Source: Lysinibacillus sp. FSL W8-0992
GTDB lineage: Bacteria > Bacillota > Bacilli > Bacillales_A > Planococcaceae
Direction of reading: 5' to 3'
Length of the DNA stretch: 64,000 nucleotides
NCBI RefSeq assembly: GCF_038008685.1
Contig: NZ_JBBOZQ010000001.1
Coordinates: 2,604,001 to 2,668,000 of the forward strand
Under the pieces are notes generated by a model, which had not been told where the DNA came from, did no database searches, and was given only the letters and a program-made list of their open reading frames with translations. Each line of letters starts with the position of its first letter. The stretch's first letter is position 1. Positions 1-64,000 of the stretch are shown piece by piece. The translations under genes and the position numbers were made by a program.

Positions 1-58
1 CAGAAGGAACAAATCCTCCAAAGCGTTAAATAGAAAATAGAGTCTTCGTAGATTTACT

Positions 59-106
59 ATGAAGGCTCTGTTTTTCCCTAGTTAGGGAAAAGATGATAGC
101 CTTCAT
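59..106 (+). promoter_or_regulatory. Nested inverted repeat in the glsA leader
   Basis: ATGAAGGCT at 59-67 pairs with AGCCTTCAT at 98-106, and inside it TTTTCCCTA (72-80) pairs with TAGGGAAAA (83-91). It ends 6 nt before the ribosome-binding site of glsA (GAGAGGAG, 112-118). It has no poly-T tail, so it is not a simple terminator. It could be an mRNA hairpin controlling translation or an operator; the function is unknown. Confidence 0.5.
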
Positions 107-127
107 CTAAGAGAGGAGAATAGCAAA

Positions 128-1111
128 ATGCTTACAAATCATACAAACAACAAATATGATAATCCGCATCAACTTCTTGTAGCTGAGTGGGTGAAGGAGT
201 TTCGACCATTTGCACAAGAAGGTAAATGTGCAAGCTATATTCCAGCATTAGCTCAAAAAGATCCTCATCATTTGGCCATTTCGATTATTGGACCAAATAA
301 TGACGAAATTAATGGAGGGGATACAACTGAACTTTTTACGCTTCAAAGTGTATCGAAAGTTGTAACGTTTATTTTAGCGTGTATGGACCGAGGATTATCT
401 TATGTTTTAGAGCGAGTAGATGTTGAGCCTACTGGTGATACCTTCAATTCAATTATTCGCCTTGAAAGTCATCAGCCTGGAAAACCGTTTAATCCGATGA
501 TTAATGCAGGAGCCATTACAGTTTCCTCGATGCTTGCTGGTAATTCCCCACAAGAGAAAGTTTCAAAAATCCTCTATTTTTTAGAGAAAATTGTTGGGAA
601 GAAATTAAAGGTGAATGAAGAGGTTTTTCAATCTGAATGGCACACCGCCAATCGCAATCGGTCATTAGCGTATTATTTAATGGATTCAGGCTTTTTAGAT
701 TGCCCTGTAGAAGAGGCATTGGAAGTGTACTTGAAGCAATGTGCAATTGAAGTAAATGTTTCAGATTTAGCGATGATCGGTCTAGTTATCGCCAATGATG
801 GCTATCATCCGCTATTACAAACACAGCTGTTTCCAAAGCAAGTGGCAAAACTAGCAAAGGCATTGATGGTGACGTGTGGTATGTATAATGCCTCAGGTAA
901 ATTCGCTGCATTTATTGGTTTACCCGCTAAAAGTGGTGTATCAGGCGCCATTGTTGCGGCAGTTCCAAGTCACGCAAGTTTAGGTTCACCTTTCCCTGCT
1001 GGTTGTGGTATTGGCATATATGGACCTGCTATTGACGAAATCGGAAATAGTGTCGCAGGAGTAAAATTACTAAAGCATGTTGCGACAGAGTGGAACATGA
1101 ATATTTTTTAA
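128..1111 (+). CDS. glsA: Glutaminase A
   Basis: Serine-dependent beta-lactamase-fold glutaminase, which hydrolyses L-glutamine to glutamate and ammonia in the cytoplasm. The 327-aa length is normal for the family. The active-site SxxK is visible as QSVSKV (Ser74, Lys77), followed by conserved NPMINAGAI and a C-terminal KSGVSG region. The ATG at 128 follows GAGAGGAG by about 9 nt. The gene stands alone: a terminator follows at 1117-1158 and an unusual hairpin lies in the leader. B. subtilis has two paralogues (YlaM, YbgJ), and I cannot say which this matches. No permease neighbour reads in the same direction. Confidence 0.93.
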   Translation: MLTNHTNNKYDNPHQLLVAEWVKEFRPFAQEGKCASYIPALAQKDPHHLAISIIGPNNDEINGGDTTELFTLQSVSKVVTFILACMDRGLSYVLERVDVEPTGDTFNSIIRLESHQPGKPFNPMINAGAITVSSMLAGNSPQEKVSKILYFLEKIVGKKLKVNEEVFQSEWHTANRNRSLAYYLMDSGFLDCPVEEALEVYLKQCAIEVNVSDLAMIGLVIANDGYHPLLQTQLFPKQVAKLAKALMVTCGMYNASGKFAAFIGLPAKSGVSGAIVAAVPSHASLGSPFPAGCGIGIYGPAIDEIGNSVAGVKLLKHVATEWNMNIF

Positions 1112-1116
1112 TGATA

Positions 1117-1158
1117 AAAGACTGTAGATTAGCATGAAGCTTTATCTACAGTCTTTTT
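1117..1158 (+). terminator. Intrinsic terminator after glsA
   Basis: Stem AAAGACTGTAGAT / ATCTACAGTCTTT with a 13-nt loop followed by a T tract, starting 5 nt after the glsA stop codon. Confidence 0.9.
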
Positions 1159-1184
1159 TTATAAAATTTAAAAGTAAAGAACTA

Positions 1185-1235
1185 CTGCCATTGATTTCCG
1201 TTTCGTGCGTGCGCTTTCTGTGGGCACACAAATAT
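1185..1235 (-). repeat. Partial copy of the dispersed GACTCCTG...GCCCGC repeat
   Basis: Read on the minus strand this stretch holds TGTGTGCCCACAGAAAGCGC, which resembles the 3' part of the fuller copies at 17568-17695 and 18905-19020 (GTGTGCCCGCAGAAAGC / TGTGCCCGCGGAAAGC). The 5' half is missing, so it is a degenerate or truncated copy between glsA and a small membrane ORF. Confidence 0.5.
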
Positions 1236-1261
1236 GAAACTTTATAAACACCCTTTAATAT

Positions 1262-1432
1262 TTACTGTATTTTTTTCTTTTCAGACAATAAAGACATACA
1301 TAGATTGATAATAAAACCGATGATCATTAATACTTGTAGTAATGGCCATGTAATTCTTGCTTGGACTAAGCTTATTATGAAAAATACAATGACAACACTA
1401 ACTAATGTAATCAATAGATTTTTCATTTTCAT
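1262..1432 (-). CDS. Small two-helix membrane protein (56 aa)
   Basis: Short ORF starting MKMKNLLITL and ending LSEKKKIQ. Residues about 5-22 and 31-50 are hydrophobic, so two membrane helices with a basic C-terminal tail are likely. The ATG at 1432 is preceded on the minus strand by AAAGGGG about 9 nt away, a good ribosome-binding site. I do not recognise a family. It lies between the glsA terminator and the 3' side of the permease, reading in the permease direction but about 530 nt beyond its end. Support is the start signal plus coherent hydrophobicity only. Confidence 0.5.
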   Translation of the reverse strand: MKMKNLLITLVSVVIVFFIISLVQARITWPLLQVLMIIGFIINLCMSLLSEKKKIQ

Positions 1433-1889
1433 TGTCTTTACCCCTTTGTATTAATAGTGGATGTTTGAATATCAAATTCGCATAATTTTGCACCACACCT
1501 ACATAAATCAACTATTCAAACATGTGCTACCAATTTCTTAGTGACATTATAAAAAAATAACTAAAAATTTTCAATATAAAAATAAATGAAATTACACTGT
1601 TTTTTCTTCCTATTAATCAGTCTAAAAAGGAAGTTACTTTTTTAATTAATAATATGTTTACATTGGAAACATTAGGTATGCGAGAGGGGGGCCTGTTGTT
1701 GAAAAGATTTCGACTGTCATCTAGAACGCATAACGCTAGTTTAGCATTAAAAAGGAGATACAAAGTTAAATGTACAGTCAATAAGAGAATGGGGTACGGC
1801 TGAGATAGCAATATCAGTTGTACAGCTAAACATTGTAATGTTGGATAATTGGAGAAAGGTAGGCAGTCAGTGTAATCAACTATATAATG
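1433..1889. other. Intergenic stretch without a supported gene
   Basis: AT-rich, with short ORFs on both strands. A possible TTG-started 34-codon plus-strand ORF near 1699 (LKRFRLSS...) has a G-rich stretch upstream, but I recognise no family. The 95-codon minus-strand frame at 1617-1904 lacks a ribosome-binding site and looks like chance. No RNA gene recognised. Confidence 0.4.
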
Positions 1890-1928
1890 AAAAACAAGAC
1901 GCAATGCTTAATGATTGCGTCTTTGCTG
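1890..1928 (-). terminator. Intrinsic terminator after the amino acid permease
   Basis: On the minus strand AAAGACGCAAT pairs with ATTGCGTCTT and is followed by GTTTTTC; it lies about 37 nt past the permease stop codon. The plus strand reads a matching stem but a poorer T tract. Confidence 0.75.
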
Positions 1929-1964
1929 TGGATTTGTCACAAATGATGATAGAAACAGTGTAGT

Positions 1965-3314
1965 TTATTGTTGACGATTTTTGCGTTTGTATAGAAGGAA
2001 AAGTCCGATAAACCAGATAGGTGTTAGTAAAAGAGCCGTTCTTGTTTCTTCGGAAATCAACATAACAACTAATAAAAACGCGAAGAATGCAAGTATTAAA
2101 TAGTTCACAAACGGTGTTAATGGAGCTTTGAAAATCGATGCTTCATGTAAGGCACGATTTTTACGTTTATAAATGATATGAGAGATTAAAATAATACTCC
2201 ATACCCAAATGAAACAGATTGCACTAATAGTTGTCACGACGCTAAAGGCGTTTTCAGGCATTAGCTTACTAAGTAAGGCCCCCACTGATACAACGATTGC
2301 AGAGATGATAAGTGCATTACTTGGTACACTATTTTTGTTTAGCTTTGCAAATGAAGCGGATGCTTGTTTATTGCGACCAAGATTATACAACATGCGACTT
2401 GTCGAAAATAAACCACTATTGCCTGCTGATGCGGCAGATGTCAGTACTACAAAATTAATAATACCAGCTGCAATAGGTATGCCAGCTAATGTAAATACTT
2501 GTACGAAGGGACTGCTTGTTCCAGACATTTCATACCAAGGGTTGATGCATAAAATGATTACTAATGCCCCAACATAAAATAATAAAATTCGTAGTGGAAT
2601 TTTGTTAATCGCAGAGGGGATATTTTTTTTTGGATCTGCGGTTTCTGCAGCAGAAACACCGACTAATTCAACCCCAACAAAAGCGAAGACAACCATTTGG
2701 AATGCCATCAGGAAACCGTATATGCCATTGGGGAAGAGCCCACCATGTGCCCAAAGGTTTTCCACTGATACTGTTCCAGAGCTTGTTTGGAATCCAGTGA
2801 ATAGCATGAATAATCCGATAATTATAAGTGCAACGATTGTTACAACTTTAATGAGAGCAAACCAAAATTCGAGTTCCCCAAATAGTTTTACAGTCAATAA
2901 GTTTAAAAATAATAAAAGTACTAGGCAGCCAATTGCAGGTACCCATTGCGGGATATTAAACCAATATTGTGTGTAGACACCGACGGCAATAATATCAGCC
3001 ATTGCGGTCATAACCCAGCAAAACCAATAGGTCCAGCCAGTGACGTAACCTGCCCAAGAGCCAATGTACTCTGTAGCGAAATCTGTGAATGAAGTATAGC
3101 CAGCGTTCGATAATAATAGTTCCCCGAGCGCCCGCATAACGAAAAATAAGGCGGTTCCGACAATAAGATAAGCCAATATAATAGAAGGTCCTGCTAAAGC
3201 AATTGCTTTACCTGCTCCTAAAAATAAACCGGTACCAATAGTTCCACCAATCGCAATAAGTTGCACATGGCGATTTTTTAAATCACGTTTTAATTGTTGC
3301 TGTTCCACGTTCAT
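1965..3314 (-). CDS. Amino acid permease (APC superfamily), glycine-riboswitch controlled
   Basis: A 449-aa transporter of the amino acid transporter (AAT/CycA-like) branch of the APC superfamily. The signature IGGTIGTGLFLGAGKAI sits near the N-terminus and about 12 hydrophobic segments follow. The start is ATG at 3314 (MNVEQQQLKRDLKN), preceded by GGGGGA. An in-frame extension to 3578 would read through the riboswitch and is not credible. The family imports proline, D-serine, D-alanine, glycine or aromatic amino acids. The glycine aptamer upstream suggests glycine or a small neutral amino acid as substrate; this is inference. Direction of transport is not shown by sequence. It is monocistronic, with its own terminator at 1890-1928. 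Confidence 0.88.
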   Translation of the reverse strand: MNVEQQQLKRDLKNRHVQLIAIGGTIGTGLFLGAGKAIALAGPSIILAYLIVGTALFFVMRALGELLLSNAGYTSFTDFATEYIGSWAGYVTGWTYWFCWVMTAMADIIAVGVYTQYWFNIPQWVPAIGCLVLLLFLNLLTVKLFGELEFWFALIKVVTIVALIIIGLFMLFTGFQTSSGTVSVENLWAHGGLFPNGIYGFLMAFQMVVFAFVGVELVGVSAAETADPKKNIPSAINKIPLRILLFYVGALVIILCINPWYEMSGTSSPFVQVFTLAGIPIAAGIINFVVLTSAASAGNSGLFSTSRMLYNLGRNKQASASFAKLNKNSVPSNALIISAIVVSVGALLSKLMPENAFSVVTTISAICFIWVWSIILISHIIYKRKNRALHEASIFKAPLTPFVNYLILAFFAFLLVVMLISEETRTALLLTPIWFIGLFLLYKRKNRQQ

Positions 3315-3350
3315 TCCCCCATAAGATGCGTAGAAGCTGTGACTGGAAAA

Positions 3351-3382
3351 TAAAAAGAGACTAGTAGCGACACTAGTCTCGT
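3351..3382 (-). terminator. Riboswitch-linked intrinsic terminator
   Basis: On the minus strand GAGACTAGT - GTCGCT - ACTAGTCTC is followed by TTTTTATTTT. It lies between the glycine aptamer and the permease start, where an expression-platform terminator would be expected. Confidence 0.8.
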
Positions 3383-3473
3383 AAACGTCAGAATAACAAT
3401 TACCATGTTCGAAAGTTTGGTTAGTTAAAAATAAATTTAACATTCGTATGGTATAGCTTTCGTGATGAAAGTT

Positions 3474-3565
3474 TATATTACTCCTCTGTCCTTTTGCCTG
3501 AGATAGTGAACCCTTCGGCGACGCAAATTGCGCTCTCTCCAGAAATGCTCCTGCTATAGTTTGAT
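3474..3565 (-). promoter_or_regulatory. Glycine riboswitch aptamer
   Basis: Read on the minus strand the leader has GGAGAGAGCGC, then GTCGCCGAAGGGTTCA, then CTCAGGCAAAAGGACAGAG. These are the conserved elements of the gcvT/glycine aptamer. I see only one full aptamer, so it would be a singleton rather than the classic tandem. The permease start lies about 160 nt downstream with a terminator between, consistent with control by transcription termination. Aptamer ends are approximate. Confidence 0.87.
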
Positions 3566-4116
3566 CCATAGCATTCATAGCTTTAATCTATACATTATTT
3601 TAAGATATTATTTATCCTATCAATGCCTAGCAAATAATTCAAGGGTAAATTTCAGTTGTTTACAGCAAAAAAAGAAGAATTCGGTCCATGCTGATATATT
3701 TATTACGAAAAATAGTTATTTTAGACATATTGTTTTTCTTGCAATGGGAGATGGCTTACAACAAAGTAGGAGAGTAGAATTAGAACAAGTATGGAGGCTG
3801 TGGAAAATTCACTTTTACGACAAAAAGAGTTATTTGATAAACGGCCTCGACAATACTTCGGAGCATTTTGACATTTTACTGTCCACTGTATGAGGAAGAA
3901 TAAGTTAAATTCAAACGAAATGGTTAGTCGTTAGACAACTACTATTATATAGAAGAAACTCTGAATTTTAGCAAAAAGAATCCATTACCAAAGCAGTTGG
4001 AATGGATTCTTTTGCGCGAAAATAAGCATTGGTGTCGATTTTTCGAAATACATGCTTTACTGTGAAAAGTACTATTTGAAATAGTCGCTTTTGCCTTATT
4101 AAGTTCGCTTTAATTG
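3566..4116. other. Intergenic stretch with a possible gene remnant
   Basis: The permease promoter should lie just right of 3566. A plus-strand run near 3792-3872 reads MEAVENSLLRQKELFDKRPRQYFGAF before a stop, too short to assign. The longer 121-codon plus frame at 3528-3893 begins inside the riboswitch antisense and has no ribosome-binding site. Nothing else recognised. Confidence 0.35.
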
Positions 4117-4500
4117 TTATTTTTTTGTTTTAATTTTACCAGTCCAATTACGGAATCCGCCATCAAGCTGATAGATTTGATTGTAACCACGTTTTTTTAG
4201 GTAAAGAGCAGCACGCGCGCTACGGCCTGTATTTTGACAGTATAAGTATACTGGTAAATCTGGGCGGATTTCTTTATGACGTTGACGTAATGCTGTAGAA
4301 GGAACGTTACGAGCTCCAAGAATATGACCTGCATCAAATTCTTTTTGTTCACGCACATCGATTAACTGTGCTTTACGGTAGCCTTCAATAAATTGTTCTT
4401 GTGTTAAGTTGGTTACGGCTTTTTTTAGACGCATTGCATTAATACCGATATATGCAATTAGAACTACTAAAATAACGCCAATTGTGATAAGTATATCCAA
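4117..4500 (-). CDS. yqhL: Membrane-anchored rhodanese-like protein
   Basis: A 127-aa protein with one N-terminal membrane helix (residues about 3-22) and a single rhodanese domain (about 32-123). The active-site loop has the sulfur-carrying cysteine, YCQNTGRS with Cys88, and the LIDVREQKEFDAGHI motif precedes it. Single-domain rhodaneses carry persulfide sulfur; the substrate is unknown. In B. subtilis yqhL neighbours yqhM (lipM), and here it is divergent from lipM with a shared 124-nt promoter region. The name rests on that synteny plus domain match. Confidence 0.85.
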   Translation of the reverse strand: MDILITIGVILVVLIAYIGINAMRLKKAVTNLTQEQFIEGYRKAQLIDVREQKEFDAGHILGARNVPSTALRQRHKEIRPDLPVYLYCQNTGRSARAALYLKKRGYNQIYQLDGGFRNWTGKIKTKK

Positions 4501-4624
4501 TTTCTTCTTACCCCTTTCTATCTTCTTTATTATTATAAAAGATGCGCTAGCGATAGTCCAATGAGTTTGATAAAATTAACTAGATTATGGCTAGAAATGA
4601 TCTATAAATGTAGGAGATGACGTA

Positions 4625-5455
4625 ATGACAACTTGGTATTTTCTAAATTCAGGAAAATGTAGTCCTTCTTTTAATATGGCACTAGATGAGGCATTGCTTG
4701 ATTGGCATAGTGAGGGTTTAATTCCTCCAGTTATTCGATTTTATGAGTGGGAGCCAGCAACTTTGTCGATTGGTTATTTTCAACAAGCGAAAAGAGATAT
4801 TAATTTAGAAGCATTACGTGAACAAGGAATAGGTTTTGTTCGTCGACCAACAGGCGGTCGAGCAGTATTACATGAACATGAATTGACATATAGCGTGATT
4901 GTTACTGAAAGCTATCCAAATATGCCTGAATCAGTGACTGAAGCGTATCGCGTATTAAGTGAAGGTATATTACAAGGCTTTCATAATTTAGGGATGGATG
5001 CTTATTTTAGCGTACCTGACACGGAAGAAAAAAAGGCAGATTTGAAACAGCCAAAAAGTGCCGTATGCTTTGATGCACCAAGTTGGTATGAGCTTGTTGT
5101 AGAAGGCAAAAAAATAGCAGGTAGTGCACAAACACGTCAGAAAGGTGTTATTTTACAGCATGGTGCGATTTTACTTGATCTAGATGAAGAGAAATTATTA
5201 TCTGTATTTAATTTTTCTAGTGATGAGGCAAAAGAGCGTATGCGCAAAAAACTACCAGAGAAGGCAGTTGCTATTAATAGCCTTGTTAATAATCCTGTTT
5301 CTATCGAACAATGTGTAACTGCATTTCGAGATGGCTTTGCAAAATCGTTGCAAATTGAATTAAAACCATTTACACTTTCTGAGGAGCAATTAAAATATGT
5401 GCGCGATTTAGAAGAAAAAAAATACGCACATGATGATTGGAACTTTAAAAAGTAA
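4625..5455 (+). CDS. lipM: Octanoyltransferase LipM
   Basis: Transfers octanoyl groups from acyl carrier protein to GcvH, the first step of lipoate assembly in Firmicutes. At 276 aa it is full length. The biotin/lipoate ligase fold is marked by [18 protein letters not shown] (residues 73-90). Cys148 in SAVCFD is the expected acyl-thioester cysteine and Lys163 in GKKIAGSAQ the expected conserved lysine. The ATG at 4625 follows TAGGAGATG. Lipoate made here would serve the branched-chain 2-oxoacid dehydrogenase encoded at 46-51 kb as well as other lipoyl complexes. It is monocistronic in this context. Confidence 0.92.
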
Positions 5456-5528
5456 AATATGGTATAAGAAAAATATTTTTTCATCGTTTAAACCTTGTAA
5501 TGGCAAGCAGTAACCAATCTACTTGAAA

Positions 5529-5557
5529 TTGCAAGAGTTGAATTAAAAATCTATATA
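5529..5557 (+). promoter_or_regulatory. Probable sigma-A promoter for nrdJ
   Basis: TTGCAA (5529-5534), a 17-bp spacer and TATATA (5552-5557). It lies about 100 nt before the nrdJ start and just upstream of two NrdR-like boxes, which would sit at or just after the transcription start. Confidence 0.5.
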
Positions 5558-5580
5558 TAGTATCTTTTTAAAAGAAACAT

Positions 5581-5618
5581 ACACAATATGTAGTGTTTAC
5601 CGACACATGATATTGTGT
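5581..5618 (+). promoter_or_regulatory. Paired NrdR-type boxes upstream of nrdJ
   Basis: ACACAATATGTAGTGT (5581-5596) and ACACATGATATTGTGT (5603-5618) both fit the 16-bp NrdR palindrome of the general form ACAC-AT-rich-GTGT. Their starts are 22 bp apart, about two helical turns. NrdR is the known ATP/dATP-sensing repressor of bacterial nrd genes. Binding is inferred from motif, number and position. Confidence 0.75.
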
Positions 5619-5657
5619 ATTTATTATTGTAAGGCTTAAAATAAGGGAGGCAAAACG

Positions 5658-6449
5658 ATGGTACTCACAAATCATCAACCCGATGTAAACAAACAAATTG
5701 AACAGTTAAACAAAGATATTGAGCAATTCCCACAGGTTCACCCTGTTACGCCCGATATGCACATAACGCATAAAGGTGTATCAAGACTTGTGATGATCGA
5801 TCGCTACTCGTTTAAGGATACGGAAAAGAAAACGCTAAAAGCTGGTGATTTCGTCGTATTAACAGTTAAGGCAGATCCAAAATTCCCTGCACGTGGTTTA
5901 GGAACAATACAACATATCGATATGTCTACAAAAACAGCCGACATTTTGATTGAGGAAGACTACCGTAGCGCATTAGATGATCCTAAAGAGCAAGAAACAG
6001 GTGTGATTACACGTTCAATTGACGTGCTAGAAAAGCCTCTTGAAATATTTTATGAACAAATCGCAAAACGAAATGCAACAGGGCTTGCTTTAGTTGAAAA
6101 AACAGCTGAAAAACGCCAAGAGTGGTTTGAGAAATTTTATAAACAGCTTGTATCATTGAAATTTGTACCAGCTGGCCGTGTCATTTATGGAGCAGGTTCT
6201 GAAACAGATGTAACCTTCTTTAACTGCTATGTAATGCCGTTTGTTGCGGATTCACGTGAAGGTATTAGTGATCACCGTAAGCAAGTAATGGAAATTATGA
6301 GCCGTGGTGGTGGTGTAGGAACGAATGGTTCAACACTTCGTCCACGCAATACGTTAGCACGTGGTGTTAATGGTAAATCTTCAGGTTCGGTTTCATGGCT
6401 AGATGACATTGCAAAACTGACTCACCTTGTCGAGCAAGGTGGATCCCGT
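5658..6449 (+). CDS. nrdJ: Adenosylcobalamin-dependent ribonucleotide reductase, exon 1
   Basis: First 264 codons of class II ribonucleotide reductase, which makes deoxyribonucleotides using coenzyme B12. Strong start: GGGAGG then ATG at 5658. The redox-active first cysteine is visible in TFFNCYVMP (Cys190), and the exon ends EQGGSR. Translation without splicing would stop at TAA 6450-6452. Removing 6450-7588 joins Arg264 (CGT) to the next Arg codon in frame and restores the family motif GGSRRGAQM. The complete protein would be 856 aa. NrdR-like boxes upstream suggest deoxynucleotide-responsive control. Activity depends on intron splicing. Confidence 0.92.
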
Positions 6450-7588
6450 TAACCAAAACGGCGGGATTAAAATCTCGTGAATTGCTGGAACACCCTTAGA
6501 GCTTTTCTTGCTACAACGTAAACTGTGAAGTTAAACGTGAATGCTTGAAAAAAGAAAAGATTGGGCAATCAGCAGCGAAGCATCTGTGGAAATGCAGATG
6601 AACGTTCAACGACTATTGAACCTTCCTAAACTTTTAAGCCACTTAGGAGGTGGAAGCATGGAAGAAGTAAATCGTAATGTACGGAGACGTCCTTACGAGG
6701 CGCGAGACAAAGAACGATTGATTAAAGAGATTATTGAGTTACATGAGCATGGAATGAGCCAAGTAGATATTGCGAAAACACTTCGTATAGGTAGAGGAAC
6801 AATTCTTAGATGGAATAAAGAATTAGAACTTTTTAAACCAAGAACGCCTGGTGAAGCTGGTAAGCTGAAAAATAAGAAATATCGTTATAATGAAAACTAC
6901 TTTAAACAAGTTGATACAGCGAATAAGGCTTATTTAGTAGGTTATATTACAGGTGATGGAACGATTTTTGACCGCAGAAAATCAAAACGCCTTGTGTTAT
7001 CACTCGCAGAGCAAGATCGACAACTACTTGAAGATATCGCTAAAGAATTATGTATGTTGGACGCAATTAAATTCCGACCACGCACAGCGCCAAATGAACA
7101 AAATAAATACGCTTTACCAATCAATTCAACAGAAATGTGTAATGATTTAATTAAATTAGGAATTACACCACGAAAAACAGGTTTTGAACGTTGGATTAAT
7201 TTTGGAAGAGAAGATTTACAGTGGGCGTATTTAAGAGGTTTTTTTGATGCAGATGGTCATATATCAAGTCGTGGAAGACTCGGGTTTACAGGAAATAGTC
7301 ATATGCTCCTGTCATTGCTACAATTTCTTCATAATAATCAACTGGCTTTATCTGTCCACAAACTTTATCCGAAACAAGGTTGCGTAGACTTATACATTAC
7401 TCGAAAAGATGATGTGAAAAAGATTGCTCAACAGTTATATAAGTATGGCTCCATTCAACTCAATCGCAAATATGAAAAAATCAAATCCTTCTTTGATGAT
7501 ATAGTCTGATCTTATGTGAAAGCATAAGAATGTGGCAGAAATGACCGCATCGCAAAAGTATTTTAAAATACTTTTATGTAACAAAAAG
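6450..7588 (+). mobile_element. Group I intron inside nrdJ
   Basis: The 1139-nt intron starts after exon UCCCGU and ends with the expected terminal G. P1 is exon UCCCGU (6444-6449) paired with internal guide GCGGGA (6461-6466), ending in the required U-G wobble. P10 can form between 3' exon CGU (7589-7591) and ACG (6458-6460), directly next to the guide. Core elements: P near 6479-6494 (AATTGCTGGAACACCC), Q 6567-6580 (AATCAGCAGCGAAG), R 6604-6616 ending GACTAT, S at 7498-7506 ending ATAGTC; P7 is GACTAT/ATAGTC. A P9-like hairpin lies at 7511-7528 and a palindrome at 7554-7575. It hosts a homing endonuclease gene between R and S. Confidence 0.93.
6658..7509 (+). CDS. Intron-encoded LAGLIDADG homing endonuclease
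   Basis: A 283-aa double-motif LAGLIDADG endonuclease that would cut intronless nrdJ alleles and drive intron homing. The motifs are YLVGYITGDG (residues 92-101) and YLRGFFDADG (191-200), about 100 residues apart as in monomeric enzymes. Each carries the metal-binding acidic residue. A helix-turn-helix-like segment at about 18-53 (GMSQVDIAKTLRIGRGTILRW) may add DNA binding. The ATG at 6658 follows TAGGAGG; the frame is open from 6541, but that part lies in the ribozyme core and has no ribosome-binding site. The last two codons are the 3' strand of P7. No frameshift is seen, so it may be active. Confidence 0.92.
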   Translation: MEEVNRNVRRRPYEARDKERLIKEIIELHEHGMSQVDIAKTLRIGRGTILRWNKELELFKPRTPGEAGKLKNKKYRYNENYFKQVDTANKAYLVGYITGDGTIFDRRKSKRLVLSLAEQDRQLLEDIAKELCMLDAIKFRPRTAPNEQNKYALPINSTEMCNDLIKLGITPRKTGFERWINFGREDLQWAYLRGFFDADGHISSRGRLGFTGNSHMLLSLLQFLHNNQLALSVHKLYPKQGCVDLYITRKDDVKKIAQQLYKYGSIQLNRKYEKIKSFFDDIV

Positions 7589-9367
7589 CGTGGGGCACAA
7601 ATGATTATGCTGGCAGATTGGCATCCTGATATCGTAGAATTTATTATTTCAAAAATGCAAAATCCGCGTATTCTACGATACCTAATGGAAAATACAGCAG
7701 ATGAGACGATAATTCGTCTAGCAAAAGAAAAATTAAACTTTAAGCCACTTTCAATGCAAGAAGAAGCAATGTATCAAGGCATTGTTAATTATAAAGGTAT
7801 CGAGGGATTAGGCGGATTCGACAATGGGATTATCCGTGAAGCAGAAAATAAATTACGTGACGGTGGTACGTACACAGTTCATAACTCTGAGTTTTTAACA
7901 GGTGCTAATATCTCTGTAACGTTAACAAAAGAATTTATGGAAGCTGTTGAAGCAGATGCTGACTTTGAGCTTCGTTTCCCAGCAGTTGAAGAATATTCAA
8001 AAGAAGAAATGGCTATATACAATAGTGAATGGCATAAAGTTGGAGACGTACGTGAATGGGAGAAGATGGGCTACAAAGTTCGAACATATCGTACGATTAA
8101 AGCAAAAGAGCTTTGGAATCTAATCAACGTATGTGCAACATACTCTGCAGAGCCAGGTATTTTCTTTATCGACAATGCCAACGATATGACAAACGCTAAA
8201 GCTTATGGTCAAAGCGTTGTTGCGACAAACCCATGTGGGGAACAACCACTTGCACCATATTCAGTTTGTAACTTAGCAGCTGTCAACTTAGCACAGTTTG
8301 CAAATAAAGAAAACCAAACAGTTGATTATGAAGCATTACGTGAAACGGTCCGTGTTGGTGTTCGTATGCAGGATAATGTAATCGATGCAACACCTTACTT
8401 CCTAGAAGAAAACCGTGTACAAGCTCTTGGTGAGCGCCGTGTTGGTTTAGGGGTAATGGGCTTAGCGGATTTACTTATTTATTGTGAAAAAGAATATGGC
8501 TCAGAAGCGGGCAATGAACTTGTAGATGAAATCTTTAAAACAATTGCAGAAACAGCCTATGAGGCTTCTACAGAGCTAGCAAAAGAACGTGGCAGCTTCC
8601 CGTTCTTAGTAGGAGCGACAGAGGAAGAAACAGCACGTTTACGCAAAGCATTTACGGAAACAGGCTTCATGCAAAAAATGCCTGCACACATTAAAGAACA
8701 AATTTTAGAAACAGGTATCCGTAATTCGCATCTACTAACTGTTGCGCCAACAGGTTCTACAGGAACAATGGTAGGCGTAGCAACGGGTCTAGAACCGTAC
8801 TTCTCATTTACTTATTACCGTTCTGGCCGTTTAGGTAAATTTATTGAAGTAAAAGCGGAAATCGTTCAGGAATACTTAGACCGTCATCCAGAAGCTACAG
8901 AAGATAAACTGCCTGAATGGTTTGTGACTGCAATGGAATTAAAACCAGAAGCGCATGCAGATGTGCAATGTATCATTCAAAAATGGATTGACTCGTCGAT
9001 CTCGAAAACGGTGAATGCACCAAAAGGCTATACAGTTGAACAAGTAGAAAAAGTATACGAGCGCCTATATAAAGGTGGCGCTAAAGGTGGTACGGTCTAT
9101 GTTGATGGTAGCCGTGATTCACAAGTTCTTACACTAAAAGCAGAAGAAAATGATATGGATCAGTTATCATTTGAAGAAGAATTAGTAGAAGAGCACACAA
9201 AACGTCCAGTCGTATTAGTTGATACGATTCAAGCGCTTGAATCTACAACTGTTATTGGCTCGGATGTAGGGAACACATGCCCAGTATGTCGTAAAGGAAC
9301 AGTCGAAGAAATGGGTGGCTGTAACACATGTACAAACTGTGGTGCACAATTAAAATGTGGTTTGTAA
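7589..9367 (+). CDS. nrdJ: Adenosylcobalamin-dependent ribonucleotide reductase, exon 2
   Basis: Second exon, 592 codons, beginning RGAQMIMLADWHPDI. The active-site motif NPCGEQPLAPYSVCNLA carries the thiyl cysteine and glutamate (Cys480 and Glu482 of the spliced protein). The C-terminus has a CPVC...CNTCTNCG cluster with final CGL, as expected for the zinc-ribbon/redox-shuttle tail of class II enzymes. An unspliced reading from an ATG at 7532 would place 19 intron-coded residues in front, has no ribosome-binding site and is not the natural start. A strong terminator follows at 9392-9437. The gene is monocistronic apart from the intron gene. Confidence 0.93.
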   Translation, partial: RGAQMIMLADWHPDIVEFIISKMQNPRILRYLMENTADETIIRLAKEKLNFKPLSMQEEAMYQGIVNYKGIEGLGGFDNGIIREAENKLRDGGTYTVHNSEFLTGANISVTLTKEFMEAVEADADFELRFPAVEEYSKEEMAIYNSEWHKVGDVREWEKMGYKVRTYRTIKAKELWNLINVCATYSAEPGIFFIDNANDMTNAKAYGQSVVATNPCGEQPLAPYSVCNLAAVNLAQFANKENQTVDYEALRETVRVGVRMQDNVIDATPYFLEENRVQALGERRVGLGVMGLADLLIYCEKEYGSEAGNELVDEIFKTIAETAYEASTELAKERGSFPFLVGATEEETARLRKAFTETGFMQKMPAHIKEQILETGIRNSHLLTVAPTGSTGTMVGVATGLEPYFSFTYYRSGRLGKFIEVKAEIVQEYLDRHPEATEDKLPEWFVTAMELKPEAHADVQCIIQKWIDSSISKTVNAPKGYTVEQVEKVYERLYKGGAKGGTVYVDGSRDSQVLTLKAEENDMDQLSFEEELVEEHTKRPVVLVDTIQALESTTVIGSDVGNTCPVCRKGTVEEMGGCNTCTNCGAQLKCGL

Positions 9368-9391
9368 ATTAAATTGATATAAAGTTGATAT

Positions 9392-9437
9392 AAATCATCT
9401 CACCTCTAAAGATTATTAGAGGTAAGATGATTTTTTT
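9392..9437 (+). terminator. Intrinsic terminator after nrdJ
   Basis: AAATCATCT and ACCTCTAA pair with TATTAGAGGT and AGATGATTT around a short loop, followed by a T tract. The stem is about 18 bp with small mismatches. Confidence 0.92.
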
Positions 9438-9531
9438 GTTGGCTATTTATGTTACTATTAATGTTAATATTATGAATAATTTACCTTAAACTAGCAAACT
9501 AGGTTTCTTCAAAATAATGGGGGAGAAAGTA

Positions 9532-9918
9532 ATGAAGCGTTCGTCGTGTAATGTAACTAAGGTGGTAGGTATTGTATTAGCTATTTTTTCGATTTTTTAT
9601 GTTCGAAAGTGTTTGGCTGGGAAAGCTCTCTTTATTTCTAGTGGTATAAAAGTAGATTACCCTTTGATTAATTTGGAAAATAGTGAAGTCATTGCTTATG
9701 TTACCTATAAAGGAAAGACATATATGCGTATACAATATAATGTTTTAACCGAAGAAACAAAAGTAAATGGGAGTATCGAAACATTAAAATGAATTCGTTT
9801 GTTAAAAAATAAGATTACATTAAATGATGCTGAGTTTATAGAAATGGTTCAAAGTTCAGCACGATTTTTTATTGAAAATGAAATCACTAATCCTGAAGAT
9901 TATTACGGTCAAAATTAA
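9532..9918 (+). pseudogene. Small membrane-anchored protein of unknown family, interrupted by an in-frame TGA
   Basis: The ATG at 9532 follows GGGGGAG by a good spacing and reads 86 residues (MKRSSCNVTKVVG...) to TGA at 9790-9792. One membrane helix lies near residues 8-24 (VVGIVLAIFSIFYV), then an extracytoplasmic-looking domain. The same frame continues after the TGA for 41 codons (IRLLKNKITLNDAEFI...) to TAA at 9916-9918, and that stretch also looks like protein. This suggests an ancestral 128-aa gene cut by a nonsense mutation. The 86-aa form may still be made. An alternative ATG at 9517 is poorly placed relative to the ribosome-binding site. Family not recognised. Confidence 0.55.
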
Positions 9919-9983
9919 GGGATTTATTAAACAAACGGGGAGTTTTAGTTCAATATGCGACTATTTTTCACCAATGTCAATCA

Positions 9984-10020
9984 AAAAACTGCATCCATTT
10001 GGATGCAGTTTTATTTTTTT
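9984..10020. terminator. Bidirectional terminator
   Basis: AAAAACTGCATCC - ATTT - GGATGCAGTTTT followed by a T tract on the plus strand and preceded by an A-rich run, so it can serve both strands. It ends the 9532 gene region and overlaps the 3' end of the 35-aa minus-strand ORF. Confidence 0.85.
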
Positions 10021-10118
10021 CTGATCAGCGTATCCCCAAGAGGGATTCCTATAACAACAACCAAAACCGTTAGAATTAACAGGCCTCTAAAAATATAATA
10101 CGCAACTTGGTCGAACAT
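10011..10118 (-). CDS. 35-aa single-helix membrane peptide
   Basis: The ORF starts MFDQVAYYIFRGLL and ends GDTLIRKK. Residues about 10-30 form one hydrophobic helix, flanked by acidic and basic ends. The start is preceded on the minus strand by AAAGGAGGAG, a near-ideal ribosome-binding site at about 7-nt spacing, and the bidirectional terminator follows directly. These signals make expression likely despite the size. The length and single-helix form resemble small membrane regulators, but I recognise no family and infer no function. Confidence 0.6.
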   Translation of the reverse strand: MFDQVAYYIFRGLLILTVLVVVIGIPLGDTLIRKK

Positions 10119-10424
10119 CTTAACTCTCCTCCTTTACTTAATAATTCCTACCTATATTTTTAAATTACCCAATTGTTGAAGAGCCAAACTAATGATAAAG
10201 CATAAAATCATCGGTGCTTTATTAGTTTAGTTTACTTCATTACAACATATGTATGCAGTCGTTACTTTTTATTTTATGATCTTCAACAATGGGCAAAGCA
10301 TCGCGGTTCTTCTTGAACGAACGGGCAGAAAAATGGAAGATAAAATGTTATAGTATCAACTATTAGTATCAGGTGTTAATATTATAATTAGGAATTTAAT
10401 TATATTGTTATGGGAGGAATAATA
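10119..10424. other. Divergent intergenic region before fabZ
   Basis: Must hold the promoter of the 35-aa minus-strand ORF and that of fabZ. A FapR-like motif is listed separately at 10362-10380. No other gene or RNA recognised. Confidence 0.5.
10362..10380 (+). promoter_or_regulatory. Possible FapR operator upstream of fabZ
   Basis: ATTAGTATCAGGTGTTAAT is an imperfect palindrome resembling the FapR site (TTAGTA-centre-TACTAA). It lies 45 nt before a fatty acid synthesis gene, the expected target class. Several bases of the right half-site differ, so this is tentative. Confidence 0.35.
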
Positions 10425-10850
10425 ATGTTAGATACTCAAAAAATTAAAGAAATAATTAAACATCGGTATCCATTTCTTTTAGTGGATAAGATTTTGGAAT
10501 TGGAAGAGGGGAAACGTGCAGTTGGTATTAAAAACGTGACTGTAAATGAGGAATATTTTAACGGCCACTTCCCTAATTACCCAGTTATGCCGGGAGTTTT
10601 AATTGTAGAGGCATTAGCTCAGGTGAGCGCTGTTGTGATGCTAACGAAAGAAGGAAATCAAGGACGATTAGGGCTATTAGCAGGAATAGATAATTGTCGT
10701 TTTAAACGGCAAGTAAAGCCTGGAGACCAACTCCGTCTTGAGGTTGAAATCACTCGATTAAAAGGTCCTATCGGAAAAGGAAAAGGTATCGCTACAGTGG
10801 ACGGAGAGTTAGCTTGTGAAGTAGAAATACTCTTTGCTTTTGGTGATTGA
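10425..10850 (+). CDS. fabZ: 3-hydroxyacyl-ACP dehydratase FabZ
   Basis: Dehydrates 3-hydroxyacyl-ACP to trans-2-enoyl-ACP in fatty acid elongation. At 141 aa it is a complete hot-dog fold enzyme. The catalytic histidine is in [14 protein letters not shown] (His48) and the catalytic glutamate in IVEALAQ (Glu62). Translation should begin at ATG 10425 ([11 protein letters not shown]), which follows GGGAGGAA; an in-frame ATG at 10410 precedes that ribosome-binding site. The gene is alone rather than in a fab cluster and may be one of two copies in the genome; I cannot test this here. A FapR-like motif lies upstream and a terminator downstream. Confidence 0.93.
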
Positions 10851-10914
10851 AAGTAAATAGTAAAATGTCGTTCAGAATCTACGTAAACTTTTACAAAAGA
10901 ATAATGATAAACAT

Positions 10915-10963
10915 TTAACCTGTATCTATGATTACTTGGTAATCTCAGATATAGGTTTTTTAT
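10915..10963 (+). terminator. Intrinsic terminator after fabZ
   Basis: AACCTGTATCT pairs with AGATATAGGTT, with an inner ATTAC/GTAAT pairing, followed by TTTTTTAT. Confidence 0.8.
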
Positions 10964-11033
10964 GTCAGTTATACTTATAGTGATGTTTGCTATGAAGAAG
11001 AAAATCCTTGTTAACATAAATATTTTTGGAAAT

Positions 11034-11060
11034 TGAACCTATTTCATTTTGCGAATCGTC
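11034..11060 (+). promoter_or_regulatory. ECF-type promoter in front of the sigma factor gene
   Basis: TGAACC (11034-11039), 17 nt, then CGTC (11057-11060). This matches the TGAAAC-16/17-CGTC pattern used by Bacillus ECF sigma factors and lies 43 nt before the sigma gene, implying autoregulation. Confidence 0.7.
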
Positions 11061-11102
11061 TAATAGCAGAATTTGAAGTCGGTTGAAAGGGAGGGTAGAA
11101 GA

Positions 11103-11630
11103 TTGGATAGAGAAGAAAAAGATTTCTTATTAGATAAAATAATGATTGACTATGGGAATGAGTTGGTACGATTGGCATTTTCTTATGTGAAAGATTCGGA
11201 GACTGCTAAGGATTTGGTACAAAATACGTTTATTAAATGCTATAAAAACCTTGAATTGTTTCGATTTGAAGCACAAATAAAAACATGGCTCTATCGGATA
11301 ACAATTAACGAATGTAAAGATTATTTAAAAAGTTGGCATTACAAAATGGTGCAAGTAAAAAGTTTAATACATGAAACAGCAAAGTCAATTTACCCATCAA
11401 CAGAAAAAATAGTTATCGATAAATACAAAAATGAGGAAATAAAAGATACGATTTTTTCTCTTCCGAAAGTGTATCGAGAAGTCGTGTATTTATACTATTA
11501 TGATTCATTAAAGGCGGATGAAATTGCTGATATTTTAGACATTCCAGTGAATACTGTGAAAACGAGATTAAGAAGAGCAAAACAAAGATTAGAGTTGATT
11601 ATAAAGGAGGCCGAACTGAATGGAAGATAA
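11103..11630 (+). CDS. ECF-family RNA polymerase sigma factor
   Basis: A 175-aa sigma-70 group 4 protein. Region 2 is at about 10-75 (YVKDSETAKDLVQNTFIKCYKNLELF, then IKTWLYRITINECKDYL). Region 4 is at about 115-170 (LPKVYREVVYLYYYDSLKADEIADILDIPVNTVKTRLRRAKQRL). The start is probably TTG at 11103, preceded by AGGGAGG; an upstream TTG at 11073 lacks a site. It overlaps the next gene by 11 nt, which is typical of sigma/anti-sigma pairs. A matching ECF promoter lies upstream. It resembles the SigX/SigV/SigM-type envelope-stress factors, but I cannot name an orthologue. Confidence 0.9.
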   Translation: MDREEKDFLLDKIMIDYGNELVRLAFSYVKDSETAKDLVQNTFIKCYKNLELFRFEAQIKTWLYRITINECKDYLKSWHYKMVQVKSLIHETAKSIYPSTEKIVIDKYKNEEIKDTIFSLPKVYREVVYLYYYDSLKADEIADILDIPVNTVKTRLRRAKQRLELIIKEAELNGR

Positions 11631-12627
11631 ACGATTAAGTGAAAAAATTCATAAGTCGTCTGAACAAGAGTTAAGATTTACGCAAGAAGATCGTCATGAA
11701 GTATTTGAACAAATTCGTAAATTAGAGAAGAACAATAATAAACAAAAGAATTCTCTTATGTTTTCCTCAAAAAAATTCGTGCCTCTTACAGTTTCTATGT
11801 TAGCGGTGTGCTTATGTCTATTTTTGTTTATTCCATTGAATTTTTCTGGAAACGTTAATAAAGAACTGAACAGAAGTGATGCGAGTGGAACAGTTGTTCA
11901 GGAAGATGAACTTTTAACTACGCTCATTACTGTGAAAGCGGAAGAAGAGGATAATAGGATACCTTTTAACCTTTTACTTACATATAGTAAAAATAAAAAG
12001 ATGATGAAAGTTGTATCTATCCCAAGTGAAACTTATGCACCTATAGATAATAGTGATGGAACGACCATGTACGATAAATTGTTATTTGCTTATGCCTTCG
12101 GTTCAGGAGGAGCTGAAAATGTAAGGACAGCAGTTTCAAAACTATTTGATTTACCAATTGATTATTATGCCGTTATAGATTTAAAAACCTTTTCCACAAT
12201 GGTTGATGCTGTGAATGGTATTGATTATGATTTGCAAGAAGATACACAAGTACGAGCTATCACGAGCGTGGGATTTGATTTCAAAAAAGGGACGAATCGT
12301 TTAAATGGGGAAGAGGTTGTGGCTTTAATGATGGCTGCTACAGACGGACGAAATTTAAATGAAGAAAACCTATTACACCTCATTCTTGCTGTTATTAATA
12401 AAACGGAAAGCAAAATGCCCCAAACACAATTAAAAGAACTTATGTCTCAAATTGAAACCAATCTACCACTCGATCAAATGTTAGAGAATAAAATAGACAT
12501 GAATTCGATAAAATCGTTATCTTTAAGTGATGGAATTAGAGATGATATGAAAGATGGGAAATACTTCATTATGTTTGAGAAAGATTATTTAAAATCTGTT
12601 TCAGAAGAGTTAACTACATTTAATTAA
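11620..12627 (+). CDS. Membrane protein with degenerate LytR-CpsA-Psr (LCP) domain, putative anti-sigma factor
   Basis: A 335-aa protein with a charged cytoplasmic N-terminus (1-52), one membrane helix (53-72) and an extracytoplasmic LCP-like domain (about 95-255). The order MMKVVSIPSETY, DKLLFAYAFGSGGAENV, IDYYAVIDLKTFSTMVDAVNGI and GTNRLNGEEVVALMMAATDGRN follows LCP wall-polymer ligases. However, the usual SIPRD is SIPSE and the late arginine-rich motif is lost, so ligase activity is doubtful. Coupling to the ECF sigma gene (11-nt overlap, AAAGGAGG site) suggests the cytoplasmic part holds the sigma factor while the outer domain senses. That role is inference. A terminator follows at 12631-12672. 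Confidence 0.75.
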   Translation: MEDKRLSEKIHKSSEQELRFTQEDRHEVFEQIRKLEKNNNKQKNSLMFSSKKFVPLTVSMLAVCLCLFLFIPLNFSGNVNKELNRSDASGTVVQEDELLTTLITVKAEEEDNRIPFNLLLTYSKNKKMMKVVSIPSETYAPIDNSDGTTMYDKLLFAYAFGSGGAENVRTAVSKLFDLPIDYYAVIDLKTFSTMVDAVNGIDYDLQEDTQVRAITSVGFDFKKGTNRLNGEEVVALMMAATDGRNLNEENLLHLILAVINKTESKMPQTQLKELMSQIETNLPLDQMLENKIDMNSIKSLSLSDGIRDDMKDGKYFIMFEKDYLKSVSEELTTFN

Positions 12628-12630
12628 TTA

Positions 12631-12672
12631 AAAATGCCTATCTGGCAAATTAGACGGATAGGTATTTTTTTT
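12631..12672 (+). terminator. Intrinsic terminator of the sigma/LCP operon
   Basis: AAATGCCTATC pairs with GATAGGTATTT around a 14-nt loop, followed by a T tract, directly after the stop codon. Confidence 0.88.
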
Positions 12673-12790
12673 ATGAACACCGCTTATCCATTAAAAGGGA
12701 CTACATATCGAAAAGAGAGAGATTAAATTAGTGCATGAAGTAGGGATTTTACGATTTTGCTAGAATCATTAATAGAAAGGGGGAGAGAGT

Positions 12791-13700
12791 ATGTTACGTT
12801 TACCAATCATTGTAGCACCAATGTTTTTAGTATCTAATCCAGCCATGGTCATTGAGGCTAGTCGAGCGGGCGCTATTGGCTCGTTTCCATTATTAAATGC
12901 AAGACCTGCGACAACGTGTGCCGAGTGGCTTCAAGAGATTAAAGAAGCATTACCAACAGAGCCGTGGGCTGTCAATTTCATTTGTCATCCTGTAGCAAAT
13001 GCACGTTTTGAGGAAGATTTACAGTTAATTGAGGAATATGAGCCGCCTATCGTTATTACATCACTAGGCAACCCGAAGCGGGTCATCGACATTGTCCATA
13101 GCTATGGCGGTAAAGTGTATGCGGATGTAGCAAACGTTAAGCATGCGGAAAAATCAGCCGCAACGGGTGTAGACGGATTGATTCTTGTTTGTGCAGGTGC
13201 AGGTGGACATGGTGGCCAACTAAATCCATTTGGCTTTGTATCGGCCGTTAAAAAATTCTTTAATGGAACGATTATTTTATCGGGCTCCCTTTCAAGTGGG
13301 GCAGACGTCTTAGCAGCGCAAATTATTGGTGCAGACTATGCCTTATTTAGGGACGCGTTTTATCGCTTGTCATGAAGGAAATGCTCCAGAGGATTATAAA
13401 AAGATGGTCATCGACAGTAAAACAGATGATGTTTTATATACAGATGCGTTCAGTGGGGTTCATGTGAATGTGCTAATTCCATCTTTAATAAAAGAAGGTA
13501 TTGACCCGACGACCTTAAAGCCAAGAGAGGACATTGATTTAACACATCTTGTTAATGTGAAAGCTTGGCGTGATATTTGGTCGGCAGGGCATGGTGTCAC
13601 AAATATTGAAAAACGCGAGTCGGTCCTTGAAATTATCAAGACATTACATGAGGAATATGAAAGTGCAAAGCAGCAACTGAATGCTGTACAGTCTATATAG
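12791..13700 (+). pseudogene. Nitronate monooxygenase family gene with a +1 frameshift
   Basis: FMN-dependent TIM-barrel protein of the nitronate monooxygenase (2-nitropropane dioxygenase) family. Residues 1-184 read normally (MLRLPIIVAPMFLVSNPAMV, then VCAGAGGHGGQLNPF and GSLSSGADVLAAQIIGADYA). Near 13343-13344 an extra T shifts the frame: the first frame ends at 13375, while the expected YLGTRFIACHEGNA continues in the next frame to 13700. Together they would make about 302 aa, the usual length. The ATG at 12791 follows AGGGGGAGAG. It could be a genuine inactivating mutation or a sequencing error. An intact paralogue lies at 17846-18847. Confidence 0.85.
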
Positions 13701-13723
13701 GGCAAGTGTATTTTGAAAGAAAG

Positions 13724-13765
13724 TAAAACGCACAATGTGGTGATTAACCGCATTGTGCGTTTTTA
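13724..13765. terminator. Bidirectional terminator between the NMO pseudogene and yqhQ
   Basis: AAAACGCACAATG pairs with CATTGTGCGTTTT, with a T tract on the plus strand and an A-rich 5' flank that serves the convergent yqhQ. Confidence 0.88.
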
Positions 13766-13778
13766 AATTGAATAATTT

Positions 13779-14714
13779 TTAGTCGTGATTTAATGTAGCA
13801 GCAATTTCTGGCTGCTGTTCGACTTGAAGTAACATATTAAATGATGCAATCGCTACTTCTACTTGTTCGTCCAGTGGCTCTCTAGTTGTTAATAATTGTA
13901 GCCATAGACCCGGATAGCCTAAGTAGCGTAACAGAGGAATATTACGGCATGCATTTGTTGCCTGTAATACTTCAAATGATACCCCTAGTACAACAGGAAT
14001 TAATAATATACGGTCTACAATTCGTAACCATAGTGGATCTGTTGGCACGAAGAAATACAAAAACATACCAACGAACACAGTGAATAACATAAAACTACTC
14101 CCACATCGATAATGTAAACGCGATTGCGCTTGTACATTTTCTACAGTAATATCCAGACCAGCTTCATAGCAATTGATTACTTTATGCTCGGCACCGTGAT
14201 ATTGGAAAACGCGTTTTATAATCGGTGTTAAAGAAATAAAATATAAATAGGTAAGCAGTAAAAGGAGCTTAATGCCACTTTCAAGAAGGACTTGACCTAC
14301 TTTACCATCTATCCATCTAGAGAAGAAATCTGCAATAAATACTGGGATTAAGGTAAAGGCGAATTTTCCAAATAAAAAGGAAAGGATTCCGACAACAGCT
14401 ACTCCTAAAATCATTTGTAGCTTCGAGCCGCCTTCTTCTATATTCTCTGCTTCCTCGCCTGGTGTAACGTCATAACGATCTCCTGAAAATTGCATATGAC
14501 GTGAACCTAAACCTGCTGATTCAATAAGGGCAATAACGCCACGAACGAATGGTATTTTTTTTAGCTTTTGCAGGATTGGTTTTTGTACCTTTTTAAAATG
14601 ATAATAATCAATGGAATCATCGTTACGGCGAATGGCAGTAATCGTATGTTCCTTTCCTCCGAACATCACACCTTCTAATTGTGCTTGTCCCCCGTAAACA
14701 GGTGAATTGCTCAA
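13779..14714 (-). CDS. yqhQ: DUF1385 membrane protein YqhQ
   Basis: Conserved membrane protein of the DUF1385 family, function unknown. An N-terminal soluble part (NSPVYGGQAQLEGVMFGGKEHT) leads to a family motif near KIPFVRGVIALIES. Several membrane helices and the YHGAEHKVINCYE and RCGSSFMLF signatures follow. I place the start at TTG 14714, which gives the family's usual MS-N-PVYGGQA beginning at 311 aa; an ATG at 14753 in the same frame has no ribosome-binding site. It is divergent from yqhR, as in B. subtilis, and terminates into a shared bidirectional stem. Confidence 0.88.
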   Translation of the reverse strand: MSNSPVYGGQAQLEGVMFGGKEHTITAIRRNDDSIDYYHFKKVQKPILQKLKKIPFVRGVIALIESAGLGSRHMQFSGDRYDVTPGEEAENIEEGGSKLQMILGVAVVGILSFLFGKFAFTLIPVFIADFFSRWIDGKVGQVLLESGIKLLLLLTYLYFISLTPIIKRVFQYHGAEHKVINCYEAGLDITVENVQAQSRLHYRCGSSFMLFTVFVGMFLYFFVPTDPLWLRIVDRILLIPVVLGVSFEVLQATNACRNIPLLRYLGYPGLWLQLLTTREPLDEQVEVAIASFNMLLQVEQQPEIAATLNHD

Positions 14715-14945
14715 GGCTAACACCACTCTCTTTATATATTTCAACTGTACCATTGTACTAAATTTAGCGAAAAACCTCTAGAGGTACGCATAGTAAATTT
14801 TCTATATGGTTACACTTATTGTGTAATTTTGTATTTTCAGAAAGATTGATTTGCTATTAAGCAGTGTCGTAAGACTTTGAGCCCTTGTGATAAGGATAAT
14901 GCTGTAATGCTTGCATGCATAATGGTCAAAATAGGAGGGATAAAT

Positions 14946-15371
14946 ATGAAGGTAGGATTAATTACTGCAGTCGTTTATGCGATTGTTTTAGCATTTTGTT
15001 TAAAAGGACTTCATTATTTTCATTTAATTTCTTGGAATCCAATTGGCTTTTATAAAAAGTGGGACTTGTTCGAGGATAGTTCCAAACTATTTCATTGGAG
15101 TTTTCTAACATTAGCGCTATTTATAGTAGGGTTCTTTTTATTTATGACTTTGCGATATACGCATATTATACCGGCAGTGTTGACTTCTTTTTTAATAGGA
15201 CTCATTGTAACGATTACATTAGAATGGTTCGTGTTGGATTTACCATTACAATCGACATCATTTAAAAAACTATCAATTCCTTTTATCGTTGTCGTTATTT
15301 GCCTACTCCGTTTTTTACTTGAAACAGCTAATTTTCATCAGAAAGAGCATACAGCACAAAAAGGAAATTAG
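14946..15371 (+). CDS. yqhR: Membrane protein, YqhR-like
   Basis: A 141-aa protein with four predicted membrane helices (about 3-22, 52-70, 78-98 and 110-128). The ATG at 14946 follows ATAGGAGG; an in-frame ATG at 14877 has no such site. The identification rests mainly on position: in B. subtilis yqhR sits between yqhQ and yqhS (aroQ), exactly as here, and it has similar size and topology. Function is unknown. It lies 62 nt before aroQ in the same direction, so cotranscription is possible. Confidence 0.7.
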
Positions 15372-15433
15372 TTGCTGTATGCAATTGGTATGATAAAATA
15401 AAAAGCAAGTACATAGAAAGAGGCGAATACTGC

Positions 15434-15868
15434 GTGAAGTTATTATGTTTGAATGGACCTAACTTAAATCGACTAGGGAAACGGGAGCCCCATATATACG
15501 GCCATGAAACACTAGAAGATGTAAAGAATAATGTTCAAAATCTCGCGGCTTCTCTTGGTGCTACAGTCGAGTTTCGTCAATCTAATCATGAGGGTGTCCT
15601 TGTTGATTGGGTACACGAAGCAGAAGATGACAAGTATGATGGTATTATCTTTAATCCAGGTGCATATACCCATACAAGCGTAGCATTACATGATGCAATT
15701 GCAGGAGTTGCTGTTCCAGTTATTGAAGTACATATTTCCAATATTCACAAACGTGAGGCTTTTCGCCATCATTCCTATCTTGCACCAGCCTGCCTTGGCC
15801 AAATTAGTGGTCTTGGTACGAAAGGCTATGAACTAGCACTACGCACTTTTATTGAGAGGGAGAAATAA
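15434..15868 (+). CDS. aroQ: Type II 3-dehydroquinate dehydratase
   Basis: Third step of the shikimate pathway, converting 3-dehydroquinate to 3-dehydroshikimate. At 144 aa it is the typical small dodecameric type II enzyme. Motifs are [18 protein letters not shown] (active-site arginine and tyrosine), [29 protein letters not shown] and [19 protein letters not shown] (catalytic histidine and substrate arginine). Start is GTG at 15434, after AGAGGCG. The next gene begins 2 nt after its stop, so it is cotranscribed with the peptidase and probably efp. Confidence 0.95.
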
Positions 15869-15870
15869 TT

Positions 15871-16932
15871 ATGTTGAAATTACAAAAGCTTCGTAAAACA
15901 CTTCAAGAACAAAACATCGATGGCATTTTAATTACAAATGGGTACAACCGTCGATATATGACAGGGTTTACTGGTACAGCAGGTGTGGCAATCGTGTCAC
16001 AAAATGAAGCTGTATTCATTACTGACTTCCGATATACAGAGCAAGCAGCTGCGCAAATTAAAGATTTCCGAATTGTACAGCACGAAGTAACGCTCCTAGA
16101 AGAAATTGCGACACAAGTTAAAGCAATGGGTATTAAATCATTGGGATTTGAGAAAGATACTGTAAGCTTTGGCACATATGAGTTATATAAAAGTGTGATT
16201 CAAGCTGATTTAGTGCCCGTTTCTGGATTAATTGAAAAAATTCGCTTGATTAAGACTGAACAAGAGATTAATATTATTAAGGTTGCGTGTGAAATAGCTG
16301 ATCACGCATTTACACATATTTTAGACTTCATCAAGCCAGGTAAAACAGAGCTTGAAGTTTCGAATGAATTAGAGTTTTTCATGCGACAACAAGGAGCAAC
16401 ACAGTCCTCATTTGATACGATTGTAGCATCTGGTCTTCGCTCAGCTCTACCACATGGTGTTGCTACGAATAAAGTTATTGAAAAAGGCGACTTTGTCACA
16501 CTAGATTTTGGAGCACTATACAATGGCTACATTTCGGATATAACACGAACAGTGGCAGTAGGTGAGCCATCTGAAAAATTAGTAGAAATGTATAATACAG
16601 TACTTGCATCACAACTTTTATCGCTTGAAAAAGTTGGTCCTGGTTTAACGGGTATTCAGGCAGATGCAATTGCGCGTGACTATTTAACAGAAAAAGGCTA
16701 TGGTGAGGCATTTGGGCATTCTTTAGGACATGGTATTGGTCTTGAAGTACATGAAGGCCCTGGCTTATCGAAGCGTTCTGAAACGGTATTAGAACCGGGT
16801 ATGGCCGTTACGATTGAACCAGGTGTTTATGTGCCAGGAGTCGGTGGTGTTCGTATCGAAGACGATATTTTAATCACTGAGTCAGGTAATGAACTGCTAA
16901 CACATTCGACTAAAGAACTCATCATCTTATAA
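15871..16932 (+). CDS. yqhT: Xaa-Pro aminopeptidase (M24 family)
   Basis: Metallopeptidase that removes N-terminal residues preceding proline. The 353-aa protein has an N-terminal creatinase-like domain (1-125) and a C-terminal pita-bread domain. Metal ligands are visible in [20 protein letters not shown] (two aspartates), [14 protein letters not shown] (histidine), [10 protein letters not shown] (glutamate) and [10 protein letters not shown] (glutamate). It is tightly coupled to aroQ (2-nt gap) and precedes efp by 17 nt, an order conserved across Bacillaceae. The link with efp is interesting because both deal with proline in proteins, though no direct partnership is shown. Confidence 0.94.
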
Positions 16933-16949
16933 ACAATGGAGGAACACAA

Positions 16950-17507
16950 ATGATTTCAGTAAACGATTTCCGTACAGGTCTAACAATTATTGTTGATGGC
17001 CAATTATATCGCGTGTTAGATTTCCAACACGTTAAACCAGGTAAAGGTGCTGCATTCGTACGTTCTAAATTACGTAACCTACGTAACGGTTCTGTGAATG
17101 AAAAAACATTTCGTGCTGGTGAAAAAGTAGAAAAAGCACAAATTGATAATCGTAAAATGCAATATTTATATGCTCAAGGTGATGAGCATGTATTTATGGA
17201 TTTAGAATCATATGAGCAAACTGAACTAGCTTCAGCAGCTATTGAATATGAATTAAAATTCCTAAAAGAAAACATGGAAGTACACATCCAATCTTACCAA
17301 GGCGAAATGCTAGGTGTAGAATTACCAAACACTGTTGAATTAGAAGTAGCAGAAACAGAACCAGGTATTAAAGGTGATACAGCTTCAGGTGGTACAAAAC
17401 CTGCAACACTTCAAACTGGACTTATTGTTCAAGTTCCATTCTTCGTTAACCAAGGCGATGTGTTAATTATCAACACTTCAGAAGCTTCATACGTATCACG
17501 CGCATAA
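16950..17507 (+). CDS. efp: Elongation factor P
   Basis: Relieves ribosome stalling at consecutive prolines. At 185 aa it has the three-domain KOW/OB layout. The modified residue is Lys32 in [15 protein letters not shown], the position that carries 5-aminopentanol in B. subtilis. The C-terminal signature appears as [20 protein letters not shown] at 16950 follows AATGGAGGA. It ends the yqhR–aroQ–yqhT–efp run; its likely terminator is displaced to 17706-17745 by a dispersed repeat. In B. subtilis spoIIIAA follows efp; here it does not. Confidence 0.97.
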
Positions 17508-17567
17508 GCAATGACGAAAAGAGGTTGCGACTCTTTGGGAATAGAAAAAATATAGCAGATAGTACTA

Positions 17568-17695
17568 GTTGATGGTAGCAAAGGCGGTGACTCCTGCGGG
17601 AAACAACGCAACGTAAGCGCAACAAACCGCGCAATTGCGAGGCATTCCACTTACGTGTGTGCCCGCAGAAAGCATCCGACTTAGCGGACATCAAC
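17568..17695 (+). repeat. Dispersed repeat, copy A
   Basis: A 128-nt element bounded by GTTGATG and CATCAAC inverted ends. Its core shares GACTCCTGCGGGA, AACAAACCGCGC, GCGAGG and GTGCCCGCAGAAAGC with copy B (18905-19020). GC content is clearly above the flanks. It sits between the efp stop codon and the efp terminator, suggesting later insertion. It resembles the MITE/REP-like repeats scattered in Bacillaceae genomes. Confidence 0.75.
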
Positions 17696-17705
17696 GGCAT
17701 AACAG

Positions 17706-17752
17706 AAAAAGTGTTAGATTGATTGCAGTCAATCTAACACTTTTTCTCTTTT
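17706..17752 (+). terminator. Intrinsic terminator downstream of efp
   Basis: AAAAAGTGTTAGATTGA pairs perfectly with TCAATCTAACACTTTTT around a 6-nt loop, followed by CTCTTTTTT. Confidence 0.92.
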
Positions 17753-17845
17753 TTCATACATATATCGCAAAGTACAAAAATATGTTAAAATTTTGCAGGT
17801 AGAATGGCGAAATAACGTTTACAATACAAGTAAGAGGTGAATGCA

Positions 17846-18847
17846 ATGTTACAAAAATTAGAGATGCAATATCCAATAATTCAAGCACCTATGGCTGGAG
17901 TTACTACACCAAAATTTGTTGCAGCTTGCGCGGAGATAGGTATTCTAGGATCAATTGGAGCGGGTTATTTAGATGGAGAGCAAACTAGAAGCTTTATAAA
18001 AGAAGTTAAAAAGCTTACTGACAAACCATTTTCGGTCAATTTATTTGTGCAAGAAGAGCCGCGTATTGATATAGATGTCCTCCAACAAGCGCGGATGGCG
18101 TTGCAGCCTTACTATGATGAGTTAGGATTATCGCCTGTACAAAGTGTGACGTCTAATGAAGTGTTTGCAGGGCAATTACAGGCAGTACTGGAAGAACAGG
18201 TAGCCGTTTGCTCGTTCACATTTGGCATACCTTCTTCAGAGGTTATTCAACGTTTAAAGGCCAACGATGTTTATGTCATTGGCACAGCTACTACATTAGA
18301 AGAAGCTATTCTTATTGAACAATCAGGTATGGATGCAGTCGTATTACAAGGTGGTGAGGCAGGTGGTCATCGAGGATCTTTTATTGAACCACTGCAATTA
18401 ATTGCTCGAGAAGATTTATTACAGCAAGTAGCGGGTAAAATTTCAATTCCAATCATTGCAGCTGGTGGAATTATTTCAAAAGAGGATGTGGATCGGGCTC
18501 TTTCTAGTGGTGCACAGGCGGTACAAATTGGTACAGCTTTGTTAGTAGCAGATGAGTGTGAAATATCACCGCTATACAAAAATGCCATATTACAGTCGAA
18601 GGCACAACAGACGACCATTACGTATGCTTTTACTGGCAAAGCGGCTCGTGGATTAGCTAATTACTTTACTGAACATATGAAGGACGCTGTCGTAGCTCCT
18701 TATCCATTACAACATTATTTAACGTCTACTATTCGTAAAGAAAGTACATTGCAAGGAAATGCACAATATTTATCGATGTGGATGGGTGAAAATAGTCATC
18801 TAGTGCAACCAGGCACAGTAAAAAGCATCATTGAAAAATTAGTATAG
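17846..18847 (+). CDS. Nitronate monooxygenase / FMN-dependent TIM-barrel oxidoreductase
   Basis: A 333-aa enzyme of the nitronate monooxygenase family, FMN-dependent and oxidising nitronates. Motifs: YPIIQAPMAGVTTP at the N-terminus, DAVVLQGGEAGGHRGSF (phosphate and active-site histidine loop) and SIPIIAAGGIISKEDVDRALSSGAQAVQIGTALL (FMN phosphate site). The ATG at 17846 follows AGAGGTG; an in-frame GTG at 17837 overlaps that site. It occupies the place between efp and spoIIIAC where spoIIIAA and spoIIIAB lie in B. subtilis. It is flanked by dispersed repeats on both sides, so it may be an insertion. A broken paralogue is at 12791-13700. Confidence 0.87.
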   Translation: MLQKLEMQYPIIQAPMAGVTTPKFVAACAEIGILGSIGAGYLDGEQTRSFIKEVKKLTDKPFSVNLFVQEEPRIDIDVLQQARMALQPYYDELGLSPVQSVTSNEVFAGQLQAVLEEQVAVCSFTFGIPSSEVIQRLKANDVYVIGTATTLEEAILIEQSGMDAVVLQGGEAGGHRGSFIEPLQLIAREDLLQQVAGKISIPIIAAGGIISKEDVDRALSSGAQAVQIGTALLVADECEISPLYKNAILQSKAQQTTITYAFTGKAARGLANYFTEHMKDAVVAPYPLQHYLTSTIRKESTLQGNAQYLSMWMGENSHLVQPGTVKSIIEKLV

Positions 18848-19083
18848 GTGCCAGGCACACAAACAATTCTGAATTGTTATGCCACTGTAAGTAGAGCTAT
18901 CAGAGTAAAAATCCACGAAGACTCCTGTGGGGACAGCACCAGTTGTAAGACGCAACAAACCGCGCGTTAGCGAGGATTGCGGCGTACACTGTGCCCGCGG
19001 AAAGCGAAGTGAATTTTTACGTTATAAGAGCCTGATGTTAAATTGGGAATCTTGCTAAGTTTCATATGCAAGGTGCCAGGCAC
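18847..19083. repeat. GGTGCCAGGCAC direct repeats flanking a dispersed repeat
   Basis: The 12-mer GGTGCCAGGCAC occurs at 18847-18858 and again at 19072-19083 in the same orientation. It is itself nearly palindromic (GTGCC-A-GGCAC). The two copies bracket the dispersed element at 18905-19020. Confidence 0.7.
18905..19020 (+). repeat. Dispersed repeat, copy B
   Basis: A 116-nt element with inverted ends GTAAAAAT / ATTTTTAC and the core GACTCCTGTGGGGA, AACAAACCGCGC, GCGAGG and TGTGCCCGCGGAAAGC shared with copy A. It lies between the nitronate monooxygenase and spoIIIAC. Confidence 0.75.
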
Positions 19084-19126
19084 TCAAATAATGCTATATT
19101 AACTATTACCAACTTTTGTCGATAAG

Positions 19127-19165
19127 AAGAGACCTCTATACATATTGTATAGAGGTCTTTTTTAT
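19127..19165 (+). terminator. Intrinsic terminator just upstream of spoIIIAC
   Basis: GACCTCTATACA pairs with TATAGAGGTC around a short loop, followed by TTTTTTATT. It lies about 42 nt before spoIIIAC, so read-through from the upstream gene is blocked and the spoIIIA promoter must be very close. I could not pick a convincing sigma-E promoter there. Confidence 0.88.
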
Positions 19166-19206
19166 TGGCGAGCATCATATATTGCTGTACACGAGGGGGC
19201 GTATGA

Positions 19207-19416
19207 ATGGAATTACAAGACGTATTAAGAGTCGCTGGAGTGGGACTAGTAGTAGCGCTTCTTCATGTTTTTTTTGATCAAACAGGGAAGAAAGAATTTT
19301 CATTTTTCTTATTTTTTATTGCCTACCTATATATGACAGCAGAATTACTCCGATTTTTGCGTCTATTTTTCACTGAAATATTAACATTCTTTCAGTGGTT
19401 GACCTCATCTGGGTAA
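19207..19416 (+). CDS. spoIIIAC: Stage III sporulation protein AC
   Basis: A 69-aa two-helix membrane protein of the mother-cell SpoIIIA complex, which with forespore SpoIIQ forms the feeding channel. Family features are LRVAGVGLVVALLHVFFDQTGKKE near the N-terminus and a second helix at about 35-55. Length matches B. subtilis SpoIIIAC (68 aa). ATG at 19207 follows GAGGGGG. It is the first gene of the cluster here; spoIIIAA (ATPase) and spoIIIAB are not found between efp and this gene. AC and AD are thought to form the membrane base. Confidence 0.9.
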   Translation: MELQDVLRVAGVGLVVALLHVFFDQTGKKEFSFFLFFIAYLYMTAELLRFLRLFFTEILTFFQWLTSSG

Positions 19417-19420
19417 GTAA

Positions 19421-19798
19421 ATGGAAATTGTCATTGTTGCTGTTGTCATGCTGCTTTTATTGTTGCTTATAAAAGAAGTCATACAGCCACTCCACGCGCT
19501 AATCAGTGTTATGTTCTCGTTTTTGCTGTTCAGTCTTTTGTTTACGACACTCTTGTTGCCATTCGTCAAACAATTACTCGGAATGCTTACATTTTTGCCT
19601 TATGCAAAAGCCATTGTAATAAGTGCGAGCCTTTTTTATGTAGGGCAATGGGTGTCATTGTTACTAGTGGAGAATAGCTATAAAGTTCTCGGCAGCATTG
19701 TTTTCGATGCTGTGAAAATTGTTATTTTGTTGTATTGGTTTAAAGAATTTTTGGATGTTTTACAGGGGGTGTCAGCTATTTTACAAAGGTTAAATTAA
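19421..19798 (+). CDS. spoIIIAD: Stage III sporulation protein AD
   Basis: A 125-aa membrane protein with four hydrophobic segments, slightly shorter than the 133-aa B. subtilis protein. It starts 4 nt after spoIIIAC. It is assigned from length, topology and its position between AC and AE; the sequence shows MEIVIVAVVMLLLLLLIKEV at the N-terminus and a conserved C-terminal amphipathic part (WFKEFLDVLQGV). It is part of the mother-cell half of the feeding channel, where AC/AD and AE form the inner-membrane platform. Confidence 0.87.
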   Translation: MEIVIVAVVMLLLLLLIKEVIQPLHALISVMFSFLLFSLLFTTLLLPFVKQLLGMLTFLPYAKAIVISASLFYVGQWVSLLLVENSYKVLGSIVFDAVKIVILLYWFKEFLDVLQGVSAILQRLN

Positions 19799-19810
19799 GG
19801 GGCGAGGCTT

Positions 19811-20722
19811 GTGCAGGAGCAACTCATTTCGTTTTTCATCGATCCATTTTTTCTCTTGCTCAAAATGACGCTTATATTGTGTGGCTACGTCATCATTTTT
19901 TTGATTGTCAACATGATATTACCAGAATTTGAAAAAGGGACAAGAATACTTTTTTTTCTCATTGTATTAGCAACAATAGGGCCAGTAGTCGTCAATTCAT
20001 TTCAACTAATTGATGAGATTGCAAAAGGACTTTCACATATATTCACGGCATTTTACCCAATTCTCACTTCTAGTTTTTTGTTATCTAGTAGCATAACAGC
20101 CATTGCTTCTTGGCAGCCTTTTTTGCTTTTTTTTGTACAAGTCCTAACGATTATTAGTAGTAAATGGCTTATCCCAGGTGTGCTTTTTGCCATTGTATTC
20201 GATGTATGCAGTGTCATTGTCAAAGAAATATCTTTTACGAGAATTGCAGAGTTGATTCGTTTTACCATTATGAGTATTGTTTCAGCGTCCGTCATTTGCT
20301 ACATTATTTTAATGTCAGCTAGTGGAGTTGCTGCATTTAGTGTTAATAAGGCTGTTGCAGAACCTGTGAAAAAATTAATAGAAGAAAATATTCCAGTAGT
20401 CGGTTCCTTTATTGTTGATAGTTTTTCGATGTTTCAGCATATGACACAATTTTCTACTTCGATTAGTAGTATAAGTGCCTTTATCGCGGTTATCACGGTA
20501 TCGTTTATACCAACTGTCCAGCTAGTAGTTAGTGCGTATTCGTTAAAACTATTAGCAGCTATTTTAGAACCGATTGCTTTTGATGATATTTGTAAATTAC
20601 TCGATCATGTTAGTAAATCTCTATTCACTTTATGTGCAGTATCATTTCTAATTGCTTTTTCATTTATGTTTTCTTGTTTTTTCCTTATCGTTTTCGTGCA
20701 AGTGATGGTTGGGGGGAGATAG
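19811..20722 (+). CDS. spoIIIAE: Stage III sporulation protein AE (short form)
   Basis: A 303-aa polytopic membrane protein starting at GTG 19811 after AAGGGGCGAGG. SpoIIIAE of B. subtilis is about 399 aa with an N-terminal signal and a soluble region; here the protein begins directly in the region before the first membrane helix, so about 90 residues are missing. The conserved hydrophobic core with SASGVAAFSVNKAVAEPVKKLIEENIPVVGSFIVDS is present. It overlaps no neighbour; spoIIIAF starts 1 nt after its stop codon. Assignment rests on position and core similarity. Confidence 0.85.
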   Translation: MQEQLISFFIDPFFLLLKMTLILCGYVIIFLIVNMILPEFEKGTRILFFLIVLATIGPVVVNSFQLIDEIAKGLSHIFTAFYPILTSSFLLSSSITAIASWQPFLLFFVQVLTIISSKWLIPGVLFAIVFDVCSVIVKEISFTRIAELIRFTIMSIVSASVICYIILMSASGVAAFSVNKAVAEPVKKLIEENIPVVGSFIVDSFSMFQHMTQFSTSISSISAFIAVITVSFIPTVQLVVSAYSLKLLAAILEPIAFDDICKLLDHVSKSLFTLCAVSFLIAFSFMFSCFFLIVFVQVMVGGR

Positions 20723-20723
20723 A

Positions 20724-20867
20724 TTGATTCTTTTATTGGCGTTGCTCTTTATTTGTCAATTATTCGTATTTCTAACTGATGACCAACAAATAATTTCACT
20801 AACAAAACTTGTCATTACGTTAGTATTTTTGCAAATGCTATTAAAGATTCCATTTATCAATTCATAG
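20724..20867 (+). CDS. spoIIIAF: Stage III sporulation protein AF, reduced to the membrane part
   Basis: A 47-aa ORF starting at TTG 20724 (MILLLALLFICQL), preceded by GGGGGGAG at a proper spacing, and lying between AE and AG where spoIIIAF belongs. It has two hydrophobic helices (about 1-17 and 24-43) and ends IPFINS. B. subtilis SpoIIIAF is about 206 aa: the same two N-terminal helices, then a large soluble ring-forming domain. That domain is absent here. The identification is positional and topological; it could also be a decayed gene. Gene finders will often miss it. Confidence 0.6.
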   Translation: MILLLALLFICQLFVFLTDDQQIISLTKLVITLVFLQMLLKIPFINS

Positions 20868-20929
20868 GAGGAAACAAGCGTACATACACTTGAAAAAGAG
20901 AAGATGAAAGGAGGCAATGTAGAAGTGAT

Positions 20930-21349
20930 GTGGAAAAGGTACGAAAAAAAACAACGTCATTTATCGTCTTAATGCTTATTGCTGCCTCCGTAGGAATTTT
21001 CATCGTGTTTCCAATGTATCAAACGAATTCAACAAATGAACGAGTAACACCGAATACGAATGAAGAAAAACTTGAGCAAACGCTTAAGGCTATGCAAGGC
21101 GTTGGGGAGGTAAAAGTATATTTTTATTACGGAGAGATGACAGATGCGAAGGATGAAAATAAACTATTTAGCCAGTATTTTCGAGGGACTGACGAAAGTA
21201 CGAAAGATGTAACAGGAATGCTAATTGTTTCAGAAGGTGCATCAGATATTTTTGTCAAAAATGAAATACGTGCTGTCGTCAGTCAAGTGATGCAATTACC
21301 TATTCATCGAATTATTATCGTTCCAATGGAAAATAAGGAGGAAAAGTAA
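20930..21349 (+). CDS. spoIIIAG: Stage III sporulation protein AG (short form)
   Basis: A 139-aa protein with one membrane helix (about 10-28) and a C-terminal ring-building domain (EEKLEQTLKAMQGVGEVKVYFYYGE, then KDVTGMLIVSEGA and QVMQLPIHRIIIVPME). SpoIIIAG makes the large oligomeric ring in the intermembrane space. B. subtilis AG is about 229 aa, so the linker is shortened here. Start is GTG 20930; AAAGGAGG lies about 18 nt upstream, a long spacing, but no better in-frame start exists. It abuts spoIIIAH directly. Confidence 0.87.
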   Translation: MEKVRKKTTSFIVLMLIAASVGIFIVFPMYQTNSTNERVTPNTNEEKLEQTLKAMQGVGEVKVYFYYGEMTDAKDENKLFSQYFRGTDESTKDVTGMLIVSEGASDIFVKNEIRAVVSQVMQLPIHRIIIVPMENKEEK

Positions 21350-21907
21350 ATGCGCGTACGTAGAAGAACAGTTTGGTTTATGACATTATTAAGTCTTGTA
21401 GCAGTAATTTCAGTTTATTATTTGGTTGATCCTGCAAAACAATTTAATGGCTTAACGATTTTTACAGATGATACATTACAGCAAACAGCAATTACGGGTG
21501 TTACAGATCAGGAGGCAACTAATAAAGATGCAACACAAGAAGTATTGTCTCCAAGTCACTTATTTGAGGAAATGCGTATGCAAGTTAGTGATGAAAGAAG
21601 TCAATTACGTCAACAACTAACACAAAAAATTGGTTCAGAAGAATATACTGCTGAAGAAAAAAATGAAGCTTATAATGAAATAGACGGTTTGATTAAACAG
21701 GAATCAACAGAGGCAATGCTTGAAATGCTCATTAAATCTTTAGGCTATTCCGATGCTTTTGTTAGAGCGGAAGGTGAGAAAGTTTCTGTCACAGTTATGG
21801 CAGAAGAGTTATCAAAATCACAAGCAAATGAGATTATTTATTTAGTAAAAACAGAGTGGGAAGGCGCAAATGACGTTCAAGTTAAATTCAGCGCAAACAA
21901 CTATTAA
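21350..21907 (+). CDS. spoIIIAH: Stage III sporulation protein AH
   Basis: A 185-aa mother-cell membrane protein whose extracellular domain binds forespore SpoIIQ to lock the two membranes together. One N-terminal helix (about 8-25) is followed by a variable linker and the conserved YscJ-like domain (EEMRMQVSDERSQLRQQL, then LIKSLGYSDAFVRAEGEKVSVTV). B. subtilis SpoIIIAH is about 218 aa, so the linker is short. ATG at 21350 follows AAGGAGGAAAAG with no gap to AG. A terminator at 21973-22009 ends the operon. Confidence 0.92.
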   Translation: MRVRRRTVWFMTLLSLVAVISVYYLVDPAKQFNGLTIFTDDTLQQTAITGVTDQEATNKDATQEVLSPSHLFEEMRMQVSDERSQLRQQLTQKIGSEEYTAEEKNEAYNEIDGLIKQESTEAMLEMLIKSLGYSDAFVRAEGEKVSVTVMAEELSKSQANEIIYLVKTEWEGANDVQVKFSANNY

Positions 21908-21972
21908 AAAATTTAAAGAAAAAAAGGAATATTCCGTTTATTAACTTGTAGTTGTTATATATCAGCATAATG

Positions 21973-22009
21973 AAAAGGCTTTCGTTTAGTAAAAGAAAGC
22001 CTTTTATTA
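21973..22009 (+). terminator. Intrinsic terminator after spoIIIAH
   Basis: AAAAGGCTTTC pairs with GAAAGCCTTTT around an 11-nt loop, followed by a short T-rich tail. Confidence 0.82.
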
Positions 22010-22109
22010 TGTTTATATTTACTTAATTTTCATTTAAGTGTTTCAAATTGTGTCAAAAAAATATAGAATAGTGATTGTAGTAGATTTTATTTCATAAGGA
22101 GAGTTAGAA

Positions 22110-22604
22110 ATGTTCAAAATTCAAGAAATTCGTGAAATTATTAAATTAGTAGATTCTTCTTCAATCGACGAGTTCGTTTATGAAGTAGATGGCGCAAAAG
22201 TTAAATTAAAAAAGAATGGTGTTGTTGTTACTGAAACTGTGGCACCTAAAAAAGAAGAAACAGCCCCTGTTGTACAACAATCTGCACCAGCAGCACCTGT
22301 AGCAGCTCCAGCCAAAGTTGAAGAAGCACCAGCACCCGCAACACCTGCAAGTAACGACCCATCGTTACATAAAATTGTATCACCAATGGTAGGTACTTTC
22401 TATGCAGCTCCAAACCCAGATTCACCGGCATACGTAAAAGTGGGCGACAAAGTAGGCGACGAAACAATCGTTTGTATCGTAGAAGCAATGAAGCTATTCA
22501 ACGAAATCGAAGCAGAAGTTAAAGGTGAAATCGTTGAAGTACTTGCAAAAGATGGCGATTTAGTAGAATACGGTCAACCATTATTCCTTGTAAAAGCTGA
22601 GTAA
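22110..22604 (+). CDS. accB: Biotin carboxyl carrier protein of acetyl-CoA carboxylase
   Basis: A 164-aa carrier subunit. The N-terminal part (1-45) is followed by an Ala/Pro-rich hinge (about 46-80) and the biotinyl domain (85-163). The biotinylated lysine is Lys128 in [13 protein letters not shown] at 22110 follows AAGGAGAG. It is followed 12 nt later by accC, the usual pair. As no dedicated propionyl-CoA carboxylase alpha chain is seen in the window, AccBC might also serve the PccB-like subunit at 58.9 kb; this is only an idea. Confidence 0.96.
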
Positions 22605-22616
22605 GGAGTGCTAACC

Positions 22617-23975
22617 ATGAAAAAAGTATTAATCGCAAACCGCGGCGAAATCGCTGTTCGTATTATTCGTGCCTGTAAAGAGTTAGGCATCAAATCAGTT
22701 GCCGTATATTCTGAAGCAGACGCAGAAGCATTACATGTGAAGTTAGCAGACGAAGCATATTGTATCGGTCCGAAGCTATCAAAAGATTCTTATTTAAGCT
22801 TCCCTGCATTATTAAGCGTAGCAGAAAAAACAGGAGCAGATGGTATCCACCCAGGTTACGGTTTCGTTTCTGAAAATGCTGATTTTGCTGAAGCATGTGA
22901 AAATGCGGGCATTAAATTTATTGGTCCTTCATCTGATTCAATTAAAATCATGGGGATTAAAGACGTTGCTCGTACAACAATGGAAGCAGCAGGTGTTCCA
23001 CTTGTTCCAGGTACTGGTATTGTACCAGATATCGAAACAGGTAAAGAGTGGGCTGCGAAAATCGGTTACCCTGTGATCATTAAAGCAACTGCTGGGGGTG
23101 GCGGTAAAGGTATCCGTGTAGCTCGTACAGAAGAAGAGCTTGTAAAAGGGATTGATATTACGCAAAAAGAGGCTGCTGCAGCGTTTGGCAACCCTGGCGT
23201 ATATTTAGAAAAATTCATCGAATACTTCCGTCACTGTGAAATTCAAGTGTTAGCTGATAGTTTCGGTAATGTCGTACATTTAGGCGAGCGTGACTGTACA
23301 GTTCAACGTCGTATGCAGAAGTTAGTAGAGGAAGCTCCATCTCCTGCACTATCATCTGAACGTCGTGCAGAAATGGGTGCAGCAGCGGTGAAAGCAGCAG
23401 AAGCATGTAACTATGAAGGTGCTGGTACAATCGAGTTCATCTACGACTATCAAGAGGACAAGTTCTACTTCATGGAAATGAATACTCGTATTCAAGTAGA
23501 ACACCCAGTAACAGAAATGATTTCTGGTGTCGATCTTGTTCAACAACAATTAAAAATTGCATCTGGTGAGAAACTTCCATTCACACAAGATGACATTAAA
23601 ATAAATGGTTGGGCAATTGAATGCCGTATTAACGCAGAAAATGCATACAAAAACTTTATGCCATCAGCTGGTACTGTAGACACTTATATTACACCAGGTG
23701 GCTATGGTGTACGTATCGATTCTGCTGTTTATGCAGGTTATACAATTCCTCCATACTACGATTCAATGGTTGCAAAACTTATCGTTCATGCAGATACTCG
23801 TGAAGAAGCAATTGCAAAAATGAATCGTGCGCTTAGTGAATTTGAAGTTGCTGGTCCTGGTATCAATACAACAATTCCTTTCCACCAAGCATTAATGAAC
23901 AACGACGTTTTCAAGTCTGCGCAATTCAACACGAAATTCTTGGAAGAAAACGATGTATTAGGAACAAACAAATAA
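22617..23975 (+). CDS. accC: Biotin carboxylase subunit of acetyl-CoA carboxylase
   Basis: ATP-dependent carboxylation of biotin on AccB. The 452-aa protein starts [20 protein letters not shown]. The ATP-grasp glycine loop [12 protein letters not shown], the [17 protein letters not shown] region and the catalytic [20 protein letters not shown] motif ([15 protein letters not shown]) are all intact. Start is ATG 22617 after AAGGAGTG; an in-frame GTG at 22608 overlaps that site. It is cotranscribed with accB; a terminator-like stem lies at 24099-24132. Confidence 0.97.
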
Positions 23976-24098
23976 TCGTAGCTTGATAAGAGCTATTCTA
24001 ACTGTTCTTTGAGCGGTGAAGTAAGTGAAATTCACTTACTGATATGTATTTGATTGTAGAATAAAATATAAAACAAAACGGAATATCCTATCTGTTTT

Positions 24099-24134
24099 AC
24101 CCTCTAACGAATAATTGTTAGAGGGTTTTTTCGT
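24099..24134 (+). terminator. Intrinsic terminator after accC
   Basis: ACCCTCTAACGA ... TTGTTAGAGGGT followed by TTTTTTCG, about 125 nt after the accC stop codon. Confidence 0.82.
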
Positions 24135-24568
24135 GGGTAGAAAAGGTAAACGTTCGGGTGTTTTCGATTTAGAGTATCCACCAGCTATCGGGATAATAGC
24201 GGAAAAGATGCCGATACGAACAAGCAACGAGTAAACTCGGCCGTCACAAGACTTACTCCGTCTTATTTCATAGTTTGCGACATAGGGTAATGACGTTCCA
24301 CCCAATGTTTATGGAGAGGGCTCGATTTCACTAGTTATCGGTTCTATTGTAAAGTAATTAGAATTATTGTATTATTATGTAAAATAACTTAGCTTGGATA
24401 TAGCTGGAAAAAATAAATGGTAGAGTGTCGTTTTCAAGGACCTATATTCTACATCAGTGCTGATGTAAAAAAGAGGGATTTTTAAAAGGGAAGGGATGCA
24501 AATGAAAATTAAATTTTTATTTGGTTTGGCTATTATTAATAGAATTATTTAATTTTTAGGGGGATTAG
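24135..24568. other. Non-coding stretch separating accBC from the methyltransferase
   Basis: No gene of convincing size. A minus-strand frame of 89 codons (24036-24305) crosses the terminator and lacks a ribosome-binding site. A possible 18-codon ORF is listed at 24496-24552. In Bacillus accC and yqhY are close neighbours, so this stretch plus the methyltransferase is extra DNA. Confidence 0.45.
24496..24552 (+). CDS. Possible 18-aa hydrophobic leader peptide
   Basis: ATG 24496 reads MQMKIKFLFGLAIINRII then TAA. A purine-rich AAAAGGGAAGGG precedes it closely, and the methyltransferase ribosome-binding site (TAGGGGG) starts 5 nt after its stop. It may be a decayed fragment of a signal-peptide protein or chance. 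Confidence 0.25.
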   Translation: MQMKIKFLFGLAIINRII

Positions 24569-25342
24569 ATGGTTTTTTATAATTTTGAAGAATACGATGA
24601 TCCAATTTTATATGATAAAGAAAATGAACTATATATGCCTGAATTGCCATTCTTGCTAAAATGGGCGTCTAATATGCAAGGTACTATTATTGATTTAGCT
24701 TGTGGCACGGGGAGAATGACGATTCCATTAGCGAAAAATGGTTGCAAGCTGATAGGAGTAGACATACATGAAGGTATGCTAAATGAGGCGAGGAAAAAAG
24801 CAACTCATCTTGCTTTACCAATCGAATGGGTAAAGCAAGACTGTACGACATTGAATTTACCGGCTAAAAGTAATTTCATCTATTCAGTAGGTAATGCTTT
24901 TCAACATTTCCTTACAAATCAATCTCAAGATGATTTACTCGCCTCTGTAAATAAGCATTTAGAAATTGACGGCATATTTATTTTTAGTACGAGGTTCCCA
25001 AGTGTTGAGGAGTTGCTTCAACCGAGTACGAAAGAATATTGGAGAACGTATACGGATAGTGATACGCATTATATTGTTGATCTTTATACAATTAGTCATT
25101 ATGATTCATTAAATCAAATTCAACAGTATACGACGATTAGAAAGTATAAAAATATCGATGGTCAAATTGTAGATGAAAAAAGCACCAAAATTAGTTTAAG
25201 ATATGTGTTTCCAAAAGAAATGGAGAGAATGTTACTTGGCAATGGATTTGAAATCGCTGCTGTTTATCAGGATTGGAATGAAACGCCGGCAACGAATGAT
25301 AGTTATGAATTGATATATGTTTGCAAAAAAATAAGCAAATGA
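24569..25342 (+). CDS. Class I SAM-dependent methyltransferase
   Basis: A 257-aa Rossmann-fold methyltransferase of unknown substrate. Motif I is IIDLACGTGRMTIPLAKNG (about 36-54), the acidic end of strand 2 is GVDIHEGML, and motif III is near FIYSVGNAFQHFL. ATG at 24569 follows TAGGGGG. It sits alone between accC and yqhY, interrupting an otherwise conserved pair, and is preceded by about 430 nt of non-coding DNA, so it looks like an accessory insertion. The base composition is slightly more AT-rich than its neighbours by eye. The family includes many small-molecule methyltransferases; I would not assign a substrate. Confidence 0.85.
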   Translation: MVFYNFEEYDDPILYDKENELYMPELPFLLKWASNMQGTIIDLACGTGRMTIPLAKNGCKLIGVDIHEGMLNEARKKATHLALPIEWVKQDCTTLNLPAKSNFIYSVGNAFQHFLTNQSQDDLLASVNKHLEIDGIFIFSTRFPSVEELLQPSTKEYWRTYTDSDTHYIVDLYTISHYDSLNQIQQYTTIRKYKNIDGQIVDEKSTKISLRYVFPKEMERMLLGNGFEIAAVYQDWNETPATNDSYELIYVCKKISK

Positions 25343-25520
25343 TAATGCACTCCTCCTTTTAACGTTTCTAGCTTCACTTTGAAAAGAACGATATTAGCAA
25401 TGGTCTAGTTGTACACAAAAAATGAAAAGCGTCTTTCCTAAGCCAAACCTTCCTTTTTATAGTATAATAAGCGTAACAACAGCATTTGCTTGCGATGCGT
25501 AGTGGAAAGGATGATATTGT

Positions 25521-25928
25521 ATGGCAGAGAAAGTAGGACAATCTTTCGTACAACCAACACCTTCTGGTAAAGAAGAGCTTGGGAAAATTGAAGTAGCTGC
25601 AGAAGTAATCGAAATTGTAGCTGGAATCGCGGTTAACGAGGTAGAGGGTATCGCAGCAACTCGTGGCAATATTGCAACAGGCGTCGTTGAACGTTTCGGC
25701 AAAAAAGTACACAATAAAGGCATTAAATCAGGGGTCACAGAACATGGTGAGATCGCTATTGATGTATTTTGTTCTGTAAAATATGGCTATTCGATTCCGA
25801 AAGTGGCAAAAGATGTACAAACGCAAATTCGCCAAGCAATTTTAAATATGACTGCACTTGAAACAGCAGAGGTGAATGTACATATTACAGGTATTCACTT
25901 CGAAAAAGAGGAAGTAGTAATTCATTAA
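25521..25928 (+). CDS. yqhY: Asp23/Gls24 family envelope stress protein YqhY
   Basis: A 135-aa alkaline shock (Asp23) family protein. The core is IEVAAEVIEIVAGIAVNEVEGIAATRG, then HGEIAIDVFCSVKYGYSIPKVAKDVQTQIRQAILNMTALETAEVNVHITGI, typical of the family. In B. subtilis yqhY lies directly after accBC and has been linked to acetyl-CoA carboxylase homeostasis; here a methyltransferase gene separates them. ATG at 25521 follows GGAAAGGATGATATTGT, a weak site. It is monocistronic, ending in the bidirectional terminator at 25936-25987. Confidence 0.9.
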   Translation: MAEKVGQSFVQPTPSGKEELGKIEVAAEVIEIVAGIAVNEVEGIAATRGNIATGVVERFGKKVHNKGIKSGVTEHGEIAIDVFCSVKYGYSIPKVAKDVQTQIRQAILNMTALETAEVNVHITGIHFEKEEVVIH

Positions 25929-25935
25929 GAAAAAA

Positions 25936-25987
25936 GAGGAGCTGCCAGCTTGGTGAACATTTCACCATAGTGGGCAACTCCTTTTTA
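25936..25987. terminator. Bidirectional terminator between yqhY and the MFS gene
   Basis: AGGAG-C-TGCC pairs with GGCA-A-CTCCT, with inner GGTGAA / TTCACC, flanked by an A-rich run and a T tract. It serves the two convergent genes. Confidence 0.85.
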
Positions 25988-26012
25988 TGTTGTGTATAAC
26001 TACGCAAACGGA

Positions 26013-27182
26013 TTATAAAGCGATATCTTTTGGTTTCTTCCAGAAAAATGCGAGGATAACACCGAGAACTAAGACGATTGTAGCGAAATAATATGGATAG
26101 TTTAAATCAATGTCGAATAACATGCCGCCAATGATTGGTCCAAAAATATTTCCTAGACTTGTGAACATTGAGTTCATGCCTCCGACAAAGCCTTGCTCAT
26201 TCCCTGCGATTTTTGATAAATAGGAGGTAACAGCAGGTCGGATTAAATCGAAGCCGACAAAAATAAAGAATGTAACAAATAATATTGCGAAATAATGACT
26301 AACCATTGTCATCGCAAAGGTCAGAGCGGCAGAAAGTATGAGTGAGTATCGGATAACGTTGATTTCACCCATTTTCTTAGTAAGCCAATCAAATAATAAT
26401 AACTGCGCAAGCGCGCCAATAATACCACTTCCGGTAATGATAATGGCAATATCTGACGGTGTAAATGCAAATTTATGATCGACGAATAAACTAAAAAGTG
26501 ATTCGAATGCTGCGAGACCAAATGAAAGGACAAAAATAAGCACAAATGCAATGAAATACAAAGGGCTAAAAATACGCTTTGCACTGCTTAAAATAGAAGG
26601 TGCAGCTTCTGTATCATCCATTGCACGCGTAGGTTCTTTTAATAGTGTAAACGACAATAGTGCGGCTATGAAACCGAGTACACCTGCTGCGTAAAAGGGT
26701 ACACGTGTGCCGTATTCCGCTAAAAATCCACCGAGACCTGGCCCGATAATAAAGCCAGTACTAATGGCTGCACTCATGTAGCCAAGTGCCTTTGGACGCT
26801 GTGCCATTGTTGTAATATCAGCAATAAAAGCAGTTACTGCAGGCATGATAAAAGCAGCACTAACACCACCGAGCATGCGTGATATAAATAAAATTTCAAT
26901 TGAACGACCCATACCGAATAATAGTTCCGAAAGTCCAAAAATAATTAGACCGATAACAATCATAACTTTTCGACCAACTCGATCGACTAGTCTGCCTGCG
27001 ATAGGCGATACAATAAGTTGAGTAATGGCAAATGCTGCAACCATATAGCCAACGACAGAGCCTGTTATATTCAGTTCATTCATGATAGTTGGCAATACGG
27101 GAATAACCAATCCTATCCCTAAAAAGGCAATGAATAAATTGGATAACAAAATAGTTAAGGTTAAAGCTTGTTTCTTGTTCAT
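26013..27182 (-). CDS. MFS multidrug exporter (Bmr/NorA type)
   Basis: A 389-aa drug:H+ antiporter of the 12-helix DHA1 group. The N-terminus LIAFLGIGLVIPVLPTIMNEL, the loop motif GRLVDRVGRKVMI (motif A) and GPGLGGFLAEYGTRVPF (antiporter motif C) are clear. Start is ATG 27182 after GAAGGAGAG; the frame opens at 27212, upstream of that site. A MerR-type operator with a 19-bp spacer precedes it and a MerR regulator gene lies upstream in the same direction, the arrangement of Bacillus bmr/bmrR-like systems. The substrate is probably a range of cationic drugs, but this is family inference. Confidence 0.9.
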   Translation of the reverse strand: MNKKQALTLTILLSNLFIAFLGIGLVIPVLPTIMNELNITGSVVGYMVAAFAITQLIVSPIAGRLVDRVGRKVMIVIGLIIFGLSELLFGMGRSIEILFISRMLGGVSAAFIMPAVTAFIADITTMAQRPKALGYMSAAISTGFIIGPGLGGFLAEYGTRVPFYAAGVLGFIAALLSFTLLKEPTRAMDDTEAAPSILSSAKRIFSPLYFIAFVLIFVLSFGLAAFESLFSLFVDHKFAFTPSDIAIIITGSGIIGALAQLLLFDWLTKKMGEINVIRYSLILSAALTFAMTMVSHYFAILFVTFFIFVGFDLIRPAVTSYLSKIAGNEQGFVGGMNSMFTSLGNIFGPIIGGMLFDIDLNYPYYFATIVLVLGVILAFFWKKPKDIAL

Positions 27183-27247
27183 TTTTCTCTCCTTCAACAG
27201 TTCACGATACATGAGATTGATAATCTACTAGATGATTTCCTTCTAAT

Positions 27248-27278
27248 ACAATAAACCCTATAGTAACTATAGGGTCAA
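27248..27278 (-). promoter_or_regulatory. MerR-type promoter and operator of the MFS exporter
   Basis: On the minus strand: TTGACC (27278-27273), a 19-bp spacer, TATTGT (27253-27248). The spacer contains the near-perfect palindrome ACCCTATAG-TTA-CTATAGGGT (27255-27275). A 19-bp spacer with a dyad is the hallmark of MerR-family activation by DNA distortion. Confidence 0.85.
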
Positions 27279-27413
27279 AAGATTTGTTTTTATTTTTGTA
27301 TTTATATTCAATGCGCTATTAGTGTGGAAGTAAAACGAAATAGTTATACCGCGTACATCAATTAAATGCCTGTTAAAAAAGGGGTTTAAGCGCAATTGCT
27401 AACTAAAAAACTA

Positions 27414-28253
27414 CTATAAAGCATTTTGTCTAATTTTTAATTCGACAATAAATTTCTTTTCACGCTCAGAAGAGATTGTTGCAGGCATATATAATTCATA
27501 AACAGTTGATTCAAATGATGCTTGTTGTGAATCAACATATTTTTTAAGCTTTTCATAAAAAGAGAAATACGTATCAGGGTGATAAATAAAAGCGATACAT
27601 GCATATTTGCCTTCCTGAACAATCGTTTGCTTTACATTAGAAGAAAGTTTAGAAAAAGTTCGTTCAGTTAATAGTGGTGTAAATATTGCATCATAAATAA
27701 TATCGTTCACATCTGTGTAATGAGCGAGCGGATAGATACATCCATAACGACTATTTAAAACACTTCCTTCATTTTCTATAATTTTTGTTAATGTTCCATA
27801 GTACGTATTGGTGCTAGATGTTGGTGTAAGTTCAGTCGTAGTGACCTGTAAAATTGGCATTTCTTCCTCAAAACGTGTGTATACCTCTCCGAAGATAGGA
27901 ATTTCAATTTGCTCTTGCATCTGTTTTTTCGTTTTCAGCAGGGTATATTTCACTTCGTTGAGTCGTGAAATTTTTTCTTCTAAACGTTGCTCTTGTTGTT
28001 CTAAAAAGGCAAGTAGCTCTTCAGATGTCAGCATAAGTGCCTTTTTAATGTCCTCAAGCGAAGTGCCGATATATTTTAGCGATTTAATTATATCCAAATA
28101 AAAAATCTGACTATCTTTATAGTAACGGTAATTGCTAGCGGAATCCGTATAAGCAGGTTTAAACAAATCTATTTGGTCATAGTATCGGAGTGTCTGTACA
28201 GAGAGATTTGCTAATTTTGCGACCTCACCAATAGTATAATAATGTTCTTTCAT
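27414..28253 (-). CDS. MerR-family multidrug-responsive regulator (BmrR-like)
   Basis: A 279-aa regulator. The N-terminal winged helix is YYTIGEVAKLANLSVQTLRYYDQIDLFKP (about 5-33), followed by a long coiled-coil dimer helix (about 80-120, LLAFLEQQEQRLEEKISRLNEVKYTLLKTKKQM). The C-terminal GyrI-like effector domain (about 120-279) binds ligands in BmrR and BltR. It is transcribed towards the MFS exporter, with the operator lying between the two genes. It should activate the exporter on drug binding. Start is ATG 28253 after GGAGGCC. Confidence in the family is high, but the ligand is unknown. Confidence 0.9.
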   Translation of the reverse strand: MKEHYYTIGEVAKLANLSVQTLRYYDQIDLFKPAYTDSASNYRYYKDSQIFYLDIIKSLKYIGTSLEDIKKALMLTSEELLAFLEQQEQRLEEKISRLNEVKYTLLKTKKQMQEQIEIPIFGEVYTRFEEEMPILQVTTTELTPTSSTNTYYGTLTKIIENEGSVLNSRYGCIYPLAHYTDVNDIIYDAIFTPLLTERTFSKLSSNVKQTIVQEGKYACIAFIYHPDTYFSFYEKLKKYVDSQQASFESTVYELYMPATISSEREKKFIVELKIRQNAL

Positions 28254-28767
28254 AGTTGGCCTCCACTAGAGAATAATGTTGCATTTGCTTTAGTTTATTG
28301 ATTTTTGAAGATGACAAAACGTTTTGTTGATCTTTTTGGACCTGTATCAATTACATAATTTTATGTAGGATCTAATAATAAGGAAGTCAATAATTATGAT
28401 GGATAATGTAGACACAGTTTTAAATATTTTCGGCTGAAAATTAAAATGGTTTAGTCACATGGTATAATGTTTCAAATTTTAAGCAGATTGCTTTCGACAT
28501 GTAGAAAAAAATTCGGGAAATCTAAGATTGTCTTCGATTTTGGGGAACTTTAAATGGTGTTTTTCCGTATAACTAAATGATAGATTTATCAAAGGAAAAA
28601 TAAAGGTAGCATTTCTTTTTTAAAATATCAATAAAGTTGAAAGTAAAAATAAGTAGAAAGTTGCTTGAAAAAGGTTTCAGATTATTGAAAACTTGCTTGA
28701 ATTCGTGTTTCTCGTATGAATTTATGCTATTATAAACCTTAATGCCACTTAAGAAGGAGAGCTTTAC
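28254..28767. other. Intergenic region between the MerR gene and nusB
   Basis: AT-rich, with no supported gene. A 13-codon ORF at about 28396 (MMDNVDTVLNIFG) has a TAAGGAAG upstream and could be a gene relic. Promoters for the divergent merR and nusB genes must be here. No RNA element recognised. Confidence 0.4.
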
Positions 28768-29148
28768 ATGAAACGACATGAAGCACGTGAAAAAGCGTTG
28801 CAAGTTTTGTTTCAGCTAGACAATACTGATCTTACAGTCGAAGAAGCAAAAGAACATATTAAAGGTCAACCAACTAATGCTTTCTACGAAAAGATTGTAA
28901 ATGGAACAGCTGAACATTTAGAGGAAATTGATGCGGTATTAACGCAGCATCTAGAAAAGTGGTCACTTGCCCGTCTACCAAAAATTGAGAGAACAGTTTT
29001 AAGACTAGCTGTATACGAACTATTATACATGCAAGAAACACCAAAAAGAGTAGTACTTAATGAAGCAATCGAGTTATGCAAAACATTTGGAGACGATGGA
29101 TCGTCGAAATTTGTCAATGGCGTACTTTCTAAATTTACAGAACAATAA
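28768..29148 (+). CDS. nusB: Transcription antitermination protein NusB
   Basis: A 126-aa all-helical protein that binds boxA RNA with NusE in rRNA antitermination. Features: KRHEAREKALQVLFQLD at the N-terminus and the C-terminal RTVLRLAVYELLYMQETPKRVVLNEAIELCKTFGDDGSSKFVNGVLSK signature. ATG at 28768 follows AAGAAGGAGAG. It begins the nusB–folD–xseA–xseB–ispA–dxs–yqxC–ahrC–recN run conserved in Bacillaceae. Confidence 0.96.
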   Translation: MKRHEAREKALQVLFQLDNTDLTVEEAKEHIKGQPTNAFYEKIVNGTAEHLEEIDAVLTQHLEKWSLARLPKIERTVLRLAVYELLYMQETPKRVVLNEAIELCKTFGDDGSSKFVNGVLSKFTEQ

Positions 29149-29182
29149 AAACGTGTTGAATTGGAAGGAGTAACTAAGGTTT

Positions 29183-30046
29183 ATGTCAAGTGCAATTATT
29201 AATGGTAAAGAGATTGGTCAAGAAATTCGAAATTCAGTAGCAGAGCGCGTTGCTCGATTAAAAGAGCAAGGATTAACACCAGGCTTAGCAGTTGTTCTAG
29301 TTGGGGACAACCAAGCTTCGGCTACATATGTGAGAAATAAGCAAAAATCTTGTGAAGCAATCGGGATGTTTTCAGAGCTAATTAAGCTACCTGAGGAAAC
29401 TACACAAGAAGAGCTTTTAGTGCAAATTGAATTATTAAATAATCGTGAAGATATTCATGGGATTTTAGTACAATTACCACTGCCAAAACATATTGATGAG
29501 AATATTGTTATAGCTACAATCGCTGTTGAAAAAGACGTTGATGGCTTCTCGCCCGTAAGCGTTGGGAAGATGATGCTTGGCCAGGAAACATTTTTACCAT
29601 GTACACCGTTTGGCGTGATGAAGCTTCTTGAATATTCAGGGATTGAAATCGCAGGTAAGCATGCAGTAATTGTTGGTAGAAGTCATATTGTTGGCAAACC
29701 GATGGGCCAACTATTATTACAAAAAGATGCAACAGTGACATATACACATTCAAAAACACCGGATTTACCTTCATTCACAAAACAGGCGGATATTCTAATT
29801 GCAGCGGTTGGTCGTGCTAATTTTATTACAAAAGAGCATGTCAAAGAAGGGGCTGTTGTTATTGATGTCGGTATTAACCGTGATGAAAACAACAAACTTT
29901 GCGGAGATGTAAACTTTACAGAGGTTGACGGTATTGCATCTCATATTACACCAGTTCCAGGCGGTGTAGGACCGATGACAATCACAATGTTACTCTTCAA
30001 CACAGTGCAAGCGGCAGAAATAAAACTTGCAAATAAAATGAAGTAA
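29183..30046 (+). CDS. folD: Bifunctional methylenetetrahydrofolate dehydrogenase / cyclohydrolase
   Basis: Interconverts 5,10-methylene-THF and 10-formyl-THF. The 287-aa protein has the catalytic lysine in [16 protein letters not shown], the [14 protein letters not shown] motif, [11 protein letters not shown], and the Rossmann-fold [17 protein letters not shown]. The C-terminal [14 protein letters not shown] is intact. Start is ATG 29183; GGAAGGAG lies about 10 nt upstream. It follows nusB by 34 nt and is closed by a strong terminator at 30075-30113. Confidence 0.97.
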
Positions 30047-30074
30047 TAAATTGAATAGAATCTTTCGTTTGCTT

Positions 30075-30113
30075 AGAGAGCCATCTCAGTACTTTTGAGG
30101 TGGCTCTCTTTTT
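30075..30113 (+). terminator. Intrinsic terminator after folD
   Basis: AGAGAGCCATCTCA pairs with TGAGGTGGCTCTCT (one G-U-type mismatch) around a 6-nt loop, followed by TTTTTG. Confidence 0.9.
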
Positions 30114-30149
30114 GCAAAGTACATAGCTGGCTAGTTTTCAATAAGAGAA

Positions 30150-30317
30150 ATTTTTGATAGAGCTTGAGGGAATCGCCTGTAAAAGCAAGCGAATCGCCGG
30201 TAGAACAGAGGAAATCGCCGATAGAAGGAAGCAAATCGCCGATAGAACAGAGGGAATAGCCGATAGAATACAACCAATCGCCGATTAATCAAAGTAACTC
30301 GCTGAAAAACAGATACA
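30150..30317 (+). repeat. Tandem array of a 21-bp repeat
   Basis: Units start with AATCGCC at exactly 21-bp steps: 30171, 30192, 30213, 30234, 30255 (AATAGCC), 30276 and a decayed unit at 30297. The consensus unit is AATCGCCGATAGAACAGAG plus two variable bases. A diverged unit precedes at about 30150. The array lies after the folD terminator and before the xseA promoter. Because 21 is a multiple of 3, the minus strand is open and reads a heptad-like SIGDxLx repeat, but it lacks a ribosome-binding site. Confidence 0.88.
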
Positions 30318-30499
30318 TAGTAGCGACTTTAATACGCGCCATGATGGGAATAAATATGTTACAGTATAGTTTTCAAGTAGTATGAAAGATAGTCGTTTTT
30401 TCTAGTGAAACTGTATTTTCTCACGTCATGCGCAATAAAAAATGTTATGATAAGTGTAGTTTTGTGAAAAACTTCATTTTAGTAAAGGAGCCGAAAATT

Positions 30500-31852
30500 A
30501 TGTCATCAGCTTCTTATTTAACTGTAAAAGCGTTAACAAAATATATTAAACGAAAATTCGATGCAGATCCACATCTGCGTGAAGTTTATGTCAAAGGTGA
30601 GTTATCAAATGTTAAAATCCACCAATCCGGGCATATTTACTTTACTTTAAAAGACGATGGGGCACGTATTGCTGCAACTATGTTTAAAACCGCAGCGACG
30701 AAATTAGCGTTCGAGCCAAAAGATGGCATGCAGGTATTTATCCGAGGGGATGTAAACGTTTACGAAGGCTATGGTACATATCAATTATATGTGCAGGAAA
30801 TGCAGCCGGATGGTATCGGTAGCTTGTTTGTTGCCTTTAACCAGCTAAAAGAACAGCTTCAAAAAGAAGGGCTTTTTAAACCTGAATGGAAGCAGCCAAT
30901 TCCAAAGTATCCTGAAAAAATAGGTGTCTTAACATCCACTACTGGCGCTGCCATTCGTGATATTTGTACAACATTAAAACGACGTTATCCACTTGCTGAA
31001 ATTATGATTTATCCGACACTTGTACAAGGAGCACAAGCTGCACCGAGCATAGTACAAAATATTGAACGTGCTAATCAAGATGCCTTTTGTGACGTATTGT
31101 TAGTTGGACGGGGTGGAGGATCTATTGAAGATTTATGGGCGTTTAATGAAGAAGTTGTTGCACGCGCCATATTTGAAAGTCGGATTCCAATTATTAGCGC
31201 AGTAGGGCATGAAACGGATACAACGATTGCAGATTTTGTGGCAGATTTGCGTGCTCCGACTCCTACTGCAGCAGCTGAAATGGCTGTGCCGGATCAGCAG
31301 GAGTTATATCAACGCGTACTGACGCAAAAATCACAGCTTCATCAGATTGTAAGGGCGCAACTAATAACAGAGCGACAACGTCTAAATAAGCTACAGCAGT
31401 CTTACCCTTTATCGATGCCAGATAGATTGTATCGTCCATTTACAGAACGATTAGCACAGCTTGAGACGACTTTGCAAAAAGCGATGCAGGTTGATTTGAT
31501 GAAAAAAGACGCTCAGCTTCAAAAATTGCATAGCGCTGTGGAGCAGCAATCACCCAAAAAAGCACTTGTCTTTCATCAAAGGGAGTTGGAACATCGCGTT
31601 CAGCAGTTAACACGTTCAGCTTCACAGTATGTGACAAAGCAAAAAAAACAATTTGAGGCGTCTGTGCAAACACTTGAAGCTTTAAATCCACTCGCTATTT
31701 TAACTAGAGGATTTACAGTAGCCTACAAAGATGACAAAGTGTTGAAATCGTCTACTGACTTAAAGCGGCAGGATCAACTAACACTGTCCTTCCACGATGG
31801 AAAAGTAATTGCCGAAGTGACAAATGTCTTGCCAAATAATAAGGAGGAATAG
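30500..31852 (+). CDS. xseA: Exodeoxyribonuclease VII large subunit
   Basis: A 450-aa catalytic subunit that degrades single-stranded DNA to oligonucleotides. An N-terminal OB fold (YLTVKALTKYIKRKFDADPHLREVYVKGELSNVKIHQSGHIYFTLKD) leads to the catalytic core with GVLTSTTGAAIRDI, VGRGGGSIEDLWAFNEE and AVGHETDTTIADFVADLRAPTPTAAAE. A coiled-coil C-terminal region binds XseB. Start is ATG 30500 after AGTAAAGGAG; an in-frame ATG at 30428 lacks a site. xseB starts 2 nt after its stop. Confidence 0.96.
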   Translation: MSSASYLTVKALTKYIKRKFDADPHLREVYVKGELSNVKIHQSGHIYFTLKDDGARIAATMFKTAATKLAFEPKDGMQVFIRGDVNVYEGYGTYQLYVQEMQPDGIGSLFVAFNQLKEQLQKEGLFKPEWKQPIPKYPEKIGVLTSTTGAAIRDICTTLKRRYPLAEIMIYPTLVQGAQAAPSIVQNIERANQDAFCDVLLVGRGGGSIEDLWAFNEEVVARAIFESRIPIISAVGHETDTTIADFVADLRAPTPTAAAEMAVPDQQELYQRVLTQKSQLHQIVRAQLITERQRLNKLQQSYPLSMPDRLYRPFTERLAQLETTLQKAMQVDLMKKDAQLQKLHSAVEQQSPKKALVFHQRELEHRVQQLTRSASQYVTKQKKQFEASVQTLEALNPLAILTRGFTVAYKDDKVLKSSTDLKRQDQLTLSFHDGKVIAEVTNVLPNNKEE

Positions 31853-31854
31853 AG

Positions 31855-32088
31855 ATGGCGAAAAAGCAACAAACCTTCGCAGAAGCAATGACGGCACTTG
31901 AAGAAATAGTCCGCCAATTAGAACAAGGTGATGTACCATTAGAAAATGCGATTGATTTATATAAACAGGGCATGGAGCTTTCGCAATTTTGCCATAGTAA
32001 ACTACAGCATGCCGAAGAACAATTAATTTCAATTGTCCAAGAGACAGGTGAAACAACAGCATTTGATCCGCTAAAGGGAGAGAACTAG
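31855..32088 (+). CDS. xseB: Exodeoxyribonuclease VII small subunit
   Basis: A 77-aa helical protein, several copies of which coat the coiled coil of XseA. The family motif is QTFAEAMTALEEIVRQLEQGDVPLENAIDLYKQGMEL. ATG at 31855 follows AAGGAGGAATAG, overlapping the end of xseA, so it is translationally coupled. ispA follows after 5 nt. Length and sequence are typical. Confidence 0.96.
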   Translation: MAKKQQTFAEAMTALEEIVRQLEQGDVPLENAIDLYKQGMELSQFCHSKLQHAEEQLISIVQETGETTAFDPLKGEN

Positions 32089-32093
32089 TTAAA

Positions 32094-32975
32094 ATGAACG
32101 AACAATTAAAACATTTTATTCAAAGCAACACACCACAAGTAGAAGCTGAAATGTTTGCACTTGTTGAAAAAATTGACGCACCGGCCAATTTAAAGGAGTC
32201 GATGCTATATTCATTAAAAGCAGGAGGCAAGCGTATTCGCCCGCTGTTTGTATTAGCAGTTTTAGAACAATACGGTAAAGACATAAAAGCAGGGCTAACA
32301 GTTGGTGCCGTTATTGAAATGATTCATACGTATTCTTTAATCCACGATGACCTACCAAGCATGGATAACGATGATTTCCGTCGTGGCAAGCCGACCAATC
32401 ATAAAGTATTTGGAGAAGCGCTGGCAACACTTGCAGGTGATGCATTAAATACACTTGCCTTTGGCATTTTAGCACGTATGGAGCTTTCTGCAGAGCAACG
32501 AATTGAACTTGTAAATCTTCTAAGCATCGCAGCTGGTGCCGAAGGGATGGTTGGCGGTCAAGTATTGGATATGGAAGGTGAGCAACGTCAGCTTAACCTA
32601 ACTGAACTAGAGCATGTCCATGTTAATAAGACGGGTGCACTATTAAGATTTAGTATTGAATCAGGTGCAGTTCTAGCCAATGTATCACAAGAAGATCGAG
32701 CTACTTTAAAGGAATATGCGCATCACATCGGCCTAGCCTTCCAAATTCAAGACGATATTTTAGATATAGAAGGAACAACGGAGGAATTAGGCAAAACTGC
32801 AGGTAAGGATGTGGCTAGTGATAAAAGCACATACCCTGCATTATTAACCTTAACGGGTGCTAAAGAAAAACTTGCTGACCATTATCAGCTCGCAATAACA
32901 GCGCTTGATAAGTTACAAGGAGATGTAAGCTTACTGCGTGAGTTTGCGGCCTATATTGTTCATCGTAAAAACTAA
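32094..32975 (+). CDS. ispA: Farnesyl diphosphate synthase (polyprenyl synthetase)
   Basis: Condenses isopentenyl diphosphate with allylic diphosphates to farnesyl diphosphate. The 293-aa protein has KAGGKRIRPLFVLAV, the first aspartate-rich motif IHDDLPSMDNDDFRRGKPTNH, and the second motif AFQIQDDILDIEG. It lies in the xseAB–ispA–dxs order seen across Bacillus, which couples isoprenoid precursor supply genes. ATG at 32094 follows AAAGGGAGAG. There is a 164-nt gap before dxs, so dxs may have its own promoter. Confidence 0.95.
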   Translation: MNEQLKHFIQSNTPQVEAEMFALVEKIDAPANLKESMLYSLKAGGKRIRPLFVLAVLEQYGKDIKAGLTVGAVIEMIHTYSLIHDDLPSMDNDDFRRGKPTNHKVFGEALATLAGDALNTLAFGILARMELSAEQRIELVNLLSIAAGAEGMVGGQVLDMEGEQRQLNLTELEHVHVNKTGALLRFSIESGAVLANVSQEDRATLKEYAHHIGLAFQIQDDILDIEGTTEELGKTAGKDVASDKSTYPALLTLTGAKEKLADHYQLAITALDKLQGDVSLLREFAAYIVHRKN

Positions 32976-33139
32976 GAGAAAAAATGGGCTTTACAGGTCA
33001 AGAATATGCTAGAATAGGTGGGGACGTTTGCCAATAGGCAAACAAAAAAGTGTTCGTACTTTTAGCATATGGATAACACTGTTATAATGGTGGAAACACG
33101 ATTGCGGTGAATAATTTATTGAAAAGGTGTGTGAGAAAG

Positions 33140-35041
33140 GTGGATTTAAACAACATTTCTAGTCCATCCTTTTTAAAAAACTTAGATAAGAGAGGGCTTG
33201 AACAGCTTGCAAAAGAGATTCGAACTTTCTTAATCGAAAAATGTTCTGTCACAGGTGGTCATATCGGGCCGAACCTAGGTGTTGTGGAGCTTACAATTAT
33301 GCTTCATAAAATGTTTGACAGTCCAAAAGATAAGTTTTTATGGGATGTTGGCCACCAAGCTTACGTGCATAAAATTTTGACAGGTCGTGCGAGTCAATTT
33401 GACACATTACGTCAGTTCAAAGGGCTTTGTGGTTTTCCAAAGCTTGTGGAGAGTGAACATGATGAATGGGAAACAGGTCATAGCTCGACATCTTTGTCAG
33501 CAGCCATGGGTATGGCAGCAGCACGTGATATAAAAAACGAAAAAAACTTCGTCGTACCGATTATTGGGGACGGTGCTTTAACAGGCGGTATGGCGCTTGA
33601 AGCTTTAAATCATATTGGGCATGCAAAAACAAATATGATTGTCATTTTAAATGATAATGAAATGTCCATAGCTCCGAACGTTGGAGCATTACACAACGTA
33701 TTAGGACGTTTACGTACTGCTAAAGAATATTCAAAAGCAAAAGAAGAGCTAGAATCGTTAATCAATAAAATTCCTGTTCTAGGTGGCAAGCTTGCTTCTA
33801 CAGCTGAACGTTTGAAAGACAGTTTGAAATACTTAGTAGTTTCTGGTGTCTTTTTTGAGGAATTAGGTTTTAAATATTTAGGTCCTATTGATGGGCACGA
33901 CTTTGAAGCGCTTGAAACAACATTATCATATGCTAAAAAAGTAAAAGGTCCAGTTCTTGTTCATGTCATTACAAAAAAAGGTAAAGGCTACAAACCAGCT
34001 GAAGACGATACAATCGGCAACTGGCACGGAACAGGTCCATATAAAATGGAGACTGGTGCATTTGTAAAATCAGAAACAAAAGGTCCTGCTTGGAGTAGTT
34101 TAATCGCTGAAACTGTGCGTAAAATTGCGCATGAAGATGAACGAGTTGTGACAATCACACCAGCAATGCCTGTTGGTTCAAAATTACAAGGCATTCAAAA
34201 AGATTTTCCAAAACGCTTTTTTGATGTGGGCATAGCGGAACAACATGCTGCAACAATGTCTGCAGGTCTTGCTACCCAAAAAATGAAGCCGTTTTTAGCT
34301 ATTTACTCAACATTTTTACAACGTGCTTATGACCAAGTACTTCATGATATTGCGCGTCCAAATTTGAATGTCTTTATCGGGATTGACCGTGCCGGCTTAG
34401 TTGGTGCAGATGGTGAAACACATCAAGGCGTCTTTGATATTGCATTCCTTCGTCATATTCCAAACATGACGATTATGATGCCAAAGGATGAAAATGAAGG
34501 TCAGCATATGGTGAAAACAGCTATTGATTATAATGGAGGTCCGATTGCTCTTCGCTATCCACGTGGAAATGGGATAGGTGTCCCGTTGGATGATGAGCTT
34601 ATGGCTTTACCAATTGGAAGCTGGGAAGTATTACGTGAGGGGAAAGAAGCTACCATTTTAACATTCGGTACAACCATTCCTATGGCAATGGAAGCAGCAC
34701 ATATGCTAGCTCAACAAGGCATAGAAATCGAAGTAGTGAATGCACGTTTTATTAAGCCAATGGATGAGGATATGCTGCATCGCATATTTACTAGCAATAA
34801 GCCAGTGCTAACGATTGAAGAGGCAGTATTACAAGGTGGCTTTGGTAGTGGTGTATTAGAATTTGCACATGACCATAGTTATTTAAATGCAATAATCGAT
34901 CGAATGGGCATACCTGATCAATTTATCGAGCACGGAAATGTAGACCAACTGCTTGAGGAAATTCATATGACAGCAGAAGATACAGTGGCACGTATGCAAG
35001 TGTTACTACAACAAAAACAGCAAGTAGGTTTAAATAAATAA
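33140..35041 (+). CDS. dxs: 1-deoxy-D-xylulose-5-phosphate synthase
   Basis: First committed enzyme of the MEP isoprenoid pathway, condensing pyruvate and glyceraldehyde 3-phosphate with thiamine diphosphate. Motifs: [14 protein letters not shown] [15 protein letters not shown], the ThDP-binding [20 protein letters not shown]...NDN, and the transketolase pyrimidine domain [17 protein letters not shown]. Full length, 633 aa from GTG 33140 ([15 protein letters not shown]), which matches the family N-terminus. The frame is open to GTG 33107, so the exact start is uncertain. The next gene overlaps its stop codon by 1 nt. Confidence 0.93.
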
Positions 35042-35859
35042 TGACAAAACAACCGAAAGAACGTGTAGACATTTTACTTGTTGAGCGTGGACTATGTGAA
35101 ACACGTGAGAAGGCAAAAAGATCCATTATGGCAGGTCTTGTCTTTTCCAACGAGATACGTATCGACAAAGCAGGAGAAAAGATCGCAATCGATGCTCCGC
35201 TACAAGTAAAAGGTTCTGATTTAAAATATGTGAGCCGTGGTGGCTTGAAGTTAGAAAAAGCTTTACAAATTTTTGATATGTCTGTAGAGGGGAAGCTGAT
35301 GCTTGACATCGGCTCTTCTACAGGTGGGTTTACAGACTGCGCCTTACAAAATGGTGCTAAACATTGCTATGCCCTAGACGTAGGTTCGAATCAGTTAGCA
35401 TGGAAAATTCGTTCTGATGATCGTGTAACGGTTATGGAAAAAACAAATTTTCGTTACACAACTGCTGCTGATTTAACAGAAGGATTACCAGAGTTTGCAA
35501 CGATTGATGTCAGCTTTATCTCTTTATCATTGATTTTACCAGTACTAAAAACGGTATTAATGCCAGGTGGCGATGTAATGGCCCTTGTTAAACCTCAGTT
35601 TGAAGCAGGTAAAGAAAATGTAGGTAAAAAAGGCATTGTCCGTGATAAAAAGGTACATCTCGATGTTTTAGAAAAAACAGCTGCTATGGCAACGAAAGTT
35701 GGCTTTGTGGTAAAAGATGCTTCTTATTCTCCGATTACAGGTGGGGAAGGAAATATTGAATTTTTATTCCATCTAGTGAATCCAATTGCTGATGAAGTTA
35801 TCCCGCCATATACAGCTTTTAATGCACTCGTCGAAGAAGCGCATAGTGCACTAAAATAA
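35041..35859 (+). CDS. yqxC: TlyA family rRNA methyltransferase / hemolysin-like protein
   Basis: A 272-aa protein with an N-terminal S4 RNA-binding domain (RVDILLVERGLCETREKAKRSIMAGLVFSN, about 7-36) and an FtsJ-like SAM domain (MLDIGSSTGGFTDCALQNGA, about 87-106). A KPQFEAG motif follows, with a later GEGNIEFLFHL. TlyA proteins 2'-O-methylate 16S and 23S rRNA in mycobacteria; the Bacillus orthologue YqxC is less studied. ATG overlaps the dxs stop codon (TAATG), so it is translationally coupled. A terminator at 35858-35890 follows. Confidence 0.92.
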   Translation: MTKQPKERVDILLVERGLCETREKAKRSIMAGLVFSNEIRIDKAGEKIAIDAPLQVKGSDLKYVSRGGLKLEKALQIFDMSVEGKLMLDIGSSTGGFTDCALQNGAKHCYALDVGSNQLAWKIRSDDRVTVMEKTNFRYTTAADLTEGLPEFATIDVSFISLSLILPVLKTVLMPGGDVMALVKPQFEAGKENVGKKGIVRDKKVHLDVLEKTAAMATKVGFVVKDASYSPITGGEGNIEFLFHLVNPIADEVIPPYTAFNALVEEAHSALK

Positions 35860-35890
35860 CACGTGCTCAGTAAGTAGAGCCGTGTTTTTT
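35858..35890 (+). terminator. Intrinsic terminator after yqxC
   Basis: AACACG-T-GCTC pairs with GAGC-CGTGTT and is followed by TTTTTTC. Confidence 0.75.
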
Positions 35891-35960
35891 CTTGTGCTTT
35901 TATGCTGGAGATGGTAGTGTAATTATACAAATATTTAACTATTTATAAGAGGTGAACGAT

Positions 35961-36410
35961 ATGAATAAAGGACAAAGACATATACGTATTCGAGATATTA
36001 TTGCGAATCACGAAATCGAAACGCAAGATGATTTAGTCGATTTTTTAAAGGATGCGGGCTATAATGTGACACAAGCAACCGTATCGCGAGATATTAAAGA
36101 ACTGCACTTAGTTAAAGTGCCTTTGCAGGATGGACGCTATAAATATAGCTTACCCGCAGACCAACGTTTCAATCCAGTTCAAAAATTACATCGTGCGCTA
36201 GCTGATGCTTTTGTGAGCATTGACGGTGCATCGCATTTTTTAGTCATGAAAGCACTTCCGGGTAATGCAAATGCAATTGCTTCATTACTTGATCATTTAG
36301 ATTGGCCAGAAATTTTAGGTACAATTTCTGGAGATGATACAATTTTAATTATTTGTCGCGATGAAGGTGAACGAGAAAATACAAAAAATCGCTTATTAGA
36401 CATGCTTTAA
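35961..36410 (+). CDS. argR: Arginine repressor
   Basis: A 149-aa arginine-binding hexameric regulator (AhrC in B. subtilis) of arginine synthesis and breakdown. The N-terminal winged helix is [27 protein letters not shown] then [22 protein letters not shown]. The C-terminal core has [38 protein letters not shown], with the arginine-contact region intact. Start is ATG 35961 after AGAGGTG; an in-frame GTG at 35952 lies in that site. It is placed before recN, the conserved order. Confidence 0.95.
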
Positions 36411-36547
36411 TACTGTAACTTTAATCGAACGAATTTGATTGCTACCAGATGCTTGATTTTTCCCGTTATTGTTGTTGAGGTGGGTATTTTTGCATCTGTT
36501 AGTACGAATTTCAATAGCAGTTGAATTTAATTCAGAGGTGACAATTT

Positions 36548-38239
36548 GTGTTAAGAGAGCTTAGTATTCGAAATTTTGCCATCATTGAGGATTTAACGGT
36601 TAGTTTTTCAGATGGTCTAACTGTGTTGACAGGAGAAACCGGTGCTGGTAAATCCATAATTATTGATGCGGTACATTTACTTGCTGGTGGTAGAGGCAAT
36701 TCGGAATTTATACGTCATGGTGCTAAAAAAGCTGAGTTAGGTGGACTATTTCACATTTCAAGTACTGCACATCCTGTATATAAGAAGCTAGAGGAAGCAG
36801 GCATTGAAATTGAAGAAGATTCCATTATTTTGCGTCGAGACTTAAATGATTCTGGCAAAAGTGTATGTCGGGTTAATGGCAAATTAGTGCCTTTATCGGT
36901 TTTACGTGACATTGGAGCAAGTCTTATTGATATTCATGGACAGCATGAAAACCAAGAACTTATGGATGAAAAGCAACACATTCATTTACTCGATCAATTC
37001 GCAGAAGAGCAACTATCACCAATTCTTGAAAAATACAGTAAACAATATAACGAATATCGTGCATTGAAAAAAGAATTAGCTACAATTTCTATAGATGAGC
37101 AGTTAATGGCCCAGCGTATTGATTTGTATCAGTTCCAAATGAAAGAACTCGAGGATGCAAATTTAAAGCTAGGTGAAGAAGATGAGCTTCTTGATGAACG
37201 TCGCCGTCTTATGAATTTTAATAAAATTTTTGAACGCTCAAGTGCTGCTTATGAAGCGATTCAAGGTGAAACAAAGGGTCTTGACTGGATAGGTACAGCC
37301 ATGGGAGCGCTAGATGATGCTGCGATGATTGACGAGCAGTTTAAAGAGGCTTCTGAGTCGGTAACAACAGCCTTTTACGCATTGCAGGATGCAGCATATC
37401 AAGTGAAAAATGTTTTAGATGAGCTAGAATTTGATCCAGCACGTTTAAATGAAGTAGAGCAACGTCTGGCGCTGTTCCAAAACTTAAAGCGTAAATATGG
37501 CTCAACTGTTGAGGAAATGATTGCCTATTACGAAAAAATTAAAACAGAGCTAAGCGAGCTTTTAAATCGCGATGAAATTTTACAAGTAAAAGAACGAAAA
37601 GTACTTGAGATGGAAGTCATATTAGGCGAGCTTGCTGAAGAACTTTCACATGTTCGAAAAGAAGCGGCAAATGACTTAAGTGAAGCCATTATGGCAGAGC
37701 TCCGTGAATTACATATGGAAAAAGCGAAATTTATCGTAAATTTTGATGTTTTACCTTATTTTGATGTAAATGGTAAAGATCAAGTTGTTTTTTATATTTC
37801 AACGAATGTCGGCGAACCACCAAAATCGTTACCGAAAATTGCTTCTGGTGGAGAACTATCACGTATGATGTTAGCACTAAAAACGATTTTCTCTTCTTCA
37901 AATGGCGTTACGTCCATTATTTTTGATGAAGTGGATACAGGAGTAAGTGGTCGTGTCGCGCAAGCGATTGCAGAAAAAATTGCAGCAATTTCTGTTAATT
38001 CCCAAGTGTTGTGTATTTCGCATCTTCCACAAGTGGCAGCAATGGCCGACCATCATTACTTTATTAAAAAAGAGGTTGAACATGATCGCACATTTACATC
38101 ATTGGCTGAAATCGATACCCATGCACGTATTGAGGAAGTGAGCAGAATGATGTCAGGTGCAGAAATTACCGAATTAACTTTACAGCATGCGACAGAATTG
38201 TTAAAAATGGCTAACGAACGAAAAAAACAAATGCGTTAA
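36548..38239 (+). CDS. recN: DNA repair protein RecN
   Basis: SMC-like ATPase that gathers double-strand breaks for recombination. The 563-aa protein has Walker A GETGAGKS (residues 29-36), long coiled coils (about 160-390), the signature IASGGELSRMMLALK and Walker B SIIFDEVDTGVSG. The GTG start at 36548 follows CAGAGGTG. No LexA box was recognised upstream by eye. A terminator-like stem follows at 38249-38286, and spoIVB begins 127 nt downstream. Confidence 0.96.
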   Translation: MLRELSIRNFAIIEDLTVSFSDGLTVLTGETGAGKSIIIDAVHLLAGGRGNSEFIRHGAKKAELGGLFHISSTAHPVYKKLEEAGIEIEEDSIILRRDLNDSGKSVCRVNGKLVPLSVLRDIGASLIDIHGQHENQELMDEKQHIHLLDQFAEEQLSPILEKYSKQYNEYRALKKELATISIDEQLMAQRIDLYQFQMKELEDANLKLGEEDELLDERRRLMNFNKIFERSSAAYEAIQGETKGLDWIGTAMGALDDAAMIDEQFKEASESVTTAFYALQDAAYQVKNVLDELEFDPARLNEVEQRLALFQNLKRKYGSTVEEMIAYYEKIKTELSELLNRDEILQVKERKVLEMEVILGELAEELSHVRKEAANDLSEAIMAELRELHMEKAKFIVNFDVLPYFDVNGKDQVVFYISTNVGEPPKSLPKIASGGELSRMMLALKTIFSSSNGVTSIIFDEVDTGVSGRVAQAIAEKIAAISVNSQVLCISHLPQVAAMADHHYFIKKEVEHDRTFTSLAEIDTHARIEEVSRMMSGAEITELTLQHATELLKMANERKKQMR

Positions 38240-38248
38240 TTTTATGAA

Positions 38249-38287
38249 GAATCCAGAGGCAGGTCAACTGTTTCTGGGTTTTTTTCA
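38249..38287 (+). terminator. Intrinsic terminator after recN
   Basis: ATCCAGA pairs with TCTGGGT (with inner weak pairing) and is followed by a T tract of about 7. Confidence 0.7.
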
Positions 38288-38308
38288 TTTTGCGCAAATA
38301 TTTACCGC

Positions 38309-38337
38309 TTATAAGAACGGTACAACAACACATAGTA
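38309..38337 (+). promoter_or_regulatory. Possible sigma-F/sigma-G promoter of spoIVB
   Basis: TATAA near 38310 and CATAGTA at 38331-38337 with 16 nt between resemble the forespore GYATA / CATAnTA pattern. The site is 30 nt upstream of the spoIVB start. In B. subtilis spoIVB is transcribed by these forespore sigma factors. The match is only moderate. Confidence 0.35.
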
Positions 38338-38366
38338 TAAAGACAAAATTCAAAAGGAGGTGTCGT

Positions 38367-39314
38367 ATGAATCGTCGTTGGCGTCAATTTGTCATTTTGC
38401 CTATGCTCATCGTTTTGTTATTTATGCCCATACAGGCTTTTGCGGCCAAAAAATTAATACCGATGGGCGAAGCAATTGGAATTCAGCTTCAGTTATCACA
38501 TGTCTTTGTTGCTCATGATGTGTTGTTAGCTTCCAATCAATGGATGAAAGGAGGCGCTGTTATTGAAAAAATAAATGATACAACAGTAAAAACACTCGCT
38601 GAGGCCAAGCAAGCAATTGCTCGACAAGGGCAACAAAAATGGACGATAAAAAGTGAAGGAAAAGAAGTAACAGTTGACTTACAAGAACAAGAAGCAGAAC
38701 ATGTCATCTCTTTTTTAAAGGATGAAACAGATGGAGTAGGGACATTGACATACATTGATCCAGAGACACAAAATTACGGAGCGTTAGGCCATCAAATTGT
38801 TGATTCAACTCTTCAAGAAGCACCTGTCTTCAGAGCAGGCTCCATTTTCTTAGCATCCATCCAACAAATCCGTAAAAGCCTACCTGGTCAACCCGGCTAT
38901 AAAATATCCTCAATTGAAAAACATCAGGAACGATTAGGTAGTATCGATAAAAATACGGTTTATGGAATTTTTGGCCGTTGGGAAGATAGTTACCAACAAA
39001 GATTGCCAAAAGCCATCGAAATTATGCATGCAAAAGATATAAAATTGGGACATGCTGAAATTTACACAGCTATTGAAGGCAGTAAAGTCGAAACATTTTC
39101 CATTGAAATTACAAAAGTAGAAAATGAACGGCTTGAATTTATTGTCTCTGACGAAAAGCTCATTGAAAAAACAGGTGGCATTTTACAAGGCATGAGTGGT
39201 AGTCCAATCATACAGGACGGGCGTTTCGTTGGTGCTGTCACACATATGTTTGTAGAAGAGCCAAAAAAAGGGGCAGCTATTACAGTGGCTGAAATGTTAA
39301 AAAAATCATCATGA
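38367..39314 (+). CDS. spoIVB: SpoIVB peptidase (short form)
   Basis: Forespore-secreted S55 serine protease that triggers SpoIVFB/pro-sigma-K processing. The 315-aa protein has a signal-anchor helix (8-26), a PDZ domain (about 42-105) and the protease domain. The catalytic histidine is His142 in YGALGHQIVD and the serine lies in LQGMSGSPIIQDG (277-279). VTHMFVEEPKKG ends the fold. B. subtilis SpoIVB is about 425 aa, so the region between the membrane anchor and PDZ is shortened. ATG at 38367 follows AAAGGAGGTG; upstream in-frame sequence crosses the recN terminator and is not coding. Confidence 0.93.
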   Translation: MNRRWRQFVILPMLIVLLFMPIQAFAAKKLIPMGEAIGIQLQLSHVFVAHDVLLASNQWMKGGAVIEKINDTTVKTLAEAKQAIARQGQQKWTIKSEGKEVTVDLQEQEAEHVISFLKDETDGVGTLTYIDPETQNYGALGHQIVDSTLQEAPVFRAGSIFLASIQQIRKSLPGQPGYKISSIEKHQERLGSIDKNTVYGIFGRWEDSYQQRLPKAIEIMHAKDIKLGHAEIYTAIEGSKVETFSIEITKVENERLEFIVSDEKLIEKTGGILQGMSGSPIIQDGRFVGAVTHMFVEEPKKGAAITVAEMLKKSS

Positions 39315-39415
39315 ATGAGATGGGGCTGCCTCTGGTAGCTCCTTTCGTTCTTGAAAAAAATAGATTAAACTAGCTCTTTCCCTAAGTATTTCATGCTTAT
39401 GACGGAACACTTTAG

Positions 39416-39585
39416 CGATACTTAAAAAAAAGTGTAGTTTTATCTCAGTTTTTTCACTAAAATAAGTTGTAAGAGCATTCGACAATTTGCTGTTAAGTAT
39501 CGTAACTTGTCGATAAAAAAAGAAAGTATCGGACTACATACTCATTTTTGGAAATAGAAAAGGTTTTTAAAGCAAAAATGTCGAA
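39416..39585 (+). promoter_or_regulatory. spo0A upstream region with 0A-box-like sites and inverted repeat
   Basis: TGTCGAA-type 0A boxes occur at 39478-39484 (minus orientation, TTCGACA), 39508-39514 (TGTCGAT, one mismatch) and 39579-39585 (TGTCGAA). A 10-bp inverted repeat CGATACTTAA / TTAAGTATCG lies at 39416-39425 and 39493-39502. A possible sigma-H promoter, AGGTTTTT then GAAAAT, overlaps the last box. Together they imply Spo0A autoregulation as in B. subtilis. Confidence 0.6.
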
Positions 39586-39672
39586 AATTCCACAGTGTGT
39601 CAAAATAGACATTAGGGGTAAAAGGTTTTGTGCTTTGAACAGTCAAAGCAAAGTCCAGAAGGAGGAATTGAA

Positions 39673-40464
39673 ATGACAAAGGTAAAAGTGGCGATAGCAG
39701 ATGATAATCGTGAGTTATTAAAAACAATGGAGCAGTATTTTCAGGGTCATCCCGAAATTGAAATAATTGCAACTGCCTCAAACGGGAAAGTATGTCTTCA
39801 AATGCTTGAAGAGTTTTCTCCTGATATTTTATTACTGGATATTATTATGCCTCATCTAGATGGGTTAGCTGTTTTAGAGGCGATGTATCAAAATGATCGA
39901 ATGTCTTCAATACAAGTCATCATGCTAACTGCATTTGGTCAAGAGGATGTGATGAAACAAGCGGTGGATTTAGGGGCTTCATATTTTATGCTAAAGCCGT
40001 TTGAATTTGATCAGCTCGTTCAAAAAATATTACATTGTGCTGGCCAAAAGGCTGCTATACCAAAAAAGTCAAGTGTATTACAGCCGACAACTCCTCAAAA
40101 ATTAAATCAGCATCAACTTGATAGCACCATTACAGCTATTATTAAAGAAATCGGAGTTCCTGCACATATTAAAGGTTACTCTTATTTACGTGAAGCTATA
40201 CAAATGGTGTTTGAAGATATCGAGTTATTAGGTTCTGTGACGAAAATTCTATATCCTGAAATTGCAAAAAAATTCAACACAACACCTTCACGTGTAGAAC
40301 GTGCCATTCGTCATGCCATTGAAGTCGCATGGAATCGTGGCAATTACGAGTCCATTTCGTCGATGTTTGGCTATACAGTGCACCACTTAAAGTCGAAACC
40401 AACAAATAGTGAATTCATCGCGATGATTGCGGACAAGATTCGTATTGATATGATGGCGAGCTAA
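39673..40464 (+). CDS. spo0A: Sporulation master response regulator Spo0A
   Basis: A 263-aa regulator of entry into sporulation. In the receiver domain (1-125) the phosphoacceptor is Asp56 in [14 protein letters not shown], with acidic pocket Asp10/Asp11 and Lys108-region [10 protein letters not shown]. The C-terminal effector domain has the family-defining [19 protein letters not shown] recognition helix and a final [21 protein letters not shown] at 39673 follows AAGGAGGAATTGAA. Directly downstream of spoIVB, as in all endospore-forming Bacilli. Intact, so the organism probably sporulates. Confidence 0.98.
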
Positions 40465-40792
40465 CGGTTTTAAGGGCATTTGGCTTAATGGGGAATGACC
40501 TTCCATCTATTATAGAGAACGCTTATATAGCGAATCGTAACGCCTTTTTTAGACAGTTTGCGTCGACTGTTTGAGGGGGCGTATTTTTTATGTCTAAATG
40601 TATATTTATAGATAAAACGCTCGTAAATGGATAAAGTGTAAAGAAAACAGCGTTATGTGCGAAGTTTATGTAAATTTATAACTATTCAATATTTTGCTAT
40701 GTTTGATTGATTCTATTAATACTTTAGTCTGTAATATTGTAGTAAAATGTAATATATACTATATAAAGGTTGAATAAGTGGAGGGAACATAA
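40465..40792. other. Intergenic region after spo0A
   Basis: Contains a terminator (40529-40590) where AACGCC pairs with GGGGCGT and an inner AGACAGT pairs with ACTGTTT. The rest is AT-rich promoter DNA for the PH-domain gene. No ORF or RNA gene recognised. Confidence 0.5.
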
Positions 40793-41170
40793 ATGGGGCT
40801 ATTTGATGGATTGATGGGAAATGCAAGTGAGATTAATTTGGATAATTTACAGGAAGAAATGAAAGAGATTTTAATACCGACTGAGACAATTCAAAATGCT
40901 TATAAAATTATTAGAGATACATTTATCTTTACAAATAAACGACTGATTTTAATTGATAAGCAAGGCGTAACTGGTAAGAAAACGGATTATCATTCGATTC
41001 CATATAAGAATATTCTTCATTTTTCAGTTGAAACAGCAGGGACATTTGATTATGATGCAGAGCTAAAAATTTGGGTTTCAGGTAGTCAGCTACCCATTCA
41101 GAAAAATTTCAATAAATCCACTAACATCTACAAAGTTCAAAGTGTATTAGCGGAATACGTGTTAGGATAG
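40793..41170 (+). CDS. Bacterial PH-domain protein
   Basis: A 125-aa soluble protein that reads as one bacterial pleckstrin-homology domain (bPH type). A hallmark strand pattern is seen in DTFIFTNKRLILIDKQGVTGKKTDYHSIPYKNILHFSVETAGTFDYDAELKIWVSG. An N-terminal helical segment (1-30, MGLFDGLMGNASEINLDNL) precedes it. Such proteins form rings in structures, but the biological role is largely unknown. ATG at 40793 follows GTGGAGGGA. It stands alone with a terminator downstream at 41182-41218. Confidence 0.8.
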   Translation: MGLFDGLMGNASEINLDNLQEEMKEILIPTETIQNAYKIIRDTFIFTNKRLILIDKQGVTGKKTDYHSIPYKNILHFSVETAGTFDYDAELKIWVSGSQLPIQKNFNKSTNIYKVQSVLAEYVLG

Positions 41171-41181
41171 TATTCAATTTT

Positions 41182-41218
41182 GACGGTTAACAGTATTTAA
41201 GCTGTTAATCGTCTTTAT
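41182..41218 (+). terminator. Intrinsic terminator after the PH-domain gene
   Basis: GACGGTTAACAG pairs with CTGTTAATCGTC around an AT loop, followed by TTTATTTG. Confidence 0.75.
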
Positions 41219-41221
41219 TTG

Positions 41222-41322
41222 TATGAACTTGTTCCAGCGAATGTCCCAGATTTTTAGTGGAGCTTTTCGAGAAGGGGCGAATAAAATATGGTCGTAATTA
41301 TACCGAGATATCATTGATGGTT
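41222..41322 (+). repeat. Diverged copy of a dispersed repeat (GAGCTTTTCGAG type)
   Basis: GATTTTTAGTGGAGCTTTTC, GAGAAGGGGCGAA and ATTATACCGAGATATC parallel GATTTTATAGAGCAGCTTTT, CGAGTAGGCTCGAA and ATGATGCCGAGGCG at 47709-47772 in the same order. Limits are approximate. Confidence 0.5.
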
Positions 41323-41345
41323 TATAATCGAACGGGGTGATATAA

Positions 41346-41546
41346 ATGAAAAGTGTAAACTTTCAACTAGACCATCATAATTCATTAGAATTAACACAAA
41401 TAGATGATCAGTTATTTGAGGTACGACTTGAAATGAATGGCCGTATTAGTATTTTTTATATGACGCGCGAACAACTGGGCTCTGATAACCGAATTGAAGC
41501 CATGCAAAAACGATTAGTTAGTGACTTTTTTCCAGATAAAAAATAA
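41346..41546 (+). CDS. Hypothetical 66-aa protein
   Basis: A short soluble protein beginning MKSVNFQLDHHNSLELTQID. It looks like a small beta-rich domain with alternating hydrophobic residues (DQLFEVRLEMNGRISIFYMT) and a basic C-terminus. ATG at 41346 follows CGGGGTGATATAA, an acceptable ribosome-binding site, and a terminator follows at 41587-41616, which supports it as a real gene. I do not recognise a family. Confidence 0.65.
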   Translation: MKSVNFQLDHHNSLELTQIDDQLFEVRLEMNGRISIFYMTREQLGSDNRIEAMQKRLVSDFFPDKK

Positions 41547-41586
41547 ATCTATAAGCATGAACATTTCATTTATAGCTATGCAAATC

Positions 41587-41617
41587 AAACGCCACTTTCT
41601 GAAGGGGCGTTTTTTAG
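41587..41617 (+). terminator. Intrinsic terminator after the 66-aa gene
   Basis: AAACGCC-A-CTT pairs with AAG-GGGCGTTT around TCTG, followed by a T tract. Confidence 0.85.
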
Positions 41618-41913
41618 TAGGCAAGACCTAAAACATAAAATTGTAGCTAAGTGGATATAGCCATTTACTTTTTTGCGGATTACCTAAAATACTACTGTAA
41701 TTTTATGCATTAATAGCATTTGCACTTTTGAAATGAAGGAAAAGATGTTTTTTTATAGGATATATCGTCTATTTTTTAGAGGAAAAATGTATGAGCTATA
41801 TGTAGGGCTTACTGATAAAGTAGGGGTATTTTCTTTATGAGTAGTGACAATTGTCTCTAAACAAATGTAAATAGATTGTATATACTTACATATAGAGGGA
41901 AGGAGGAGGTAGC
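41618..41913. other. Intergenic region before the FapA-like gene
   Basis: AT-rich leader. No ORF with a start signal and no recognised RNA. The FapA-like gene promoter must be here. Confidence 0.4.
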
Positions 41914-43485
41914 GTGATTCTAGTTCGAAATGATAACTTCGAAATATCTGAAGAAAACGGAAAGGTATTTATGCTTACATACAGTGCGGGATTTCCATTA
42001 AAAGAATTTGATGGTATCTTACGTAGTCATCCACGACTAAAGTTATCTAATTTTTCTATTTTAAAAACTGTACTAGCGACAGAAAGCACAAGTCCTGTTG
42101 AAATTGGACGCTGGCTTCCAAATGTTGAAGCTGAAATTGCACGAGATAAAATGTCTGCCTCTATATTTGTATATGAAACGCATGATTATATTCAAAAGAA
42201 TAAAGAGAAATTAACAGCACAAATTACAGACACACTAGCGGGCCAAGGGATTACCTATGGCATTTTAGAGTTTGATATTTTAAAAATTGAGCCAGGAAAA
42301 GCATTTTTAATTGCACAGGGAACATCGCCTGTCGCAGGCATGGATGCTCAAATTACATACTTACCAAAACCAGAGAGAAAACCTGTTATTCGTGAAGATG
42401 GGAAAGCTGATTACTATGACATGAATTTTATTTCAGAAATTTCTGAAGGTTCTTGGCTTGGGGAGAAAATTCCTGCAACGTTGGGCAAGCCTGGTCAAAA
42501 TGTACTCGGTGAAATTATTGCGGCAGCACCAGGCCGTGATTTTCCAATTCGATACGATAAAAAGTCAGCCTATGAAGTAGAAGAAGACGATAAAATTGTC
42601 ATTCGTTCAAAGATTGCTGGCGTGTTAGATGATGTCAAAGGTATGATTGGTGTTAACCGACATTTACCAATACATGGAGATGTGGGCGTTGAGACAGGTA
42701 ATTTAGAGTTCAATGGCTCTTTAAGTATTAAAGGAACCGTTACAACTGGCTATACAGTTATTGCGACTGGAGATATATCAATCGAAGGAGCAGAAGGTGT
42801 AAGCGGGGCTAAACTGATTAAATCGATCGAAGGTGATGTATACATTCGAGGCGGTATTTTTGGTTTGGGCTCAACTCTTGTAGAAGCGGGTGGCAATATT
42901 TTCGTTAAGCACGTAAATGAAGCTATTTTAGTAGCCGACGATAGTATTCATATCGGCTTTTACTCACTTGGATCTCAACTTACTGCGCATTCTATATTTG
43001 TAGATGAGCGAAAAGGTAAAATTATCGGCGGGCGTGCTGTTGCTAAAAATACAATCGTCACAGCAATCTCTGGAAACCGACTAGAGCGTAGAACAGATCT
43101 CATCATTGAAAGTGTCAACAAACAGGAAAGTTATGCCTTGATGCAAAGCAAAGCCACACAGCTAAAGAAACAGCAATCTGAAATTTCAGAACTTGAAGCG
43201 AAGATTACGAGTTTATTACCACTTCATAAGCAAATGTCAACACAGCAAATTGCCTCATTTGAAGAAACAAAACAACGATTGTCAAAATTGAAGGCTGAAG
43301 CGGTTACAATGGATCGTGAAATTAAGTTAATGATGGACGAAATGCGTCATGCTGGAAAGGAAGAAATCATCGTAACAAAAGAAGCCTATCCAGGTACGTA
43401 TATTCAAATTGGTAAGAAATCCTCGTTATTAAATAACATGACGAATGGTAAATTTCTGCTTGAGTTCGGTGAGTTAAATGTATAA
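41914..43485 (+). CDS. FapA family protein (DUF342)
   Basis: A 523-aa polymer-forming-like protein. An N-terminal helical part is followed by the DUF342 beta-helical domain at about 130-400: repeated turns such as GVNRHLPIHGDVGVETGNLEFNGSLSIKGTVTTGYTVIATGDISIEG and DVYIRGGIFGLGS. A coiled coil (about 395-475) ends the protein. DUF342 proteins are linked to flagellar assembly or surface structures in some bacteria, but function in Bacilli is not settled. GTG at 41914 follows GAAGGAGGAGG. The end overlaps the next gene by 8 nt. Confidence 0.82.
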   Translation: MILVRNDNFEISEENGKVFMLTYSAGFPLKEFDGILRSHPRLKLSNFSILKTVLATESTSPVEIGRWLPNVEAEIARDKMSASIFVYETHDYIQKNKEKLTAQITDTLAGQGITYGILEFDILKIEPGKAFLIAQGTSPVAGMDAQITYLPKPERKPVIREDGKADYYDMNFISEISEGSWLGEKIPATLGKPGQNVLGEIIAAAPGRDFPIRYDKKSAYEVEEDDKIVIRSKIAGVLDDVKGMIGVNRHLPIHGDVGVETGNLEFNGSLSIKGTVTTGYTVIATGDISIEGAEGVSGAKLIKSIEGDVYIRGGIFGLGSTLVEAGGNIFVKHVNEAILVADDSIHIGFYSLGSQLTAHSIFVDERKGKIIGGRAVAKNTIVTAISGNRLERRTDLIIESVNKQESYALMQSKATQLKKQQSEISELEAKITSLLPLHKQMSTQQIASFEETKQRLSKLKAEAVTMDREIKLMMDEMRHAGKEEIIVTKEAYPGTYIQIGKKSSLLNNMTNGKFLLEFGELNV

Positions 43486-44206
43486 GGAATCGTTTATCCC
43501 TGTGTTTGCGCATCGAGGGGCGTCAGCCTATGCTCTCGAAAACAGTTTCAAAGCTTTTGAGAAAGCGTTAGAGCTAGGCGCAGATGGGATTGAATTAGAT
43601 ATTCAGCTATCCAAAGAAGGAATACCAGTTGTCTACCACGATCCGCAGTTATCAAGATTAGTAGGTTCTAATAAACTGGTAAATGAATGCACGATAGCGG
43701 AACTACAAAGCTTTAAATTAGGAAAGCCTTTGAGAAGGTTTTTTTCTGCGTATCGAATTCCAACATTTGATGCAGTTTTAGTATGGGCAAATAAACACCA
43801 ACTACCTCTAAATATCGAATTAAAATCGACCATTCTTGACAATAAGGATGCGCTCGTTCAATTGCTTCAAGGACTTATTTTACCTAAAGGTAGTCATTTT
43901 TCTTCATTCCATTATGAGCTTTTAGAGGTTGTGAAACACCATGCGCCACATTTTGAAACTGCACTTATCGCTACTAAAAAATTGAAATGGGATTTGCTAT
44001 GTGATTATAAGGCAATTGATTGTGTCCATATGCATAAAAGATATTATAAGCCACAATATTTAGAGGCTTGTGTAACCAGTTCTAAAACATGTCGCTTTTA
44101 TGCGATTGACGGTAGTGAAAACTTCCTGACGAATCCACATTCATCAGTAATTGGGTGGATTACAGATTTTCCTGATAAAGTGATCACCGTTCAGCAACGT
44201 CAATAA
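43478..44206 (+). CDS. yqiK: Glycerophosphodiester phosphodiesterase
   Basis: A 242-aa GDPD-family enzyme that splits glycerophosphodiesters to glycerol 3-phosphate and an alcohol. The first motif is FAHRGASAYALENS (catalytic His-Arg), then ADGIELDIQLSKEGIPVVYHDPQLSR (metal-binding Glu, Asp and second catalytic His). No signal peptide is seen, so it is cytoplasmic. The later barrel (NIELKS) is present; the protein is complete. It overlaps the FapA-like gene by 8 nt, so the two are coupled. yqiK and yqzF are adjacent in B. subtilis too, supporting the name. Confidence 0.88.
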   Translation: MYKESFIPVFAHRGASAYALENSFKAFEKALELGADGIELDIQLSKEGIPVVYHDPQLSRLVGSNKLVNECTIAELQSFKLGKPLRRFFSAYRIPTFDAVLVWANKHQLPLNIELKSTILDNKDALVQLLQGLILPKGSHFSSFHYELLEVVKHHAPHFETALIATKKLKWDLLCDYKAIDCVHMHKRYYKPQYLEACVTSSKTCRFYAIDGSENFLTNPHSSVIGWITDFPDKVITVQQRQ

Positions 44207-44269
44207 AAATAGCTATCCAGTAAGTCACATTGTGTGACTTATTTGGATAGCTATTTTTATTTTTTTTGG
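44205..44269. terminator. Long bidirectional terminator
   Basis: AAAAATAGCTATCCA - AAGTCACA - TTG - TGTGACTT - TTGGATAGCTATTTTT: a two-part stem of over 20 bp with T tracts on both strands. It overlaps the yqiK stop and the yqzF 3' end. Confidence 0.93.
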
Positions 44270-44493
44270 AAGCGCGGAGCCACTTTTCCGTTTTTTCGAT
44301 CGCGGTGTAGTAAAAAGCCTGCGAAAAAGCCAAAGCCGACAACAAAGAAAATGATGCCAACAACAAATTGCAGCCATAAAAATGGGAAAGGTGAGATGAG
44401 CTTACCGAATAATGTATCACGCATAAATTTAATGCCACCTGCAGCCATTAGACCTGGAATAAGCATTACAATAAACGCAGCAAATCGAGCCAT
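44257..44493 (-). CDS. yqzF: DUF2627 small membrane protein YqzF
   Basis: A 78-aa protein with two membrane helices (about 3-22 and 37-62), the second being FLWLQFVVGIIFFVVGFGFFAGFLLHRDRK. It fits the DUF2627/YqzF family by length, sequence pattern and location next to yqiK and the bkd genes. Function unknown. ATG at 44493 follows GAGGAGGGAC. It converges on yqiK over the shared bidirectional terminator. Confidence 0.87.
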   Translation of the reverse strand: MARFAAFIVMLIPGLMAAGGIKFMRDTLFGKLISPFPFLWLQFVVGIIFFVVGFGFFAGFLLHRDRKNGKVAPRFQKK

Positions 44494-44617
44494 GCATGTC
44501 CCTCCTCATACCTAAATATAATTGTACCTGTGGATATGGGAATGTCAAGAAACCCTATGAATCTTAGAAGTCTAGGAAGAGAAGCGGAAAAAGTTATAAA
44601 ACTATTAACCGTAACTG

Positions 44618-44632
44618 AATTTTTAGAAAATT
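44618..44632 (+). promoter_or_regulatory. CodY-binding motif upstream of bcd
   Basis: AATTTTTAGAAAATT matches the CodY consensus AATTTTCWGAAAATT at 14 of 15 positions. It lies 186 nt before bcd. CodY senses branched-chain amino acids and GTP, so repression or modulation of this catabolic operon is the expected outcome; binding is inferred. Confidence 0.75.
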
Positions 44633-44803
44633 CTTACTTAGTAGGAAAAGTGTAATAATAGTTGCGAAATTGTGAATTTGTCAGTATTGTAAAATTAAAT
44701 GGAGCGATATTATCCATTGCAAAATATATTTATCATTAGTTTTTAAATTTGATTGGGATGGGCATTAGGGGTTGCACTTTCCAAAGCAAAGGGGCGAGTT
44801 TTC

Positions 44804-45898
44804 ATGGAAATCTTCAAGTATATGGAAAAGTATGATTATGAACAATTGGTATTTTGCCAAGACGAAGCATCTGGGTTAAAAGCGATTATCGCTATCCATG
44901 ACACAACACTTGGACCAGCATTAGGTGGTGCTCGTATGTGGACCTACGCGACAGAAGAGAATGCGATAGAGGATGCATTGAGACTAGCACGTGGGATGAC
45001 ATATAAAAACGCGGCTGCTGGTTTAAACCTTGGCGGTGGAAAAACGGTCATTATTGGGGACCCATTTAAAGATAAAAATGAAGAAATGTTCAGGGCTTTA
45101 GGGCGTTTCATCCAAGGGCTTAACGGTCGCTATATTACAGCTGAAGATGTTGGGACAACAGTAACAGATATGGATTTAATCCATGAAGAAACGAATTACG
45201 TTACAGGAATCTCACCAGCGTTCGGTTCATCAGGTAATCCGTCACCAGTAACTGCTTACGGTGTTTATCGTGGTATGAAAGCTGCTGCAAAAGAAGCATT
45301 TGGTACGGAGTCGCTAGAAGGTCGCACAATTTCGGTTCAAGGGCTAGGGAATGTTGCATACAAGCTTTGCGAGTACTTACATAATGAAGGTGCAAAACTT
45401 GTAGTAACTGATATTAATCAAGCTGCGATTGATCGTGTTGTCAATGATTTTGGTGCTAGAGCTGTTGCGCCAGAAGAAATCTATTCACAAGAAGTTGATA
45501 TTTTCTCACCTTGTGCATTAGGAGCTATTTTAAATGACGAGACAATTCCGCAATTAAAAGCAAAAGTTATCGCTGGTTCTGCTAATAACCAATTACAGGA
45601 TTCACGACATGGGGATTATTTACATGAGCTAGGTATTGTTTATGCACCTGACTATGTTATTAATGCGGGTGGCGTTATAAATGTTGCTGATGAATTATAC
45701 GGCTATAATCGTGAACGTGCGATGAAACGTGTAGATGGGATTTACGACAGCATTGAAAAAATCTTTGAAATTTCAAAACGAGATGGCATTCCTACTTATG
45801 TAGCAGCTAATCGTTTAGCAGAAGAACGCATTGCTCGTGTATCGAAATCGCGTAGCCAGTTTTTAAAAAATGAAAAAAATATTTTGAACGGTCGTTAA
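44804..45898 (+). CDS. bcd: Leucine dehydrogenase
   Basis: NAD-dependent oxidative deamination of leucine, valine and isoleucine to branched 2-oxoacids. The 364-aa length equals that known for the L. sphaericus enzyme, and the sequence ([20 protein letters not shown]) looks very close to it from memory. Catalytic lysines are Lys68 (MTYKNA) and Lys80 (LGGGKTVI), and the Rossmann motif is VQGLGNVAY. Start is ATG 44804 after AAAGGGGCG; the frame opens upstream at 44753 without a site. First gene of the branched-chain catabolic run; a hairpin at 45917-45942 separates it from lpdV. A CodY box lies upstream. Confidence 0.97.
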
Positions 45899-45908
45899 CA
45901 ACGGCTAT

Positions 45909-45947
45909 TCGTTAAAAGAAGTCGCATAGTCGACTTCTTCTCTTTAA
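45909..45947 (+). terminator. Terminator or attenuator between bcd and lpdV
   Basis: AGAAGTCG - CATAGT - CGACTTCT followed by TCTCTTT. The tail is only moderately T-rich, so partial read-through into lpdV is possible. Confidence 0.6.
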
Positions 45948-46164
45948 ATAATGGTAAATAAAGGATTTTATAATATATAAATAGTCACAAGAAAAGATAG
46001 CGCAGTAACTTCAAGTGAACGTAATAAGGTGCACCTTTCATTTCAATATTTCTATGTATAGAGATATTTGCTTGTGGCGATACAGCTATTTCCTCGACGG
46101 ATTTCACTGTCACACATGTTGGATAGAAGGGCTTTAGCACTTTTCTCATAAGGAGGAATAAAAT

Positions 46165-47592
46165 ATGGCTCAAAATTATGATGTTGTTATTTTAGGAGGA
46201 GGGACAGGAGGCTACGTAGCAGCAATTCGTGCAGCACAATTAGGCTTGAAAACAGCTATTGTGGAACGTGAACGACTTGGTGGTACTTGTCTACATAAAG
46301 GCTGTATTCCTAGTAAGGCGCTACTTCGCAGTGCAGAAGTGTATCGTATGGCCAATAAAACTGCGAGTGAATTTGGAGTAGACATTTCAGGAGTTACATT
46401 GCAATTCAATAAAGTGCAAGCACGTAAGCAAGCAATTGTAGAGCAATTAAGCCAAGGTGTGAATACACTGATGAAAAAAGGCAAGATTGATGTATATGAA
46501 GGAATGGGAAGAATATTAGGTCCATCTATTTTCTCACCAATGCCAGGTACGATTTCTGTAGAGATGCATAATGGGCAAGAAAATGAAATGCTTATTCCGA
46601 CCAATGTTGTCATTGCAACAGGTTCGAAACCTAGAGGAATGGCAGGGTTAACAGTCGATGGCAAATACGTCATGAATTCTGATCACGCTTTGCAAATGGA
46701 GGAATTGCCAACGTCATTACTGATTGTCGGTGGCGGTGTAATAGGTATTGAGTGGGCATCGATGCTTTGTGATTTTGGGGTGTCTGTAACAGTAGTTGAA
46801 TATGGCCCATCAATTTTACCAGCAGAAGATGCTGATGTCGTAAAAGAAGTGACAAAGCAGCTTGAAAGTCGTGGTGTACGTATTGTAACGAATGCACGCT
46901 TAGATTCAGATACATTCAAAATAGAAAATGATAACGTTTTCATTTCTGCTAAGCTTCAGGATAAAGAAGAAAGTTTCGTGGCAGATAAATTGTTGCTGTG
47001 TGTAGGACGTGAAGCAAATATCCATGGTATCGGTTTAGAAAACACAGATATTGAAATAGACAACGGCTTTATTAAAGTAGGCGATTCTTATCAAACGAAG
47101 GAATCACATATGTATGCCATTGGAGATGTTATAGGTGGTTTACAATTAGCACATGTTGCCTCTCATGAAGGTTTGTCTGCTATTGAACATATTGCGACTG
47201 GGAAAATAGCGCCACTAGATGTTTTGAAGGTACCGAAATGTGTTTATTCCTTCCCAGAAGTAGCTAGTATTGGTTTAACGGAAAGTGCTGCCCGTGAGCA
47301 AGGCTATGCATTAAAGGTAGGCAAATTCCCATTTAAAGCTATAGGTAAAGCGCTTGTCAATGGAGATTCAGATGGCTTTGTAAAAATAATAGCAGATGAA
47401 GAAACAGATGATATTTTGGGTATTCATATGGTAGGACCGCATGTGACGGATTTAATTGGAGAAGCGTCATTAGCGAAATTATTAGATGCAACTCCTTGGG
47501 AAATTAGTCAGGCAATCCATCCACACCCATCACTCAATGAAGTATTAGTAGAATCTGCCCTAGCTGTTGATAAGCGGGCTATTCATTTTTAA
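46165..47592 (+). CDS. lpdV: Dihydrolipoamide dehydrogenase (E3) of the branched-chain complex
   Basis: FAD-dependent E3 subunit that reoxidises dihydrolipoamide with NAD. At 475 aa it is complete. The FAD-binding GGGTGGYVAAIRAAQLG, redox disulfide GGTCLHKGCIPSKALL, NAD site LLIVGGGVIGIEWAS and the C-terminal catalytic HPHPSLNE are all present. ATG at 46165 follows TAAGGAGGAA. In B. subtilis buk lies between bcd and lpdV; here the 266-nt gap has no such gene. It is followed by a repeat-filled 270-nt gap before bkdAA. Confidence 0.95.
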   Translation: MAQNYDVVILGGGTGGYVAAIRAAQLGLKTAIVERERLGGTCLHKGCIPSKALLRSAEVYRMANKTASEFGVDISGVTLQFNKVQARKQAIVEQLSQGVNTLMKKGKIDVYEGMGRILGPSIFSPMPGTISVEMHNGQENEMLIPTNVVIATGSKPRGMAGLTVDGKYVMNSDHALQMEELPTSLLIVGGGVIGIEWASMLCDFGVSVTVVEYGPSILPAEDADVVKEVTKQLESRGVRIVTNARLDSDTFKIENDNVFISAKLQDKEESFVADKLLLCVGREANIHGIGLENTDIEIDNGFIKVGDSYQTKESHMYAIGDVIGGLQLAHVASHEGLSAIEHIATGKIAPLDVLKVPKCVYSFPEVASIGLTESAAREQGYALKVGKFPFKAIGKALVNGDSDGFVKIIADEETDDILGIHMVGPHVTDLIGEASLAKLLDATPWEISQAIHPHPSLNEVLVESALAVDKRAIHF

Positions 47593-47639
47593 CTTAAATT
47601 GAGCAGCAGTCATCCACTTCTAGTAGTGGGCGATGCAGG

Positions 47640-47780
47640 CAAGCATACTTGAATTCAATAGGGGCACAAATCCTTGGTGATCCAAGTTAACAGTCACGGA
47701 TTGTGTCGCAGATTTTATAGAGCAGCTTTTCGAGTAGGCTCGAAAAAATCGGACACAATGATGCCGAGGCGAGAAAATAC
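47640..47780 (+). repeat. Dispersed repeat with hairpin inside the bkd cluster
   Basis: ATTGTGTC (47700-47707) pairs with GACACAAT (47752-47759), and inner TTTTCGAG pairs with CTCGAAAA. The element ends ATGCCGAGGCG. It is related to 41222-41322 and in part to 49950-50045 (CCGAGGCG end). It fills the lpdV–bkdAA gap and has no T tract, so it is not an ordinary terminator. Confidence 0.6.
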
Positions 47781-47862
47781 TGTCATAAATTAAATACTAG
47801 AGTTGCTTGTGCAAGTATTGCAGGCGCTTTAGCATTTTTTCTAATGCGAAAGGGGTGTTCAT

Positions 47863-48879
47863 ATGCAAGACGTTCAAATAAAACATGAAGATTTAGGTTT
47901 ATCGACTGAAGATGTCCTTGCTATGTTCGAAACGATGTTAATGGCAAGAAGACTAGATGAGCGCATGTGGCTATTAAACCGTTCAGGTAAAATTCCATTT
48001 GTTATTTCTTGTCAAGGACAAGAGGCAGCTCAAGTTGGAGCAGCATTTGCATTAAATAAGGATATAGATTATATTGCACCGTATTACCGAGATATGGGTG
48101 TTGTATTGCATTTTGGAATGACGCCAAAAGAGTTAATGTTATCAGCTTTTGCAAAGGCTGAAGACCCGAATTCGGGCGGTCGCCAAATGCCAGGGCACTT
48201 CGGACAAAAGAAAAATCGTATTTTGACTGGTTCTTCGCCAGTAACAACACAAGTCCCACATGCTGTAGGTGTGGCGCTTGCAGGACGTTTGCAAAAAGAA
48301 GATTTCATTACCTTTGTCACATTAGGAGAAGGCTCTTCCAACCAAGGTGATTTCCATGAAGGGGCGAATTTTGCAGGTGTGCATAAGTTACCAGTAATCA
48401 TAATGGTAGAAAATAATCAATATGCAATTTCAGTACCAGTAGAACGTCAGTTAGGTTGTGCAAAAGTTTCCGATCGTGGTATTGGCTATGGTATGCCAGG
48501 AGTAACAGTTGATGGTAAATGTCCATTACAGGTTTATAAGGTTGTTAAAGAGGCAGCAGAACGTGCTCGTAGCGGTGCTGGTCCTAGTCTAATAGAAACG
48601 GTGACATTCCGTTTAACTGCCCATTCTTCTGATGATGATGATCGTCAATATCGAACAGCTGAAGATATTGCAGAGGGCAAAGCGAAGGATCCGATTGTAT
48701 CATTTGAGAAATATTTACAAGATGCTGGAATTATGACTGAATCTCTTCGAAATGAAATAGAAGAGCGTGTCATGGCTGAGGTGAATGAAGCGACGGATTA
48801 TGCAGAAGCAGCACCGTATGCACAACCAGAAGATGCCATGAAATACGTATATGCACCAGTGGACGGAGGTGACGTGTAA
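47863..48879 (+). CDS. bkdAA: Branched-chain 2-oxoacid dehydrogenase E1 alpha subunit
   Basis: Thiamine-diphosphate-dependent decarboxylase subunit acting on branched 2-oxoacids. The 338-aa protein has the ThDP motif TLGEGSSNQGDFHEGANFAGVHKLPVIIMVENN (Gly-Glu-Gly...Asn-Asn) and the phosphorylation-loop-like region TFRLTAHSSDDDDRQYR. ATG at 47863 follows AAAGGGGTG. The stop overlaps the bkdAB start by 1 nt (TAATG), so the alpha and beta chains are translationally coupled. Products feed the propionate module downstream and branched-chain fatty acid primers. Confidence 0.95.
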   Translation: MQDVQIKHEDLGLSTEDVLAMFETMLMARRLDERMWLLNRSGKIPFVISCQGQEAAQVGAAFALNKDIDYIAPYYRDMGVVLHFGMTPKELMLSAFAKAEDPNSGGRQMPGHFGQKKNRILTGSSPVTTQVPHAVGVALAGRLQKEDFITFVTLGEGSSNQGDFHEGANFAGVHKLPVIIMVENNQYAISVPVERQLGCAKVSDRGIGYGMPGVTVDGKCPLQVYKVVKEAAERARSGAGPSLIETVTFRLTAHSSDDDDRQYRTAEDIAEGKAKDPIVSFEKYLQDAGIMTESLRNEIEERVMAEVNEATDYAEAAPYAQPEDAMKYVYAPVDGGDV

Positions 48880-49862
48880 TGGCAGTTATGTCTTATATTG
48901 ATGCGATTACATTAGCGATGAAGGAAGAAATGGAACGAGACGACCGCGTTTTCATCTTAGGAGAAGATGTTGGGCGCAAAGGTGGCGTTTTTAAAGCAAC
49001 TACTGGTCTTTATGAGCAGTTTGGTGAGTATCGTGTGTTAGATACACCACTTGCTGAAAGTGCTATCGCAGGGGTCGGTATTGGTGCGGCAATGTATGGG
49101 ATGCGCCCAATTGCTGAAATGCAGTTTGCAGACTTTATTATGCCTGCTGTAAACCAAATCGTATCCGAGGCTGCGAAAATCCGTTATCGTTCTAATAATG
49201 ACTGGACTTGTCCGATTGTAGTGCGTGCTCCTTTCGGCGGTGGAATTCACGGTGCACTGTATCATTCACAATCGGTTGAAGCACTTTTTGCTGGTACGCC
49301 AGGGTTAAAAATTGTCATTCCTTCTACACCATATGATGCAAAAGGCTTGCTAAAAGCAGCGATTCGAGATGAAGATCCGGTATTATTTTTTGAACATAAG
49401 CGTGCGTATCGACTAATTAAAGGTGAAGTCCCATTAGACGATTATACATTACCAATAGGCAAAGCAGATGTTAAACGCGAAGGTGAAGATGTTACAGTAA
49501 TAACGTATGGCTTAGCAGTTCATTTCGCTTTACAAGCAGCAGAGCGTTTAGCATCAGATGGTATTTCAACGCATATTTTGGATTTACGTACAGTGTATCC
49601 GTTAGATAAAGAAGCAATCATTGAAGCGGCAAGTAAAACAGGTAAAGTATTACTTGTTACAGAAGATAACAAAGAAGGTAGCATTATTAGTGAGGTAGCA
49701 GCTATTATTGCAGAGAATTGCTTATTTGATCTTGATGCGCCTATCCAACGATTAGCTGGTCCAGATGTACCTGCGATGCCATATGCACCGACGATGGAAA
49801 AGTTTTTCATGATAAATCCTGAAAAAGTAGAACGTGCTTTGAGAGATTTAGCTGCTTTTTAA
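48879..49862 (+). CDS. bkdAB: Branched-chain 2-oxoacid dehydrogenase E1 beta subunit
   Basis: A 327-aa beta chain forming the alpha2beta2 E1 component. Characteristic sequences: VFILGEDVGRKGGVFKATTGLYEQFG, PLAESAIAGVGIGAAMYGMRPIAEMQFADFI, and PYGGGIHG-type APFGGGIHGALYHSQSVEA. A C-terminal transketolase-like domain has LLVTEDNKEGSIISEV. ATG overlaps the bkdAA stop. It is separated from bkdB by 196 nt that carries another dispersed-repeat-like sequence. Confidence 0.95.
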   Translation: MAVMSYIDAITLAMKEEMERDDRVFILGEDVGRKGGVFKATTGLYEQFGEYRVLDTPLAESAIAGVGIGAAMYGMRPIAEMQFADFIMPAVNQIVSEAAKIRYRSNNDWTCPIVVRAPFGGGIHGALYHSQSVEALFAGTPGLKIVIPSTPYDAKGLLKAAIRDEDPVLFFEHKRAYRLIKGEVPLDDYTLPIGKADVKREGEDVTVITYGLAVHFALQAAERLASDGISTHILDLRTVYPLDKEAIIEAASKTGKVLLVTEDNKEGSIISEVAAIIAENCLFDLDAPIQRLAGPDVPAMPYAPTMEKFFMINPEKVERALRDLAAF

Positions 49863-49929
49863 CTTAGACAAATGAATCTCCTATAACTTGGAGATAAATA
49901 CTTAATTGTAATCTCTTTTTGAGTAAGCG

Positions 49930-50045
49930 TTAGGGGCGCTTACTCAAAAAAAGCTAAAGCCTCTGGCGGTTGTCATAGATTTTAAACTAGCTTGCTTTGT
50001 CAACGCAAAATCTTGGCTAAGGTTACTACCGAGGCGTAATTGATG
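49930..50045 (+). repeat. Repeat-like sequence between bkdAB and bkdB
   Basis: Holds AGCGTTAGGGGCGCTTACTC (hairpin arms AGCG/CGCT), then GCCTCTGGCGGTTGTCATAG and an end CTACCGAGGCGTAATTGATG. The CCGAGGCG end and the GATTTTAAACTAGCTTG segment are shared in part with the lpdV–bkdAA element. Limits are uncertain. Confidence 0.45.
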
Positions 50046-50058
50046 GGAGGAATAGATA

Positions 50059-51393
50059 ATGGCGATTCAAAACATTACGATGCCACAGCTCGGTGAAAGC
50101 GTAACAGAAGGTACAATCGAAAAATGGCTCGTGCAACCAGGTGATACAGTAAAAAAATATGATCCATTAGCAGAAGTTGTGACAGATAAAGTAAATGCAG
50201 AAATCCCATCCTCTTTTGAAGGGGTAATTACAGAGCTACTTGCTGAGGAAGGGCAGACGTTACCTGTTGGAGCGGTTGTTTGTTCAATCGAAATAGCAGG
50301 TGACAGTGAGTTACCTGAAGCTCCACCTGCGAAAAAATCAACAGTAAGTTCAGCGATTCTCAATGCTGGTATTCAGAAAAAACAAGAGACGCCAAAGGAA
50401 ACTACTGTTGCAATTTCATCAGAAAAACCAGTAAGACAGCAAAAAGCGCGCTACTCACCAGCCGTACTTAGACTAGCACAAGAGCATGATATTGCACTCG
50501 AGCAAGTTGTTGGTACAGGAGAGGGTGGCCGTATTACACGAAAAGACCTTCAACAATTAATTGATGCTGGCAATGTACCGACGACAACGGATGCACCATC
50601 TTCTGAGCCAGTTGCCGCTGCTAGTAACGAACAAGTCACTACACCAGCACCAGCTGCAAAACCAGCAGTATCTGTGCAAGAGACACAAGCGGGTGATATT
50701 GAAATACCAGTTACAAATGTGCGCCGTGCCATTGCGAATAACATGGTGCGTAGTGCTCAAGAAGTGCCACATGCTTGGATGATGATGGAAGTTGATGTAA
50801 CGGAATTAGTTGCTTACCGAGATAGCATTAAGACGGAATTTAAACAAAAAGAAGGGTTTAATATTACCTACTTTGCGTTCTTTGTTAAGGCTGTAGCACA
50901 AGCACTTAAAGAGTTCCCGATGATGAATTCTATGTGGGCAGGAGATAAAATTATCCAAAAGCATGACATAAATATTTCCATTGCAGTAGCAACAGATGAT
51001 GCACTTTTTGTCCCTGTTATAAAACACGCTGATGAAAAATCAATTAAAGGGATTGCTAAAGAGATTCATGAGCTTGCTCAAAAAGTGCGTACAGGCAAAC
51101 TAACAATGGACAATATTAAAGGTGGTACGTTTACGGTTAATAATACGGGTGCTTTCGGCTCTATGCAGTCAATGGGCATTATTAATTATCCACAAGCTGC
51201 TATTCTGCAAGTGGAAAGTATTGTAAAAAAACCAGTCGTTTTACCTGGCGGAATGTTTGCTGCACGCGATATCGTAAATTTATGTTTATCTTTAGATCAT
51301 CGTGTACTAGATGGATTAGTTTGTGGTAAATTCCTAAATAGAGTAAAAGAAATACTCGAAAATACAAATAAATCTTCGACGTCAGTCTACTGA
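50059..51393 (+). CDS. bkdB: Branched-chain 2-oxoacid dehydrogenase E2 (dihydrolipoyl acyltransferase)
   Basis: A 444-aa E2 core. One lipoyl domain (1-78) has the lipoylated lysine in VVTDKVNAEIPS. The peripheral subunit-binding domain is at about 130-170 (RYSPAVLRLAQEHDIALEQVVGTGEGGRITRKDL), between Ala/Pro-rich linkers. The catalytic domain ends in SLDHRVLDGLVCGKFLN, whose HRxxDG-type motif is the active site. ATG at 50059 follows GGGAGGAATAG. Terminator at 51401-51438 ends the operon. Lipoate would be provided via LipM at 4.6 kb. Confidence 0.96.
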   Translation: MAIQNITMPQLGESVTEGTIEKWLVQPGDTVKKYDPLAEVVTDKVNAEIPSSFEGVITELLAEEGQTLPVGAVVCSIEIAGDSELPEAPPAKKSTVSSAILNAGIQKKQETPKETTVAISSEKPVRQQKARYSPAVLRLAQEHDIALEQVVGTGEGGRITRKDLQQLIDAGNVPTTTDAPSSEPVAAASNEQVTTPAPAAKPAVSVQETQAGDIEIPVTNVRRAIANNMVRSAQEVPHAWMMMEVDVTELVAYRDSIKTEFKQKEGFNITYFAFFVKAVAQALKEFPMMNSMWAGDKIIQKHDINISIAVATDDALFVPVIKHADEKSIKGIAKEIHELAQKVRTGKLTMDNIKGGTFTVNNTGAFGSMQSMGIINYPQAAILQVESIVKKPVVLPGGMFAARDIVNLCLSLDHRVLDGLVCGKFLNRVKEILENTNKSSTSVY

Positions 51394-51400
51394 TGACTTG

Positions 51401-51439
51401 TCGGAAACCTGTTGTATAACGGTTTCCGATTTTTTTTTG
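51401..51439 (+). terminator. Intrinsic terminator after bkdB
   Basis: TCGGAAACC pairs with GGTTTCCGA around an 11-nt loop, followed by nine T residues. Confidence 0.92.
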
Positions 51440-51513
51440 CTTTTCGAGTAGCAAATTGTCATGTAGAATAACAAATAGAAACTACTAAGGGGGGAAGCTG
51501 ATTAAGCGTCCGC

Positions 51514-53217
51514 ATGTCAAACAACATGAAAAATATTGAATTTGAAAAGCCGTCCTATTCAGAATGGCAAGATGCAGCAATCAAAGCTTTAAAGGGAAAA
51601 CCATTCGAGTCTCTTTTAACGAAAACAAATGAGGGTGTTACGTTAGAACCTCTTTACACGCAAGAAAGTTTAGTAGCAAAACTAGGAGATGAGCTAGATA
51701 AACAAGTTGCCACAATCCGTTCCCTACAAAATAGCGAAGTATTTCGTGTGGCACAGCAAGTGTATGCAGAAACAAGTGAAGCATTCTTCGCACAGCTTGA
51801 TGATAGCTTAGCCCGTGGTAATGAGGTAGTAACAGTTGATAGTCGTGTAAACTTTGAATGGACCGAAGAAATAGTGGCACAATTAGCAACTTATTTCTCT
51901 GAATATTCGTTTAAAATGACGGTGAAAAATGAAAATGACCCATTATTGGCAGTATTCGACAACATCCCGACTGAACAACGTGAAGATGTAAACGGCTTCA
52001 TTTTTTCTAACAATCCAATCAAGCTAGTAGGATTGCCAAATGTACGCACGTTAAGTGCAGACACAGTCGTTTTTCATAATGAGGGCGCCAATGCTGTGCA
52101 AGAATTAGCATACGCACTTGCTATTGCAGCAAAATATGCAGAGCAAGAAGAAAGCTTTGAAGCTTTTGCACAAAAATTTTATGTTTCATTTGCCATTGAT
52201 ACGCAATTCTTCACAGAAATCGCTAAACTGCGTGCTTTTAAAGTACTTTGGAAAGCGTTCTCATCAGCTTATGGTGTGACAGAAAATGTGAAAATTCCAA
52301 CGCTTGCTGAAACGTCACTTCGAAGCTTCTCGAAATTGGATGTTTACGTAAATTTACTTCGCGCTGCAAATGAAGCACTTTCTGGATTAATTGGCGGAGC
52401 GGACGTCTTTACAGTTCACCCACATGATGCATTAACGAAACCGACAGAACAATCTGTACGTATTGCTCGCAATGTATCTTTAGTATTAAAAGAAGAAACA
52501 AATGTGTTAAAAATAACAGATCCCGCTGGTGGTTCATACTTTATTGAATCATTAACAGCAGATTTCGTAAAAGAAGCTTGGGCATTATTTTTAGAAATTG
52601 AGGCTGCTGGGGGTATCGACGCTTATACTGCATCAGGTAAATTAACTGAAGAGTTAGAAGTATCTTACCAAGCGCGCATTAAAGCTGCACAAACACGCAA
52701 ACAATCAGTTATTGGTACAAACATTTATGCAAATCCTGCAGATGTACTTGATAGCGAAACAAACCCACTATTTGCAAATATTAAGCGCATTACGATACCG
52801 TTCGAGCAACTGCGTTCACAAATGACTGCAGCCAATGTGAAAACTGGCATCCTAGCATTAGGTTCACTAAAAAGCTCAAAACCTCGAGCTGATTTTGTGT
52901 CTGGTTTCTTAAACACTGTTGGTCTTGTACCAGAAAAAAGCGAACCAGCTGCATCAGCTGAGGAAGCGCTTGCTTGGTTAAAAGCAACAGACGCAAATTA
53001 TGTTGTAATCGCAGGTAATGATGATGCTACAAAAGAAATGATGCCAGCGATTTTAGCTGAAAAACCAGCACACGTTATTGTCGACGTTGCAGGTAAATTT
53101 AAAGACGAAGAAGAAGCTTGGTTAGCAAATGGCTTAAACGGCTTTATTTTCGCAGGACAGAACATCATTGAAAAATTAAATTCGGTGTTCGCTAGCATGA
53201 AGGAGGTCCAACGATGA
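51514..53217 (+). CDS. mutA: Methylmalonyl-CoA mutase small subunit
   Basis: A 567-aa non-catalytic partner of MutB, forming the heterodimer that interconverts methylmalonyl-CoA and succinyl-CoA. The TIM-barrel part (about 1-400) parallels MutB ([22 protein letters not shown]). The C-terminal cobalamin-like domain is degenerate and lacks the DxHxxG cobalt-ligand motif, as usual for small subunits. ATG at 51514 lies about 20 nt after AAGGGGGGAAG, a long spacing; MSNNMKN could also start at the second Met. The stop overlaps mutB by 4 nt (ATGA). It opens a new operon after the bkdB terminator. Confidence 0.92.
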
Positions 53218-55367
53218 GCAAGCCAAATTTTAGTGCGATTGAAATCGAAAAAGTATTAACATCTGAAGCTCCTGCTGCTTCAGATGAAAAATTCCTGACA
53301 AATGAAGGTATTGAAATTAAAGATATATATACAAAAGATGATATTAAAGATGTAAAACACTTAGATGATGTTGCTGGTATTGCACCAAATACACGTGGAC
53401 CATACCCTACTATGTATGTAGCTCGTCCTTGGACAGTTCGTCAGTATGCAGGATTCTCCACTGCTGAAGAATCTAATGCGTTTTACAAACGAAACCTTGC
53501 AATGGGTCAAAAAGGTCTTTCAGTAGCCTTTGACTTAGCAACACACCGTGGCTATGATTCTGATCACCCTCGCGTAACAGGTGATGTTGGTAAAGCAGGG
53601 GTAGCGATTGACTCAGTAGAAGATATGAAAATTTTATTTGATCAAATTCCTTTAGATCAAATGTCTGTGTCAATGACGATGAATGGTGCTGTACTACCGG
53701 TACTTGCGTTCTATATCGTTGCAGCTGAAGAACAAGGAGTAACACCAGAACAGCTTGCTGGTACTATCCAAAATGATATTTTAAAGGAATACATGGTACG
53801 TAACACTTATATTTATCCACCAGCAATGTCGATGAAAATTATTGCAGACATCTTTGAATTTACGGCTAAATTCATGCCGAAATTTAACTCTATTTCTATC
53901 TCGGGCTACCATATTCAAGAAGCGGGTGCTACAAATGACATCGAGCTTGCTTATACATTAGCGGACGGTCTTGAGTATGTTCGTACTGGTTTAAAAGCTG
54001 GTATTGATATCGATGCCTTTGCACCACGTTTATCATTCTTCTGGGCTATCGGTATGAACTATTATATGGAAGTTGCGAAAATGCGTGCTGCTCGTCGTAT
54101 TTGGGCACAAATGATGTCTACGTTCAATCCGAAGAACCCAAAGACTTTGGCATTACGTACACACTCTCAAACATCTGGATGGTCTTTAACAGAGCAAGAC
54201 CCATTCAATAATGTAACGCGTACATTAATCGAGGCGAATGCTTCATCTATGGGGCATACGCAATCTCTTCATACGAACGCACTGGACGAAGCAATTGCAT
54301 TACCAACTGACTTCTCTGCACGTATTGCACGTAATACGCAACTATTCCTACAAGAAGAAACGGCTATGACAAAAGTGATTGACCCATGGGGTGGCTCGTA
54401 TTATGTTGAGAAATTAACAGATGAAATTACAAAATCTGCATGGACGTTAATCGAAGAAATTGAAGAACTTGGTGGTATGGCAAAAGCAATTGAAACGGGT
54501 CTTCCAAAAATGAAGGTTGAAGAAGCTGCGGCTAAACGTCAAGCAAAAATCGACTCTAAAACTGAAACAATTGTAGGCGTGAACAAATATCGTCTAGAAA
54601 AAGAAGAACCTATCGATATTCTTGACATCGACAACACACTTGTTCGTCAAAAACAAATTGAGCGTTTAGATGCGATGAAAGCATCTCGTGACGAGGCAGA
54701 AGTTCAAAAACATCTTGCTCGCTTAACGAAAGCAGCACAAGATGGTGAAGAAAACTTACTTGCAGTGGCGGTAGATGCTGCTCGTGCTCGTGCATCACTT
54801 GGAGAAATCTCTGATGCAATCGAAGTAGTATCTGGTCGTCATAAAGCAATCATTCGCTCAATCTCAGGTGTCTATTCTGCAAACTTCTCTGATGAAGAGC
54901 AAATTACAGAAGTAAAAAATATGACAGATGAGTTCCTTGAAAATGAAGGTCGTCGTCCACGTATTTTAGTTGCAAAAATGGGACAAGATGGGCATGATCG
55001 CGGTGCTAAAGTTATTGCAACAGGCTATGCTGACTTAGGCTTTGACGTAGATATTTCACCACTATTCATGACACCAGAAGAAACAGCGCAAATGGCAGTT
55101 GAAAATGACGTACATTGTATCGGCGTATCGTCACTAGCAGCAGGTCACAAAACATTAGTACCTGCGTTAGTTTCTGAGCTGACAAAGTTAGGTCGTGAAG
55201 ATATTATCATTATCGTTGGCGGCGTTATTCCGGCACAAGATTATGATTTCCTTTATGAAGCAGGGGCAGTAGCCATCTTTGGTCCTGGTACAGTTATACC
55301 TGTTTCAGCAATTAAAATTATTGAGGAAATTTATAAACGTTTAGGTTACGAGGAAGTGTCTAAATAA
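53214..55367 (+). CDS. mutB: Methylmalonyl-CoA mutase large (catalytic) subunit
   Basis: A 717-aa adenosylcobalamin-dependent mutase. The substrate-binding barrel has [31 protein letters not shown] and [17 protein letters not shown]. The C-terminal B12 domain has the base-off ligand motif [26 protein letters not shown] (DxHxxG with the cobalt-ligating histidine), followed by SSLAAGH and [11 protein letters not shown] overlaps mutA by 4 nt and the stop overlaps meaB by 1 nt: a fully coupled mutA–mutB–meaB operon. It uses the same cofactor as NrdJ. Confidence 0.97.
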
Positions 55368-56464
55368 TGGACAAAAACAAAGAGATGCAGGAAAGTGCTC
55401 TATTTGTTATGGATGGCGTGGAGGCATCTCACGATGGTATGCAATATGGCGTACCAAAGAAATTCCGAAAGAAAAAAGCTGACAAACTTGATATACAGGA
55501 GCTTGCACGAAATGTCCGTGCGGGCTCACGTGTACAACTGTCAAAAGCAATTACGCTCATTGAAAGCTCAAATATGACACATAAGGTACAGGCTCAAGAG
55601 CTATTACAGGAGCTTTTACCGCATACAGGTAACAGCGTCCGTATTGGTATTACGGGAGTACCAGGGGCAGGGAAAAGCTCTTTCATTGAAGCTTTCGGAA
55701 CGATGTTATGTGAGATGGGGAAAAAAGTAGCAGTGCTTGCAATAGACCCGAGTTCTTCTTTATCAGGGGGCAGCATTTTAGGTGATAAAACACGCATGGA
55801 AGAACTAGTGAAAAAGCCTAATGCGTTCGTTCGCCCATCACCGTCTGCTGGTACCCTGGGGGGTGTTCATAAAAAAACGCGTGAAACGATGCTTGTTTGT
55901 GAAGCAGCAGGATATGATGTGATTTTAATAGAGACTGTTGGTGTTGGGCAAAGTGAAACGTATGTCCGAGGTATGGTTGATTTCTTCTTATTGCTAGTGT
56001 TAACAGGTGCAGGAGATGAACTTCAAGGCATGAAAAAGGGCATTATGGAATTAGCGGATGCAATTGTTGTGCATAAGGCTGATGGTGATAATGTGCGTCT
56101 AGCGAAAAAAACAGTATCCGAATACAAGCAAATTTTGCATTTCCTTCAACCTGCAACGCCAGGATGGATGTCTACTGCTATGCCAGTTAGTTCGTGGGAA
56201 AAAAAAGGACTAGACAAAGTATGGAATACGATCGGTGACTTTAGACAAACTGTGGAAGCGAATAATTACTGGTCCATTCGCCGTCAAAATCAAACGAAAG
56301 ATTGGTTCCAATCAATGATTACAGATCATCTAATCGATGCATTTTATGGGGATCCAAACCGTAAAGAACAGGTGCAGTTACTAGAGCGCCAAATTCTGAA
56401 TGGGCAATTGACGGTTACGCAAGGTGTAGATCGTTTATTTAGCGATGAGCAAGCACAGAAATAA
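55367..56464 (+). CDS. meaB: Methylmalonyl-CoA mutase-associated G3E GTPase MeaB
   Basis: A 365-aa chaperone GTPase (ArgK/MeaB family) that loads and protects adenosylcobalamin on the mutase. Walker A is GITGVPGAGKSSFIE, followed by VLAIDPSSSLSGGSILGDKTRMEEL, the base-off switch region and ETVGVGQSE. NKADGDN-type specificity motif reads HKADGDN. An extended N-terminus of about 80 residues is usual. ATG overlaps the mutB stop. The gene family name argK is historical. Confidence 0.95.
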   Translation: MDKNKEMQESALFVMDGVEASHDGMQYGVPKKFRKKKADKLDIQELARNVRAGSRVQLSKAITLIESSNMTHKVQAQELLQELLPHTGNSVRIGITGVPGAGKSSFIEAFGTMLCEMGKKVAVLAIDPSSSLSGGSILGDKTRMEELVKKPNAFVRPSPSAGTLGGVHKKTRETMLVCEAAGYDVILIETVGVGQSETYVRGMVDFFLLLVLTGAGDELQGMKKGIMELADAIVVHKADGDNVRLAKKTVSEYKQILHFLQPATPGWMSTAMPVSSWEKKGLDKVWNTIGDFRQTVEANNYWSIRRQNQTKDWFQSMITDHLIDAFYGDPNRKEQVQLLERQILNGQLTVTQGVDRLFSDEQAQK

Positions 56465-56593
56465 TGTACGCTTTTATATGAGCATGTAGGTGCACAAAAC
56501 TATCACTTACTGCTATGATAGGAGATGTATGAGCGCTATCTAAAGCATACAAAGCTTAAAGATGAGCGCGAAATTGAAAGGAGCTATCGCTTT

Positions 56594-57034
56594 ATGAATA
56601 TGGATTACGATTTATTTATGCAAGAAATTTTAAAAACAGCACGTGCAGAAATTGAGGCTGCAGGTTATGAGCAATTACGCACACCAGAAGCTGTTGAAGA
56701 GGCGTTTGCTCGTCCAGGTATCACATTAGTTATGGTAAATTCAGTATGTGGCTGTGCGGGAGGCATTGCTCGACCAGCAGCAGCTCAATGCGTGCATTAC
56801 GATAAACGACCAGATCATTTAGTTACTGTATTTGCAGGTCAAGATAAAGAAGCTACAGCAGCTGCTCGTTATCACTTCGGTGAAGACCACCTACCATCTT
56901 CTCCATCATTTGTTCTTTTAAAAGATGGACAAGTAGTAGCAGAAGTTGGTCGTTATGAAATTGAAGGCCATGATCCAATGTCAGTAGTGACAAACTTACA
57001 AGCAAATTTTGAAGAATATTGTGAAGAGCTTTAA
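56594..57034 (+). CDS. brxB: Bacilliredoxin BrxB (YqiW)
   Basis: A 146-aa DUF1094/YphP-family thiol-disulfide protein that removes bacillithiol from S-bacillithiolated proteins. The signature CxC is NSVCGCAGGIARPAA (Cys52 and Cys54), followed by VTVFAGQDKEATAAARYHF and SSPSFVLLKDGQVV. Start is ATG 56594 after GAAAGGAGC; the frame is open to 56525 but without a site. Follows meaB by 129 nt; in B. subtilis yqiW also lies between bkd and yqjA. Implies the organism uses bacillithiol. Confidence 0.92.
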   Translation: MNMDYDLFMQEILKTARAEIEAAGYEQLRTPEAVEEAFARPGITLVMVNSVCGCAGGIARPAAAQCVHYDKRPDHLVTVFAGQDKEATAAARYHFGEDHLPSSPSFVLLKDGQVVAEVGRYEIEGHDPMSVVTNLQANFEEYCEEL

Positions 57035-57256
57035 TATTTTTCAATAATCTCCATACCTATGCATGGTGAGATAAAAATAGGGTTTAGCTTTTATTTATTT
57101 GGCTAGAGTGACTTGTGCACTTTAGTCAAATCCTTTTGGAATTTTTGTAATATTGGCTAAATAAATGTCTTGCTAACTAAAAATTTTTACTAGATAAGAT
57201 AAGCTTCTAATGAATAACTATTCGTTATGAAAGTTGCAGGATGGGAGGCAGTCGAC

Positions 57257-58234
57257 TTGAAGAAATTTTCAATCGGCTATCGTACATTAAAAACAGCAAT
57301 CGGGGCAGCTATTGCCATTGCGATTGCGCAGTATTTTGAATTGGCTTCTTATGCTTCAGCTGGTATTCTAACGATCCTATGTGTGCAGCCAACAAAGAAA
57401 AAATCACTTCATGCTGCTTATACCCGCTTTGTCGCAAGCATAGTTGGTATGCTGTATGCATTTTTGAGCTTTGAGCTATTTTCTTATCATCCGCTAACTT
57501 TGGCAGGAATGCTTGTATTGTTTATACCGACTATTGTGTCGTTAAAGGTAGCAGATGGCTTTGTATCAAGTGCGGTCATTATTATGCATATATACGCTGC
57601 TAAGGGCTTTTCGTTAGCACTTGTTACTAATGAGTTTGCTTTGATGGCTATAGGTTATGGTACTGGAATAGCGATAAATATGTATATGCCGGACATTCAA
57701 AAGGAATTAAATTACTATAGAGTTAAAATAGAGGAACTATACAGCAAGATTTTTCTGGAAATTGCCAGCTATTTAAGACAAGGCGATACATTGTGGGATG
57801 GGCAGGAAATTATTCAAGCTATCAAAACGTTGAATGATGCCAAATCATTAGCTTTTAAAGATGTTGAAAATCATTTTACTCGAAGACAAAATGATTACTA
57901 TGTATATTTTGATATGCGTGAACAACAGCTTGAAATAATTGAACGAGTACTCCCGAAAATAACTGCACTACCTGTTATAGTACAAGAGGCTGAAATCGTT
58001 GCGGACTTCCTACAAGATCTTGGAGAGCATGTCCATTCAGGAAATACTGCAGGCCATTTTAGGGAGAAATTAGAGCTAGCAAAGAGAGATTTTGCCGAAT
58101 TACCGTTACCGACAAATCATCAAGAGTTTATTGCTCAGGCTGCGCTCTATCAATTCATTGAAGAAATGGATCGTTATTTAGAGATAAAGCAATCATTCAA
58201 GGGTTTGAAGGTAAAAGGAAAGCGCCCACAGTAG
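57257..58234 (+). CDS. yqjA: Aromatic acid exporter family membrane protein YqjA
   Basis: A 325-aa protein with about five N-terminal membrane helices (10-140) and a long cytoplasmic helical C-terminal part, as in the DUF939/ArAE exporters. Conserved segments are KTAIGAAIAIAIAQYF, SAGILTILCVQPTKKKSL and AIGYGTGIAINMYMP. Start is TTG 57257 after GGGAGGCAG; an ATG at 57227 lies before that site. Substrate unknown. In B. subtilis yqjA follows yqiW, the same order as here. No partner gene is seen. Confidence 0.87.
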   Translation: MKKFSIGYRTLKTAIGAAIAIAIAQYFELASYASAGILTILCVQPTKKKSLHAAYTRFVASIVGMLYAFLSFELFSYHPLTLAGMLVLFIPTIVSLKVADGFVSSAVIIMHIYAAKGFSLALVTNEFALMAIGYGTGIAINMYMPDIQKELNYYRVKIEELYSKIFLEIASYLRQGDTLWDGQEIIQAIKTLNDAKSLAFKDVENHFTRRQNDYYVYFDMREQQLEIIERVLPKITALPVIVQEAEIVADFLQDLGEHVHSGNTAGHFREKLELAKRDFAELPLPTNHQEFIAQAALYQFIEEMDRYLEIKQSFKGLKVKGKRPQ

Positions 58235-58254
58235 TGTGGACGCTTCGCACTTTC

Positions 58255-58350
58255 TTAAACTAGCATTGATAAACCAAATGCAAGAGATGAGATTATCATA
58301 ATTGCAATCATAGTATAAACAACGATTTTCTGAAATTTTTTATTACTCAT
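58255..58350 (-). CDS. prli42: Prli42-like stressosome-associated membrane miniprotein (31 aa)
   Basis: ORF of 31 codons, MSNKKFQKIVVYTMIAIMII then SSLAFGLSMLV. A short basic N-terminus precedes one membrane helix (about 9-30). This matches the size and pattern of Prli42, the miniprotein that ties the stressosome to the membrane in Listeria, which is widespread in Bacilli. ATG at 58350 follows GAAGGAGC on the minus strand by about 10 nt. It lies in the gap between the convergent yqjA and the divergent mce. Identification is from memory of the family pattern. Confidence 0.78.
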   Translation of the reverse strand: MSNKKFQKIVVYTMIAIMIISSLAFGLSMLV

Positions 58351-58475
58351 ATGCTCGTTCGCTCCTTCTTTTCTTATAAATAGTTTAGCAAATCTGAAAA
58401 ATTTCTCAAGTAGTAGAGTTTTGACAAAAAAATCTGTAAAATAGGGTATGTACCATAACAGAAGGAGATGTCACC

Positions 58476-58889
58476 ATGGAGAAAGTAGACCATATTGGGA
58501 TTGCAGTGCGCGATCTTGATGAACGCATTACATATTATACAGAAACTTTAGGTTTAAAGTTACTGAAAGTGGAAGAGGTTGAATCTCAGCAAGTTCGTGT
58601 TGCATTTATCGACGCTGGCAACGTGAAACTAGAATTACTAGAACCGATGAGCGAAAAAAGTACTATTCACGGATTCATCGAAAAGCGTGGCGAAGGTATT
58701 CACCATGTTGCTTTCGGTGTAACAGGAATTCGTGAGCGTATGGCAGAACTTCGTGAAAAAGGTGTGCGCCTTTTATCAGAAGAGCCAGGGCCAGGTGCTG
58801 GTGGTGCGGAGGTTGCTTTCTTGCATCCTAAATCATCTTTCGGTGTGCTATATGAATTATGTGATAAAAGTGGAAAAGGGGAAAAGTGA
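58476..58889 (+). CDS. mce: Methylmalonyl-CoA epimerase
   Basis: A 137-aa vicinal-oxygen-chelate enzyme that converts (S)- to (R)-methylmalonyl-CoA between carboxylase and mutase. Metal ligands are in DHIGIAVRDLDE (His), VKLELLEP (Glu/His-like strand), GIHHVAFGV (His) and GVLYELC (Glu). ATG at 58476 follows GAAGGAGATG. It is coupled to the carboxyltransferase gene, which starts 5 nt after its stop. Orthologue of B. subtilis yqjC. Confidence 0.95.
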   Translation: MEKVDHIGIAVRDLDERITYYTETLGLKLLKVEEVESQQVRVAFIDAGNVKLELLEPMSEKSTIHGFIEKRGEGIHHVAFGVTGIRERMAELREKGVRLLSEEPGPGAGGAEVAFLHPKSSFGVLYELCDKSGKGEK

Positions 58890-58894
58890 TTAGT

Positions 58895-60442
58895 ATGGAT
58901 ATGTTCGATAAAATTAATGACTTATATGATCGTAAGACGGTAATTGAGCTTGGTGGTGGCTATGAACGCATCGAAAAGCAACATGAAAAAGGTAAGCTAA
59001 CTGCTCGTGAGCGTATTGAATTATTACTAGACGAAGGTACGTTTTTCGAAATTAACCCATTCATTACACACCGTACAGTAGATTTCGGGATGGACAAAAT
59101 GGAAGGCCCTGGCGACGGCGTAGTAACGGGTTTTGGTAAAATTAACGGACGTCCAGTTTACTTATTCTCTCAAGATTTCACTGTATTTGGTGGAGCACTT
59201 GGTGAAATGCACGCTAAAAAAATGGCGACAGTTATGGATCTTGCTGCTAAAAATGGCACGCCGTTCATCGGCATTAACGATTCAGGCGGCGCACGTATTC
59301 AAGAGGGTGTACTTTCTCTAGACGGTTACGGACATATCTTCTACCGTAATGCGATTTACTCTGGTGTTATTCCGCAAATCTCAGTAATTATGGGGCCATG
59401 TGCAGGTGGAGCAGTTTATTCTCCAGCTATCACAGACTTTATCCTAATGGTTGATAAAACATCTCAAATGTTCATTACTGGACCAAAAGTTATTGAAACA
59501 GTAACAGGTGAAAAAATCTCTGCTGAAGACCTTGGTGGCTCTAAAGTGAATAATGCAGTAAGTGGTAACGCTCACTTCCGTGCACCATCTGAAGAAGCAG
59601 CCATTGATCAAATTAAACAATTATTAGGTTACTTACCACAAAACAATAAAGAAAAAGCACCTCGTCAAGCACGTCCTGAAGGTGACGATTACCGTCCAGA
59701 AATCGTGGATACTGTTCCAATCGAAACAACTCGCCCATACGATGTGCGTAAAGTAGTGGAACAAGTAGTAGACGAAGGTTCATTCATGGAAGTTCACTCT
59801 GAATTTGCGAAAAATGTAGTAGTAGGCTTTGCGCGTATTGCAGGTGAATCAGTAGGGCTTGTATGTAACCAACCTAAAGTTTTAGCTGGTGGTCTTGATA
59901 TCGATTCTTCTGATAAGGCAGCTCGCTTCATCCGTACTTGTGATGCGTACAATGTACCAATTATCACATTTGAAGACGTTTCTGGATTCTTCCCAGGCGT
60001 AAAACAAGAGCACGGTGGAATTATCCGTCATGGTGCTAAAATTCTTTATGCATATTCAGAAGCAACTGTACCAAAAATTACAGTAATTTTACGTAAAGCA
60101 TATGGTGGTGCTTACGTTGCACTTAACTCTAAATCAATTGGCGCTGACCTAGTGTTCTCTTGGCCAAATGCTGAAATTGCGGTAATGGGTGCAGCGGGTG
60201 CTGCAAATATTATCTTCGCGCGTGAAATTGCAAAGTCTGAAGATCCAGAAGCAACGCGTGCTGCGAAAATTGAAGAGTACAAAGAGAAGTTTGCCAATCC
60301 ATACGTGGCAGCATCTCGTGGTATGGTGGATGATGTTATCGATCCACGCGATACACGTATTAAACTTATCCAAGCATTAGATATGCTGTCAAACAAACAC
60401 GAAACACGTCCAGAGAAAAAACACGGAAACATTCCGCTATAA
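58895..60442 (+). CDS. pccB: Propionyl-CoA carboxylase beta subunit / methylmalonyl-CoA decarboxylase type carboxyltransferase
   Basis: A 515-aa biotin-dependent carboxyltransferase, orthologue of B. subtilis YqjD. Motifs: RIEKQHEKGKLTARERIELLLDEG at the N-terminus, the acyl-CoA site IGINDSGGARIQEGV, PCAGGAVYSPAI, and the C-terminal KAYGGAYVALNSK and NAEIAVMGAAGAANII carboxybiotin site. Start is ATG 58895 (MDMFDKIN), fitting the family; an in-frame GTG at 58886 overlaps mce. No dedicated alpha subunit is nearby, so it must pair with a biotin carboxylase encoded elsewhere or with AccBC. Confidence 0.93.
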   Translation: MDMFDKINDLYDRKTVIELGGGYERIEKQHEKGKLTARERIELLLDEGTFFEINPFITHRTVDFGMDKMEGPGDGVVTGFGKINGRPVYLFSQDFTVFGGALGEMHAKKMATVMDLAAKNGTPFIGINDSGGARIQEGVLSLDGYGHIFYRNAIYSGVIPQISVIMGPCAGGAVYSPAITDFILMVDKTSQMFITGPKVIETVTGEKISAEDLGGSKVNNAVSGNAHFRAPSEEAAIDQIKQLLGYLPQNNKEKAPRQARPEGDDYRPEIVDTVPIETTRPYDVRKVVEQVVDEGSFMEVHSEFAKNVVVGFARIAGESVGLVCNQPKVLAGGLDIDSSDKAARFIRTCDAYNVPIITFEDVSGFFPGVKQEHGGIIRHGAKILYAYSEATVPKITVILRKAYGGAYVALNSKSIGADLVFSWPNAEIAVMGAAGAANIIFAREIAKSEDPEATRAAKIEEYKEKFANPYVAASRGMVDDVIDPRDTRIKLIQALDMLSNKHETRPEKKHGNIPL

Positions 60443-60450
60443 TAATGGAC

Positions 60451-60484
60451 AAACCCAGTAGCCATTTGGTTGCTGGGTTTTTGT
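60451..60484 (+). terminator. Intrinsic terminator after pccB
   Basis: AAACCCAGTAGCCA pairs with TGGTTGCTGGGTTT around a tiny loop, followed by TTG. The hairpin is strong but the T tract is brief. Confidence 0.8.
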
Positions 60485-60588
60485 ATGAATAATAAAACAA
60501 TAGTCAAAAAAAGAAATTTATAAAATGGCAGATAATTGAAACATTTCTTTCGCTCATCCGTACAAATACAAAAGAGGAGTTGAGATGA

Positions 60589-61542
60589 ATGGAATGGCAA
60601 CATTTACAGACTGAGCAGGAAAAACTTCAAGGACAGCTAAGAAATGCTAATCGATTAAGAGAGCAAAGGTTTTTAATTGAAGGACAAATCGAGCATGCAC
60701 AGCAGGAAATTAATAAGCATTCTATTGAACACAATCAAATTCGTATGAAACTTGATAAGCTAGAGGGTTTTTCGTTTATGAATATGTTTCGTACATGGAC
60801 TGGACAACAAGACGAGTTGCGTGCAGAGAAAGTCGATAAGGCCGCTATTTTGGAATTGAAAATCAATGAAGCGAAAAAAATGCTGAAAGACTTAACTATT
60901 GATTTTGAGCAAGTTAATCAAAAGCTCAAGCAAATTAATGAAAAACAACTTCAAGAAGCATTAGACATACTACATATAAAAAAGAAAAACTATCTCCAAT
61001 TACATGAACCCGAAGTCGCTCAGAAAATAGAACAGCTTGCAAATGAAGAGCTTATAACGAAGCAGTTAATTTCCGAAATAAAAGAAGCGGAGGATGCGGG
61101 TGACATTGCGCTTACTAAACTGGGGCAGGCAGCTGCATCACTGCACTCAGCGAGTGGATATTCGACATGGGATACGTTTTTTGGCGGTGGGCTTATCGCC
61201 ACACATTTAAAGCATGATGCGCTTGATAAAACCGAAAGCTACCTTCATAATGCACAAATTGCTTTGCAACGATTTCATAATGAATTACTTGATGTACAGG
61301 ATATGTCTACTAAATCTTTGCAAGTTGAAACAGATGGCTTCGTAAAATTTGCAGATTATTTCTTTGATGATATTTTTTCAGCTTGGTCAGTCCATTCAAA
61401 AATTTCTACGGCAAGAGAACAAGTATCACGTGTACAGGATGATGTACATAATACAATTAGACGTTTACAGGAAAAACATAATAGAGCACTTGAATATTTG
61501 GAAGTACTACAAACAGAAAAGAAAGTGATTTTACAACTATAA
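60589..61542 (+). CDS. Coiled-coil protein of unknown function
   Basis: A 317-aa soluble protein, almost entirely helical. Heptad-rich coiled coils occupy about 1-60 and 80-165 (LKINEAKKMLKDLTIDFEQVNQKLKQINEKQLQEA). A small globular hinge at about 190-215 contains SGYSTWDTFFGGGLIATHLKHD, and a further coiled coil runs to the C-terminus. The GGGLIATHLKH segment is distinctive and may define a family. ATG at 60589 follows AGAGGAGTTGAGATGA. It is monocistronic with terminators on both sides. I do not recognise the family and infer no function. Confidence 0.8.
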   Translation: MEWQHLQTEQEKLQGQLRNANRLREQRFLIEGQIEHAQQEINKHSIEHNQIRMKLDKLEGFSFMNMFRTWTGQQDELRAEKVDKAAILELKINEAKKMLKDLTIDFEQVNQKLKQINEKQLQEALDILHIKKKNYLQLHEPEVAQKIEQLANEELITKQLISEIKEAEDAGDIALTKLGQAAASLHSASGYSTWDTFFGGGLIATHLKHDALDKTESYLHNAQIALQRFHNELLDVQDMSTKSLQVETDGFVKFADYFFDDIFSAWSVHSKISTAREQVSRVQDDVHNTIRRLQEKHNRALEYLEVLQTEKKVILQL

Positions 61543-61545
61543 AAA

Positions 61546-61589
61546 AGCTTGTGAAAAGAGTGACGTATACTCTTTTCACAGGCTTTTAG
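61546..61589 (+). terminator. Intrinsic terminator after the coiled-coil gene
   Basis: AAAAGC-T-TGTGAAAAGAGT pairs with ACTCTTTTCACA-G-GCTTTT, a stem of about 18 bp. The T tract is short. Confidence 0.85.
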
Positions 61590-61711
61590 TGATTTATAAT
61601 ACAAATTAAAGAAGTTACTACTAGCGTATTATTCCAACTCTTCAGTCAATGTGCTAAACTAATACATATATTATGACGTGAAAAACACGTAAATCAAGGG
61701 AGTTTTACAAC

Positions 61712-62833
61712 ATGACAAGTCGTTTAGTAGAAGAGTTTTTTGAGCTCGTACAAATCGATTCAGAGACAAAACACGAACAGCTTATTGCACCAGTTCTAAT
61801 TGAAAAATTAACAGCACTTGGTTTTTCTGTAGTGCAAGATGATGCACATACTCGCAATGGTCATGGTGCTGGAAATATTATCGCGACATTAAAAGGTTCT
61901 TTAAATATAGAGCCAATCTATTTCACTTCCCATATGGATACGGTTGTACCAGGAAAAGGTATTAAACCTTCTCTTCGTGAAGATGGCTATATCGTTTCTG
62001 ATGGCACAACGATTTTAGGTGCTGACGATAAAGCGGGTCTAGCAGCTATGTTTGAAATGGCAAAACGTTTAAAAGAGCAACAAATTCAACACGGTGACAT
62101 CCAGTTTATCATTACTGCAGGAGAAGAAAGTGGTCTAGTAGGAGCGAAAGAATTGGATCCTACTGCTATTATCGCAAAATACGGCTTTGCAGTTGACAGT
62201 GATGGCAAAGTTGGTGGAATCGTGACAGCAGCGCCATTCCAAGCGAAAATTTTCACGAAAATTATCGGTAAAACAGCGCATGCAGGTGTTGCTCCTGAGA
62301 AAGGGATATCCGCAATTACTGTTGCTTCAAAATGTATTGCACAAATGAAGCTTGGGCGATTGGATGAAGAAACAACAGCGAATATTGGCCGCTTTGAAGG
62401 TGGGCAAGCTACAAACATCGTGTGCGATGAAGTGAATATTTTAGCAGAAGCACGTTCAATTGATAAGACGAAGCTAGATACCCAAACAAAGCATATGCAA
62501 GATACGTTTGAGTTAGTTGCAGCTTCAATGGGTGCACATGCTGAAGTAGAAGTAAAACTAATGTATCCAGGCTTCCGTGTAACAGAGTCGGATAAAGTCG
62601 TACAAATAGCTATGGCGGCAGCGCGTAATATTGACCGAACACCTCAATTAGGTATCTCTGGTGGCGGCTCTGATGCTAATATTATTGCAGGTTTTGGTAT
62701 CCCTACGGTGAACCTATCAGTTGGGTATGAAGATATTCATACAACAAATGAAAAGATTCCTGTAGAAGAATTAGAAAAGCTGGCAGATTTGTTAGTTGAA
62801 ATCGTTAAAGAAACAGCTAAACACGAGCGCTAA
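61712..62833 (+). CDS. yqjE: M20 family tripeptidase-like peptidase (YqjE)
   Basis: A 373-aa zinc-dependent M20 peptidase of the PepT-like group. Metal ligands: FTSHMDTVVPG (His-Asp), GADDKAGLAAM (bridging Asp), TAGEESGLVGA (catalytic and metal Glu) and FAVDSDGKVGG. The dimerisation domain contains GKTAHAGVAPEKGISA. It has an intact C-terminal GGGSDANIIAGFGIPTVNLSVGYEDIHTTNE. ATG at 61712 follows CAAGGGAG. The order yqjC–yqjD–yqjE is conserved with B. subtilis apart from the inserted coiled-coil gene. Confidence 0.92.
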   Translation: MTSRLVEEFFELVQIDSETKHEQLIAPVLIEKLTALGFSVVQDDAHTRNGHGAGNIIATLKGSLNIEPIYFTSHMDTVVPGKGIKPSLREDGYIVSDGTTILGADDKAGLAAMFEMAKRLKEQQIQHGDIQFIITAGEESGLVGAKELDPTAIIAKYGFAVDSDGKVGGIVTAAPFQAKIFTKIIGKTAHAGVAPEKGISAITVASKCIAQMKLGRLDEETTANIGRFEGGQATNIVCDEVNILAEARSIDKTKLDTQTKHMQDTFELVAASMGAHAEVEVKLMYPGFRVTESDKVVQIAMAAARNIDRTPQLGISGGGSDANIIAGFGIPTVNLSVGYEDIHTTNEKIPVEELEKLADLLVEIVKETAKHER

Positions 62834-62852
62834 AATAGAAGGAAGTGACCTC

Positions 62853-63341
62853 ATGGAAAGTGTAAAGGCAGTAGTATTTGCATGTGGTACAGAAGAATAT
62901 GCTGTACCGGTGGAGCAAGCAATATCCATTGAAAAATTAGAGCAAGTAACCCCAATCCCGCATTTACCAAATTATTTACTAGGTTTTACTAGAAATCGAG
63001 GAGAACTTATTCCGGTATTAGATTTTGAACGTATTCTTTATAACCGTACGTCAAATGCACCGACAGCGCGTGTTATTGTGTTAAATACAGATGTAGTGAA
63101 CTACGGGCTGCTCGTAACAGAAGCTAGAGAAATTCTCGATTTAGATGAATCTGTTTTAAAGCAAATGGGTCTTGTTAATTATTCAAAAACACGCTATTTT
63201 ACAGCAGTGGCGAATTTAGAAAATCGTATGATTACTTATGTAGATCCGAAAATACTCGTAAATTCTTTAGAGGGCATTCGAGAAATTATCAATTATTTAC
63301 ACAAAATGCTTGAGAATGAGAAAGAAAACGTAGAAGCCTAA
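62853..63341 (+). CDS. CheW-domain chemotaxis coupling protein
   Basis: A 162-aa stand-alone CheW-like protein. The fold runs KAVVFACGTEEYAVPVEQAISIEKLEQVTPIPHLPNYLLGFTRNRGELIPVLDFERIL, typical of receptor-kinase couplers. Start is ATG 62853 after GAAGGAAGTGA; the frame is open to 62796 inside yqjE. It lies 19 nt after yqjE and away from any che operon, so it may be an accessory CheW (CheV-like input) rather than the main one. Terminator follows at 63371-63413. Confidence 0.88.
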   Translation: MESVKAVVFACGTEEYAVPVEQAISIEKLEQVTPIPHLPNYLLGFTRNRGELIPVLDFERILYNRTSNAPTARVIVLNTDVVNYGLLVTEAREILDLDESVLKQMGLVNYSKTRYFTAVANLENRMITYVDPKILVNSLEGIREIINYLHKMLENEKENVEA

Positions 63342-63370
63342 TTAATATACGACGAAATGCAGAAAGATTT

Positions 63371-63414
63371 TAAAAAATCCCCTCCAACTAACAATGTTGG
63401 AGGGGTTTTTATTT
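63371..63414. terminator. Bidirectional terminator between the CheW gene and nspC
   Basis: AAAAAATCCCCTCCAAC pairs with GTTGGAGGGGTTTTT around TAACAAT, with T tracts on both strands for the convergent genes. Confidence 0.93.
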
Positions 63415-63417
63415 GAA

Positions 63418-64000
63418 TTAAGAAAGTCGACCACTATAGTCTTCAAACTTAAATTCACGAATTACTTTTATGCCTTCTTCATCGTTATAAGAAACGATAG
63501 ATGGCAGGTTTACACCGTTAAACATATGATTTTTTACCATTGAGTAGTGCGCCATATCTGTGAAAACAAGGCGATCTCCTGGTTTTAATGGTTCGTCAAA
63601 TGAGTAATCACCGATAACATCACCAGCAAGGCATGTAAGCCCGCCTAAGCGATACGTGTGTGCTAGCTCATTTGCTTGTCCTGAACCGATAATCATTGGA
63701 CGGTAGGGCATTTCAAGCACGTCTGGCATATGACAAGTTGCAGAAGTGTCTAAAATAGCTAAGTCCATTCCGTTTTTCTGAATATCTAGAACCGTTGCTA
63801 CTAGGTAACCTGTATTTAGTGCCACAGCTTCACCAGGCTCTAAATAAACAAGAAGATTGTATTTATCTTGAATATAATTAATGATATTTACTAGTTTTTC
63901 AACATCATAATCTTCACGAGTGATATGGTGACCACCGCCGAAGTTTAGCCATTTCATTTGGTGTAAAACATCACCAAATTTTTCTTCGACAACTTCAATG
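63418..64000 (-). CDS. nspC: Carboxynorspermidine/carboxyspermidine decarboxylase (partial)
   Basis: C-terminal 194 codons of a PLP-dependent alanine-racemase-fold decarboxylase; the gene runs off the right edge. Features are MKWLNFGGGHHITREDY (glycine-rich phosphate loop), LYLEPGEAVALNTGY (substrate contacts), DLAILDTSATCHMPDVLEMPYRP and GLTCLAGDVIGDY, the last with the active-site cysteine from the partner subunit. These match NspC, the final step of the carboxyspermidine route to spermidine or norspermidine. The visible part shows no lesion. Confidence 0.9.
   Translation of the reverse strand, partial: IEVVEEKFGDVLHQMKWLNFGGGHHITREDYDVEKLVNIINYIQDKYNLLVYLEPGEAVALNTGYLVATVLDIQKNGMDLAILDTSATCHMPDVLEMPYRPMIIGSGQANELAHTYRLGGLTCLAGDVIGDYSFDEPLKPGDRLVFTDMAHYSMVKNHMFNGVNLPSIVSYNDEEGIKVIREFKFEDYSGRLS

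Follow-up and report, generated by a model that had tools for sequence, protein, structure and literature searches.

Ribonucleotide reductase (RNR) genes are frequent hosts of group I introns in phages, and passages of two papers place further such introns in recA, nrdE and nrdF of Bacillus (PMC3984707, PMC3653736). RNRdb, by the passage that describes it, has over 100 group I introns curated in RNR entries (PMC2795772), so the insertion site considered here may be recorded there. The introns of Bacillus recA, nrdE and nrdF, cyanobacterial nrdE, Salinibacter nrdA and phage RNR genes (SP-beta, T4 and others) are likewise group I introns in genes of DNA metabolism, and in the passages that treat them they often come with a homing endonuclease (PMC3984707, PMC3653736, PMC3019208). 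For the group I and RNR context as a whole we used literature passages from six sources (PMC3984707, PMC3653736, PMC2795772, PMC4227781, PMC3019208, PMC1299323). Among the titles found in the literature, a set mostly free of subscription papers, none reported a group I intron in Lysinibacillus nrdJ or an intron shift by one codon.

We analyzed a stretch of 64,000 nucleotides from Lysinibacillus sp. FSL W8-0992 (the window; positions below are on its plus strand unless stated otherwise). Our sequence data indicate that its chromosomal nrdJ almost certainly carries a mobile group I intron that encodes a LAGLIDADG homing endonuclease. Exon 1 (5658..6449, codons 1-264) and exon 2 (7589..9367, codons 265-856 and the stop) flank an intron of 1139 bases (6450..7588), which begins with an in-frame UAA codon, ends in G, and splits the gene between codons 264 and 265 (GGSR/RGAQM). 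Joined, the two exons encode 856 amino acids with a single terminal stop and no inner stop. The NF005991 model for vitamin B12-dependent ribonucleotide reductase spans both exons (exon 1, E 1.6e-150, model positions 2-263; exon 2, 1204.5 bits, model positions 264-858), and exon 2 alone exceeds the model's cut-off, supporting the assignment of the host gene as a chromosomal class II (B12) ribonucleotide reductase, NrdJ. Across 45 pairs of carriers from ten genus members, exon 2 has a dN/dS of 0.032. The locus is an annotation trap, in that nrdJ looks broken into three; an in-frame GTG (7532) lies upstream of exon 2, and a mechanical ORF list gives two proteins.

The initial annotation had placed the splice sites after 6449 and after 7588, with G7588 as the terminal G, and had proposed an in-frame class II reductase of 856 aa as the spliced product; we read both splice sites the same way, and the joined exons and their NF005991 match agree with that product. 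It had also stated that no complete reductase would come from this locus without splicing. This is true of the locus, and the genome has a separate class Ib type RNR large subunit, encoded elsewhere by an uninterrupted ORF of 697 aa. A scanned 519-aa part of this subunit scored 457.1 bits with TIGR02506 (cut-off 341) and 698.8 bits with TIGR04170, for which the cut-off of 750 applies to the whole protein. On the 283-aa LAGLIDADG ORF within the intron (6658-7509) the initial annotation was silent.

The ends of the intron can be read from pairings with the exons. The P1 exon strand UCCCGU (6444..6449) forms six pairs, the last U-G, with the guide (IGS) GCGGGA (6461..6466), and the P10 guide ACG (6458..6460) forms three pairs with CGU at 7589-7591, both as first annotated. 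For comparison, we assembled a set of 37 related introns, drawn from genomes of the genus and family and from named genomes; the family is represented by selected loci, so that the set is not exhaustive, and six named-genome loci on contigs already included are left out. All 37 show six of six P1 pairs with a final U-G and at least two of the three P10 pairs. All 37 likewise have an in-frame UAA as first codon and G as last base; most were collected by a TAA-containing pattern, and the five that the pattern missed also start with TAA. Such stops are explained in a passage of one review as ribosome stalling that aids intron folding (PMC3984707). Three P1 combinations occur: at codon 264/265 (site A), UCCCGU/GCGGGA in 23 introns and AGUCGU/GCGACU in four, and one codon downstream at 265/266 (site A'), CGUCGU/GCGACG in ten. 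The serine codon, TCC versus AGT, switches in step with the guide and leaves the amino acid unchanged, and TCC was found in none of 13 intronless alleles looked at.

A covariance-model search for a group I core, which the initial annotation had proposed as a check, did find the core, with a score in the window below the gathering cut-off and a match that is partly misplaced. Rfam RF00028 matched 6342-6738 with a score of 38.4 bits and, for a search space of 1451 bases, an E-value of 6.8e-8; the model was absent from the window at the 50-bit gathering score, a curated cut-off and not a biological criterion, and was found with an E-value threshold. Within this match, P3 through P7 and P3' are the only parts located where we place them: the match starts with 46 model positions in exon 1, and its last part lies inside the ORF. 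The true 3' part of the core matches RF00028 separately at 7494-7526 (19.3 bits, E 0.036). We attribute the low score in the window to the ORF, which splits the core; an ORF-less relative at the neighboring site A' (L065, in genome G020) scored 74.7 bits, above the 50-bit cut-off.

The core elements P3-P4-P6-P7-P8 are present in the right order in the window, and all core helices pair. We counted paired cells and pairs with double changes across 36 of the 37 introns, with the ORF removed and one intron (L098) left out. The P3 5' strand UCUCGUG (6473..6479) and its 3' strand CGCGAGA, within the ORF (6701..6707), are paired in every one of the 252 cells, and two of their seven pairs show double changes. 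The P5 extension (6502..6509 with 6552-6559) is paired in 284 of 288 cells and has double changes at all eight pairs; P6a (6581..6586 with 6595-6600) reaches 212/216 and three of six, P8 (CAAAGAA, 6708..6714, within the ORF, with 7489-7495) 250/252 and two of seven, the P9 hairpin (7510..7529) 247/252 and four of seven, and the P9.1 hairpin (7530..7550) 215/216 and four of six. Sliding the partner strand by 1-3 bases lowered the number of paired cells for each of these six helices; it also lowered the number of double-change pairs, except for P3, where one slid version equaled the original at two. P4 (6482..6487 with 6570-6575) and P7 (GACUAU, 6611..6616, with AUAGUC at 7501..7506, the final coding bases ahead of the ORF stop) are paired and invariant in all 36. 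Covariation is uninformative for these two helices because neither ever varies, and P4 slid by +3 still pairs 213 of 216 cells. The variable P9.2 hairpin (7554..7575) is paired in 159 of 211 cells and is unsupported across the relatives, since slid versions reach 140/211 with as many or more double-change pairs. Group I introns of subgroup IA have extra P7.1/P7.2 elements between P7 and P3'; in the window, 84 bases separate P7 from P3'.

The intron ORF (6658..7509) encodes a putative LAGLIDADG homing endonuclease of 283 aa plus stop with an N-terminal helix-turn-helix, matches PF14528 in two stretches (E 1.3e-12), and is preceded by AGGAGG (6645..6650), its likely ribosome site. The helix-turn-helix rests on weak matches to several such domains, each below its cut-off. 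Two LAGLIDADG motifs, YLVGYITGDG and YLRGFFDADG, contain acidic residues, D100 and D199, that are invariant in 21 aligned rows. A structure model of the protein built with 21 sequences has a mean pLDDT of 85.8, and its fold matches I-AniI (best, E 1.9e-7), I-DmoI and I-SceI. Because the ORF overlaps the ribozyme elements P3', P8 and P7', its ends would be constrained as RNA as well as protein. Across 45 pairs from ten genus members, mean dN/dS is 0.127, and these substitution patterns indicate that the open frame has been kept under purifying selection; one of the ten (L013) has an in-frame deletion of 11 residues. There is one copy of the endonuclease in the window's genome. We rejected an IStron as the identity of the insert: the intron has no transposase gene, and the LAGLIDADG ORF is its only internal ORF of at least 80 aa. 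A frame of at least 240 aa occurs in 26 of the 37 introns; three long introns lack such a frame, three others (543-694 bases) hold endonuclease remnants only, and five (340-351 bases) are ORF-less. Open, decayed and ORF-less introns correspond to the gain, decay and loss through which homing elements are expected to pass.

Intron states vary widely among relatives. In 32 genomes of the genus, nrdJ has this intron at site A in ten, its relative at A' in two and, at a third site, B (266/267), a distinct insert in ten, and is empty in ten; no genome holds two of the three inserts together. The comparison with related strains that the initial annotation had suggested thus does turn up intronless alleles. 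The same annotation had regarded nrdJ as a less usual host in this lineage, a view countered by the 22 of 32 genus genomes with an insert after codon 264, 265 or 266, and by all 20 endonuclease loci found in named genomes, every one of which lies within nrdJ (17 at A, three at A'). With an insert within two codons of the site in 22 of 32 genomes, nrdJ is, by sequence comparison, an insertion hot spot in this genus. On an nrdJ tree from which the surroundings of the insertion sites were excluded, the states A, A', B and empty need at least 13 changes. The named loci come from Lysinibacillus, Neobacillus, Sutcliffiella, Fictibacillus, Sporosarcina, Lentibacillus, Pseudalkalibacillus and other genera. 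In the family, endonuclease matches occur in 52 of 261 genomes at E 0.001, and in only 15 are they better than 1e-90. One locus (L096, genome G166) bears an Arthrobacter label that is probably wrong: its nrdJ is 77-81% identical to that of the window, and the genome falls within the window's family. Within the genus, then, nrdJ shows empty, occupied, replaced and ORF-less states, to which the family adds decayed ones.

Homing predicts that the exon next to the intron is copied along with it, and the near-identical downstream exon among carriers agrees with that prediction at the level of sequence. The ten A carriers differ by about 11% along most of nrdJ, and by a mean of 0.6% over codons 270-281, versus 9.8% among the ten empty alleles. 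Upstream the effect is weaker at codons 253-261 (carriers 6.7%, empty alleles 15.1%) and gone at codons 241-252 (13.4% and 14.0%). The block at codon 270 is the lowest of 112 overlapping blocks in A carriers, and ranks 10 in B carriers and 17 in empty alleles. Relative to the remainder of the gene, divergence in this block has a ratio of 0.05 in A carriers, 0.57 in B carriers and 0.75 in empty alleles. None of 1000 random sets of ten genomes gave a ratio as low as 0.05, in shuffles that ignore relatedness. Part of the low divergence could come from splice-site constraint; B carriers and empty alleles have no A-like dip. Two pairs of genomes illustrate these changes at close range. Between a B carrier (G002) and an empty allele (G003), 11 of 36 bases differ in codons 253-264 and four of 36 in codons 241-252, compared with about 2% elsewhere. 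An A carrier (G027) and a B carrier (G013) are about 99% identical, and their three differences among the 36 bases of codons 253-264 all lie within the last three codons. Such near-identical genes, differing in the intron and a few guide-pairing exon bases, are natural experiments on homing, co-conversion and site change.

From these features we infer splicing, cleavage and spread along the following route. Translation of exon 1 would stop at UAA, the first intron codon; the intron RNA would fold, and the exon end UCCCGU would pair with the guide. An external guanosine would attack after U6449, the freed exon would attack after G7588, and the ligated mRNA would encode the 856-aa enzyme. The endonuclease would cut intronless nrdJ near GGSR/RGAQM, and repair would copy the intron and neighboring exon into the cut allele.

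Other accounts of the insert fit these data less well. Splicing might be a regulatory switch for which the host retains the intron, the immediate stop and conditional splicing setting the level of the class II enzyme. The UAA at the start of all 37 introns would suit such a switch, yet the same stops are explained in print, in the review passage cited above, by ribosome stalling that aids folding (PMC3984707), and ten of 32 genomes without insert and at least 13 state changes look like selfish turnover; we think a switch quite improbable. Alternatively, the intron might have decayed and no longer splice, leaving nrdJ broken in this strain, where the class I enzyme suffices. The uninterrupted class Ib type gene and the decay seen in relatives (three of 37 with remnants only and three long introns without a 240-aa frame) lend this some plausibility. 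In the window, however, all core helices pair, the endonuclease frame is open with the low dN/dS given above, and both exons keep their frame, with exon 2 under the still lower ratio found among carriers, which makes decay highly improbable here. That the insert is an intein, or that nrdJ yields an enzyme assembled from two separately encoded chains, is close to negligible: RNR genes are known to hold inteins, by a passage in one source (PMC3653736), and the GTG ahead of exon 2 is in frame, but the insert starts with a stop, its internal ORF is separate from exon 1, and it contains a group I core with covariation. A mobile, splicing-competent group I intron is thus the reading we carry forward.

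The ten A' introns (L065 and L077, from genomes G020 and G017; L079-L081, L083, L061, L097, L101 and L109) belong to the same family as the A introns and have a rewritten guide. We built a tree from the ribozyme cores of the 36 introns, leaving out the exons, P1, the guide and the 3' end. Support for many forks of this tree is modest (seven of its 33 inner branches are starred). Within the genus, both A' introns group with the ten A introns (100/100), apart from the A' introns of other genera, and A and A' need four changes, at least two of them by starred branches. A single clade was rejected for the ten A' introns (p 7.3e-5) and for 22 TCC-type A introns (p 2.5e-6). The 5' blocks follow a different pattern: GGCGACGTAATCTCG is found in all ten A' introns, GGCGGGA(T/G)TAAAAT in 23 of 23 TCC-type A introns, and GGCGACTTAATC in four of four AGT-type A introns. 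Because the 5' block is uniform in each class, yet the cores do not form one clade, the targeting end and the core have, on this sequence evidence, different histories. An endonuclease tree of the 26 introns with a frame of at least 240 aa leaves A versus A' unresolved.

These data raise the possibility, which we rate at about even, that the intron is modular, with a targeting end that comprises the guide, the 3' end and the neighboring exon, and a core plus endonuclease, the two being exchanged between two positions one codon apart. We favor exchange of ends by recombination over single-step sliding. Under sliding, A' would have arisen by mutation of the guide and 3' end, helped by the GTCGT with which both nested targets end, with no recombination. 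This origin is somewhat less probable and has definite attractions: AGUCGU/GCGACU at A and CGUCGU/GCGACG at A' are one guide base apart, each guide making five of six pairs with the other's exon, and the TCC codon that is typical of A carriers and absent from the 13 empty alleles looked at occurs in two of the ten A' carriers (L065, L101). A uniform A' 5' block over cores that do not form a clade nevertheless fits exchange of modules better than repeated mutation. It is rather unlikely, in our estimate, that A and A' go back to two introns of old and separate origin, with only parts passed between them. The 5' blocks are uniform per position, and rDNA homing endonuclease genes are described, in the passage available, as moving to introns in homologous or neighboring sites (PMC1299323); against this, it is the ribozyme core itself that unites A and A' in the genus (100/100), ORF-less A' copies included. 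If modules are indeed exchanged, one ribozyme lineage would have been repeatedly re-addressed within a conserved Arg-Arg motif, with synonymous exon codons rewritten to fit. This modular change of address is the part that could be new; the kind of intron is itself well known.

Counting relatives, nrdJ has seven insertion positions in total (A, A', B, C, D, E and F). Site B inserts (266/267) gave an Rfam group I match in 10 of 10, and genus-wide counts of such matches are lower bounds, with 45 of 407-891 candidate places scored per genome. In the one site B ORF looked at (L069:1500-2438), a nuclease-like DUF559 domain scores 29.2 bits against a cut-off of 20.6. A further group I intron, at site E, lies 30 bases downstream of A with a ten-codon exon between, and accompanies 12 of the 37 introns (L094, L098, L100, L103, L104, L106, L107, L108 and L045-L048; Rfam 72.5 bits in L094 and 65.6 in L103). 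The sequence GCG GAT, compatible with the guide GUCCGC, occurs in all 12 carriers and also in one non-carrier (L044); L101 and L109 were rejected as site E carriers, the exon there being merely divergent. Site C (481/482) has inserts of about 240-1200 bases in many genomes, for example L069:3321-4522. No Rfam group I match was obtained for site C at E 0.01 (two Lysinibacillus loci, L065, L066), and no Pfam model matched the site C ORF of L069 at E 0.01. The site C insert of G018 was ruled out as an intein, as its frames stop inside. Two codons from C, site D (483/484) is occupied by a group II intron that carries reverse transcriptase, maturase and HNH domains (L068:4456-7069, genome G022; Rfam 66.6 bits), and a site F insert (653/654) scored 79.9 bits with Rfam in L094.

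In 20 of the 32 genus genomes we also saw a distant RNR-like gene (rows at query 223-411, 28-31% identity). This gene seems to be intron-split in five genomes (G005, G018, G022, G025 and G026), in which a frame of 306-307 aa has an Rfam group I match just upstream. Elsewhere in the window, a glycine riboswitch on the minus strand (3476-3552, 50.8 bits) overlaps the mechanical ORF 1965-3578 at its 5' end; this ORF is by appearance a putative amino acid permease, and its true start is therefore probably further in.

In sequence searches the ribozyme is of phage type, and we sought a phage or plasmid donor and found none. The endonuclease matched 149 of 50,697 phage records, all at less than 60% identity, and the 20 of these 149 that were listed are 25-33% identical. 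Four endonuclease loci on viral contigs are 31-36% identical, and the DNA covered there contains no nrdJ. The 5' half of the ribozyme matched 287 phage and two plasmid records, none of which covers 80% or more of the intron.

How does this intron compare with known elements? The ribozyme 5' half resembles that of introns in Staphylococcus and other phages, with up to 83.6% identity over about 139 core bases among the matches listed. The 20 phage matches listed of the 287 cover 12-14% of the intron, and some lie under tail hydrolase, capsid protein or DNA polymerase features. The inserts at B-F in relatives share their host gene with the window intron, and none of them is present in the window. 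I-AniI (described as bifunctional, a homing endonuclease that also serves as a group I splicing factor) and I-DmoI have two LAGLIDADG repeats, as does the window ORF, at about 15-20% identity among the matches listed; unlike both, the window endonuclease has an extra N-terminal helix-turn-helix. Compared with the known introns of Bacillus, cyanobacteria, Salinibacter and phages, the window intron differs in its host, a chromosomal class II nrdJ, and in its combination of a LAGLIDADG endonuclease with an N-terminal helix-turn-helix.
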